Source: an uncultured Burkholderiales bacterium
GTDB taxonomy: Bacteria; Pseudomonadota; Gammaproteobacteria; Burkholderiales; Casimicrobiaceae
Direction: 5' to 3'
Assembly: GCA_937944385.1 (NCBI GenBank)
Contig: CALDYQ010000008.1
Span: 1-40,452, forward strand
DNA: 40,452 nt
This document shows positions 1 to 40,452 of this stretch, piece by piece; position 1 is the stretch's first letter, and the number at the start of each line of letters is the position of its first letter. A model generated the notes under the pieces. The model made no database searches and was not told where the DNA came from. It saw only the letters and a list, made by a program, of their open reading frames with translations. The translations under genes and the position numbers were made by a program.

Positions 1-2243
1 GGCACCGGCGTGAACTGGGCTGCGTAGGCCTTGTCGGCCAGGTTGCGCGCATCGAGCGCGACCCGCCAGCTGCCCTCAGGCGATGCGTAGCCCAGACGAA
101 GACCCCAAAGCGTGTAACCAGGCACGACGAATGCCGCGCCCCCCGAGCCATCGTAGGTGCTCGTACGGCTACCGACATGGTGAAGGTTCACCCCCCAATG
201 CCAGCCCGCGGGCAGTTGGTGCTTCAGCTCCAAATGCAGCGTGTGATGCGGAATCACCGGCAAGCGGTTGTTGCCGAACTTGCGGTCGCCATCAAAGCGC
301 ATGTCGGCAAAGTTCCAGACGCCGTCCAAGCGCAGGCTGTCACCGCTGACCAGCAGCCCCTGAGCCAGCCGCGCACCGAAGCCGGCCTCGACGCCGTTGT
401 GGATGGTACGATCGGCATTGAAGGCCACGTTCTGCGCGCAATTGGGAATGCCGGGACGGCATTCCGACAGGATCTCGCCGCGGATGCGCATGTGGTAGAG
501 CGTCACATCGGCCGAGAAGGACGCGTCGCCGCCGCGCACGCCGCCCTCGATGGTCCATGCGCGCTGCGGGTCGATCCGGCGGTTGGCACCGGCGGCATTG
601 GCCACATCGGCATCGGTGGGTGCCTCGAAGCTGCGGGCTAGCGAAGCAAAGGCAAACCACTGTGGCCGCCATTCCCAGTTCAGGCCGATCTTGGGATTGA
701 CGGTGTCGAAATCGTTAGACCGTTCCATCGGCCTGGCTGCAGTGCCGGGCTGGGGGCGCTGGTCGCCCAGTGCCTGGCAGAACGGGGGCGGTGTGCCGAC
801 TGCCGGGCCGCAGGCGGGCACTGGCGCAATCGGCTTTTCTTTGTAGTCGCGCTTGCCCTTCGCAATTTGCAGCCCCAGGAACGCCCGCAAATCAGGGCGG
901 ATGAGCAGCGCCGTTTCGCCATAGGCTTCGACCAGTTGACTATCGAAGTCGGCATCCATCGTTTTAGGGCCTTTGTTCTGCCCATTGTTACGGTGCTGCC
1001 AATTTAGAAAGTCCGCGCGACTGCCGCTGAAGCGCACTCCCCCGACAAGCTCGGTGTCGATGCCGCCGAACGCGTGCACACCGCTGTAACGCAGGCCCAC
1101 GCCATACTCCTTCCAGGTGCGATCGACGATGCCACTGAAGGGCGTAGGCAGGTGGTCGAAGCGCAACCACATGAGATAGACATCCCCTTCGATCCGGCTG
1201 CGCGAGCCAAAGCGATGGATCAAGCGGTTGCCCACACGGGCGTACTCGAAATTCGCATCCGTGTCGAATTTCACGCTGAACTGGCCCGGGTCTCGCGGAT
1301 CGTTGCGGAAAGTTGCAAGCGGTAGCGTTCCGGAGAGCTCGTCGCGTGTTCGCCCAAGGTGCAAATAAAGCCGGTTGCTCAGGCCGCCCTGCAAGTCATA
1401 TCCCCAGTTGCCCGTGATCCGGTAGGCCTCGGCAACATCATGACGGCGATAGCCGTCCGTATGGAAGCTCCCGGCCGACAAATACACATCGTGCGCTCCT
1501 TGTGTAGCGCCAAACTGAACCTGCGCCTGTCGATGCTTGAACGAGCCAGCAACCAGCCGCACACCCTGTCCTTGGTAGCTACGGCCCGTCCTCGAGACGA
1601 GATTGATTGCGCCGCCGGTGGCTAGCGCACCGAATCGCAGACTGTTGGGGCCGCGGTAGACCTCCACGTAGTCGGCGGCCAGCATGTCCATGATGGCGTT
1701 GGTGATGCCGGCCTCGGTGCGCCCGAGCGGCACGCCGTCCTGATAAGCGCGAATGCCGCGGCCGTTGCGCGGCCCCTCGGTGGCGATGTCCGTGCCGCGG
1801 ATGGAATAAAGCCCGCTGTTGGAATCGGTGCGGGCAAAGGCATGGATTCCCGGCGTGAGGGCGAAGGCGTCTTCGAAGTTGGTGAGCTTTTTGTCCTCCC
1901 AGGCGCGGGTGTCGACGATTGTCTCGGCACCCGGCCGGCGCAGGAAACGCTGGCGCTGCTCACGAATTGACGGGACATCGCTGCGGACCGGATCGGCGAT
2001 GACCTGAATTTCTGGCAGTCGGATCGTCTCGGTCGACTCGGCCGCATTGGTCTTTGCGGCGTCCTGGCTTTGACTCGCCGTGTTCGAACGCGACGCAGGC
2101 TCTGCCGGCTGTGCCCAGGCCGATGCCGGTAGCGCGGCGAATGCAGCGCAGAGGGGCAGCAGACGCCAACCTTGCTTCGCCGGACGCGACGGAGTGACGT
2201 GCGAGAAAGAAGACGATGACCGATGTGTTTTTTTTCGATGCAT
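1..2243 (-). CDS. TonB-dependent outer-membrane receptor (C-terminus beyond window)
   Basis: An uninterrupted minus-strand frame runs from the ATG at 2243 to the left edge, giving 747 codons with no stop, so only the last few dozen residues should be missing. A basic start and a hydrophobic stretch lead to a likely signal-peptidase site after ASAWA (residue 44). A TonB-box-like segment ETIRLPEIQV lies near residues 72-81. The plug domain follows, with SIRGTD and the typical VEVYRGPNSLRFGALATGG run. The rest is aromatic-rich alternating barrel sequence ending near NLADKAYAAQF. The start is supported by AGGGAG about 10 bases upstream. Members of this family import metal complexes, cofactors or other ligands using TonB energy. 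Substrate is not readable from sequence; the neighbouring PCu(A)C and DUF2946 genes suggest copper, which is inference. Confidence 0.9.
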   Translation of the reverse strand, partial: MHRKKTHRSSSSFSHVTPSRPAKQGWRLLPLCAAFAALPASAWAQPAEPASRSNTASQSQDAAKTNAAESTETIRLPEIQVIADPVRSDVPSIREQRQRFLRRPGAETIVDTRAWEDKKLTNFEDAFALTPGIHAFARTDSNSGLYSIRGTDIATEGPRNGRGIRAYQDGVPLGRTEAGITNAIMDMLAADYVEVYRGPNSLRFGALATGGAINLVSRTGRSYQGQGVRLVAGSFKHRQAQVQFGATQGAHDVYLSAGSFHTDGYRRHDVAEAYRITGNWGYDLQGGLSNRLYLHLGRTRDELSGTLPLATFRNDPRDPGQFSVKFDTDANFEYARVGNRLIHRFGSRSRIEGDVYLMWLRFDHLPTPFSGIVDRTWKEYGVGLRYSGVHAFGGIDTELVGGVRFSGSRADFLNWQHRNNGQNKGPKTMDADFDSQLVEAYGETALLIRPDLRAFLGLQIAKGKRDYKEKPIAPVPACGPAVGTPPPFCQALGDQRPQPGTAARPMERSNDFDTVNPKIGLNWEWRPQWFAFASLARSFEAPTDADVANAAGANRRIDPQRAWTIEGGVRGGDASFSADVTLYHMRIRGEILSECRPGIPNCAQNVAFNADRTIHNGVEAGFGARLAQGLLVSGDSLRLDGVWNFADMRFDGDRKFGNNRLPVIPHHTLHLELKHQLPAGWHWGVNLHHVGSRTSTYDGSGGAAFVVPGYTLWGLRLGYASPEGSWRVALDARNLADKAYAAQFTPV

Positions 2244-2300
2244 GAGAAAAGAACTCCCTAATCTTTTGTACGGGCGATGCGCGCTCGCCGAGTCGTGCTT

Positions 2301-2861
2301 TCAATGGGGATGCGGACGTGCTTGCACGCCCGCGCGCGGCGCCTGCACCCAGACGGTGACCTCACGTTCACCGGCTTTTTCGAACCGGAGGGTGAGGGGA
2401 AAGCGCTCGCCTTCCTGGAGCGGTCGCTTGAGCTCGATGAGCATCAGGTGATGCTCGCCGTCATGCCGAAGACGCGTCTCCGAGCGCGGCGCAAGTTCGA
2501 TTGCAGGTATCTCGCGCATCCGCATCGCACCCGAGGCGTCGATGCTCTTGCGATGGATTTCGACCCGACTTGCAACGGGCGTTGATGCGCCGATCAGCCG
2601 GTCAGCCATTTCGCCCGTGTTACGGATGCCGCGCACATAAGCCGCAGCGCTGCTCGCCCCGGCAGGGGCGGGGATGGCATAGGGATGATCGATCCGAAGC
2701 GCGCCCAGACGATAGTCATGCGCTGCAGCAAGGCCGGATAAGGTGAGCAAGCCCGCAAGCAGTGCCGTGCTCAAGCGCCGCCGGTTGCGGCTTGTCCGAA
2801 AAACGTGCTCTTCGCCGACGCTCGACAAGGCGAGCAGCGCGCGGCCACTCAAATTCAGCAT
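2301..2861 (-). CDS. Periplasmic copper chaperone, PCu(A)C family
   Basis: The product has an N-terminal hydrophobic segment (STALLAGLLTLSGLAAA) consistent with export, followed by a domain that fits PCu(A)C: a HPYAIPAP segment, VEIHRK, an MRMREI pair of methionines and a late GEHHLMLIEL. Family members bind Cu(I) through His and Met ligands and deliver copper in the periplasm, often to cytochrome oxidase. The ATG at 2861 has AAGG eight bases upstream. A GTG at 2804 would give a shorter, more typical signal peptide and is a real alternative. The gene lies 12 bases after the preceding small gene and 57 bases before the TonB receptor on the same strand, so the three are probably co-transcribed. 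Confidence 0.85.
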   Translation of the reverse strand: MLNLSGRALLALSSVGEEHVFRTSRNRRRLSTALLAGLLTLSGLAAAHDYRLGALRIDHPYAIPAPAGASSAAAYVRGIRNTGEMADRLIGASTPVASRVEIHRKSIDASGAMRMREIPAIELAPRSETRLRHDGEHHLMLIELKRPLQEGERFPLTLRFEKAGEREVTVWVQAPRAGVQARPHPH

Positions 2862-2873
2862 CACCGTCACCTT

Positions 2874-3224
2874 TCAGCGCAGCCCGAGCGGCGGCAACCA
2901 AGGCGCCGAGGGCGCTGCCCCAACCTGCTCGGACGGCCGAAGCAGCAGGCGATTCGCCGACGTGAGCTCGTCGGCTGCGTGAGCGTGCTGGGCCGGCCGA
3001 ATCTCGGCCACGCGCTCGGTCGGGCCGACTCCGTCCTCAGGCGCACGGAGGAGGCCCTGCTCGGCTGCGTTGCCGAGCTGGTAGGCCGCCAGCGTGATGC
3101 CGGCTATGGCGATCAGGTGTGCGGCAATGAACCAGCGGATGGTTCGGTTAGACGACACGGAGGCCGTGCTTGCGGGTGGCGGCTCGGCTGAATGCTCCGG
3201 CAGGGGGGGCGTCTTGGGGCTCAT
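2874..3224 (-). CDS. Small single-pass membrane protein, unknown function
   Basis: A 116-residue protein that I do not recognise. It has a proline-rich N-terminus of about 27 residues, one hydrophobic segment (WFIAAHLIAIAGITLAAYQ, residues about 31-49), and a hydrophilic tail with an HAHAADE patch. Its ATG overlaps the stop of the upstream small gene in an ATGA arrangement, and the copper chaperone gene starts 12 bases downstream. That spacing is the main support for it being a real gene. A membrane-anchored helper in copper handling would fit the context but is a guess. Confidence 0.55.
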   Translation of the reverse strand: MSPKTPPLPEHSAEPPPASTASVSSNRTIRWFIAAHLIAIAGITLAAYQLGNAAEQGLLRAPEDGVGPTERVAEIRPAQHAHAADELTSANRLLLRPSEQVGAAPSAPWLPPLGLR

Positions 3225-3457
3225 TGCTGGCCCTCCCGAGCCACGCCTGCGTGGCTCCGCCCTCCCGCCGGCGCAGCGGACAAACCCGAGGCGCGTCGAT
3301 CCGTACCGGTAGCGATGAGCGAGGCGGGCTCCGCAGCAGCGGAGGGCGAGGCGATCGCGGGCTGGAGGCTAAGCTCCAAAGCCCAGGCGCTGAGACCGAA
3401 CGCTGCGCCGATGTTTAGATGCGTCATGGCACGCATGACGCGTTTGAGTGTGTTCAC
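3221..3457 (-). CDS. Small exported or membrane protein, unknown function
   Basis: A 78-residue product starting at a GTG at 3457, chosen because AGGAG lies six bases upstream; the frame stays open further upstream but without a comparable ribosome-binding site. The N-terminus (MNTLKRVMRAMTH) is basic and is followed by a moderately hydrophobic stretch ending ALELSLQPAIASPSAAA, which could be a signal peptide. The remainder is low-complexity Ala/Ser/Gly-rich. It overlaps the next gene by four bases. No family recognised; its position between DUF2946 and PCu(A)C genes ties it to the same locus. Confidence 0.5.
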   Translation of the reverse strand: MNTLKRVMRAMTHLNIGAAFGLSAWALELSLQPAIASPSAAAEPASLIATGTDRRASGLSAAPAGGRSHAGVAREGQQ

Positions 3458-3577
3458 GTGTGTCTCCTGTCTGGCGTCCGGCGTGCGGCTGGACGAGAAC
3501 CAACGCCGACGGCGCGAGGGCCGCGGCAACGACGCTTCGCTCTAGGGGCAGCTACGCTGTTGGCTGCCGTGGCGAGG

Positions 3578-3964
3578 TCAGCGGGTGGACAGGAGGGGTG
3601 GCGCGCGTGAGCCGACGCCGCGCCAGGGTGCAGTGTTCTCGGGCGAGGCGCTGTGCGAGGCCGGCGGGGGCTCGGCAGTGCGTGCCGGCAGGGCCGCTGA
3701 GGGTGGCGCAGGCGGAAGATCCAGCGCCGATGCGTGGACTGAGCAGTAAAGGCAGTGCTCTGCCGCGAGGGGCGCGCTTGCCGGCTGCTCGACACCGGTG
3801 TCGAGCAGCACACGCTTCACCCCTTGGGTAGAGCAGAGTTCAACCCAAGTGCCACCGGAGGTCTTGACCCCCGCCATGGCGACGTAAGGCATGAACGCGT
3901 TGATCAGCAGGGCCGCGATGGCGACCCAGCCGATGAGTGTTCTACGCGCTCGAGCTTTGCTCAT
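3578..3964 (-). CDS. DUF2946 family protein
   Basis: The product begins MSKARARRTLIGWVAIAALL, a basic then hydrophobic N-terminus, and continues with the family-like pattern WVELCSTQG and, further on, a conserved-looking HCLYC motif. The C-terminal 50 residues are Pro/Ala-rich. DUF2946 proteins are small membrane-attached proteins of unknown function that recur beside copper chaperones and TonB receptors. The His/Cys motif could bind metal, but this is inference. The ATG at 3964 is preferred over an in-frame upstream start because it begins the basic n-region directly. First gene of the probable copper cluster, 118 bases after tyrA on the same strand. Confidence 0.75.
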   Translation of the reverse strand: MSKARARRTLIGWVAIAALLINAFMPYVAMAGVKTSGGTWVELCSTQGVKRVLLDTGVEQPASAPLAAEHCLYCSVHASALDLPPAPPSAALPARTAEPPPASHSASPENTAPWRGVGSRAPPLLSTR

Positions 3965-4082
3965 GGGGCGGTGAGTATAGCGGCCGGCCGCCAAGGGCAC
4001 CACGCCTGATGGCCGCCGCTCGACGGTTCATCTCGAATTCGGTTGATCCAGCACAAGCAACGGAACGGCGCTTGGCCCGCGG

Positions 4083-5027
4083 TCAGCGCGGGGCTTTCGA
4101 CGATCGAGCTGACCCGCCCTCCTCGGCTTCCCCGGATTCGATCGCCTGTTGCCAAGCCCGGCGCGCCTGGGCGGCACGGGTATAGACGGCCTCGATCGCT
4201 GCGCGATCGGCTTCGGTCCCCGCGGCGAGCCAAGCGTCGAAATGATCGAGCCGCTCGCGATAGCGGGAAAGTTGCGCGCGGATCGCCTCGCGGTTGGCGA
4301 GCGTGATGTCGCGCCACATCTCCGGAGAGCCGGCCGCGATGCGGGTGAAATCACGAAAGCCGCTCGCGGCATAGTGAAAGTAGCGATCCGACGCGGGCGC
4401 CTCGGCGAGCATCTCCACGAGCGCGAAAGCGAGCAGATGCGGCAGATGGCTGACGGCTGCGAACACATCGTCATGCTCGGCGGCCGAGAGCTCGTGGATG
4501 ACCGCCCCCGCCGTGCGCCACATCGCGGCCACGCGCTCGGCGGCTTCGGGTTGGGTCTCGGGCTCGCGGCAAAGCACGACCTTGCGCTCGCGGTAGAGGG
4601 TGGCAAAGGCTGCGCTCGCGCCGGTCTTTTCGGTGCCGGCGATCGGGTGGGCCGGGACGAAGCGCGCGAAGGCGAGCCCGAGGTGGCTTCGGGCCGCCGC
4701 GATCACGTCACGCTTGGTGCTCCCGCCATCGGTGACGATCGTTTCAGGGCCGAGGTTGGACGCGAGTGCCGAAAACACCGCAGGCATCTGGGCCACCGGT
4801 GTGGCCACGAAGATGATGTCGGCACGCGCGGCGTCCTCGATGGCCGCCACCCGATCGATGAGCCCGAGCGCGAGCGCCTCGCCGAGGTTGGCGCGCGAGC
4901 GGCCGACGCCGAGTACCTCCCCCACGACACCCGCTTCCTTGAGCGCGAGCGCGAGCGAGCCGCCGATCAGGCCGACACCGATCACCGCAAGGCGCGGCAC
5001 ATAAAAGGATGCTTCGCTGGCCATCAA
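4083..5027 (-). CDS. tyrA: Prephenate/arogenate dehydrogenase
   Basis: A 314-residue NAD(P)-dependent enzyme that oxidatively decarboxylates prephenate to 4-hydroxyphenylpyruvate in tyrosine synthesis. The Rossmann glycine motif VGLIGGSLA is near the N-terminus. FVATPV, the DGGSTK loop and the PAHPIAGTEKTGA signature follow, then the helical dimerisation domain with SHLPHLLAFAL. There is no chorismate mutase or ACT domain, so this is the single-domain form. It lies 10 bases after pheA on the same strand. In related bacteria aroA usually follows; here it does not, and a copper cluster takes its place. Confidence 0.95.
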   Translation of the reverse strand: MMASEASFYVPRLAVIGVGLIGGSLALALKEAGVVGEVLGVGRSRANLGEALALGLIDRVAAIEDAARADIIFVATPVAQMPAVFSALASNLGPETIVTDGGSTKRDVIAAARSHLGLAFARFVPAHPIAGTEKTGASAAFATLYRERKVVLCREPETQPEAAERVAAMWRTAGAVIHELSAAEHDDVFAAVSHLPHLLAFALVEMLAEAPASDRYFHYAASGFRDFTRIAAGSPEMWRDITLANREAIRAQLSRYRERLDHFDAWLAAGTEADRAAIEAVYTRAAQARRAWQQAIESGEAEEGGSARSSKAPR

Positions 5028-5037
5028 AGAAACGCCA

Positions 5038-6138
5038 TTAGGCCACCGCGACCGGGTAACTGCCCACGATCTTCATGTACGCCGCCTGTGCCCGCACGTC
5101 AGCAAGCGCCGCGGCCACGCGCGGGTCGGCGGCATGGCCCTCGATATCAACGAAGAAGTAGTACTCCCAGAGACGGTCGGGCGAGGGTCGGGATTCGAGG
5201 TGGGTCATCGACACACCATGCCGCTTGAGCGGCTCGAGCAGATCAACCACGGCGCCGGGTCGGTTGGGTGCCGAGAGGATGAGACTCGTTTTGTCGCGCT
5301 CCGAGGGGGCGACGTCCTGCGTGGAGAGCACCCAAAACCGCGTGGTGTTGTTCGGCGAATCTTCGATACCGCGAAAGAGCATCGGCAGGCCGTAGAGCTG
5401 GGCCGCCAGTTCGCCTGCGATCGCCGCGGTGCCGGGCGTCCCCACGGCGAGCCGAGCCGCCTCACCGTTCGAGGCCACGGGCACGCGTTGGGCGTTGGGC
5501 AGATGCCGGGCCAGCCAACCCGCCGTCTGGCCGAGCGATTGGGCATGCGCGAACACGCGCTCGATGCGCTCGGGCTGAGTTTCGATCGAGAGCAGGTTGT
5601 GGGAGATGCGCAAATCGATTTCGGCGCATACCTTGAGCGGCGAGGAGATGGCCAGATCGAGCGTGCGCCCCACGAAGCCCTCGGTCGAATTGACCACGGG
5701 AACCACCGCAAAGTTGGCTGTGCCCGCCTCGACCGAGCGGAAGGCCTCATCGATCGTCGGACAGGGCTCGAAGCGCGGCGCCGAGCCGAAATGCTTGCTC
5801 GCCGCGGCATGGCTGTAGGTGCCCTCCGGGCCGAGGTAGGCGATCGTGAGCGGCTGCTCGAGCGCCATGCAGTGGCTGATGACCTCACGGAAGATGCGTG
5901 TGATCGCGGCATCCGGCAGGGGTCCCCGATGCTGGGCGAGCATCCGGCGCAGGATCTGCGCTTCGCGCTCGGGCCGGTAGATCGGCGAGCCCGGCGGCTT
6001 GACATGCCCGACCTCACGGGCGAGTGCGGCACGTTGGTTGACGAGCCGCAGGAGTTGGTCGTCGATCGCATCGATCGCCTGGCGCAACCCGGCGAGGTCG
6101 CGCGGCACGTTCGTGGTGGTGTTCGCTTCTTCAGCCAT
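5038..6138 (-). CDS. pheA: Bifunctional chorismate mutase / prephenate dehydratase (P-protein)
   Basis: A 366-residue protein converting chorismate to prephenate and then phenylpyruvate. An AroQ-type mutase domain spans about residues 14-95 (LRQAIDAIDDQLLRLVNQR). The dehydratase domain starts at YLGPEGTYSH and includes TRFWVLS. A C-terminal ACT domain carries the ESRP motif known to bind phenylalanine for feedback inhibition. The ATG at 6138 is chosen because the AroQ domain begins just after it; it overlaps the end of serC by 8 bases, which suggests coupled translation. Confidence 0.95.
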   Translation of the reverse strand: MAEEANTTTNVPRDLAGLRQAIDAIDDQLLRLVNQRAALAREVGHVKPPGSPIYRPEREAQILRRMLAQHRGPLPDAAITRIFREVISHCMALEQPLTIAYLGPEGTYSHAAASKHFGSAPRFEPCPTIDEAFRSVEAGTANFAVVPVVNSTEGFVGRTLDLAISSPLKVCAEIDLRISHNLLSIETQPERIERVFAHAQSLGQTAGWLARHLPNAQRVPVASNGEAARLAVGTPGTAAIAGELAAQLYGLPMLFRGIEDSPNNTTRFWVLSTQDVAPSERDKTSLILSAPNRPGAVVDLLEPLKRHGVSMTHLESRPSPDRLWEYYFFVDIEGHAADPRVAAALADVRAQAAYMKIVGSYPVAVA

Positions 6139-7231
6139 GCTTGGACTGGAAGGCTTCGATGGCCTCGATGAGCGCCGCCACGCCCGCCATCGGCATCGCG
6201 TTGTAGATCGAGGCGCGCAGGCCGCCGCGGCTTCGGTGCCCCTTGAGGCCGGACAACCCGCGCGCCTCGGCAAAGCGTACGAACTCGGCATCGAGCGCTG
6301 CGTCCCCTGTCTCGAACACGACGTTCATCCGCGAGCGGAAGGCCGGCACGACCGGCGCCCGAAACAGGTGCGAGCGGTCGATCGCCGAATAAAGCGCTTC
6401 TGAGCGCTCGATCGCCCGGGTCTCCATCGTGGCAAGCCCGCCCTGGCGCTTGATCCATTGGAGGGTGAGCGCGAGGACGTAGATCGCAAACGTCGGCGGT
6501 GTGTTGAAAAGCGAGTTCGCCTTCGCCATGACCGCGTAGTCGAGGACCGAAGGAATCACGCGCCTGCTCCGGCCGATGAGATCCTCACGCACGATCACGA
6601 TGGTCACGCCTGCGGGTCCCACGTTCTTTTGTGCACCGGCATAGATCAGGCCACACTCGGCCACCGGCATCGGCCGCGAGAGAAAGTGTGAGCTCGCATC
6701 GACGACGAGCGGCGCCGGCAAGTCGCGGGCGAAGGCCAACAGGTCGTGAATCTCGTTGCCGTGCACCGTTTCGTTCGAGCAAAGCGCGACGTAAGCGAGC
6801 CGCTCGGGTAACACGGCCCAGGCGCTGCGTGGAGGAATCCTCGTGTAGCCCGGCGCCTCACCTCGGGCAACGATCTCGACCCGCCCGAAGCGTGCGGCCT
6901 CTTTCGACGCACTCTCCGACCAACCGCCGCTCACTGCGTAGGCCGCAGCCTCATCTTCACGCAGCAGATTGAGCGGAACCGCGGCGAATTGCCCCCACGC
7001 CCCGCCCTGCATGAAGAGCACGCGATAGTTGGCGGGGATCGCCAGCAGCGCCCGTAGATCGGCCTCGGCCTCGGCGATGAGCTCCTCGAAGGCGCGCCCG
7101 CGGTGGGAGAGCTCCATCACGCTTGCGCCCTGCCCCACGCCGCGCCAGTGCCACTCGGGCAGGTCGGCGCGGATCTGCTCGATCACCTCGGGCGGCAGCA
7201 TCGCTGGCCCGGCTGAGAAATTGAACGTCAT
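6131..7231 (-). CDS. serC: Phosphoserine aminotransferase
   Basis: A 366-residue PLP enzyme that makes 3-phosphoserine for serine synthesis. It also acts as PdxF on 4-phosphohydroxy-threonine in the DXP-dependent vitamin B6 pathway. It starts MTFNFSAGPAMLP, with GGAWGQF near residue 76 and the PLP lysine in GAQKNVGPAG (Lys202). Its C-terminus has the GHRSRGGLRASIYNAMP phosphate-binding run. It leads serC-pheA-tyrA and faces the MFS gene across a 106-base divergent gap. Its B6 role matters here because pdxJ is missing from its usual place in this window. Confidence 0.97.
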   Translation of the reverse strand: MTFNFSAGPAMLPPEVIEQIRADLPEWHWRGVGQGASVMELSHRGRAFEELIAEAEADLRALLAIPANYRVLFMQGGAWGQFAAVPLNLLREDEAAAYAVSGGWSESASKEAARFGRVEIVARGEAPGYTRIPPRSAWAVLPERLAYVALCSNETVHGNEIHDLLAFARDLPAPLVVDASSHFLSRPMPVAECGLIYAGAQKNVGPAGVTIVIVREDLIGRSRRVIPSVLDYAVMAKANSLFNTPPTFAIYVLALTLQWIKRQGGLATMETRAIERSEALYSAIDRSHLFRAPVVPAFRSRMNVVFETGDAALDAEFVRFAEARGLSGLKGHRSRGGLRASIYNAMPMAGVAALIEAIEAFQSKHG

Positions 7232-7337
7232 GACGGAATTGTTACCTACCGCGCGCCCTCGGCGACATCAAGCGGTCTCTCGGCGCACGGCGCGCACGAG
7301 CCCCGGGCGATAGCGCGCATCATCGATACTCACGTCC

Positions 7338-8501
7338 ATGGCGGTACGCGTTCTGCTCTACATCGGCCACGCCCTGGACCACCTGGCGCTGCTCATCTTC
7401 GCAACGGCGGTTGCAGCCATCGCCGCCGACTTCGGTTTTGCCGGCTGGGAGGCGCTCATGCCCTACACCGCGGGTGCCTTCCTGATGTTCGGCCTCGCCT
7501 CGCTCCCGGCCGGACGCTATGGCGACCTCTGGGGCCGGCGCGCCATGATGCTGGTCTTCTACTTCGGCCTCGGCGCATCACTCATCGCAGTCGCGCTCAC
7601 GCAGAACGAGCGGCAGATGGGCATCGCACTCACGATCATGGGCGCCTTCTCGGCCATCTACCATCCAGTGGGCATCCCGATGCTGATCCAGCACGCGCGC
7701 AAGGTGGGGACGACCATCGGCATCAACGGTCTCGCGGGCAACCTGGGTATTGCCTTCGCCGCCTTGCTCACCGGCTTCCTCGTGAAGTACGCAGGATGGC
7801 GCGCGGCGTTCGCCGTGCCCGGGCTCGTCTCGATCGCCCTCGGGCTCTGGTTCTGGGCCATCACGGCTCCAGAGCCCACCGCCCCCGGCAAGCGCGGCGG
7901 GCGACGCCTGTCGATCGACCGGGCGGCCGCCGTCCGCATCTTCGCGGTGCTCACCTGCACGACGACACTCGGCAGCATCTTGTTCAATTTCACGACCAAC
8001 GGCAACGCCGAACTGCTGCGCGAGCGGTTCGCCGCAGTGACGTCCGACCCGGCAACACTCGGGCTGGCGCTCGCCGGCATCTATGCCGTGGCCTCACTCG
8101 CGCAAGTCATCGTGGGGCAGTTGATCGACCGCTATCCGATCAAGGCGATCTTCCTGCCGATCGTCGCCGGGCAAGTGCTCGCCTTCCTGCTCGCGGCCCA
8201 GGCCCAGGGCTGGTGGTTCTACGTCTACGCCACCGCCTTCATGACCTTCGTCTTCGGTGCGATTCCCTTCACCGACGCGATCATCGCCCGCTTCGTGGAT
8301 GACAGCATGCGCTCGCGCGTGGCCGGATTGCGTCTCGCCGTGAGCTTCGGCCTCTCTTCGCTGGCGGTTGCACTGCTCGGCCCGTTCGTCAAGGCAAGCG
8401 GCTTCGCCACCCTGATCCTCACCATGGCGGCCATGGCTGCACTCACGTTGGTCGCGGTGGCGTTTCTGCCCCGGCGCGACCCGGAGCCGATCGCCGCCTA
8501 A
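7338..8501 (+). CDS. Major facilitator superfamily transporter
   Basis: A 387-residue, very hydrophobic protein with about 12 predicted membrane segments. The MFS loop 2-3 signature appears as GRYGDLWGRRAMM. The segment AIYHPVGIPMLIQ resembles the fosmidomycin-resistance (Fsr)-like branch, where a similar Y-H-P motif occurs. It is a lone gene between divergent serC and a convergent small membrane-protein gene. Substrate cannot be told; an efflux role is a family-level inference. Confidence 0.85.
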   Translation: MAVRVLLYIGHALDHLALLIFATAVAAIAADFGFAGWEALMPYTAGAFLMFGLASLPAGRYGDLWGRRAMMLVFYFGLGASLIAVALTQNERQMGIALTIMGAFSAIYHPVGIPMLIQHARKVGTTIGINGLAGNLGIAFAALLTGFLVKYAGWRAAFAVPGLVSIALGLWFWAITAPEPTAPGKRGGRRLSIDRAAAVRIFAVLTCTTTLGSILFNFTTNGNAELLRERFAAVTSDPATLGLALAGIYAVASLAQVIVGQLIDRYPIKAIFLPIVAGQVLAFLLAAQAQGWWFYVYATAFMTFVFGAIPFTDAIIARFVDDSMRSRVAGLRLAVSFGLSSLAVALLGPFVKASGFATLILTMAAMAALTLVAVAFLPRRDPEPIAA

Positions 8502-8513
8502 TGCTCCGCGCCT

Positions 8514-8717
8514 TCAACGCGAGGCATCGCGCATGACCCGCCGCCAGAAGAAGACCTCTAGCACGATGCCGAGGATGACCAAAAAGACGGTGCCCTTTCG
8601 GTAACCGACGACGTAGCACACCGCGGCGAGGACGACAAGCGCGAGCGGTACGCCCCATCGAGCAGTGAAGCGCCCGGCCAGCCAGGCGCCGCTCCGGCGG
8701 GTGGGTTTCGTGCTCAC
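8514..8717 (-). CDS. Small two-helix membrane protein, unknown function
   Basis: A 67-residue protein with a basic N-terminus (MSTKPTRRSG) and two hydrophobic stretches, WGVPLALVVLAAVCYVVGY and TVFLVILGIVLEVFFW, separated by a short RKG turn. No family recognised. It begins 19 bases after the SPFH gene on the same strand and ends 12 bases from the convergent MFS gene, leaving little free space, which supports it as the last gene of an nfeD-SPFH operon. Confidence 0.55.
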   Translation of the reverse strand: MSTKPTRRSGAWLAGRFTARWGVPLALVVLAAVCYVVGYRKGTVFLVILGIVLEVFFWRRVMRDASR

Positions 8718-8736
8718 GGGTCGACCGTCCTGCCGA

Positions 8737-10116
8737 TCACTTCTGGGCCTTGATGACCGAGGTTGCCGCCGTGACGAGGGCGGCCACGTCGGTCAGGTTC
8801 TGTGGTACGACGATGGTGTTACCTTGCTTGGCGATCGCGCTGAAGGCCGCCACATACTGCTCGGCGACCTTGAGGTTGACGGCCTGAAGGCCACCCTGAG
8901 ACTCGATCGCCGCTGCAATCTTCCGGATCGCCTCGGCGCTGGCGTCGGCTTTGGCAAGAATTGCTGCCGCCTCGCCCTGGGCTTGGTTGATCTCGGAGAT
9001 CTTGTCTCCTTCGGACTTGGCGATCGCCGCCTCCTTCTGGCCCATGGCGATGTTGATCTGCTCCTGCTTGCGGCCCTCGGAGGCAGCAATCAGGGCGCGC
9101 TTCTCGCGCTCGGCCGTGATCTGCTGCTGCATAGCGTGCAGGATTTCCTTCGGTGGGGTCAGGTCCTTGATCTCATAGCGCAGCACTTTCACGCCCCAGT
9201 TCATGGCTGCTTCATCGAGCGCGCTGACCACTGCGTGGTTGATCATTTCGCGCTCTTCGAAGGTCTTGTCGAGTTCGAGGCGTCCGATCACGCTTCGAAG
9301 CGTCGTCTGTGCGAGCTGCGTGATCGCCATGATGTAGTTCGACGAGCCGTAGGTCGCGAGCTTCGGGTCGGTTACCTGGTAATACAGGATGCCGTCGACC
9401 TGCAGTTGGGTGTTGTCGCGCGTGATGCAGACCTGGCTCGGCACGTCGAGCGGCACCTCGCGAAGGTCATGCTTGGCCGAGATGCGGTCGATGAACGGGA
9501 TCGTGAAGCGCAGCCCGGGCTCGAGCACAGCGTGGAATCGCCCGAGTCGCTCGATCACGAAGGCGCGTTGCTGCGGCACCACGCGGATCGACTTGATCAC
9601 GAAGATGATCCCGACGACGAAGATCGCGAGAGGAACGAGCGAAGAAAAGATGCTGCTCAACATGGCTTGAATCCTTGCGGGGTCAGTGAGGGTGAGGCGA
9701 AATGGGCGGGTATCCAAGGATTCGATGCCGCCGGCATCTCGCGTCACGGCGGTGGACAGGGCATCGAGGGGCGACCAGCGAGTGGCGTCGTAGATCCACG
9801 CCATCACGATGATCGCCAAGAACAGAGAAACGAAGCGGCGGATCGTCCGATCGGTACGGCTCGGCCCGAGCACGCTGCCTTGGGCATTGCGCTCGACTGG
9901 GGGTGGAGGCGGCGGTGCCGCGCTCGGGTGCCGCATGCGCTCTGCTGGCGGTGGGGACGGCGGAGGCGGCGATGCCCCTCCGGAGGCCCCCTTGGGCTGC
10001 CCCGTGCTTGCCGTCGCCTGCTCGACTCGTCTCTTCAACTCGCGCTCCATCTTCGCCCCTGCTTGCTTGAGAAGCGCTTCGAGCGGATTGGTCGGCGGCT
10101 TGCCGGAGAAGCTCAT
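8737..10116 (-). CDS. SPFH-domain membrane protein (stomatin/slipin, QmcA-like), N-terminally extended
   Basis: The C-terminal 308 residues are a standard slipin: a membrane anchor (LVPLAIFVVGIIFVIKSI), the SPFH domain (VVPQQRAFVIERLGRFH, PGLRFTIPFIDRI), then an Ala/Glu-rich coiled coil and a hydrophobic tail. These proteins oligomerise as membrane scaffolds and pair with NfeD proteins, as here. The first 151 residues are unusual: a charged helix, a proline-rich run (residues about 50-73) and an extra hydrophobic segment (RFVSLFLAIIVMAWIYD). The outer ATG has no Shine-Dalgarno and follows three 9-base repeats, whereas an internal ATG at 9663 starts a normal-length slipin with AAGGA eight bases upstream. 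Either or both starts may be used. Confidence 0.88.
   Translation of the reverse strand: MSFSGKPPTNPLEALLKQAGAKMERELKRRVEQATASTGQPKGASGGASPPPPSPPPAERMRHPSAAPPPPPPVERNAQGSVLGPSRTDRTIRRFVSLFLAIIVMAWIYDATRWSPLDALSTAVTRDAGGIESLDTRPFRLTLTDPARIQAMLSSIFSSLVPLAIFVVGIIFVIKSIRVVPQQRAFVIERLGRFHAVLEPGLRFTIPFIDRISAKHDLREVPLDVPSQVCITRDNTQLQVDGILYYQVTDPKLATYGSSNYIMAITQLAQTTLRSVIGRLELDKTFEEREMINHAVVSALDEAAMNWGVKVLRYEIKDLTPPKEILHAMQQQITAEREKRALIAASEGRKQEQINIAMGQKEAAIAKSEGDKISEINQAQGEAAAILAKADASAEAIRKIAAAIESQGGLQAVNLKVAEQYVAAFSAIAKQGNTIVVPQNLTDVAALVTAATSVIKAQK
9672..9676 (-). promoter_or_regulatory. Shine-Dalgarno for possible internal start of the SPFH gene
   Basis: AAGGA on the minus strand lies eight bases before an in-frame ATG at 9663. 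Translation from that ATG gives a 308-residue protein starting MLSSIFSSLVPLAIF, where ordinary slipins begin. The outer ATG at 10116 has no such site. Confidence 0.5.
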
Positions 10117-10122
10117 GCGATC

Positions 10123-10149
10123 GGTGCGTTAGGTGCGTTAGATGCGTTA
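10123..10149. repeat. Three 9-base direct repeats before the SPFH gene
   Basis: Plus-strand units are GGTGCGTTA, GGTGCGTTA and GATGCGTTA, end to end. On the coding strand each unit contributes an in-frame TAA, so the outer SPFH ATG at 10116 is the first possible start and the region where a ribosome-binding site should lie is taken up by repeat sequence. Confidence 0.85.
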
Positions 10150-10173
10150 GGTCCAGTGGGGAGGCGACCCCGG

Positions 10174-10593
10174 CTACTGGGGAATCGGTCCCAGGACGAG
10201 TTGCGTGCCGCGCATGGCGACGATGATCATCAGGTCGCGACGCGGGGTTGCATCACTCTCGGCCACGGCGTCCCATTGGGCTCCACGGTAGAAGACGCGA
10301 GCCGTGCCGTCTTCGCGCCACTCCTGCACGCGAACGCGCTGCCCCACGTCGAGGTTGCTCGCGAGTTTCGGCGCCGCGCGGTATTTCTTCTTCCATTGGA
10401 TCAGCCAGAGGGTGCCTGCGACCTCGACCGCTGCCGCCACGATCCACTGCCATGGCACGCCGCCGCCGGCATAAGCCACGGCGCCGCCGGCGATGCAGGC
10501 GACGGCGACCACGAGCAGAAAGAAGGTGCCGGTCAGCATTTCGACACCGACCAGGATCGCCGCTGCGATCCACCACCAGATGTAGAGCGCCAT
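10174..10593 (-). CDS. NfeD family membrane protein
   Basis: A 139-residue short-form NfeD protein. It starts MALYIWWWIAAAILVGVEML, typical of the family, has further membrane segments (FFLLVVAVACIAGG and WIVAAAVEVAGTLWLI), and ends in a soluble OB-fold domain (GQRVRVQEWREDGTARVFYRGAQWDAV). Short NfeD proteins pair genetically and physically with SPFH proteins; the SPFH gene follows 57 bases downstream. The ATG at 10593 matches the conserved family start; an upstream in-frame ATG at 10641 would add 16 unrelated residues. Confidence 0.88.
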   Translation of the reverse strand: MALYIWWWIAAAILVGVEMLTGTFFLLVVAVACIAGGAVAYAGGGVPWQWIVAAAVEVAGTLWLIQWKKKYRAAPKLASNLDVGQRVRVQEWREDGTARVFYRGAQWDAVAESDATPRRDLMIIVAMRGTQLVLGPIPQ

Positions 10594-10641
10594 GATGCTT
10601 CTTACGTGCTTCGAGGAGTCGATCGAATCCACTGACATCAT

Positions 10642-10956
10642 ACGGTGTGGTTGGGCGCCAGAACAGGCGATTTCCCGTGCCTCGCCCTGTTGCCTCTCCC
10701 GTTCATCGCAACGGATGGGTCATGGTGCCCGGACCGGCGGCCCGGTGCAACGGGCAAGGCGCCTAAACTCCATATAATTCAAGGAGTTCGCGGACCTGCA
10801 GCGGGGTGAAGAACAACCTGCCCCGGCCGCACGACCGCAACATCCCAAACAGCAATCGACTCGCCCGACAGGGGCATCGCGCCCCGCGCCCCGGGCGAAT
10901 GCAGTCCGCCTAACGTCTGCAATAAGTCAACCTTCAACGCATCTACTCAGCACATC
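10642..10956. other. Divergent intergenic region with two inverted repeats
   Basis: This 315-base stretch between nfeD and fmdB holds no gene that I can support. A TATAAT at 10773-10778 sits inside an inverted repeat, AACTCC (10766-10771) and GGAGTT (10783-10788), and could be a -10 element for fmdB, although I see no good -35. Further on, 10861-10898 forms a nested hairpin: TCGCCCG pairs with CGGGCGA on the outside and GGGGC with GCCCC inside around ATCGC. It has no following T-run, so it is not a standard terminator. No tRNA-like fold seen. Confidence 0.45.
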
Positions 10957-11289
10957 ATGCCGATCTACGAATACGCATGCCCCGACTGTGGCCATCACGG
11001 CGAGCACATGCAGAAACTCGCGGATGCGCCGATCGCCCAATGCCCGCGCTGCGGGAGCACGGCTTACGCGAAGAAGATTTCCGCCGCCGGCTTCGCCTTG
11101 AAGGGCTCGGGCTGGTACGTCACCGACTTCAAGGGGGGAAGTTCGTCCAACGGCAAGCCTGCCGGGAGCAGCGACACGGCTGCGGGCAGCGCCACCTCCG
11201 AAGCCGGCACGCCGTCAGCGGGGAAAGCCAGCGCGGACACCGCCGCGCCCACCTGCGGTGCCGGCGCCTGCCCGGCCTGCGCGGACTGA
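10957..11289 (+). CDS. FmdB-type zinc-ribbon protein
   Basis: A 110-residue protein. It begins MPIYEYACPDCGH and has a second pair in CPRCG, giving a CxxC-CxxC zinc ribbon in the first 40 residues, followed by ISAAGFALKGSGWYVTDFKG, the family's conserved tail. The remaining 45 residues are Ser/Gly/Ala-rich with a terminal CGAGACPACAD cysteine cluster. The family is called a putative regulator, but its biochemical role is not established. In betaproteobacteria it is commonly followed by DUF502 and aspS, as here. Confidence 0.92.
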   Translation: MPIYEYACPDCGHHGEHMQKLADAPIAQCPRCGSTAYAKKISAAGFALKGSGWYVTDFKGGSSSNGKPAGSSDTAAGSATSEAGTPSAGKASADTAAPTCGAGACPACAD

Positions 11290-11334
11290 CCCGCGCTCAC
11301 AAGATTCGAACTTCGCGCATTCCCGGGGCATTGC

Positions 11335-12003
11335 TTGATCAAGAAGTACCTTCTCGCCGGCCTCCTGGTCTGGGCACCCCTCGGTGTGACGGTGTGGGTA
11401 CTGCACCTTCTCGTCTCCACGCTGGATCAGACGATCTATCTCCTACCCCAGAACTGGCGGCCCAAGTGGGACGGCAAGGACATTCCAGGGTTTGGCATCC
11501 TGCTCGCCTTCGCGATCCTATTCATCACCGGCGCAGTTGCGAGCAATGTTCTGGGCAAGCAGTTGGTCAAGGCGTGGGAGGCGATTGTGCATCGCATCCC
11601 CGTGGTGGGCGCGATCTACAAGTCGGTCAAGCAGATCAGCGACCCGGTGCTGTCGGACTCAGGGCAGGCGTTCAGCAAGGCCGTGCTGGTCGAGTTCCCG
11701 CATCCCGGCAGCCGTACCGTGGCCTTCCTGACCAATGAGGTGAGCGGAGAACTTGGCGCCCGCCTGGCCGAGCCGCATCTCTCGGTGTACGTCCCCACGA
11801 CGCCGAACCCCACGTCGGGTTACATGCTTCTGCTGCCCCGCGAACGCGTTCATGAACTCGACATGACGGTCGAGCAGGCGCTCAAGTACGTGGTGTCGAT
11901 GGGCGTGGCCTCACCCCCCGCGCCAACGGCCGGGGAACTGGCTCGCTGGGCAAGCGCGCCGAAACCGCCCGACCTGCCCAATCTGCCCAACAGCAACGGG
12001 TGA
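11335..12003 (+). CDS. DUF502 family inner-membrane protein
   Basis: A 222-residue protein with two N-terminal membrane segments (LLAGLLVWAPLGVTVWVLHLL and ILLAFAILFITGAVASNVLG) and a soluble C-terminal half with HRIPVVGAIYKSVKQ, a typical DUF502 motif, and LLPRERVHELDMTVEQALKY. The start is a TTG at 11335, chosen because it begins MIKKYLLAG as in the family and no ATG or GTG fits; the Shine-Dalgarno is weak. Function unknown. Located between fmdB and aspS, a conserved arrangement. Confidence 0.9.
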   Translation: MIKKYLLAGLLVWAPLGVTVWVLHLLVSTLDQTIYLLPQNWRPKWDGKDIPGFGILLAFAILFITGAVASNVLGKQLVKAWEAIVHRIPVVGAIYKSVKQISDPVLSDSGQAFSKAVLVEFPHPGSRTVAFLTNEVSGELGARLAEPHLSVYVPTTPNPTSGYMLLLPRERVHELDMTVEQALKYVVSMGVASPPAPTAGELARWASAPKPPDLPNLPNSNG

Positions 12004-12159
12004 CCAGGTCGGGCGGCGCCTGCGTCACGAACAGCCAGCCGCTTCGACCCGCAGGGTTCGGCCTGCGCTCGATGCCCCCGACTTCCCCTCCGCTCGCACC
12101 GCAGTCCCCACCGAGCAGCGCCCCCGGCCTGCGATGCCCTTCACTCCCAGAGATTCATC

Positions 12160-13944
12160 ATGCGTACCACCTACACCGGCCTGATCGATACCGCCTATCT
12201 AGGGCAGACCGTCACCCTCATGGGCTGGGTGCACCGCCGTCGTGACCATGGCGGTGTGATCTTCGTTGATCTGCGCGACCGCGAGGGCATCGCGCAGATC
12301 GTCGTCGACCCGGACCGTCCAGACGCCTTCAAACTCGCCGAGACGCTGCGCAACGAATACTGCATCCGTGTGACGGGCGTCGTCCGGGCCCGACCCACGG
12401 GCACCGAGAACCGCGACATGGTCTCGGGGGCAATCGAGGTCTTCGCCCACGAAATCGAGATCTACAACGCATCGCTCACGCCGCCATTCATGATGGACGA
12501 CGCATCGATCGGCGAGGAGACGCGGCTCAAGTACCGCTATCTCGACCTGCGTCGGCCGCAGATGGCGAAGAACCTACTCCTGCGAGCGCGTGTGGCCGCC
12601 GCAGCGCGTGAGTACCTGAACGGGCACGGCTTCGTCGACATCGAAACCCCCTTCCTCTACAAGAGCACGCCGGAGGGTGCACGCGAGTTCCTCGTGCCCT
12701 CGCGTATCCATGACGGTCAGTTCTACGCCCTGCCCCAGTCACCCCAACTCTTCAAGCAGCTCTTGATGGTTGCGGGCTTTGACCGCTACTACCAAATCGT
12801 GAAGTGCTTCCGTGACGAGGACCTGCGCGCGGATCGCCAGCCCGAGTTCACCCAGATCGACATCGAAACCTCATTTCTCGGTGAGCGCGAGGTACAGGAC
12901 ATCATGGAGGGGCTGGTCAAGCACCTGTGGAAGGCCGGGCTCGGCGTCGACCTGCCGGACTTCCCGCGCCTGCCGTACGCCGAAGCAATGGCGAAGTACG
13001 GCAGCGACAAGCCGGATCTGCGGGTGAAGCTCGCCTTCACCGAGCTGACCGACGTCATGAAGACCGTCGAGTTCAAGGTGTTCCGCGCTGCGGCAGATCT
13101 GAAGGACGGGCGCGTGGTCGGCCTGCGCGTACCCGGTGGGGCCAAACTCTCGCGCAAGGAGATCGATGACTACACCGCGTTCGTCGCGATCTATGGCGCG
13201 AAGGGTCTCGCGTGGATCAAGGTCAACGACGTGTCGAAACTCAACGAGGAAGGCCTGCAGAGCCCGATCGTCAAGTTCCTGCCGCAGGACGTGCTCAAGA
13301 CCATCATCGAGCGGAGCGGCGCTGCCAACGGCGACATCCTGTTCTTCGGGGCGGACCGCGCCAAGGTGGTCAATGATGCGATCGGGGCCCTGCGCACGAA
13401 GATCGGTCACGAGCACGGTGCGGCGCTTGGCTTCTTCGAGCCGGGCTTCAAGCCGGTCTGGGTGGTGGACTTCCCCGCCTACGAGTATGACGAGGAAAAC
13501 AAGCGCTACGTGGCCGCGCACCATCCGTTCACCTCGCCCAAGGATGAGCACTGGGCGCTCCTCGACACCGACCCTTCGAAGGTGCTCGCCAAGGCCTACG
13601 ATGTGGCGATGAACGGCTGGGAAATCGGCGGCGGTTCCGTCCGCATCCACCGGCCCGACCTTCAGGCCAAGCAGTTCGCCACCCTGGGCATCGGCGAGGA
13701 GGAGCAGCGGGCGAAGTTTGGCTTCCTGCTCGATGCCCTGCGCTACGGCGCACCGCCGCACGCGGGCATCGCCTTCGGGCTCGATCGCATCGTCACGCTC
13801 ATGTGTGGCGCCGATTCGATTCGTGACGTGATCGCCTTCCCGAAGACACAGCGCGGTCAGGACCTGATGGTCGACGCGCCGACGCCGGTCACAGAGAAGC
13901 AGTTGCGGGAACTCCACATCCGCCTGCGCAATCCGCAGGGCTGA
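12160..13944 (+). CDS. aspS: Aspartyl-tRNA synthetase
   Basis: A 594-residue class IIb synthetase that charges tRNA-Asp. The N-terminal OB-fold anticodon-binding domain covers about residues 1-105. Motif 2 reads [20 protein letters not shown], the bacterial GAD insertion follows, and motif 3 reads [13 protein letters not shown] near the C-terminus. The length matches bacterial AspRS. Whether it also charges tRNA-Asn cannot be decided here without knowing if gatCAB and asnS exist in the genome. Confidence 0.98.
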
Positions 13945-13992
13945 GTGTCGCGCAGGACAAGCGACCGGCCGTGCCGAGCCGCCACCGGCAGC

Positions 13993-14487
13993 TCAGTCGG
14001 CCACCGCCCGCGCCACCGCCACAGCCACCGGTCGCCCGGGCACATTGACCAGCACGCGAACCACGCCCTCGGGCCGCTGGACGATGACAAGCCATTGCCC
14101 GTTGCCTGCAATGAGCGCAGTACGTGGCCCGCCGGAGAGCGATTCACGCTTGCGCCCGGCGACTTCCTCACCGGCGGACGCGAGCAGTTCGAAGTAACCT
14201 TCGAGCGTGCGCGCCACTGGATTGGCTACGAACGCCTGACGATTGAAGTGCCGCAGGCTCACGACCGCATTGCCCGAAGTGCCCGATCGGCTGAAGCTGC
14301 ACTCGGTGACCCCAGGCTCGCGCTCGATCGGGGCGGAGGCGGCAACCCGCGCGCCGATCGCAGCGGACACCGCCTGTTCGGTCGCGATCTCGGCGCAGGG
14401 CAGCGGACCGGCCGAGGCTCGCGTCAACCCGGCTGCCAGCAGGAGCGGTGCGAAAAGGGGTGAGCCAAAGCGTGAGCGGTTCTGCAC
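13993..14487 (-). CDS. Secreted or periplasmic protein, unknown function
   Basis: A 164-residue product starting at a GTG at 14487, which has a GAGAGAGA ribosome-binding stretch about six bases upstream. The N-terminus (MQNRSRFGSPLFAPLLLAAG) is basic then hydrophobic and ends LTRASAG, consistent with a signal peptide. The rest includes CAEIATEQAVSAAIG and VTECSFSRSG, leaving two cysteines that may pair, and ends VVRVLVNVPGRPVAVAVARA. No family recognised. Convergent with aspS across a 48-base gap. Confidence 0.6.
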   Translation of the reverse strand: MQNRSRFGSPLFAPLLLAAGLTRASAGPLPCAEIATEQAVSAAIGARVAASAPIEREPGVTECSFSRSGTSGNAVVSLRHFNRQAFVANPVARTLEGYFELLASAGEEVAGRKRESLSGGPRTALIAGNGQWLVIVQRPEGVVRVLVNVPGRPVAVAVARAVAD

Positions 14488-14738
14488 GTGCACTCTCTCT
14501 CGGGGTCTTGCGACACCTTGCCGAACGTGAGCGGCCGGGTCGTCGCCCGATCCACGCCGGGCAGGATTTGACCGAGCCCCCTGTCGGCAGCGTGTGACCC
14601 ATCCCTCCGGGTATCGCAGCCGCCGGCGCGGGCGGACCGGTCGCGGGAAGCGTTTCTCGCAAACCCTGTGGCGCATTCCCGGACGAGATCCCACAATCTC
14701 GCGGTCATCATTCCAAGCACCCAAGGAGTCCCGCCACC

Positions 14739-15791
14739 ATGGACCGCAGAAGTTTCGTCAAGGCCACGGGCGCCGTCGCGGCCAGTGCCATTGGCGCACC
14801 CGCGCTGGTTGGCTTTGCCCAACAGACCGTCACGCTCAAGTTCCACACCTTCATGGCACCCACCTCGAACGTGTGGCTCACCATGCACAAGGCGTGGATG
14901 GACAAGGTCGAAAAGGACTCGGGCGGTCGCATCAAGTTCGAGGGCTATCCGGCGATGCAATTGGGCGGCACACCGCCCCAGCTTTACGACCAGGCGCGTG
15001 ATGGCGTGGCCGATATCGTCTGGACCTTGCCCGGAAACAATGCAGGACGATTTCCGCGCGTGGAGGTGTTCGAGCTCCCGTTCATGATGAACAACGCCGA
15101 GGCCACGTCGAAGGCGTATTGGGAGTACGTGCAGACCGTCGCGGCTGACGAGTTCAAGGATGTTCAGGTCATTGCCCTTCACGTCCACGGCCCAGGCATG
15201 TTCCACATGAAGGAAAAACTCATTCGGTCCGCGGGCGACCTCAAGGGCACCAAGGTCCGCGGGCCGACACGACAGATCACCAAGATGCTGCAGCTGCTCG
15301 GCTCGACGCCCGTAGGCATGCCGCTCCCGCAGATCCCCGATGCGCTCTCCAAGGGCGTCGTCGAGGGCTGCGTGATTCCTTGGGAGGTGGTGCCCTCAGT
15401 CAAGGTGCATGAGCTCACAAAGTTCCACAGCGAGTTCGCGCCCGAAGCCGGCGCGCTATACACGACGACCTTCGTCATGGGCATGAACCGCGCGAAGTAT
15501 TCGAGCCTGCCGCCGGATTTGAAGGCGGTGATCGACCGCAACTCCGGTATGGAGGCCTCCGCCTTCCTTGGCCGCACGCAACAGGGCAACGACCCGCTCG
15601 GCCGCAAAGCCGCCACCGACCGCGGCAACACGATTCACACGATCGGCAAGGCCGAGGCCGACGAGTTCCGTCGACTCGTCCAGCCGATCTATCAGGAGTG
15701 GATCGACGACATGAACAAGCGCGGCTTCAATGGCAAGCAGCTGTTCGACACGGCTCGCGCGCTGATCGAAAAGCACGGCAAACGCGCCTGA
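14739..15791 (+). CDS. TRAP transporter solute-binding protein (DctP family)
   Basis: A 350-residue periplasmic binding protein with a twin-arginine-like signal (DRRSFVKATGA followed by a hydrophobic run). The mature domain starts QTVTLKFHTFMAPTS and contains the DctP features RIKFEGYPAMQLGG, DIVWTLPG, GTKVRGPTRQITKML and EGCVIPWEVVP. The conserved arginine in KVRGP usually contacts a carboxylate ligand. AAGGAG lies about 10 bases before the ATG. No DctQ or DctM membrane subunit is adjacent, so it must use a transporter encoded elsewhere or work alone. It ends at a strong terminator. Confidence 0.92.
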   Translation: MDRRSFVKATGAVAASAIGAPALVGFAQQTVTLKFHTFMAPTSNVWLTMHKAWMDKVEKDSGGRIKFEGYPAMQLGGTPPQLYDQARDGVADIVWTLPGNNAGRFPRVEVFELPFMMNNAEATSKAYWEYVQTVAADEFKDVQVIALHVHGPGMFHMKEKLIRSAGDLKGTKVRGPTRQITKMLQLLGSTPVGMPLPQIPDALSKGVVEGCVIPWEVVPSVKVHELTKFHSEFAPEAGALYTTTFVMGMNRAKYSSLPPDLKAVIDRNSGMEASAFLGRTQQGNDPLGRKAATDRGNTIHTIGKAEADEFRRLVQPIYQEWIDDMNKRGFNGKQLFDTARALIEKHGKRA

Positions 15792-15820
15792 CGCCGCTGC
15801 TGCTCCGCGCGATGCGCCTG

Positions 15821-15845
15821 AAAAGCCGCCCCGGGCGGCTTTTTT
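15821..15845 (+). terminator. Rho-independent terminator after the TRAP binding protein
   Basis: AAAAGCCGCC pairs with GGCGGCTTTT around a CCG loop and is followed by further T residues. It starts about 30 bases after the TRAP protein's stop codon. The rest of the gap up to 16096 holds no feature that I can support. Confidence 0.85.
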
Positions 15846-16096
15846 GGTGGTAGTCCAGTGCCCCGGCGCCTGCGTGCCCCTGCCTCAACGCTGTGCCGCG
15901 TGCCCTGGGGTCGTCATCCGCAGGCTCTCGCCGGTCCCGCCGTTGGAGGACGTCTCCCGCGTGTCGGCAAGGCCAGGCCCAGACGTCAGATCCAGCGCGC
16001 GAATTTCGTCTATCGCGAAACCGGGGCGAGCGTGTGCGTTTCGTCCCTGGGTGTGCCAACATGCCGCGCGAACAGGCGCTGTCAACCGGACGATTC

Positions 16097-17266
16097 ATGC
16101 AGGGCTGGATCCTCGAGAACATCGACAAAACCGGGGCGCTCGTGATGACTGCGATCACGCGCACGCCCTTCACGGTCGGCCGCGAGCCGGGCAACGCGCT
16201 CGTCATCGCCTCACCCCAGACCTCGCGCCACCACGCACGGCTGGATGAAGAGGTGGATGGACACCTGCGCCTCACCGACCTGAACAGCGGCAACGGCACC
16301 TTCGTGAACCGGCAGCAGGTGCACGGCTCGATCCTGCTCGCCGACGGCGACATCATCCATTTCGGGGCCGCCGAGTTCCGGTTCCGCAAGCTGGATGCCC
16401 ATGCTTACGCGGGGGCGCTCAATCCCGCTGACGGGCGGACCGTGGTGGTCGACCGCATGCCGCCGCTGTCCGAACACTTCCTGCTCGAGGAGCGACCGTT
16501 TCGGGAAATGCTGCGCTTCGGCGATGTGACCGCACTCTTCCAGCCCATCGTGCAGATGCAGGGCGGTCAGCTGCATGCCTTCGAACTTCTGGGGCGCGGC
16601 AAGCACGCCAAGCTGCCCACGTCACCGATCGCACTGTTTCGTCTCGCGGCTCAGCTGGGCGGGGAGGTCGATCTCGCCGAGGCATTCCGCCGGGCTGGCT
16701 TCGCGCAGTTGGCGGCCGTCGCACCCGAAGCCACCGTGTTCTTGAATGCCCACCCGGCCGAACTCTTCACCGAGCGCTTCTACCGATCGCTCAGACTGTT
16801 GCGCGCCATGGTGCCCACGGCACGCCTCGTGGTCGAAGTGCATGAGACGGCCGTTGCACGGATCGAGGACATCCGCACCATGGCCGCCCGCCTCGCCGAG
16901 TTCGACGTGCGCTTCGCCTACGACGACTTCGGCGCCGGCCAGGCGAGGCTCAACGAACTCGCCGAAGTGCCGCCACACTACGTCAAGTTCGACATGGCTC
17001 TCGTGCGCGACATCCATCGTGCGCAGGAGCGAAAGCAGCAGCTCCTGGCCCAGCTGGTGCGGATCGTCCGGGACGTAGGCGCGCTGTCCCTGGCCGAGGG
17101 CGTCGAGACCGTCGAAGAAGCGACCTGCTGCCGCCAGATGGGTTTCGATCTCGTGCAGGGCTTTCTGACCGGGCATCCCCGGGCGATCGATGAACACTGG
17201 CCCTACACGGCCGACTACCGGGCCAGCGCGCTTGCCGGCACTCCAGGCACGGCCGCTGCGCCGTGA
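16097..17266 (+). CDS. FHA-EAL domain signalling protein (putative c-di-GMP phosphodiesterase)
   Basis: A 389-residue soluble protein. An FHA domain occupies about residues 20-98 (FTVGREPGN, SRHHARL, DLNSGNGTFVN), a fold that binds phosphothreonine peptides. An EAL domain covers about 140-370. Residues expected for c-di-GMP hydrolysis seem present: ELLGR for the ExLxR motif, LNAHP, VEVHE, YDDFGAG, VKFD, AEGVET and VQGF. It may hydrolyse c-di-GMP under control of a phosphorylated partner; that link is inference. The start at 16097 begins directly before the FHA domain; an in-frame ATG at 16061 is possible. No kinase gene is adjacent. Confidence 0.85.
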   Translation: MQGWILENIDKTGALVMTAITRTPFTVGREPGNALVIASPQTSRHHARLDEEVDGHLRLTDLNSGNGTFVNRQQVHGSILLADGDIIHFGAAEFRFRKLDAHAYAGALNPADGRTVVVDRMPPLSEHFLLEERPFREMLRFGDVTALFQPIVQMQGGQLHAFELLGRGKHAKLPTSPIALFRLAAQLGGEVDLAEAFRRAGFAQLAAVAPEATVFLNAHPAELFTERFYRSLRLLRAMVPTARLVVEVHETAVARIEDIRTMAARLAEFDVRFAYDDFGAGQARLNELAEVPPHYVKFDMALVRDIHRAQERKQQLLAQLVRIVRDVGALSLAEGVETVEEATCCRQMGFDLVQGFLTGHPRAIDEHWPYTADYRASALAGTPGTAAAP

Positions 17267-17278
17267 AACAATGGCGGG

Positions 17279-18319
17279 ATGACCGAGTCCGTCTCTCCTG
17301 CGCCCACGCTCCCGGGCCCGTTGCCCCAGCACGCCGCATTGGTCGTTTCGACCCGCGGGGGTGCCATCGAAAATGTCCACTACGGGTCCTACGCGGTCGT
17401 CGACTCTGGGGGGCACCGCCTCGATGCCGCGGGCGATGTCGATTTCCCGGTGTTCACGCGCAGCGCGCTCAAGCCCTTACAGGCCGTGCCCCTCGTGGCG
17501 CATCCACGGTTTGCGCAGCTTGGGCTTACCCCAGCCGAAATCGCGCTGCTCTGCGCAAGCCACAACGGCGAGCCGCGACACGCCGACGCGGCGCGGGCCC
17601 TGCTCGCGCGCGCCGGACTGACCGAAGCCGCCCTCCAGTGCGGCGTGCATACACCCTACTGGTACGCGCACAACGATACCCGCCCCCCCGAGGGCACCCG
17701 GTGGAGTGCGCTTCACCACAACTGCTCGGGCAAGCACGCTGGCATGCTGCTCCTCGCCTGGCTCGAAGGCGCCGACCCCGCGCGCTACCTCGAGCGCGAC
17801 CACCCGGTGCAGCGACAGATTGCCCAGGCCGTGGCCTACGCCGCGGGTGAGCCCGACGTGGAGACGATGACGTGGGGTACCGACGGCTGCTCGGCGCCGA
17901 ACTACGCCCTTCCGCTCTCGGGCCTCGCCCGGGCGGCGGCGTGGCTGACCCGGCCCACGCCCGATCCGCGTTACGGCAACGCACCGCGGATCATCTTTGA
18001 CGGCATGGCGAACCACCCCGAGATGGTCTCGGGCGAAGCTCGTCACGACCTCGACTTCGCGCTTGCCGGTGGAGGCGACTGGATTGCCAAGGTCGGTGCC
18101 GAGGGCGTGCAGATCGTGGCCTCGCGGCGGCACGGCGCAGCGGTTGCCGTGAAGATTGCCGACGGCAGCGCGAAGGCGCTTACGGTCGCCACCTGCGCCG
18201 TCCTCCGCCGACTGGGCTGGATCGACCCGGCCCGGGATGAGTATCTGGCCCGCTGGGCGGCCCTCCCGATCCGGTCGATCCGTGGCGTCGAGGTCGGGCG
18301 CGTGAGCGCGCTCGTTTGA
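17279..18319 (+). CDS. L-asparaginase, Rhizobium etli (ReAV) type
   Basis: A 346-residue asparaginase of the PF06089 type, unrelated to the common EcA-type asparaginases. The active-site Ser-x-x-Lys appears as RSALKP (Ser62, Lys65). CASHNGE follows, then HNCSGKHAG (Cys149, Lys152) and GTDGCSAPN (Cys204), which match the Cys/Lys/Cys metal site known from the R. etli enzyme. It hydrolyses asparagine to aspartate and ammonia. It starts 12 bases after the FHA-EAL gene and may share its transcript. Confidence in family is high; physiological role is assumed. Confidence 0.88.
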   Translation: MTESVSPAPTLPGPLPQHAALVVSTRGGAIENVHYGSYAVVDSGGHRLDAAGDVDFPVFTRSALKPLQAVPLVAHPRFAQLGLTPAEIALLCASHNGEPRHADAARALLARAGLTEAALQCGVHTPYWYAHNDTRPPEGTRWSALHHNCSGKHAGMLLLAWLEGADPARYLERDHPVQRQIAQAVAYAAGEPDVETMTWGTDGCSAPNYALPLSGLARAAAWLTRPTPDPRYGNAPRIIFDGMANHPEMVSGEARHDLDFALAGGGDWIAKVGAEGVQIVASRRHGAAVAVKIADGSAKALTVATCAVLRRLGWIDPARDEYLARWAALPIRSIRGVEVGRVSALV

Positions 18320-18360
18320 TGCGGATCGACTGCAGCAGCGTCCGAGCCGCCCGCCGGGTT

Positions 18361-18387
18361 GAACTCCAACCTACGCGGCTGGTCTGT
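18361..18387 (+). promoter_or_regulatory. Candidate sigma-E-type promoter for rpoE operon
   Basis: GAACTC (18361-18366) and TCTGT (18383-18387) are separated by 16 bases. This is close to the RpoE/AlgU consensus of GAACTT, about 16 bases, then TCTGA. It lies roughly 87 bases before the rpoE ATG, where autoregulated promoters of this family are found. One mismatch in each half, so provisional. Confidence 0.5.
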
Positions 18388-18473
18388 ACTCCAAACGGCC
18401 CACGGGGACGACCCGCCAAGGGCTGGGGGGCGCAGGCTCGAGATGACCAAAGACAGACCGGCGCGGTACGGCC

Positions 18474-19082
18474 ATGAGTGACCGCGCGATCGACCAGGAA
18501 CTCGTCGAGCGGGTGCAGGCCGGAGACCGCAAGGCCTTCGATCTGCTGGTCATCAAATACCAGCGCAAGGTGCAGCGACTCGTGTCCCGCTATATCCGCG
18601 ACAGCGGCGAAGTCGACGACGTCACGCAGGAGACCTTCATCAAGGCCTACCGAGCGCTGGCCAACTTCCGGGGCGAGTCGGCGTTCTACACCTGGATCTA
18701 CCGGATCGCGATCAACTGCGCCAAGAACTATCTGGCCAGTCCCGGACGCCGCATCGTGCCGGTGAGCGAGCTCGAGTCCGACGAAGACGATGATGCGGAA
18801 TCTTTTGAACGCGCGTCCGGTCTACAGGATGTTGCAACCCCCGACGCCGAATACGCGAGCAAGCAGATCGCCGAGACGGTGAACCGGGCGATGGCGGCGC
18901 TACCCGAAGACTTGCGGACCGCCGTGACGTTGCGGGAAATCGAAGGATTGAGTTACGAAGAGATCGCAGAGGCGATGGATTGCCCGATCGGGACCGTGCG
19001 CAGTCGGATTTTCCGGGCGCGAGAGGCCATCGCCGCCGAACTGCGGCCGCTGTTGGGGACACGTGAAGACAGGAGATGGTAG
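18474..19082 (+). CDS. rpoE: RNA polymerase sigma factor RpoE (AlgU/sigma-E)
   Basis: A 202-residue ECF sigma factor for the envelope-stress response. Region 2 contains DLLVIKYQRKVQRLVSRYI and DVTQETFIKAYRAL with FYTWIYRIAINCAKNYL. Region 4 contains LPEDLRTAVTLREIEGLSY and the helix-turn-helix EEIAEAMDCPIGTVRSRIFRA. Length and sequence fit the RpoE group rather than other ECF classes. It is followed by its anti-sigma factor, RseB and a DegP protease, the standard operon. A sigma-E-like promoter upstream suggests it activates itself. Confidence 0.97.
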   Translation: MSDRAIDQELVERVQAGDRKAFDLLVIKYQRKVQRLVSRYIRDSGEVDDVTQETFIKAYRALANFRGESAFYTWIYRIAINCAKNYLASPGRRIVPVSELESDEDDDAESFERASGLQDVATPDAEYASKQIAETVNRAMAALPEDLRTAVTLREIEGLSYEEIAEAMDCPIGTVRSRIFRAREAIAAELRPLLGTREDRRW

Positions 19083-19084
19083 GG

Positions 19085-19762
19085 ATGGGCACACCACAGG
19101 CTGAGGCTGCCTTGGCACAGGCAACCGACAGCGACGAGATGCGGCTGCGCGAAGACATTTCGCGCTGGATGGATGGCGACTTGGGCGCCGATGAAGCGGA
19201 TCGCGTGATCCGGCTCCTGGCCACTGACCGTGGTCAGGCCATCTGGGCCGAGATGCACATGGTCGGCGACTGTGTGCGGGGTCTCGACCTCGGCGCTTCG
19301 TCGCGTCAGGCAGCGCTCACCGCACGCATCTGCGCTGCGGTCGCCGAAGAGCCCGCGATCCTTGCACCCGCCCCCCGTCGCGAGCGCCTCGCCCGTGAGC
19401 GCACGATCACCGGGCTGCTCGACCGCCTGGGGCGTGGCGGCCGGGCGTGGGCCGCCGTGGCCTCCGTTGCCGCGGTCGGCCTGGTTTCCACGGCCGCGTG
19501 GCAGGGGTTGCGCAGTGACACCGTCGGCTCAAGCGGACTTGAAGCGGGTACCCCGGGCGGGCCAGGCGGCGCACGAACGCTCACCGCCGTCAGCGCCCCG
19601 GCGAACGTCCTCGCGGGCTCAGCCGTCGGCGGACAGACCGTTGCCGGCTCGAACATCGACTGGAACGCCCTGATGCGCGCCCACCAGGAGAGCGCCGACA
19701 GCACCAGCATCTATCCGGTGCGGCAGTATGTGCGGTCGGTAGCGAACCATCCAGCGGAGTGA
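19085..19762 (+). CDS. rseA: Anti-sigma-E factor RseA/MucA
   Basis: A 225-residue single-pass inner-membrane protein. The cytoplasmic sigma-binding part contains ISRWMDGDLGADEADRVIRL and IWAEMHMVGDCVRGL, typical of RseA. One membrane segment follows (AWAAVASVAAVGLVSTAAWQG, about residues 121-141), then a periplasmic tail. It holds RpoE at the membrane until cut by stress proteases. The ATG at 19085 has AGGAG nine bases upstream and follows the rpoE stop by two bases; an in-frame ATG at 19076 overlaps rpoE but lies too close to the same site. Confidence 0.92.
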   Translation: MGTPQAEAALAQATDSDEMRLREDISRWMDGDLGADEADRVIRLLATDRGQAIWAEMHMVGDCVRGLDLGASSRQAALTARICAAVAEEPAILAPAPRRERLARERTITGLLDRLGRGGRAWAAVASVAAVGLVSTAAWQGLRSDTVGSSGLEAGTPGGPGGARTLTAVSAPANVLAGSAVGGQTVAGSNIDWNALMRAHQESADSTSIYPVRQYVRSVANHPAE

Positions 19763-20817
19763 CGCAAGCCGTGCGAACCGTCGGTCTGGGCCGGGCGCCG
19801 TCCGCGCTCCTGCTTGCTTTGAGTGCTGCGCTCGCCGCCGGAGGCAGCCCTCCCACCACCGCGGCTCAAACCACGCCGCCCGCCTCATCGGCCCTCACGG
19901 CCGGGGTCCCGGTCGCTGCGGCTGGCGTCTCGCAGATGCTCGCCCAGGCGGCTCAGGCTGCTGCCACCCTCAACTACACAGGCACGATCCTCTATTCGCG
20001 TCGTGGGTCCGTGGAGACCTCGCGCATCGTCCACCTGTACGAAAACGGCGTGGAGATGGAGCGCATCGTCACGCTCGACGGTCCGCCCGTCGAGGTCGTC
20101 CGCGTCAATGACGAGCTGACCTGCTACCTGCCGGATTCACGCGTGAAGCGCATCGAGCCACGAACGGGGCGGCAGGGCTTCCCGTCGCTGCTGCCCCGCC
20201 AGCAGAGCACGCTGGCACAGCATTTCACGGTCCGAAAGCTCGAAATCGAGCGCGTCGCCGGCCACGAAGCCCAAGTCTGGATGTTCGAGCCGACGGACGA
20301 ATTCCGCTTCTGGCACAAGCTCTGGACCGAGTTGAAGACTGGGCTCTGGTTGCGCGGACGGGTCATCGACGAGCGGGGGCAGACGATCGAGGAGATCACG
20401 TTCACCGATCTCACGATCGGTGGTCGGATCGACCGCGAGATGGTCAAGCCGACCTTGGCAAGCAAGATCGCACAGTGGCGCGTGGATCGCAGTGCCCCGA
20501 GCGCGGGCGTCCGCGGTGAATCGCCCTGGCTTGCACGGGGACTTCCAGCAGGTTTCGTCAAGGTGCGCGAGAGTGTCATGGGCAGCCTGCGCGGACACAG
20601 CGAGCCGGTCACGCACATCCTGTTTTCGGATGGCTTGACTTCCGTCTCGGTATACGCATCTTCGCTGGCACCGGGAGACGTGATCGCCGCGGGCGCATCC
20701 GTTCAAGGCACGCATCAGGTCTTCACCCGACAGGCGGGGGACGCCGTCGTGACTGCCTTTGGCGATGCGAGGCCTGCGGCGGTGCGCGCCATCGCGAACG
20801 CCGTGTCGCGCCGTTGA
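19759..20817 (+). CDS. rseB: Periplasmic sigma-E regulator RseB/MucB
   Basis: A 352-residue exported protein with an N-terminal hydrophobic signal (ALLLALSAALAAGG). The MucB/RseB domain begins MLAQAAQAAATLNYTGTILYSRRGSVETSRI and includes EMERIVTLDGPPVEVVR and LPDSRVKRIEP. RseB binds the RseA periplasmic tail and protects it from cleavage, responding to lipid or lipopolysaccharide signals. It starts at a GTG overlapping the rseA stop (GTGA), indicating coupled translation. Confidence 0.93.
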   Translation: MTQAVRTVGLGRAPSALLLALSAALAAGGSPPTTAAQTTPPASSALTAGVPVAAAGVSQMLAQAAQAAATLNYTGTILYSRRGSVETSRIVHLYENGVEMERIVTLDGPPVEVVRVNDELTCYLPDSRVKRIEPRTGRQGFPSLLPRQQSTLAQHFTVRKLEIERVAGHEAQVWMFEPTDEFRFWHKLWTELKTGLWLRGRVIDERGQTIEEITFTDLTIGGRIDREMVKPTLASKIAQWRVDRSAPSAGVRGESPWLARGLPAGFVKVRESVMGSLRGHSEPVTHILFSDGLTSVSVYASSLAPGDVIAAGASVQGTHQVFTRQAGDAVVTAFGDARPAAVRAIANAVSRR

Positions 20818-20857
20818 CCCTCGAATCACCCTTCCGAACTTTCCGCCAATCTCCAAC

Positions 20858-22360
20858 ATGCTGCACATTGCTCCTCACCGTTGGTTCGCCGCGCTCCTGG
20901 GCGCGGCTACGCTCACTCTGCTCGTACCCGCGGCACCGGTCGCTGCCGCGCGTGACTTGCCGGATTTCGTTCGTCTCTACGAAGAGAACGCCCCGTCGGT
21001 GGTCTCCATCAGCGTCACCCAGACCGTCGGGCGACGCGGACCACGCGCCCAACGCGAAGACGGCACCCCGCCCGATCGCGAGGAGATGGAGGAATTCTTC
21101 CGCCGCTTCTTCGGGCCGGGCGGCCCCGGTCGCGATTCGCCTCGCCCCTTCCGTCGCCAGGGCGGTGGGTCGGGCTTCATCATCTCCTCCGACGGCTACA
21201 TCGTCACCAATCATCACGTGGTCGATGAAGCCGACGAGGTCACCGTCCGGTTGACCGACAAGCGCGAGTTCAAGGCCAAGGTCGTCGGCAAGGACCAACG
21301 GACCGACATCGCGATCCTCAAGATCGACGCGACCGGTCTGCGCCCGGTCAAGATCGGCGATCCGAGCGCGCTCAAGATCGGAGAGTGGGTCGCCGCGATC
21401 GGTCAGCCGCTCGGCTTCGAGACCACGCTCACTACGGGAGTGGTGAGTGCCAAAGCCCGCGCCAGTCGCGGCGGTGACCGAACTGGCGATCTCGTCCCGT
21501 TCATTCAACACGACGCCGCAGTGAACCCCGGCAACTCGGGAGGCCCGCTCTTCAACAGCCGCGGCGAGGTGGTGGCGGTGAATTCGATGATCGCCACGTT
21601 CAGTGGCGGCTTCCAGGGCATCTCCTTTGCCATCCCGATCGATCTGGCGATGGACGTGGTGGGACAGCTGCGTGCCGGCGGCACCGTCCGGCGCGGCATG
21701 CTGGGCGTGAACATCGGGCCCGTCTCGCGCGATTTGGCCGAAGCCTTCGGCCTGCAGCGCAGCCAGGGCGCCATGGTTTCGAGCGTCAACAAGGGCAGTG
21801 CTGCGGAGAAGGCCGGTATTCGTCAGGGCGACATCATCCTCCGCTTCAATGACCGTGTCGTCGAGGATTCGAGCGACCTGCCACGCCTCGTGACGTCCGT
21901 GCGCCCGGGCACCCCGGCGAAGGTACAGGTGTGGCGCGACGGCAAGGCGCTCGATCTGAGCGTCACCCTCGACGAATGGACCGAGACGACGCCGGTCGCG
22001 GCTGCGAGCCCACGCCCGAGCGCGGGCGCTGCACCGGCCTCGGGCACCAAGATTGGCGCCCTCGGCCTCGAGCTGCGCGCCCCCGACGAGCGCGAGCGTA
22101 CTGTGAGCAAGGTCGAAAAGGGCGGCGCTGTGGTGGCAGACATCGCCGACCGCGCAGGTCCGCGCAGCCTGATGGAGGGGGACATCGTGACCGCGGTCAC
22201 CATCAAGGGCCGTACGACCACGATCGACTCACCGAGCCAACTTGCCGAGCTCATCGGTAAGGCAGGCAAGGGGACGACGGTTGCCTTCCGCGTGAAGCGC
22301 CCTGCGCCCCAGGCAGGCCAGTACGTGGATCTGTACGCGACCGAACGCCTGCCCGACTGA
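20858..22360 (+). CDS. degP: Periplasmic serine protease DegP/MucD (HtrA family)
   Basis: A 500-residue protease-chaperone. It has a signal peptide ending PVAAA. A trypsin-like domain carries the triad His120 (TNHHVV), Asp150 (TDIAIL) and Ser227 (GNSGGP). A first PDZ domain starts near RRGMLGVNIGPV and a second, less typical one covers about residues 405-495. It degrades misfolded envelope proteins as part of the sigma-E response, which fits its place after rseB. The ATG at 20858 begins the signal peptide; in-frame starts further upstream lie inside rseB. Confidence 0.96.
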   Translation: MLHIAPHRWFAALLGAATLTLLVPAAPVAAARDLPDFVRLYEENAPSVVSISVTQTVGRRGPRAQREDGTPPDREEMEEFFRRFFGPGGPGRDSPRPFRRQGGGSGFIISSDGYIVTNHHVVDEADEVTVRLTDKREFKAKVVGKDQRTDIAILKIDATGLRPVKIGDPSALKIGEWVAAIGQPLGFETTLTTGVVSAKARASRGGDRTGDLVPFIQHDAAVNPGNSGGPLFNSRGEVVAVNSMIATFSGGFQGISFAIPIDLAMDVVGQLRAGGTVRRGMLGVNIGPVSRDLAEAFGLQRSQGAMVSSVNKGSAAEKAGIRQGDIILRFNDRVVEDSSDLPRLVTSVRPGTPAKVQVWRDGKALDLSVTLDEWTETTPVAAASPRPSAGAAPASGTKIGALGLELRAPDERERTVSKVEKGGAVVADIADRAGPRSLMEGDIVTAVTIKGRTTTIDSPSQLAELIGKAGKGTTVAFRVKRPAPQAGQYVDLYATERLPD

Positions 22361-22553
22361 TTGGCACGACGCTCTCGTAAAATCGAGGGTACTGACGCAC
22401 CACGCGCCCGAGCGCCCCGACCGGAGCCCTGATCAGCGCTTCGCAGGGGTCGTGCCCGCATCGATCCGAAGGCGCGGCGCGACGTGAACCGTGGCGCGAA
22501 CTCGGCGAGGAATCGCCCCGCCCCGCACGACGACCTCCAGCCGACAGGCGGCA

Positions 22554-22589
22554 CGACAAAGGGCCCAACAAAGGGCACGACAAACGGCA
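22554..22589. repeat. Three 12-base direct repeats upstream of lepA
   Basis: The units are CGACAAAGGGCC, CAACAAAGGGCA and CGACAAACGGCA, joined end to end, with a fourth decayed copy beginning CAGAAACC. They end about 30 bases before the lepA start and lie in the 259-base degP-lepA gap. The rest of that gap holds no gene or clear promoter that I can support. Confidence 0.75.
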
Positions 22590-22619
22590 CAGAAACCGGA
22601 GTCGTGCCCTCGCGCGTTC

Positions 22620-24413
22620 ATGCAGCACATCCGCAACTTCTCCATCATCGCGCACATCGATCACGGCAAGTCGACCCTGGCGGATCGTTTCATCCAGCGC
22701 TGCGGCGGTCTCTCCGAACGTGAGATGACCGAGCAGGTTCTCGACTCGATGGACCTCGAGAAGGAACGCGGCATCACGATCAAGGCGCAGACGGCGGCGC
22801 TCACCTACAGGGCGCGGGATGGTCAAACCTACAACCTGAACCTGATCGACACCCCGGGTCACGTGGACTTCAGCTACGAAGTCTCGCGTTCGCTGTCCGC
22901 CTGCGAGGGGGCGCTGCTCGTGGTTGATGCATCGCAGGGCGTGGAGGCGCAGACCGTCGCCAACTGCTACACCGCGATCGAGCTCGGGGTCGAGGTGGTG
23001 CCGGTATTGAACAAGATCGACCTGCCAAGCGCCGACCCCGAGCGGGTGAAGGCGGAAATCGAGGACGTCGTGGGCGTCGATGCCACGGACGCGGTGCCCT
23101 GCTCCGCCAAGACGGGTCAAGGCATCGATGACATTCTCGAGGCCGTGGTGGCCCGCATTCCGCCGCCCAAGGGCGATCCCGAGGCCCCGCTCAAGGCGCT
23201 GATCATCGACAGTTGGTTCGACAACTACGTCGGCGTGGTCATGCTCGTCCGGGTGGTCGACGGGACGATCCGGCCCAAGGACAAGCTCATGTTCATGGCC
23301 ACGGGCCGCACGCATCTGTGCGAGCAGGTTGGCGTGTTCTCGCCACGCTCCACGCAGCGTGAGGCGCTCTCCGCTGGGCAAGTCGGCTTCGTGATCGCCG
23401 GCATCAAGGAGCTGGATGCCGCCAAGGTCGGCGACACCATCACGCATGCGCAGCGCCCGGCCGCCGAGCCGCTGTCCGGCTTCAAGGAAGTCAAGCCGCA
23501 GGTCTTTGCCGGGCTCTATCCGGTCGAGGCCAACCAGTACGAAGCGCTACGCGAGGCGCTCGAGAAGCTCAAACTCAACGACGCGTCGCTGCATTTCGAG
23601 CCAGAGGTCTCTCAGGCGCTCGGTTTCGGCTTCCGCTGCGGATTCCTCGGCCTCCTGCACATGGACGTGGTGCAGGAGCGCCTCGAACGCGAGTACGACA
23701 TGGACCTCGTTACCACGGCCCCGACCGTGGTCTACCAGGTGGTCCTTCGCGATGGCACCGTTCTCGCCGTGGAGAACCCCGCCAAGCTGCCAGATCCCTC
23801 GAAGATCGAAGAGATCCGTGAGCCCATCATCCGCGCCACCATCCTCATGCCGCAGGACTACGTCGGCCCCGTGATGACCCTCTGCAACGAGAAGCGCGGC
23901 ACCCAGGTCAACATGCAGTACATGGGTCGCCAGGTCATGCTGACCTACGATCTTCCGATGGCTGAGGTGGTGATGGACTTCTTCGACCGGCTGAAGAGCG
24001 TCTCGCGCGGTTACGCCTCGCTCGACTACGAGTTCCGCGAGTTCCGTCCGGCCGACGTGGTGAAGCTCGACATCCTCATCAACGGCGACCGCGTCGATGC
24101 CCTATCGGTGATGGTGCATCGCCAGCAGGCGCAGTACCGCGGCCGTCAGGTCGCGGCCAAGATGCGCGAGCTCATTCCGCGTCAGATGTACGACGTGGCC
24201 GTTCAAGCCGCGATCGGCTCGACGATCGTCGCACGCGAGAACGTCAAGGCCCTGCGCAAGGACGTGCTGGCCAAGTGCTACGGCGGAGACATCACGCGCA
24301 AGAAGAAGCTCCTCGAGAAGCAGAAGGAAGGCAAGAAGCGAATGAAGGCGGTGGGCTCGGTCGAGATTCCCCAGGAGGCCTTCCTGGCCATCCTTCAGAC
24401 TGGCGAAAAGTGA
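22620..24413 (+). CDS. lepA: Elongation factor 4 (LepA), ribosome-associated GTPase
   Basis: A 597-residue translational GTPase of the expected length. G1 is [10 protein letters not shown]3 is DTPGHVD and G4 is NKID. It ends in the LepA-specific C-terminal domain, with [19 protein letters not shown] and the lysine-rich tail [17 protein letters not shown]. It acts on ribosomes during translation under stress; the exact role is debated. The ATG at 22620 begins at the conserved [17 protein letters not shown]; a longer in-frame reading would add 43 low-complexity residues including repeat-encoded sequence and is unlikely. Confidence 0.98.
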
Positions 24414-24540
24414 CCGCCCTCGCCACACGCTCCCCGGGGGCGGTGACGGGTCGCACCCCACTGCGCTTCATCCCGCGTCGCTTACGCTTGAACCGCACGC
24501 CGGCAAGAATGGACGGTATCCCCTGCCCGCAGGCCCGAAC

Positions 24541-25437
24541 ATGAAATATCTTCCCTCGCTCGCCCTCGCCGTCCTCGTCGCGCTTGCCATGCGCGGCGTG
24601 TTCACAGGAGCCCCTGTCAACTTTCCCCTGCTCCTGCTGCTTGCGGTGATCGTCTGTGGCGTGGCCTGGACCTGGGATCGGTTCTGGCTCGCGAAGACCC
24701 GCCCGGCTGGCGAGCTGGCCCATTGGGGCGTTGAAGTCCCGGCATCGATCTTCTGGGTGCTCCTGATCGTCTTCGTGCTCCGATCGTTCCTGGCCGAGCC
24801 GTTCCGCATCCCTTCGAGCTCCATGCGACCCGGTCTCGTGACGGGCGATTTCATCCTCGTGAACAAGTTCAGCTACGGACTCCGACTGCCAGTGCTCGAC
24901 ACCAAGGTGGTCGATCTCGGCCAGCCGGCGCGCGGCGATGTGGTCGTGTTCAAGGCACCGCACGAGCCGGACAAGGATTACATCAAGCGCGTCGTAGCGC
25001 TGCCGGGCGACACGCTCGTCTATAGGGACAAAAAGATCACGCTGAACGGCACGCCGGTCGAGCAGGTGCCGGAGGGCAGCTACAGCTACCTTGAACTGGG
25101 GCGCTTCATGACCTCGTTGCGGTTCGCAGAGGCGCTCGACGGCCGTCGCTTCTCGATCATCCAGGATGACGGCGCGCCGTCCTACCTGCCCTTGCAGCGC
25201 TCGGCCCAGAGCCCGGTCCCGGGCTGCGAGCTCTCCGATGTCGACAATAGCCTCGTGTGCAAAGTCCCTGCCGGTCACTACATGGTCATGGGGGACAACC
25301 GCGACAACAGCCTCGACAGCCGCTACTGGGGCTTCGTGCCCGACAGCCACCTCCGCGGCCGGGCGTTCTTCATCTGGTTCAACTGGGAAGACGTGTCGTC
25401 GTTTGCTTTCAAACGGGTTTTCCGCGGCATACAATGA
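24541..25437 (+). CDS. lepB: Signal peptidase I
   Basis: A 298-residue membrane protease that removes signal peptides from secreted proteins. N-terminal membrane segments (LALAVLVALAMRGVF, LLLLAVIVCGVAW and ASIFWVLLIVFVLRSFL) precede the catalytic domain. The nucleophile is Ser94 in IPSSSMRPG and the general base is Lys149 in DKDYIKRVVALPGD. The GDNRDNSLDSRYWGFVP box is near the end. It lies downstream of lepA as in many Proteobacteria. Confidence 0.97.
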   Translation: MKYLPSLALAVLVALAMRGVFTGAPVNFPLLLLLAVIVCGVAWTWDRFWLAKTRPAGELAHWGVEVPASIFWVLLIVFVLRSFLAEPFRIPSSSMRPGLVTGDFILVNKFSYGLRLPVLDTKVVDLGQPARGDVVVFKAPHEPDKDYIKRVVALPGDTLVYRDKKITLNGTPVEQVPEGSYSYLELGRFMTSLRFAEALDGRRFSIIQDDGAPSYLPLQRSAQSPVPGCELSDVDNSLVCKVPAGHYMVMGDNRDNSLDSRYWGFVPDSHLRGRAFFIWFNWEDVSSFAFKRVFRGIQ

Positions 25438-25469
25438 CTTTTGGGATGTCACGAGAAGCGCCAAGATCG

Positions 25470-25871
25470 ATGCTGAAAAGCAAGGGCTCAACCCGTCCAT
25501 GCGGGATCGAACGCCGGGCAGAGCGTGGGCTGTCCCTGGTGGGGTTTCTGATCCTCGGCAGTCTCGTGGCCTTCGTTCTCTTCACCGCGGCGCGCAGCAT
25601 CCCGGCGTGGTCGGAATACTTCGCGATCAAGAAAGTGCTTCAGGCAACCGCGGATGAATTCACGGTCGCCGCGCAGCCCCCGGCTGTGCGCGCCGCCTTC
25701 GACCGCCGGGCACAGATCGACGACATCTCCTCGATCAAAGGCAACGACATCGAAGTGAGCAAGGTTGGCGGCAAGATCGTCCTGCGCGCCACCTACTCGA
25801 AGCAGGTGCCCGTGGCTGGCAACATGAGCCTGCTGTTCGAGTTCGACGCGACGGCAACCAGCAACAAGTAG
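25470..25871 (+). CDS. DUF4845 family membrane protein
   Basis: A 133-residue protein with the pilin-like N-terminus RGLSLVGFLILGSLVAFVLF followed by a small extracytoplasmic domain (AWSEYFAIKKVLQAT ending MSLLFEFDATA). DUF4845 proteins sit between lepB and rnc in many beta- and gammaproteobacteria; function unknown. The start is uncertain: ATGs at 25434 (overlapping the lepB stop as ATGA), 25446 and 25470 are in frame. I chose 25470 for its GAGAAG upstream and shorter n-region. Confidence 0.8.
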   Translation: MLKSKGSTRPCGIERRAERGLSLVGFLILGSLVAFVLFTAARSIPAWSEYFAIKKVLQATADEFTVAAQPPAVRAAFDRRAQIDDISSIKGNDIEVSKVGGKIVLRATYSKQVPVAGNMSLLFEFDATATSNK

Positions 25872-25913
25872 CGCCCGTCCACGCCTCCCCGACGCCCATC
25901 CAACGCTCCAGGC

Positions 25914-26576
25914 TTGAGTCTCGAATCCGCCCTCGGTTACGTCTTCGTCGAGCCGCGCCACCTGCGCGAGGCGCTGACCCACCGCAGCTTCGGCCAACCC
26001 CATAACGAAAGGCTCGAGTTCATTGGCGACAGCGTGTTGAACTGCGTCATCGCCATCGCGCTGTTCGAACGCTTCCCCGATCTGCCCGAGGGACAACTCT
26101 CCCGGATGCGCGCGAACCTCGTGAGTCAACCCGCGCTGCATGCCCTCGCTGTGCGCCTGGATTTGCCGCAGCATCTGCGAATCGGCGAGGGTGAAGAAAA
26201 GAGCGGCGGCCGCGAACGGCCATCGATGCTCGCCGACGCGCTCGAGGCCGTCCTCGGCGCGATCGTCCTCGATGGCGGTTTCGAGGCTGCGCGGCGCGTC
26301 GTGCTCCGGCTGTACGAACAACGCCTCGCGAGCGTCAATCCGCGCGAAGGCGGCAAGGACCCGAAGACTCGACTGCAGGAGCACATGCAGGGCCGCCACC
26401 TCCCGCTGCCTACGTATCAGGTCGAGCGCGTCGATGGTGAGGCGCACGCGCAGATCTTCACCGTCCGGTGCAGCGTGCCTCAACTCGGACAGCACGGGAT
26501 CGGCAGCGGCTCTTCGCGGCGCGCGGCAGAACAGCAGGCCGCAGATGCGGTTTTGAAACGCCTCGGACTCGGATGA
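25914..26576 (+). CDS. rnc: Ribonuclease III
   Basis: A 220-residue double-strand RNA endonuclease that processes rRNA precursors and mRNAs. The catalytic signature is NERLEFIGDSVLN, with the second acidic cluster at SMLADALEAVLGAIVLDGG. A C-terminal dsRNA-binding domain begins DPKTRLQEHMQGRHLPLPTY and ends with SSRRAAEQQAADAVLKRL. It starts at a TTG, which is the only start that gives the conserved SLESALGYVF beginning. It overlaps era by four bases. Confidence 0.95.
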   Translation: MSLESALGYVFVEPRHLREALTHRSFGQPHNERLEFIGDSVLNCVIAIALFERFPDLPEGQLSRMRANLVSQPALHALAVRLDLPQHLRIGEGEEKSGGRERPSMLADALEAVLGAIVLDGGFEAARRVVLRLYEQRLASVNPREGGKDPKTRLQEHMQGRHLPLPTYQVERVDGEAHAQIFTVRCSVPQLGQHGIGSGSSRRAAEQQAADAVLKRLGLG

Positions 26577-27490
26577 CGACCGACACCGAGCCCACGCCCA
26601 TCGTGCGCCGCGTCGGACAGATCGCCGTCATCGGTCGTCCCAACGTCGGCAAGAGCACGCTGCTCAACCGCCTGGTCGGTGAGAAGGTTTCGATCACCTC
26701 GCGCAAGGCGCAGACGACGCGGCTTCCACTGCGCGGCATCCTCACTCGTGGCGACACTCAGTTCGTCTTCGTCGACACCCCGGGCTATCAGACCCGTCAC
26801 GGCGGGGAACTCAACAGGCGACTCAATACGAGTGTCCGCCGCACACTCACCGAGGTGGACGTCGTGCTCTGGGTCTGGGATGCCTCGCGTCTGACCGACG
26901 CAGACCGCTCTGTGCTCGACCTGATCCCCCAAGGCGTGACCCTGATCGGGGTGCCCAACAAGGTCGACCTTCTGCGCGATGCCGAGAGGCGCGCGGGACT
27001 CGCGCAGAGCATCGACGGGCTTGCGAAGACCCGGCCCTTCGCTGCGTTCGTTCCCGTCTCGGCGACGAAGGGAACGCAGACCGATGCCCTGCTCGACGAA
27101 ATCGCGCGCCACCTGCCCGAAGGCGAAGCCCTGTTCGATCCCGATGCGCTCACCGACCGGCCAGAGCGTGTGCTGGCCGCGGAGATGATCCGCGAGAAGG
27201 TCTTCCGTCTTACGGGCGACGAAATCCCTTACCGCGCAGCCGTCCTGATCGAGAAGTTCGAGCAGGAAGGCAACCTGCGGCGCATCTTTGCCGCGATCCT
27301 CGTGGACAAGGCTTCGCAGCGGCCACTGCTCATCGGCGCCGGCGGCGAGCGTCTCAAGCAGATCGGCACCGAGGCGCGTCAGGACATGGAGCGCCTGTTC
27401 GGCGGGCGCGTCTACCTCGAACTGTTCGTCAAGGTGAAGAGCGGCTGGTCGGAAAATGCGGCGGTGCTCCGAGACCTCGGCATCATTTGA
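26573..27490 (+). CDS. era: GTPase Era
   Basis: A 305-residue GTPase needed for 16S rRNA maturation and 30S assembly. G1 is GRPNVGKST, G2 lies in AQTTR, G3 is DTPGYQ and G4 is NKVD. A C-terminal KH RNA-binding domain contains LIGAGGERLKQIG and VYLELFVKVKSGW. The ATG overlaps the rnc stop (ATGA), so translation is probably coupled with the RNase that acts in the same pathway. Confidence 0.97.
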   Translation: MTTDTEPTPIVRRVGQIAVIGRPNVGKSTLLNRLVGEKVSITSRKAQTTRLPLRGILTRGDTQFVFVDTPGYQTRHGGELNRRLNTSVRRTLTEVDVVLWVWDASRLTDADRSVLDLIPQGVTLIGVPNKVDLLRDAERRAGLAQSIDGLAKTRPFAAFVPVSATKGTQTDALLDEIARHLPEGEALFDPDALTDRPERVLAAEMIREKVFRLTGDEIPYRAAVLIEKFEQEGNLRRIFAAILVDKASQRPLLIGAGGERLKQIGTEARQDMERLFGGRVYLELFVKVKSGWSENAAVLRDLGII

Positions 27491-27517
27491 GCGGCTCCGA
27501 CACGACGGCCAAACACC

Positions 27518-28303
27518 GTGCCCACGAACGCCAAGCGCTCGCCGCCTGAACGCGGCTACGTCCTGCACAGTTACCCCTACAAGGAAACGAGTCTCATCGT
27601 GGACGTGTTCACGGTCGATCACGGCCGCATGGCGATGGTTGCCAAGGGGGCGAAGCGTCCTGGATCCGCGCTGCGCGGCGCGCTCCTCTCGCTGCAGCCG
27701 CTCGAGTTGATCTGGAGCGGGCGTGGCGAGGTCCGCACCCTGATCCAGGCTCAATGGCGCCCCGGACAATCCTGGCTCACGGGTCGTGCGCTGATGTGCG
27801 GCATGTATCTCAACGAACTCTTGATCAAGCTGCTGCCGCGCGAAGATCCGCATCCGAAGCTCTTCGAAGCCTACGCGGCGGCCCTGCTCACGCTCGGCGA
27901 ACTGCCGCAAGGCAGCGACCAGAGTGCCGTGCTGCGAGAGTTCGAGGTAACGCTCCTCGCTGAGCTGGGCTACGGGCTCGAACTCGGCGTGGACGTCGTC
28001 ACGGGCGAACCCGTGCATGCGGACCGTCTGTATCGCTACGACATGCTGCGCGGTCCGAGCGAGCGGGGCGCAGGCGAGACCGTTTCGGGTGCTGCGCTGC
28101 TCGCGCTTGCGAGCGGCCGCTTCGACACCCCTCGGATCGCAGCGGAAGCGCGCGAATTCGTGCAGCGCGTCATCGCCGCCCACCTCGAACGCCGCGCGCT
28201 CCGCTCGATCGATGTCCTCGCCGATCTGCGCGCGCTCAGCCAGCGACTCGATAGCCAATCGCCGAGGCGCCGCAGCACGTCGTGCACCTCGCCTACACCA
28301 TGA
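27518..28303 (+). CDS. recO: DNA repair protein RecO
   Basis: A 261-residue recombination mediator that loads RecA on gapped DNA with RecR. The N-terminal OB-fold begins GYVLHSYPYKETSLIVDVFTVDHGRMAMVAKGAKRP, matching the family. The helical C-terminal part contains ALMCGMYLNELLIKLLPREDPH. It starts at a GTG. Its end overlaps acpS by four bases, leaving no room for pdxJ, the usual next gene. Confidence 0.93.
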   Translation: MPTNAKRSPPERGYVLHSYPYKETSLIVDVFTVDHGRMAMVAKGAKRPGSALRGALLSLQPLELIWSGRGEVRTLIQAQWRPGQSWLTGRALMCGMYLNELLIKLLPREDPHPKLFEAYAAALLTLGELPQGSDQSAVLREFEVTLLAELGYGLELGVDVVTGEPVHADRLYRYDMLRGPSERGAGETVSGAALLALASGRFDTPRIAAEAREFVQRVIAAHLERRALRSIDVLADLRALSQRLDSQSPRRRSTSCTSPTP

Positions 28304-28701
28304 TCCACGGCGTCGGCACCGACATCGTCGCCATCGAGCGGATCGACGCCGCGTTCGCGCGCCACGGCGAGCGATTGCTCGACCGCCTGCTCTCGGCCAT
28401 CGAACGCGCCGAGTTCGATCGTCTTCGGCCCGCAGCGCGCGCGGCCTGGCTCGCCAAACGCTGGGCCGCCAAGGAAGCCTTTGGCAAAGCCCTTGGCACG
28501 GGTGTGACGCCTCCATTCACCCTGAGTGCGATCGCCACAGGTCATACGGCGTCGGGACGCCCGTGCTTCGCGCTCTCATCCGACCTCGCGGCCGCCCTTC
28601 GCGCGCGAGGGGTCGGCCGGGTGAGCCTGAGTCTCGCCGACGAGCAGGCCTACGCGATCGCCTTCGTCGTGATGGAATGCGCGGATGAAACCGATGGCTG
28701 A
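28300..28701 (+). CDS. acpS: Holo-[acyl-carrier-protein] synthase
   Basis: A 133-residue 4'-phosphopantetheinyl transferase that activates acyl carrier protein. The metal-binding motif GVGTDIVAIERI is at the N-terminus and the second motif WAAKEAFGKALGTG near residues 50-63. The ATG at 28300 overlaps the recO stop (ATGA); an in-frame GTG at 28282 would add six residues before the conserved start and is less likely. The end overlaps nagZ by 17 bases. Confidence 0.95.
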   Translation: MIHGVGTDIVAIERIDAAFARHGERLLDRLLSAIERAEFDRLRPAARAAWLAKRWAAKEAFGKALGTGVTPPFTLSAIATGHTASGRPCFALSSDLAAALRARGVGRVSLSLADEQAYAIAFVVMECADETDG

Positions 28702-29674
28702 AACGCCCCGCTTGCCCCTCGGCCCCGTGATGACCTCGATCGAAGGAACGAGCTTGAGCCCCGAGGATCGCGATGTCCTGCGCCATCCGCTCATCGGAGG
28801 CGTCATCCTGTTTGCGCGCAACTACGTCGATCGTGCGCAGCTCAGTGCCCTCACCGAGTCGATCCGGTCCCTGCGCGACCCGGAGCTCGTCATCGCGGTC
28901 GATCAGGAGGGTGGCCGCGTGCAGCGCTTCCGCGAAGGCTTCACCGAGATTCCTGCCATGCGTACCCTTGGCGACCTCTGGTCGGCCCACGCACCGACCG
29001 CCCGTGCGCGTGCCTTCGAACTCGGGGTGACGATCGCGCACGAGCTGGGTGAGGTCGGTGTGGATTTCAGCTTTGCTCCGGTCCTCGACCTCGACTATGG
29101 CGAGTCCGCCGTCATCGGTCACCGCGCGTTTCACCGTGATCCGATTGCGGTCGCCTCCCTGGCCACCGCCCTCATCCAGGGCCTGCGGGCGGAGGGCATG
29201 GCCTCGGTCGGCAAGCACTTCCCCGGCCACGGTTTCGTGAAGGGTGACACGCACTGGGAACAGCCAGAGGACCCGCGAGATCTCGCCGCGCTCGAGGCGG
29301 CGGATTTGATTCCGTTCCGCGAGACGATCGCAGCAGGACTCGACGGCGTGATGGCCGCGCACCTGCGTTTTCCGAAGATCGACCCGGGGCTGGCCGGCTT
29401 CTCGCCGTTCTGGCTCGCGGAGGTGCTGCGGAACCGCTTGAACTTCCGTGGCGTCATCTTCACCGATGATCTCGGCATGGTGGCCGCGCATGCGGTGGGG
29501 GATTGGGTCGCCCGGGCCGAGGCCGCCATTGCGGCGGGCGCCGACATCGTGCTCCCGTGCAACGACCGGCCGGGGCTCATTCAGCTGCTCGACCGCTGGA
29601 AACCCGCGCCCGAGCCGGGCCTCGCACTCAAATGGGAGAGGATGAGGAAGACGCCTGCCGGCGGCCGGGCCTGA
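28685..29674 (+). CDS. nagZ: Beta-N-acetylhexosaminidase NagZ
   Basis: A 329-residue family-3 glycosidase that removes GlcNAc from 1,6-anhydro-muropeptides in peptidoglycan recycling. AVDQEGGRVQRF, GKHFPGHG and the nucleophile-containing FTDDLGM are present. No signal peptide, consistent with cytoplasmic NagZ. The start at 28685 lies inside acpS; a second in-frame ATG at 28694 is also possible. Confidence 0.95.
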   Translation: MKPMAETPRLPLGPVMTSIEGTSLSPEDRDVLRHPLIGGVILFARNYVDRAQLSALTESIRSLRDPELVIAVDQEGGRVQRFREGFTEIPAMRTLGDLWSAHAPTARARAFELGVTIAHELGEVGVDFSFAPVLDLDYGESAVIGHRAFHRDPIAVASLATALIQGLRAEGMASVGKHFPGHGFVKGDTHWEQPEDPRDLAALEAADLIPFRETIAAGLDGVMAAHLRFPKIDPGLAGFSPFWLAEVLRNRLNFRGVIFTDDLGMVAAHAVGDWVARAEAAIAAGADIVLPCNDRPGLIQLLDRWKPAPEPGLALKWERMRKTPAGGRA

Positions 29675-29695
29675 GCGCCTGTCTATCGCTGGATC

Positions 29696-31549
29696 ATGAA
29701 CTCAGCCATTGCGGAAACGCTGAAAAGCCTGCCGACGCGCCCGGGCGTCTACCGCATGATCGGGCGTAATGCCGAAGGCGAGCCGATCGTGCTCTACGTC
29801 GGCAAGGCGAAAAATCTCAAGGCGCGCGTCTCGTCCTATTTCGTCAAGAGTGGTCACGGCCCGCGCATCGCCCGCATGGTGGCGCAGATCGAGGCGATCG
29901 AGACCACCGTCACCCGCTCCGAGGCCGAGGCACTTCTGCTCGAGAACAACCTCATCAAGGCGCTCGAGCCGCGCTACAACATCGTCTTCCGGGACGACAA
30001 GAGCTACCCCTACCTGTGCCTGACGCGCGAGCCGTATCCCCAGCTACGGTTCTTTCGCGGCAAACCCGACCGACGGCATCGCTACTTCGGTCCTTTCCCG
30101 AGCGCTGCGGCAGTGCGGGAAGGCATCCAGACCCTGCAGAAGGTCTTCCAGCTCCGCACCTGCGAGAACACGGTGTTCGCCCATCGTTCGCGTCCCTGCA
30201 TGCTCGCCCAGATCGGCCGCTGCAGTGCGCCGTGCGTCGGCGCGGTCAGCGAGGGTGATTACGCACGGGATGTCACCCATGCCGAACGCTTTCTCGAGGG
30301 CCGGGCCGATGAAGTCACCCGCGATCTCGAAGCCGAGATGGAAGCGGCGGCGGCCGAGCTCGCCTTCGAGCGCGCGGCACGATTACGCGACAAGATCGCG
30401 CGGCTCAATCGACTGCAAAGCCGGCAGTTCGTGGCCTCGGCGCGCGACACCGACACCGACGTGATCGCGCTCGTGCAGGAAAACGGTCTCATCGCCATCA
30501 ATGTCGTGATGATCCGCGGCGGGCAGCACGTCGGCGATCGCACGCACTTCCCGGCGAAGAACGCGCCATCCGAGCCCCTGCCCGAGGACGAGCTCGCCGA
30601 ACTCCTCGAACGCTTCATCGCCCAGCATTACCTGGGCCGTGAAGTCCCCTCGCAAATCGTCTCGAGTCATCCTTTCGATGTCGAGGCCCTGACCGATGCA
30701 CTCACACAGCAAGCGCGTCGCACCATCGAACTCACGGCAAATCCTTCGGGCATGCGCCGCGCCTGGCTCGACATGGCAAGCGAGAACGCACGGCTCGCGA
30801 TCCTTGCGCGCCTGAGGCAGTCGGACACCGGGGCATCGCGGCTTCAGGCGCTGATCGACGCGCTCGGCCTTCCGGACCACGTGCGCCGCATCGAGTGCTT
30901 CGACATCTCGCACACACAGGGCGAAGCCACCGTGGCGAGTTGCATCGTCTTCGATCAGAACGCCCTGCAGCCCGCCCAGTACCGCAGCATGAACATCCGG
31001 AGCGTGGTCGACGGGGATGATTACGCGGCGATGCGGGAAGCATTGCGCCGTCGGGCTGCGCGGATTGCAGCCGAGGACGTTCCCCGCCCCGACCTCTGGA
31101 TCATCGACGGCGGAGCGGGACAGGTCGCGGTCGCAGCCCAAGTGCTCGCCGAAGCCGGCCTGCATGACATCGCGCTCTTCGGCTCGGCCAAGGGGGCCGA
31201 GCGGCGCAAGGGCTTCGAGCAATTCATCTTTCCGGCCGACGAAACCGGACGGTCACCGCCGCCGGTTCGGCTCGCCTCGGATCACCCTGGACTGCACCTG
31301 GTCCAGCAGTTGCAGGACGAAGCGCACCGCTTTGCGATCACGGGCCACCGCGCCCGACGCGCCAAGGCACGCGAAGTCTCGCTGCTCGACGAGATCGACG
31401 GCATCGGCCCGCGCAAGAAAAGTGCGCTCCTCAAGCGCTTCGGCAGCGTGCGAGGCATCGCCGCGGCATCACTCGACGACCTGATGCAGGTGCCTGGCAT
31501 CTCCCGCGAACTGGCCGAGCGGATCGATGCGGCATTGCACGGCGGGTGA
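29696..31549 (+). CDS. uvrC: UvrABC excision nuclease subunit C
   Basis: A 617-residue nucleotide-excision repair nuclease. The N-terminal GIY-YIG domain (PGVYRM through LYVGKAKNLKARVSSYF) makes the 3' incision. A cysteine cluster (RPCMLAQIGRCSAPC) and a UVR domain (LAFERAARLRDKIARLNRL) follow. The RNase H-like domain that makes the 5' cut has ECFDISHTQGEATVAS. Tandem helix-hairpin-helix motifs end the protein (IDGIGPRKKSALLKRFGS, VPGISRELAERI). pgsA often follows in relatives; here a convergent sulfur locus begins 14 bases later. Confidence 0.97.
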   Translation: MNSAIAETLKSLPTRPGVYRMIGRNAEGEPIVLYVGKAKNLKARVSSYFVKSGHGPRIARMVAQIEAIETTVTRSEAEALLLENNLIKALEPRYNIVFRDDKSYPYLCLTREPYPQLRFFRGKPDRRHRYFGPFPSAAAVREGIQTLQKVFQLRTCENTVFAHRSRPCMLAQIGRCSAPCVGAVSEGDYARDVTHAERFLEGRADEVTRDLEAEMEAAAAELAFERAARLRDKIARLNRLQSRQFVASARDTDTDVIALVQENGLIAINVVMIRGGQHVGDRTHFPAKNAPSEPLPEDELAELLERFIAQHYLGREVPSQIVSSHPFDVEALTDALTQQARRTIELTANPSGMRRAWLDMASENARLAILARLRQSDTGASRLQALIDALGLPDHVRRIECFDISHTQGEATVASCIVFDQNALQPAQYRSMNIRSVVDGDDYAAMREALRRRAARIAAEDVPRPDLWIIDGGAGQVAVAAQVLAEAGLHDIALFGSAKGAERRKGFEQFIFPADETGRSPPPVRLASDHPGLHLVQQLQDEAHRFAITGHRARRAKAREVSLLDEIDGIGPRKKSALLKRFGSVRGIAAASLDDLMQVPGISRELAERIDAALHGG

Positions 31550-31563
31550 CCCGCCGCGGTGCG

Positions 31564-31974
31564 TCAGCCGCGCTTGAGCAGCCGATCGTGGATCACCATG
31601 CCAGCGAGCATGGTCAGCACAAAGATGATGACGGGGAGCGAACCGGTAGCTGCCACCGCGATCGCCGGGCCCGGGCAGAGCCCCGCGATACCCCAGCCTG
31701 CACCGAAGAGCACACCACCGAGGATCAGACGCCCATCGATCGTCGTGTTGTTGGGCAGCTGCATGGGTTCGCCGGTCAGGGAGGTCTTGCGACCCTTGGC
31801 GAGCATGAAGCCGACGACGCCGACTGCAATTGCGCCGCCCATCACGAGGGCGAGCGACGGATCCCAGTTCAAGAGGTCAAGAAAACCTTTGACCTTCATC
31901 GGGTTGGTCATGCCCGCAGCAATGAGACCCACGCCAAAGACGAGACCAGCGATGAGAGAAACGACGAAAGCCAT
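31564..31974 (-). CDS. YeeE/YedE-type sulfur transport subunit (DUF6691, PmpB-like half)
   Basis: A 136-residue membrane protein with about four hydrophobic segments and the conserved GWGIAGLCPGPAI motif, whose cysteine is implicated in passing sulfur species in YeeE-type transporters. Two-gene split versions like this one and its upstream neighbour occur in operons controlled by BigR-type repressors. The ATG at 31974 lies two bases after the neighbour's stop. Sulfur transport is the likely role; whether it moves thiosulfate or a persulfide is not clear. Confidence 0.85.
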   Translation of the reverse strand: MAFVVSLIAGLVFGVGLIAAGMTNPMKVKGFLDLLNWDPSLALVMGGAIAVGVVGFMLAKGRKTSLTGEPMQLPNNTTIDGRLILGGVLFGAGWGIAGLCPGPAIAVAATGSLPVIIFVLTMLAGMVIHDRLLKRG

Positions 31975-31976
31975 GG

Positions 31977-32417
31977 TCAGCCTCCGATCGAGAGCAGGTG
32001 GCGGAGAACGAACACGGTGAGCATGCCCGCACCGATGAATGCAAGCACGTTCACGAGCGAACGCAGGGAAAAGCGCGACAGGCCGCAGACGCCGTGGCCC
32101 GACGTACAGCCATTGGCCATGCGCACACCGATGCCAACGAGCAGGCCGGCGAGGATCACGAGCGGGAGGCCAACGTCGGTTGCCGTGGGCGGCATCGGCG
32201 CAACGGCCATCCAGAGCCACGGCGCAATCACGAGGCCGAGGACGAAGCCCCAGCGGATACGGTCACCCGCAGTGGTGCCCTGAAGCAAGCCACCCAGGAT
32301 GCCCGCGATGCCGGCGATGCGCCCCACACCGAGCGCATAGATGACGGCCGAAAGGCCGATGAGCAGCCCGCCGATCAGCGCGGCCGCGGGCGTGAATGAT
32401 GCCCAGTCTATGGTCAT
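31977..32417 (-). CDS. YeeE/YedE-type sulfur transport subunit (PmpA-like half)
   Basis: A 146-residue membrane protein with about four hydrophobic segments and the signature MANGCTSGHGVCGLSR, whose cysteines mark the YeeE/YedE family. The ATG at 32417 has GGAGG nine bases upstream, a strong site. It is followed almost at once by the second half-subunit, so the two probably form one transporter. The regulator gene lies 86 bases upstream on the same strand. Confidence 0.87.
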   Translation of the reverse strand: MTIDWASFTPAAALIGGLLIGLSAVIYALGVGRIAGIAGILGGLLQGTTAGDRIRWGFVLGLVIAPWLWMAVAPMPPTATDVGLPLVILAGLLVGIGVRMANGCTSGHGVCGLSRFSLRSLVNVLAFIGAGMLTVFVLRHLLSIGG

Positions 32418-32503
32418 GTTGTCGATCCTCCAGATGGTTGGTGAGTCAAAAAGTCGATTCGGGCGTCGCGAGCACGACCGACGTGGTAGGGGCGAAGCGC
32501 GGA

Positions 32504-32881
32504 TCAGCCCGAAGCCGAGCGCTCCGGCACCCGGCAAAACAGATCGTGCAGCGTCTGCAGGAGCACGTGAACCGAGGGGGCTTCCACGCGGTAGTAGATG
32601 AATTTGCCCTCGCGGCGGGCTCGGATCAGCCCTTTCTCGCGCAGGATGGTCAACTGCTGCGACAGTGTCGGCTGCACGATGCCCGTCGCCGACTCGATGC
32701 GGCTCACGCAGGCCTCGCCTTCGGAAAGAAAACAGAGGATCAGCAGCCGGTCGGGATTCGCGAGCAGTTTGAGCAGCCCCGCCGCGGCCAGACACTGGTC
32801 CCGAAGGGGCGTGAGGTCGACCGCCCCGGCGACCGGGCCGCTGCTCGATTCGATGTCAGCAAGGGCATCAATCATGATCAA
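32504..32881 (-). CDS. ArsR-family repressor, BigR/SqrR-like sulfane-sulfur sensor
   Basis: A 125-residue winged-helix regulator. The recognition region is GIVQPTLSQQLTILREKGLIRARREGKFIYYRV. Cysteines are at 30, 50, 58 and 116. Cys50 (LLILC) and Cys116 (DLFC) are 66 residues apart, the same separation as Cys42/Cys108 of BigR and Cys41/Cys107 of SqrR, which form a tetrasulfide link in response to persulfides. It should repress the flanking sulfur genes until reactive sulfur builds up. It faces the dioxygenase gene across an AT-rich region containing a large dyad, the likely operator. Confidence 0.85.
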   Translation of the reverse strand: MIMIDALADIESSSGPVAGAVDLTPLRDQCLAAAGLLKLLANPDRLLILCFLSEGEACVSRIESATGIVQPTLSQQLTILREKGLIRARREGKFIYYRVEAPSVHVLLQTLHDLFCRVPERSASG

Positions 32882-32992
32882 GGCTGCTCGTTACCGCGCC
32901 CGCACCGTCAGCAAAAGCCACACCATGAATGGCTCGCCAGCTGAGGCAGACACGCGCTTCGTTTGCGCTGCATCAACGATTGAAATCGTAGC

Positions 32993-33031
32993 ACAATTTA
33001 CAAACTTATAGTCTATACTTTTAAAAATTGT
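32993..33031. promoter_or_regulatory. 39-bp AT-rich dyad, candidate operator/promoter of the sulfur locus
   Basis: The dyad is centred at 33012. The arms ACAATTT (32993-32999) and AAATTGT (33025-33031) and the core TATAG-T-CTATA (33007-33017) share the same centre, with 15 of 19 position pairs complementary. A -10-like TATACT at 33014-33019 overlaps the core. No convincing -35 seen. The stretch is far richer in A and T than its surroundings. A repressor dimer bound here would block transcription of the dioxygenase and possibly its own gene. Confidence 0.65.
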
Positions 33032-33046
33032 TGAGTGGAAACCGCC

Positions 33047-33907
33047 ATGCCGGAACCGCGCATCCAGTCGTACTTCGACCCCGACACCTGGACCGTCACT
33101 CACATCGTCTCGTGCCCGATCACGCGCCGGGCCGCGGTCATCGACAGCGTGCTCGACTATGACCCGAAGTCGGGTCGCACCTCGACCGCGTCCGCGCAGA
33201 AGGTGCTCGACCATGTCAAGGCGAACGACCTGACCGTCGATTGGCACTTGGAGACCCACGCACACGCGGACCACTTCTCGGCGGCGCCCTGGCTCAAGGA
33301 GCGCCTGGGCGGCAAGATCGCCATTGGCGAGCACATCAAGACCGTGCAAAAGGTCTTCAGCGGCATCTTCAATGCCAAGGACATCGATGCCGAGGGGCGT
33401 CAGTTCGACGTGATGTTCAAGGATGGCGACACGTTCAACGTGGGCGAGATTCCCTTTCGCGTGATGCACACGCCCGGCCATACCCCAGCGTGCGTCGTGT
33501 ATGTGACGGACGGCCACGCCTTCATCGGCGACACGCTGTTCATGCCAGACTACGGCACGGCGCGCTGCGACTTCCCTGGCGGCGATGCAGCCACGCTGTA
33601 TCGCTCGATCCGCAAGCTGCTCTCGCTGCCCGGCGACACCAAGCTGCACCTCTGCCATGACTATCAGCCCGGCGGCCGGGAGCCGCGCTGGGTGACGACG
33701 GTCGACGAGCAGCGCCGTTCGAACATCCACGTCCACGACGGCATCACCGAAGAGGAGTTCGTCGCCATGCGGACCGCGCGCGACAAGACGCTCGCGATGC
33801 CGACGCTGATCCTGCCGTCGGTGCAGGTGAATGCCCGCGCCGGCCACTTTCCGCCGCCGGAGGACAACGGCGTGGCGTACCTGAAGATTCCGCTCAATGT
33901 GCTCTGA
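33047..33907 (+). CDS. Persulfide dioxygenase, metallo-beta-lactamase fold (Blh/ETHE1 group)
   Basis: A 286-residue non-haem iron enzyme that oxidises glutathione persulfide to sulfite. Metal-site motifs are HAHADH (His71, His73, Asp75, His76), PGHTP (His145) and GDTLF (Asp162), with HLCHDYQ at 201-207. The C-terminal run LILPSVQVNARAGHFPPPEDNG is typical of Blh proteins. Blh is often a DUF442-dioxygenase fusion; here the DUF442 part is a separate overlapping gene. The ATG at 33047 starts the conserved domain; a GTG at 33035 is in frame. Confidence 0.9.
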   Translation: MPEPRIQSYFDPDTWTVTHIVSCPITRRAAVIDSVLDYDPKSGRTSTASAQKVLDHVKANDLTVDWHLETHAHADHFSAAPWLKERLGGKIAIGEHIKTVQKVFSGIFNAKDIDAEGRQFDVMFKDGDTFNVGEIPFRVMHTPGHTPACVVYVTDGHAFIGDTLFMPDYGTARCDFPGGDAATLYRSIRKLLSLPGDTKLHLCHDYQPGGREPRWVTTVDEQRRSNIHVHDGITEEEFVAMRTARDKTLAMPTLILPSVQVNARAGHFPPPEDNGVAYLKIPLNVL

Positions 33908-34373
33908 TTCCGTGTCTGCTGCACGTCAACGCCCGAATCGCACCATCAGCGCGGTGCCGACGCACCTGATCGACCCCGAAGGCGATCACCTCGTCATCGC
34001 CCCGCAGATCCGGCCCGAGCACGTGGCCGAGATCGCGGCCGCCGGTTTCAAGACGCTCATCAACAATCGGCCCGACGGTGAGGAGGGCGGCATCGCCATG
34101 GCCGAGATCGAGCGCGAGGCCAAGAAACACGGTCTCACGTTCATCGCGCAGCCGGTGCTCTTCTCCAAGCTCACCGCCGAAGACGGAGCCGTCTTCGCAC
34201 GCGCGCTCGATGAGTCGCCCGGGCCGATCTTTGCCTACTGCCGCACCGGGCGTCGTTGTGCGGCACTCTGGGCGCTTGCCCGCGCGCCAAAACGCGGCAC
34301 CGAGACCGTGCTCCGCTTGTCGCGTGAAGCCGGCTGCGACCTCGAGGAACTGCGGCCGAGACTGCCGAAGTGA
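33897..34373 (+). CDS. DUF442 / TIGR01244-family sulfurtransferase
   Basis: A 158-residue protein with a phosphatase-like fold. It contains LVIAPQIRPEHVAEIAAAGFKTLINNRPDGEE in family style and the active loop YCRTGRRC (Cys115 in a CxxGxR loop, plus an extra Cys121). Relatives are fused to or encoded beside persulfide dioxygenases and act on persulfide or thiosulfate sulfur. It overlaps the dioxygenase gene by 11 bases and the next gene by four, so the three are very likely one transcript. The extra cysteine two residues past the loop arginines is worth noting. Confidence 0.85.
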   Translation: MCSDSVSAARQRPNRTISAVPTHLIDPEGDHLVIAPQIRPEHVAEIAAAGFKTLINNRPDGEEGGIAMAEIEREAKKHGLTFIAQPVLFSKLTAEDGAVFARALDESPGPIFAYCRTGRRCAALWALARAPKRGTETVLRLSREAGCDLEELRPRLPK

Positions 34374-36088
34374 ACGTCACCGCCCTCGATGCCCGGCCGG
34401 GGCGGGTCGGCAGCTACCTCAAGGGTCCGCTCGCGGACGATTGGGTCGCCGCCGCGATCGTGGTCATCCTCCTCGTCCCGCAAAGCATGGCCTATGCCCT
34501 GCTCGCTGGCTTGCCGCCCTCGGCAGGCGTGCTGGCAAGCCTCGCCCCGGTCGTGGTCTACGCGATGCTGGGCTCCTCGAGCACGCTCGCCGTTGGCCCG
34601 GTGGCGGTGCTCGCGATGATGACCGCCCAGGCCATCGCACCGGTCACGGCGGCACACGGCGTGAGCGCGGAACTCGCCGCCGTCGTGCTCGCGATCGAGG
34701 TGGCCGTCCTGCTCGGCCTCGCCGCGCTCTTTCGGCTCGAGGTGCTGGCGGCGCTGCTCTCCGCCCCGGTGTTGCACGGCTTCATCGCCGGTGCAGCGCT
34801 CGTGATCGCACTGGGCCAGACCCCGGCTCTGCTCGGCTTACCGATCCGCGGCAACACGCTCTGGGAGCTCGCAGGTGCAGCCGTCGAAGCGCCAAAGCTC
34901 ACTCCGCACGCAGCGACCGCGATGGTCGGACTCGCTGCGCTTGCCGCGCTCTGGACGCTTCGCCGCTACGCTGCGCGCGGGCTCCGAGCGCTCGGGCTTG
35001 CGGCTCGTCCGGCGGCACTCCTCGGTCGTGCCGCCCCCATACTCGTCATCGCCGCGGCCGTCGGCTGGGTCGCGCTCGCCCCGGAACAGACCCAGGGCGT
35101 CGCGCTCGCAGGCAGCGTGGCGCTCTCGGCCGCTTGGCCGCCGCCCAATCCGCTCGACGCTGCCCGCGAGGTCTGGCTCGCGCTTCTGCCCAGCGCCGGA
35201 CTCATCGCGCTCGTGGGTTATGTCGAAAGCCTCGCGGTCGCCGAATCACTCGGCCTGAAGCGCGGCGAGAAGATCTCACCACGGCGCGAACTGGTTGGCC
35301 TCTCGGGGGCCAATGTCGCCGCTGGCCTCACCGGCGGTTTTCCGGTCACCGGCGGCTTCGCCCGCTCGATCGTCAACTTCGATGCCGGCGCCCGCACCCG
35401 CATGGCCGGCGTCTGGACGGCGATCGGGCTGCTCGCGGCGATCTCGCTGATCGGCCCCTGGCTCGAGAAGCTGCCCAAGGCGGTGCTCGCAGCCACGATC
35501 ATCATCGCCGTCCTCTCGCTCGTCGAGTCGCACCCGTTCAAGCAGGCGTGGCGCTGGTCGCGGGCCGAGTTTGGGCTCATGGTCACGGTGGCCGCCCTCA
35601 CCATCCTCTTTGGCGTCGAGCCGGCGCTCGCGGTGGGGGTGGCCGGATCGGTCGCGCTTCTGCTCAAGCGCACCGCACGCCCACACTGGGCCGAGGTCGG
35701 GCGCGTGCCCGGCAGCGAGACCTTTCGCAACGTCAAGCGCTTCCCCGAGGTCGAGACCGTTCCCGGCGCGCTCGTCCTGCGTATCGATGAGAGTCTGGTC
35801 TTCGTCAATTCCCGCTGGCTGACCGACACGGTCACCGACGCCGCAGGCAAACGAGCGCCGCTCCGACACCTGGTGCTCATGATGTCCGGCGTCAATGACA
35901 TCGACCTCTCGGGCATCGAGGCGCTCGAGCAACTCGCCGATGCGCTCGCTGCACGGGGCATCCAACTGCACCTCTCGGAGGTGAAAGGCCCGCTGCGCGA
36001 TCGCCTTGCGCGCTTTGGCACCGACTGGCTCAGCGGCCGGATATTCGCAACGCAAATGGAAGCGCAGGCGGCGCTCGCGCAAAGCTGA
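34370..36088 (+). CDS. SulP-family anion transporter with STAS domain
   Basis: A 572-residue transporter. Ten or more membrane segments begin at DDWVAAAIVVILLVPQSMAYALLAGLPP, the SulP signature region, followed by GSSSTLAVGPVAVLAMM and GGFPVTGGFARSIVNFDAGARTRMAG. A cytoplasmic STAS domain occupies about residues 455-565 (LVLRIDESLVFVNSRWL, MSGVNDIDLSGIEALEQL). SulP proteins move sulfate, bicarbonate or dicarboxylates. It begins at a GTG overlapping the DUF442 stop (GTGA). In this operon, sulfite or sulfate movement is the natural inference. Confidence 0.92.
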   Translation: MNVTALDARPGRVGSYLKGPLADDWVAAAIVVILLVPQSMAYALLAGLPPSAGVLASLAPVVVYAMLGSSSTLAVGPVAVLAMMTAQAIAPVTAAHGVSAELAAVVLAIEVAVLLGLAALFRLEVLAALLSAPVLHGFIAGAALVIALGQTPALLGLPIRGNTLWELAGAAVEAPKLTPHAATAMVGLAALAALWTLRRYAARGLRALGLAARPAALLGRAAPILVIAAAVGWVALAPEQTQGVALAGSVALSAAWPPPNPLDAAREVWLALLPSAGLIALVGYVESLAVAESLGLKRGEKISPRRELVGLSGANVAAGLTGGFPVTGGFARSIVNFDAGARTRMAGVWTAIGLLAAISLIGPWLEKLPKAVLAATIIIAVLSLVESHPFKQAWRWSRAEFGLMVTVAALTILFGVEPALAVGVAGSVALLLKRTARPHWAEVGRVPGSETFRNVKRFPEVETVPGALVLRIDESLVFVNSRWLTDTVTDAAGKRAPLRHLVLMMSGVNDIDLSGIEALEQLADALAARGIQLHLSEVKGPLRDRLARFGTDWLSGRIFATQMEAQAALAQS

Positions 36089-36162
36089 ACCGACCGGGGT
36101 GGCGCATCCTGAGGTTTGCTCTACGCTCTGGGTGGATGTAACCCGTGGAGCAACCCCGCGCG

Positions 36163-37392
36163 ATGACCTCCGTCCCCGACTGGCTGCCAACTTTCGACCT
36201 GCGGGCCCCACCGGCGGGGTTCATCGCCGACCCCTACCCGTTCTACGCGGCACTCCGGACGCACGACCCCGTGCGGCGCATGCCCGACGGCAGCGTGCTG
36301 CTCACGCGCTACGAGGACTGTGTCGCGGTCTACAAGGATGCCGAGGCCTTCTCGTCGGACAAGCGGGCCGAGTTTTTGCCCAAGTACGGTCTGAGCCCGC
36401 TCTACGAGCATCACACGACGAGCCTCGTCTTCAATGACCCGCCCCTGCACACCCGCGTCCGGCGGCTGATCGTCGGTGCACTCTCCCCACGCGCCGTCGA
36501 TGCGATGACGCCGGGGCTCGAGGCGCTCGTTGCCCGCTTGCTCGACCAGATCGAGGCCCGGACGCGCGCTGGCGAGCGGATCGATCTGATCGAGGACTAC
36601 GCCGCGGCGATTCCGGTGGAGATCATCGGCAACCTGCTCGATGTTCCGTACGCCGAGCGTGGTCCGCTCCGCGCCTGGTCGCTCGCAATCCTGGGCGCGC
36701 TCGAGCCGGCACTCACTGCGGAACAACTCGAGCGCGGCAATCGCGCGGTGACCGAGTTTCTCGCCTACCTGCGTGATCTCGTCGCTCGCCGCCGCGCGGC
36801 CCCGGGCGACCCGGCGACCGATGTGCTCACGCGGTTGATCCAAGGCGAAGGTGAGGATCGGCTTACGGAGACCGAGCTCCTGCAGAACTGCATCTTCATC
36901 TTGAACGCCGGGCACGAGACCACGACCAACCTGATCGGCAATGCGCTCGCCCTTCTCTGCCAGTGGCCTGAGGCGCGTGCGCAACTCCTCGCACAGCCCG
37001 CACTCATCGCGCGTGCCGTCGAGGAATTCCTGCGCTTCGAATCGAGCAACCAACTGGGCAACCGCATCACGACCCGTGAAGTCACCGTCGGTGGCGTGAC
37101 GCTCGCGCCGGAGACCCGCATCACGCTCGTGATCGGTGCAGCCAACCGCGACCCGGCGCAGTTCGAGGACCCCGACCGGCTCGACCTCGCACGCGCGCCC
37201 AACCGCCATCTCGCCTTCGCGACCGGCCCCCACCTGTGCGCGGGGCATGCGGTGGCTCGGCTCGAGGGCCGTGTTGCGATCGGACGGTTTCTCGAACGCT
37301 TCCCGCGGTACGCGATCGACTTCGCGCAGGCGGTGCGCGGCGGGCGGGTGCGGTTTCGAGGCTGGGCCCGGCTGCCGGCGTGCATCGATTGA
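36163..37392 (+). CDS. Cytochrome P450
   Basis: A 409-residue soluble class-I-type P450. The oxygen-binding helix has AGHETT (residues 249-254), the ExxR motif is EFLR (288-291), and the haem-binding loop is FATGPHLCAG with Cys359 as ligand. It resembles bacterial P450s that oxidise small or fatty substrates, but substrate cannot be told. No ferredoxin or reductase gene is adjacent. The ATG at 36163 has GGAG upstream at long spacing; an in-frame GTG at 36145 is possible. It stands between the SulP gene and the GNAT gene with short gaps. Confidence 0.95.
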   Translation: MTSVPDWLPTFDLRAPPAGFIADPYPFYAALRTHDPVRRMPDGSVLLTRYEDCVAVYKDAEAFSSDKRAEFLPKYGLSPLYEHHTTSLVFNDPPLHTRVRRLIVGALSPRAVDAMTPGLEALVARLLDQIEARTRAGERIDLIEDYAAAIPVEIIGNLLDVPYAERGPLRAWSLAILGALEPALTAEQLERGNRAVTEFLAYLRDLVARRRAAPGDPATDVLTRLIQGEGEDRLTETELLQNCIFILNAGHETTTNLIGNALALLCQWPEARAQLLAQPALIARAVEEFLRFESSNQLGNRITTREVTVGGVTLAPETRITLVIGAANRDPAQFEDPDRLDLARAPNRHLAFATGPHLCAGHAVARLEGRVAIGRFLERFPRYAIDFAQAVRGGRVRFRGWARLPACID

Positions 37393-37486
37393 CCTCAGGC
37401 GTCGTCTTCGCCTGTCCCGCGCGGGCCGCCTTCAGCTGAGGGCAGCGCGAGGGCATACAGCAACGCTCAGCCCCGATAATCCACGT

Positions 37487-38638
37487 ATGCAATTCACCAC
37501 GGTCGACTCGCTGTCCGGGGTCGAGGCCGCTGCCTGGGACGATCTCCTGGCACGGTGCGGCGGAAACGTTTTCCTGAGCCACGCCTGGCTCTCCGCGCTC
37601 GAGGCCACCGGCGCTGTCGGCCGGCGCTCGGGCTGGCAGCCCTTTCATCTGCTCGCGCGTGAGGCGGGGCGCCTCGTCGGCGCGCTGCCGCTCTACCTCA
37701 AGCACCACTCCTACGGTGAATACGTGTTCGACTGGGCCTGGGCGGATGCCTACCGCAGGCATGGCCTCGACTACTACCCGAAGCTGGTTGCTGCGGTCCC
37801 CTTCACGCCCTGCCCTGGGCCCCGCCTGCTTGCGCTTTGCGACGAGGTCGCCGAGCCGCTGATCGAGGCCGCGCTCGCACTCGCACGAGAGCTTGGCGTC
37901 TCCTCGCTGCATGTGCTCTTTCCCACGCGCGAAGAAGCCGCCCGATGGGCCGCTCACGGGCTGCTCGAGCGTCAGGGCGTGCAGTTTCACTGGCAGAACC
38001 GGACGCCCTCGCCCTTTCGTGACTTCGACGACCTGCTCGCCGCGATGAGTCACGACAAGCGCAAGAAGATCCGTCAGGACCGTCGCTACGTCGCCGAGGC
38101 TGGCGTGCGCTTTCGCGTGCTGCGGGGCGCCGAGATCACGGCGGCTGACTGGGCGTTTTTCTTCAGCTGCTACGAGAACACCTATCGGGCTCATCTGTCC
38201 ACCCCGTACCTGAATGTGGCCTTCTTCGAGCAGATCGGCGAGCGTTGCCACAACGCGCCCGTGCTGTTCATCGGCGAGCGAGACGGAGCACCCATCTGCG
38301 CCTCACTGACCATCGCGAGCGGCCGCACGCTCTACGGCCGCTACTGGGGCGCGCTCGAAACCGTACGCTCGCTGCATTTCGAGGCCTGCTATTACCAGCC
38401 GATCGCATGGGCCATCGCGCAGGGTTTCACGCGCTTCGAAGGCGGCGCACAGGGCATCCACAAACTTGCGCGCGGGCTCTTGCCGGTGGCTACACACTCG
38501 GCGCACTGGATTGCGGATGCGCGCTTTGCTTCGGCAATCGATGAATTTTGTGCCCGCGAGCGAATCGGGGTGGCGCACACGATTGACGAACTGGAAGAAG
38601 CCAATCCGTTCAAGACGGCGCCGTCCGCCGCCGCATGA
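37487..38638 (+). CDS. GNAT-fold N-acyltransferase, PF04339 (FemAB-like) family
   Basis: A 383-residue protein. The N-terminal part has NVFLSHAWLSALEATGAVG and the family's PLYLKHHSYGEYVFDWAWADAYRRHG. The C-terminal GNAT-like half has SHDKRKKIRQDRRYVAEAG, YLNVAFFEQIGE and ASLTIASGRTLYGRYWGA. The family is widespread, with poorly defined substrates; amino-acyl or acetyl transfer is expected from the fold. Its stop overlaps the deacetylase start (ATGA). The ATG at 37487 starts the recognisable domain. Confidence 0.85.
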   Translation: MQFTTVDSLSGVEAAAWDDLLARCGGNVFLSHAWLSALEATGAVGRRSGWQPFHLLAREAGRLVGALPLYLKHHSYGEYVFDWAWADAYRRHGLDYYPKLVAAVPFTPCPGPRLLALCDEVAEPLIEAALALARELGVSSLHVLFPTREEAARWAAHGLLERQGVQFHWQNRTPSPFRDFDDLLAAMSHDKRKKIRQDRRYVAEAGVRFRVLRGAEITAADWAFFFSCYENTYRAHLSTPYLNVAFFEQIGERCHNAPVLFIGERDGAPICASLTIASGRTLYGRYWGALETVRSLHFEACYYQPIAWAIAQGFTRFEGGAQGIHKLARGLLPVATHSAHWIADARFASAIDEFCARERIGVAHTIDELEEANPFKTAPSAAA

Positions 38639-39534
38639 TCCGCTGCTTCTACAGCGATCATTTCGTCTTGCCGCTGCCGGACGGCCATCGCTTCCCGATG
38701 GCGAAGTACCGCCTGCTGCGCGAGCGGGTCGCCGCCTTCGCGCCCCACGCGCTCACCGAGGCCCCGCGCGCAACCGATGCCGAACTCCTGCTCGCGCATG
38801 ATGCGGGCTACATCGCCAGGATGTCCGAAGGCGGTCTCTCGCGCGAAGAGATCCGGCTGATCGGCTTTCCCTGGAGCCCCGAGATGGCCGAGCGCGCGCG
38901 GCGCTCCACCGGGGCGACCATCGCCGCGCTCGAACACGCCATCACCACCGGCGGCTGCGGCATCAATCTCGCCGGCGGCACGCATCACGCCTTTCGCGAC
39001 CACGGCGAAGGCTTTTGCTGCTACAACGACGCCGCAGTGGCCGCGCGCGTGGCGCTCGCACGACACGAAGGCATCGAGCGCACGCTCATCGTCGACCTCG
39101 ATGTGCATCAAGGCAACGGCACGGCTGCGATCCTCGCCGGGGATGCACGCTGCTTCACCTTCTCGATGCACGGCGCGAAGAACTACCCCGTGCGCAAGGA
39201 AGCGAGCGACCTCGATCTCGAACTGCCCGATGGCACGGGCGATGCCGAATACCTCGCTCTGCTCTCGGAGCACCTGCCCGAGGTGATCGCTCGCTTTCGG
39301 CCCGACGCGCTCATCTATCTCGCAGGCGCCGACCCCTTCGTGGGCGATCGCCTTGGGCGTCTCGCGCTCAGCAAGGCCGCGCTCGCCGCCCGCGACCGCT
39401 TCGTGCTTGAAACGGCGCGCGATTGCGGCCTGCCGATTGCGCTTGCGATGGCCGGGGGCTACGCGCACGAAGTCGCCGACATCGTGGACATACACTTTGC
39501 CACGGTCCAAACCGCTTTCGAGGTCTTCACGTGA
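38635..39534 (+). CDS. Histone-deacetylase-like amidohydrolase
   Basis: A 299-residue zinc-dependent deacetylase of the HDAC/acetoin-utilisation/polyamine-amidohydrolase fold. The active-site His pair is at 117-118 (AGGTHHAF). Zinc ligands are Asp154 or Asp156 and His158 in VDLDVHQGNGT, with Asp233 in LAGADPF. The late MAGGY supplies the usual tyrosine. Bacterial members act on acetylated polyamines, acetoin-related substrates or proteins. It is linked to the GNAT gene upstream and the crotonase gene downstream by four-base overlaps. Confidence 0.92.
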   Translation: MIRCFYSDHFVLPLPDGHRFPMAKYRLLRERVAAFAPHALTEAPRATDAELLLAHDAGYIARMSEGGLSREEIRLIGFPWSPEMAERARRSTGATIAALEHAITTGGCGINLAGGTHHAFRDHGEGFCCYNDAAVAARVALARHEGIERTLIVDLDVHQGNGTAAILAGDARCFTFSMHGAKNYPVRKEASDLDLELPDGTGDAEYLALLSEHLPEVIARFRPDALIYLAGADPFVGDRLGRLALSKAALAARDRFVLETARDCGLPIALAMAGGYAHEVADIVDIHFATVQTAFEVFT

Positions 39535-40370
39535 ACACCGAAAACACGCTTGCTGGATTCGAACAGGATGTCGCAGGCCCCGTACTTTTGCTCGAGCGCG
39601 AGGGCGATCCACGCATCGTCACCTTGCGGCTCAACCGGCCGCAGGCATTGAATGCCCTCGACGATGCGATGATGTCCGCGCTCGTCGATGCCGTGCGCTT
39701 CGTCGTCGCCGACCCGCGCCGCCGGGTGCTCATCGTCGAAGGTGCGGGCAACCATTTCATGGCCGGCGGCGACATCAAGGGCTTCGCCAAGACGCTCGAC
39801 CGAAGCGGTGAGGAACGTCGAGAACACTTTCTGGCCGCCATCCATCGCCTGCATGCTGCAATCGAACTCCTCCAGCGCGCGCCGATCATCACGCTGGCCA
39901 AGGTGCGCGGCGCCTGTGCGGGCTTTGGGCTCTCGCTCGCGATCGGCTGCGACCTCACGATCGCGGCTGAGGACGCCTACTTCGCCACCGCCTACAAGAC
40001 CATCGGCCTCACGCCCGACGGCGGGCAGAGCTATTTCCTGCCGCGCATGCTCGGGCTCAAAAAAGCGCTCGAACTCACCCTGCTCTCTGATCGCATCTCC
40101 GCCGGCCGCGCGGTCACCATGGGGCTCGTCAACCGCATCGTCCCGCCCGAAGAACTCGACGGCACGGTCGACGCCCTCGCCCGCCAGATCGCCGCGAGCG
40201 CGCCGGCCGCGATGGCTGGTGCCAAGCGACTGCTCGTGACCTCGCTCGGCAAGACCCTCTCCGAGCAGCTCGCGGCCGAAGCCGAGAGCTTCGCCCACTG
40301 CGCCTCGACGGAGGACTTCGCCGAAGGCATCCGCGCCTTCATCGAGAAGCGGGAGGCGAGATTCGGCTGA
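39531..40370 (+). CDS. Enoyl-CoA hydratase/isomerase family protein
   Basis: A 279-residue crotonase-fold enzyme. The oxyanion-hole segments are HFMAGGDIKGF and GACAGFGLSLAIGCDL, and the catalytic loop is GLTPDGG (Asp163). The position of the first hydratase glutamate seems replaced in GLSLAIG, and an acidic residue is kept only in the TPDGG loop, as in PaaG-type isomerase-like members. So it may isomerise rather than hydrate; this needs alignment. It starts at a GTG overlapping the deacetylase stop (GTGA). Confidence 0.92.
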   Translation: MNTENTLAGFEQDVAGPVLLLEREGDPRIVTLRLNRPQALNALDDAMMSALVDAVRFVVADPRRRVLIVEGAGNHFMAGGDIKGFAKTLDRSGEERREHFLAAIHRLHAAIELLQRAPIITLAKVRGACAGFGLSLAIGCDLTIAAEDAYFATAYKTIGLTPDGGQSYFLPRMLGLKKALELTLLSDRISAGRAVTMGLVNRIVPPEELDGTVDALARQIAASAPAAMAGAKRLLVTSLGKTLSEQLAAEAESFAHCASTEDFAEGIRAFIEKREARFG

Positions 40371-40389
40371 CCCATCGGCGAGGCGAGAG

Positions 40390-40452
40390 ATGACCATTCC
40401 CGACTACCAGACGCTCATGCTCCCGCTGCTCACGGCGCTTCGAGATGGCAGC
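40390..40452 (+). CDS. mrr: Mrr-type restriction endonuclease, N-terminus only
   Basis: The last 63 bases encode MTIPDYQTLMLPLLTALRDG and one further residue before the window ends. This matches the start of the Mrr N-terminal winged-helix domain (Mrr_N). Mrr is a type IV enzyme that cuts modified DNA. GAGGCGAGAG before the ATG can serve as ribosome-binding site. It begins 19 bases after the crotonase gene on the same strand. Only the N-terminus is visible, so the nuclease domain is unconfirmed. Confidence 0.65.
   Translation, partial: MTIPDYQTLMLPLLTALRDGS

Follow-up and report, generated by a model that had tools for sequence, protein, structure and literature searches.

SulP-type and TauE-type transporters are mutually exclusive at persulfide dioxygenase (PDO) loci, and on the PDO tree they have been repeatedly exchanged for one another. 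What is seen is an exclusion in gene order, partly shared by descent. A six-gene sulfane-sulfur locus with a SulP gene lies in the 40,452-nucleotide stretch of DNA analysed here (the window). The best reading of the exchange is that SulP is the sulfite exit of the module and stands in for TauE. For the locus as a whole, we put at roughly one half the probability that it is a persulfide-responsive unit for oxidising and detoxifying sulfane sulfur, with SulP carrying the sulfite out.

The six-gene locus and its products

All six genes were confirmed, with full-length products that each match their family. The minus strand carries the two halves of a YeeE/YedE protein, N-terminal (DUF6691, PmpB-like; 31564..31974, stop taken from the ORF list) and C-terminal (PmpA-like; 31977..32417), and an ArsR repressor (32504..32875; an alternative TTG start would extend it to 32881). 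On the plus strand lie a type II, SdoA-like PDO (33047..33907), a free-standing DUF442/TIGR01244 sulfurtransferase (33897..34373) and a SulP/SLC26 anion transporter with a C-terminal STAS domain (34370..36088), which the neighbourhood surveys described below make the candidate sulfite exit gene. The PDO and DUF442 genes overlap by 11 bases (33897-33907), and the DUF442 and SulP genes by 4 (34370-34373, GTGA); family matches and coordinates thus confirm the divergent locus described in the sequence-only reading. The DUF442 start is uncertain, as the family match begins at about residue 30 and there is an in-frame GTG at 33954.

A genome of the same genus (G016, locus L050) keeps the six genes in identical order and on identical strands, with a SulP 80% identical to that of the window. 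The 4-base overlap before SulP recurs there, and the PDO and DUF442 genes overlap by 4 bases, not 11. Since overlapping gene sets were also found at many further loci, the layout is beyond chance; the arrangement is common, not rare. We rejected the downstream cytochrome P450 gene as an operon member: the part that is 80% identical in G016 starts about 1.4 kb past SulP there, versus 57 bases here. Upstream of the locus lies UvrC, and the single G016 ORF compared was unrelated to it.

The ArsR protein (PF01022, 51 bits) has two cysteines, Cys48 and Cys114, that align with the sensing pair of SqrR and BigR in phmmer alignments to the SqrR and BigR chains. The earlier proposal of a single module comprising a BigR/SqrR-like sensor, a YeeE pair, PDO, DUF442 and SulP is supported. 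Because the protein scored 88 bits against the NCBIfam BigR equivalog model, below the cut-off of 155, we name it BigR/SqrR-like only. In the divergent intergenic region, a 39-bp inverted repeat (32993..33031, no strand) pairs at 15 of 19 arm positions around a 1-bp centre and ends 15 bp upstream of the PDO start; its pairing was equalled by 2 of 1000 shuffles of the region. Neither G016 nor L070 holds its equal, the best 19-base arms there (gaps 0-6) pairing at 11 and 12 positions, and so the repeat remains a candidate operator. A search of 32400-33120 gave no sigma-70-like promoter.

The YeeE halves, of 136 and 146 residues, each contain cysteines: Cys100 in a GLCPGPA motif of the N-terminal half (PF20398, 168 bits), and Cys104 and Cys111 in NGCTSGHGVCG of the C-terminal half. 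The latter scored 26.9 bits against PF04143, just below the cut-off of 27, and matches the C-terminal part of the profile. In length and in cysteines they fit a PmpAB-type half pair (two short proteins of four helices, each having a conserved cysteine) and are candidates for that type.

The PDO is an MBL-fold protein whose HxHxDH motif reads HAHADH at residue 71. Solved stand-alone relatives close to it are 4ysk (E 4.9e-114), which we take to be SdoA, a type II PDO, and 4efz (E 2.1e-111). The DUF442 protein (PF04273, 84 bits) exceeded the TIGR01244 cut-off of 86 with 118 bits, carries the active-site cysteine loop CRTGRR at residue 115, and was compared with structure 2F46. These two genes had been read as a split Blh, the DUF442-PDO fusion; as separate genes they score 396 and 75 bits against a Blh cut-off of 625. 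A single open frame for DUF442 and PDO was found at 2 of 80 PDO loci in one sample and at none of 60 in another; DUF442 lies nearby at 50 of these 140 loci, and just 2 of the 50 are fused. Moreover, all five fused rows of the PDO tree fall in one 13-row group (support 100), with the window PDO outside it. Given the rarity of the fusion and the position of the window PDO, we rejected the split-Blh interpretation.

SulP and TauE at persulfide dioxygenase loci

We sampled 60 PDO loci from the window's class and 80 from the phylum outside that class (140 pooled), counting SulP above 450 bits and TauE above 80 bits within 6 kb. These limits were set with the maps already in view, and 35 hits, some of them from the new (test) sample, went into the second version of the TauE model. 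The idea of SulP/TauE exclusion was born from the class sample and a set of plasmid picks, and was stated beforehand for the further sample. Among the 80 loci outside the class, SulP was present at 24, TauE at 24 and both at none, with 7.2 expected (one-sided Fisher p 2.7e-5). Reduced to one locus per genus, the same sample gave SulP at 18, TauE at 17 and both at 0 of 60 (p 6.6e-4), and within one family outside the class the counts were 5, 8 and 0 of 13 (p 7.8e-4). The class sample itself, with SulP at 12, TauE at 5 and both at 0 of 60, was not significant (p 0.31). Pooled, 36 loci had SulP, 29 had TauE and none had both, with about 7.5 expected (two-sided p 7.4e-5, a value that takes in the class sample from which the idea came).

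When any SulP was counted regardless of score, one locus alone (L219) had both transporters. Below the limits were two SulP hits, one in L173 (154 bits) and one next to TauE in L219 (264 bits), and a TauE hit of 56 bits in L283, a locus without SulP. TauE genes missed inside SulP clusters were rejected as an explanation: around the 36 SulP loci, a Pfam scan of 19 further polytopic ORFs (200-480 residues, at least 5 crude membrane segments, at most 6 kb from PDO) gave no TauE match. In the pooled sample, PDO loci with SulP were enriched in DUF442, SQR and YeeE pairs.

In a complementary survey we started from SulP, drawing the 80 closest SulP loci, counting partner genes within 6 kb and comparing 12 more distant SulP loci. 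PDO was found at 62 of the 80 near loci, DUF442 at 48 and the DUF6691 half at 39; at least one partner was present at 70 of 80 near loci and at 0 of 12 distant ones, a difference by which we rejected SulP as a chance neighbour. Independence of SulP from sulfur genes in relatives, which would have spoken against the proposed module, is therefore not what the near relatives show, although at 10 of the 80 no partner gene lay inside the 6-kb limit, and 6 of these 10 had full flanks. Two of the five plasmid picks (L046, L047) also lacked any partner. TauE was found at none of the 80 SulP-first loci.

The exchange has left its mark on the PDO tree. The tree of 150 rows requires 14 or more switches between SulP and TauE, compared with a mean of 25 and a least value of 18 in 200 shuffles; on a quick PDO tree, the starred branches force at least 6 changes for SulP and at least 5 for TauE. 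Clusters of the same order that differ in the last gene alone have SulP in L244 and L247 and TauE in L170, and the PDOs of all three share one 14-row group with starred support.

Sulfite exit and competing roles for SulP

PDO produces sulfite, a toxic compound that the cell has to release or convert. In the proposed scheme, sulfane sulfur would enter through the PmpAB-like YeeE pair or arise inside the cell. It would react with the two conserved ArsR cysteines, and the repressor, by analogy with SqrR and BigR, would release the divergent promoter region. As in characterised relatives, DUF442 would hand sulfane sulfur to glutathione, and PDO with O2 would convert glutathione persulfide to sulfite. 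SulP may then move this sulfite from the cytoplasm outwards, the role proposed for TauE in sister clusters. Neither ATP sulfurylase (PF01747) nor a DmsC-type subunit (PF04976) was found in the window's genome, and thus, by these two markers, no cytoplasmic sulfite-oxidising route was seen. TauE models match none of the six locus genes. Sulfite has other possible fates, since the genome has a sulfite/nitrite reductase and, on another contig (C10), its only clear TauE-family gene, with a weak piece on C77.

The SulP protein carries Sulfate_transp (PF00916, 247 bits) and STAS (PF01740, 62 bits) domains and scored 353 bits against the sulfate permease subfamily TIGR00815, below the cut-off of 380. 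Its pocket (Q38, Y42, A79, F330, R332) and E286 match AtSULTR4;1, a proton/sulfate symporter (PMC8298490). Of 89 near SulP proteins, whether linked or not, all keep Q38, Y42 and R332, and 86 have Glu at position 286. These residues speak for a proton-coupled, sulfate-like carrier and would favour import, so that SulP could be a proton-coupled importer of sulfate (or thiosulfate) merely co-regulated with the persulfide module. However, the sulfate-bonding Ser392 of AtSULTR4;1 is Ala in the window SulP and in 63 of the 89, importing an end product is at odds with a sulfite-making cluster, and an importer offers no reason for the mutual exclusion of SulP and TauE; we consider this role doubtful. 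A further role would be that of an exchanger, coordinated with the YeeE pair, in which a sulfane-sulfur anion, thiosulfate or chloride is traded for outgoing sulfite or sulfate. This would suit the distribution of the YeeE pair, which is commoner at PDO loci with SulP (21/36 vs 35/104 others, p 0.011) and rarer at those with TauE (6/29 vs 50/111 others, p 0.019). The SLC26 family does include exchangers, but a negative residue at the Glu286 position goes with its cation-coupled rather than its exchange members (PMC8298490), and with no known exchange partner we regard this role as quite improbable.

Equally small is the chance we give to bicarbonate uptake for carbon fixation in a sulfur-driven autotroph. 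The genome does encode a RuBisCO large subunit (C74), and one roseobacter SulP, a predicted bicarbonate importer, increased during autotrophic and mixotrophic growth (PMC5071866). Yet C74 carries a different SulP roughly 3.9 kb away from the RuBisCO gene, which is the better candidate, the window SulP scored 53 bits against NCBIfam BicA (cut-off 880), and the linkage seen is to PDO, DUF442, YeeE and SQR.

Relation to known systems and significance

The BigR operon of Rhizobium and Sinorhizobium plasmids (bigR, blh, YeeE pair, tauE) resembles the locus described here in its ArsR sensor, its DUF442 and PDO activities, its YeeE pair and one further transporter, and Xylella and Agrobacterium have a bigR-blh-TauE operon (PMC5823870). 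In these operons, a single DUF442-PDO protein is accompanied by TauE as the transporter, whereas the window has DUF442 and PDO as separate genes, with SulP as the transporter. In Acinetobacter baumannii, a second PDO is encoded together with a YeeE pair (yeeE-yedE-pdo2) under BigR control, a combination that recalls the parts of the present locus; the portion of the source available to us mentions neither DUF442 nor SulP there, and assigns the TauE it names to the FisR operon (PMC7315123). Serratia PigS and PmpAB likewise combine an ArsR-family regulator with short YeeE proteins (PMC11582611, PMC9774590). A plasmid of Sphingobium sp. YBL2 (NZ_CP010956) carries genes of all six kinds (ArsR, PDO, two YeeE halves, TIGR01244, SulP), with annotation already in place; they lie on one strand and in a different order, unlike the divergent locus here.

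PDO, SqrB and SulP (called a sulfate/sulfite permease) occur together in the mto clusters of Methylophaga thiooxydans, with methanethiol oxidase genes; BigR, YeeE and DUF442 are not mentioned in the text available to us (PMC6548844). In a whole-word literature search, Methylophaga alone gave SulP and PDO in one published cluster, as far as the text available to us extends. A PDO-SQR-SulP cluster is thus already published, whereas we found no published exchange of SulP for TauE in the sources available to us.

We tentatively propose, at somewhat less than even odds, that an entire branch of SulP proteins, now labelled sulfate permeases, serves persulfide-oxidation clusters as their sulfite exit, and that it has taken the place of the unrelated TauE, or yielded to it, many times in Pseudomonadota. 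If this branch is an alternative exit to TauE, the label of many "sulfate permease" genes is wrong as to function and perhaps also as to direction of transport, and a missing transporter would be added to models of bacterial sulfide oxidation. Finding SulP in the place of TauE points to a function that can be tested for an entire branch of transporters about which little is understood.

The six-gene locus and its free-standing DUF442

All six genes that the sequence-only reading had placed at this locus are present where it put them. The ArsR repressor (32504-32875 from its ATG, or to 32881 from a TTG) and two half-size YeeE proteins (31977-32417 and 31564-31974, separated by a 2-base gap) are encoded on the minus strand, and the persulfide dioxygenase (PDO; 33047-33907), the sulfurtransferase DUF442 (33897-34373) and the anion transporter SulP (34370-36088) on the plus strand. 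The overlaps that it reported also agree, with 4 bases shared by DUF442 and SulP and 11 by PDO and DUF442, the latter figure hinging on an uncertain DUF442 start. A cytochrome P450 gene (36145-37392) lies 57 bases downstream of SulP on the same strand; in the same-genus genome G016, an 80% identical P450 copy follows SulP after a longer gap.

The best solved relatives of the repressor are chains 13ct/6o8l (E 8.9e-20), which we take to be SqrR, and BigR 3pqj (E 3.2e-19). Both of its sensing cysteines align with the pair in those relatives, and its 88 bits miss the NCBIfam BigR cut-off of 155. The PDO carries the HxHxDH motif, and its nearest matches, 4YSK and 4EFZ, are stand-alone proteins. DUF442 shows a CRTGRR loop and is matched by 2F46, a stand-alone structure, and the transporter contains both SulP domains. 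The cysteines of the YeeE halves fit those described for PmpA and PmpB in PMC11582611.

PDO and DUF442 had been described as a split Blh, the DUF442-PDO fusion. We sampled 140 PDO loci irrespective of SulP. Sample 1 comprised all 61 non-window matching places among 369 genomes of the window's class; after removal of L214, which duplicates the L211 region, 60 remained. Sample 2 drew on the 85 matching genomes from the same phylum but another class, presumably mostly Alphaproteobacteria, and 80 of them contributed their best place; of the five genomes omitted, three had places listed lower and two had no listed place. DUF442 lay within 6 kb of PDO in 50 of the 140 loci, and the two shared an open frame in only 2 of 140 (0/60 in sample 1, 2/80 in sample 2). 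A PDO tree was built by a quick method from 150 rows (the sampled loci, the window, the G016 cluster L050, loci L051 and L053, and six plasmid picks; L052 was omitted). All five fused proteins fell in one 13-row group with support of 100, with the window's PDO outside it; the fused state amounts to one label change, and five unfused rows share the same inner fork. Given these counts and this position on the tree, the free DUF442 is the common state, and we see no sign of splitting at this locus.

Linkage of SulP to sulfur genes

The neighbourhood survey of SulP with PDO that had been proposed was run on the 80 loci closest by SulP alignment, one genome per species; at least 80 such loci exist, and the survey may leave out records very near the window. 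Within 6 kb of SulP we found PDO in 62/80, DUF442 in 48/80, the YeeE halves in 39/80 and 38/80, and a BigR-like ArsR in 22/80; any partner was present in 70/80, and in 53 of the 59 loci with full flanks. Among relatives, the closer SulP matches had both PDO and ArsR in 4/4, and the weaker ones (12 of 32 fetched with flanks) had a partner gene in 0/12. Three of five plasmid picks were linked to partners and two were unlinked; a Sphingobium YBL2 plasmid carries all six gene kinds.

Beside SulP, DUF442 was free in 21/48 loci and bore a long C-terminal extension in 27/48. This extended form (27/80 SulP-first loci, and also loci L045 and L048, in the latter annotated as an FAD/NAD-dependent oxidoreductase) is commoner there than the DUF442-PDO fusion, of which none was seen. 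Of the 19 polytopic ORFs examined in the neighbourhood of SulP-PDO clusters, four match subunit II of cytochrome bd oxidase and three match subunit I; the oxidase occurs at locus L189 and, by likeness to it, at L211, L246 and L247. According to PMC7315123, bd oxidase resists sulfide.

A near SulP was present in 1 of 16 same-genus genomes searched, G016 (80% identical), which carries DUF442 as well and keeps both the divergent order and the 4-base overlap before SulP. Another of the 16, G013, lacks a near SulP but has a match to DUF442. Thus, the cluster is patchy across its genus. At 2.5-2.6 Mb, the window's genome and G016 are smaller than every other genome of the genus seen (17 in total, the rest 3.2-4.7 Mb), and they are the only ones among them with a near SulP.

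SulP and TauE at PDO loci

TauE, of the sulfite exporter family, is found among such genes in clusters of Rhizobium, Sinorhizobium, Klebsiella, Acinetobacter lwoffii and Sphingobium yanoikuyae; these clusters were chosen for their annotation, seeded the TauE model and were excluded from the counts. Mutual exclusion of SulP and TauE was predicted before sample 2 was drawn. That sample held 24 loci with SulP, 24 with TauE, 32 with neither and none with both, where 7.2 were expected (one-sided p 2.7e-5). Reduced to one locus per genus, the counts were 18, 17, 25 and 0 (p 6.6e-4), and one family with both kinds had 5 SulP, 8 TauE, none with both and none with neither (p 7.8e-4). Family f242 (9 SulP, 16 neither) cannot test exclusion because it has no TauE. 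Sample 1 gave 12 SulP, 5 TauE, 43 neither and 0 both (p 0.31). Pooled, the samples gave 36 SulP, 29 TauE, 75 neither and 0 both (two-sided p 7.4e-5), or a single locus with both (L219) when any SulP is counted (two-sided p 7.4e-4). All of these p-values, for single and pooled samples, assume independent loci, which is true only in part, and the maps were already visible when the score limits were chosen; better guides are the count reduced to one locus per genus and the tree. The PDO tree requires a minimum of 14 changes for SulP and TauE, versus a shuffled mean of 25, and starred branches force 6 changes for SulP and 5 for TauE. TauE was also found in 0 of the 80 SulP-first loci. A like-for-like exchange is seen where PDO-YeeE-YeeE-DUF442-SQR is followed by SulP in loci L244 and L247 and by TauE in L170.

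Across the 140 PDO loci, SulP was positively associated with DUF442 (24/36 vs 26/104), SQR (19/36 vs 8/104) and YeeE pairs (21/36 vs 35/104), and showed no association with ArsR (14/36 vs 43/104). TauE was positively associated with ArsR (22/29 vs 35/111).

Host, transport and meaning

The host genome spans 2.54 Mb in 98 contigs and is 98.6% complete. Its contig C16 holds a Sox-like cluster in which Pfam identifies a molybdopterin oxidoreductase that includes a dimerisation domain, a cytochrome c, and the domains SoxA/TsdA and 5'-nucleotidase C-terminal; from order and sequence we take these to be SoxC, SoxD, SoxX and SoxB. In the same region (L158, 35-14708), about 2.7 kb from the Sox-like genes, are ORFs that, from their translations, we presume to be transketolase-, GAPDH-, PGK- and aldolase-like. 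This layout is reminiscent of a Calvin-cycle cluster next to sulfur-oxidation genes. The genome also encodes two flavoproteins of flavocytochrome c sulfide dehydrogenase and a sulfite/nitrite reductase. TauE is present on C10, a weak further piece of it lies on C77, and C74 carries RuBisCO; neither ATP sulfurylase nor a DmsC-type subunit was found in the genome. The host is probably a sulfur-oxidising autotroph. Within C74, 24552-30389, a different SulP lies ~3.9 kb from the RuBisCO large subunit gene and is a candidate bicarbonate transporter; given that distance, it is a better candidate for bicarbonate uptake than the cluster's SulP. The nearest named relatives of the latter among the matches listed are from a Rubrivivax MAG (64%) and Thauera (61%), so the host is likely to be a betaproteobacterium.

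We compared 89 near SulP proteins, linked or not (80 survey loci, four relatives, five plasmid picks), with AtSULTR4;1 as described in PMC8298490. Its Q112, Y116, A153, F391 and R393 (Q38, Y42, A79, F330 and R332 in the window) are kept in 88 or 89 of the 89, and its proton-coupling Glu347 (E286) in 86; at the position of the sulfate-bonding Ser392, 63 proteins have Ala, 25 Ser and one Gly. Judged from these residues, the pocket looks fit for a sulfur oxyanion, and proton coupling would favour import. By our own estimate, an electroneutral two-proton symporter would run outward if the inside/outside ratio exceeded 10^(2 x pH difference, inside minus outside); half a pH unit would correspond to a ~tenfold ratio, which PDO under load might reach.

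The arrangement had been marked as worth comparing with known BigR operons; that it is odd was not confirmed, and it is a frequently met variant of the BigR/PDO module. A PDO-SqrB-SulP cluster, with SulP labelled a sulfate/sulfite permease, already appears in PMC6548844. Mutual replacement of SulP and TauE was not found in a literature search short of most subscription journals. The point worth keeping is that SulP occupies the place held by TauE in other clusters.
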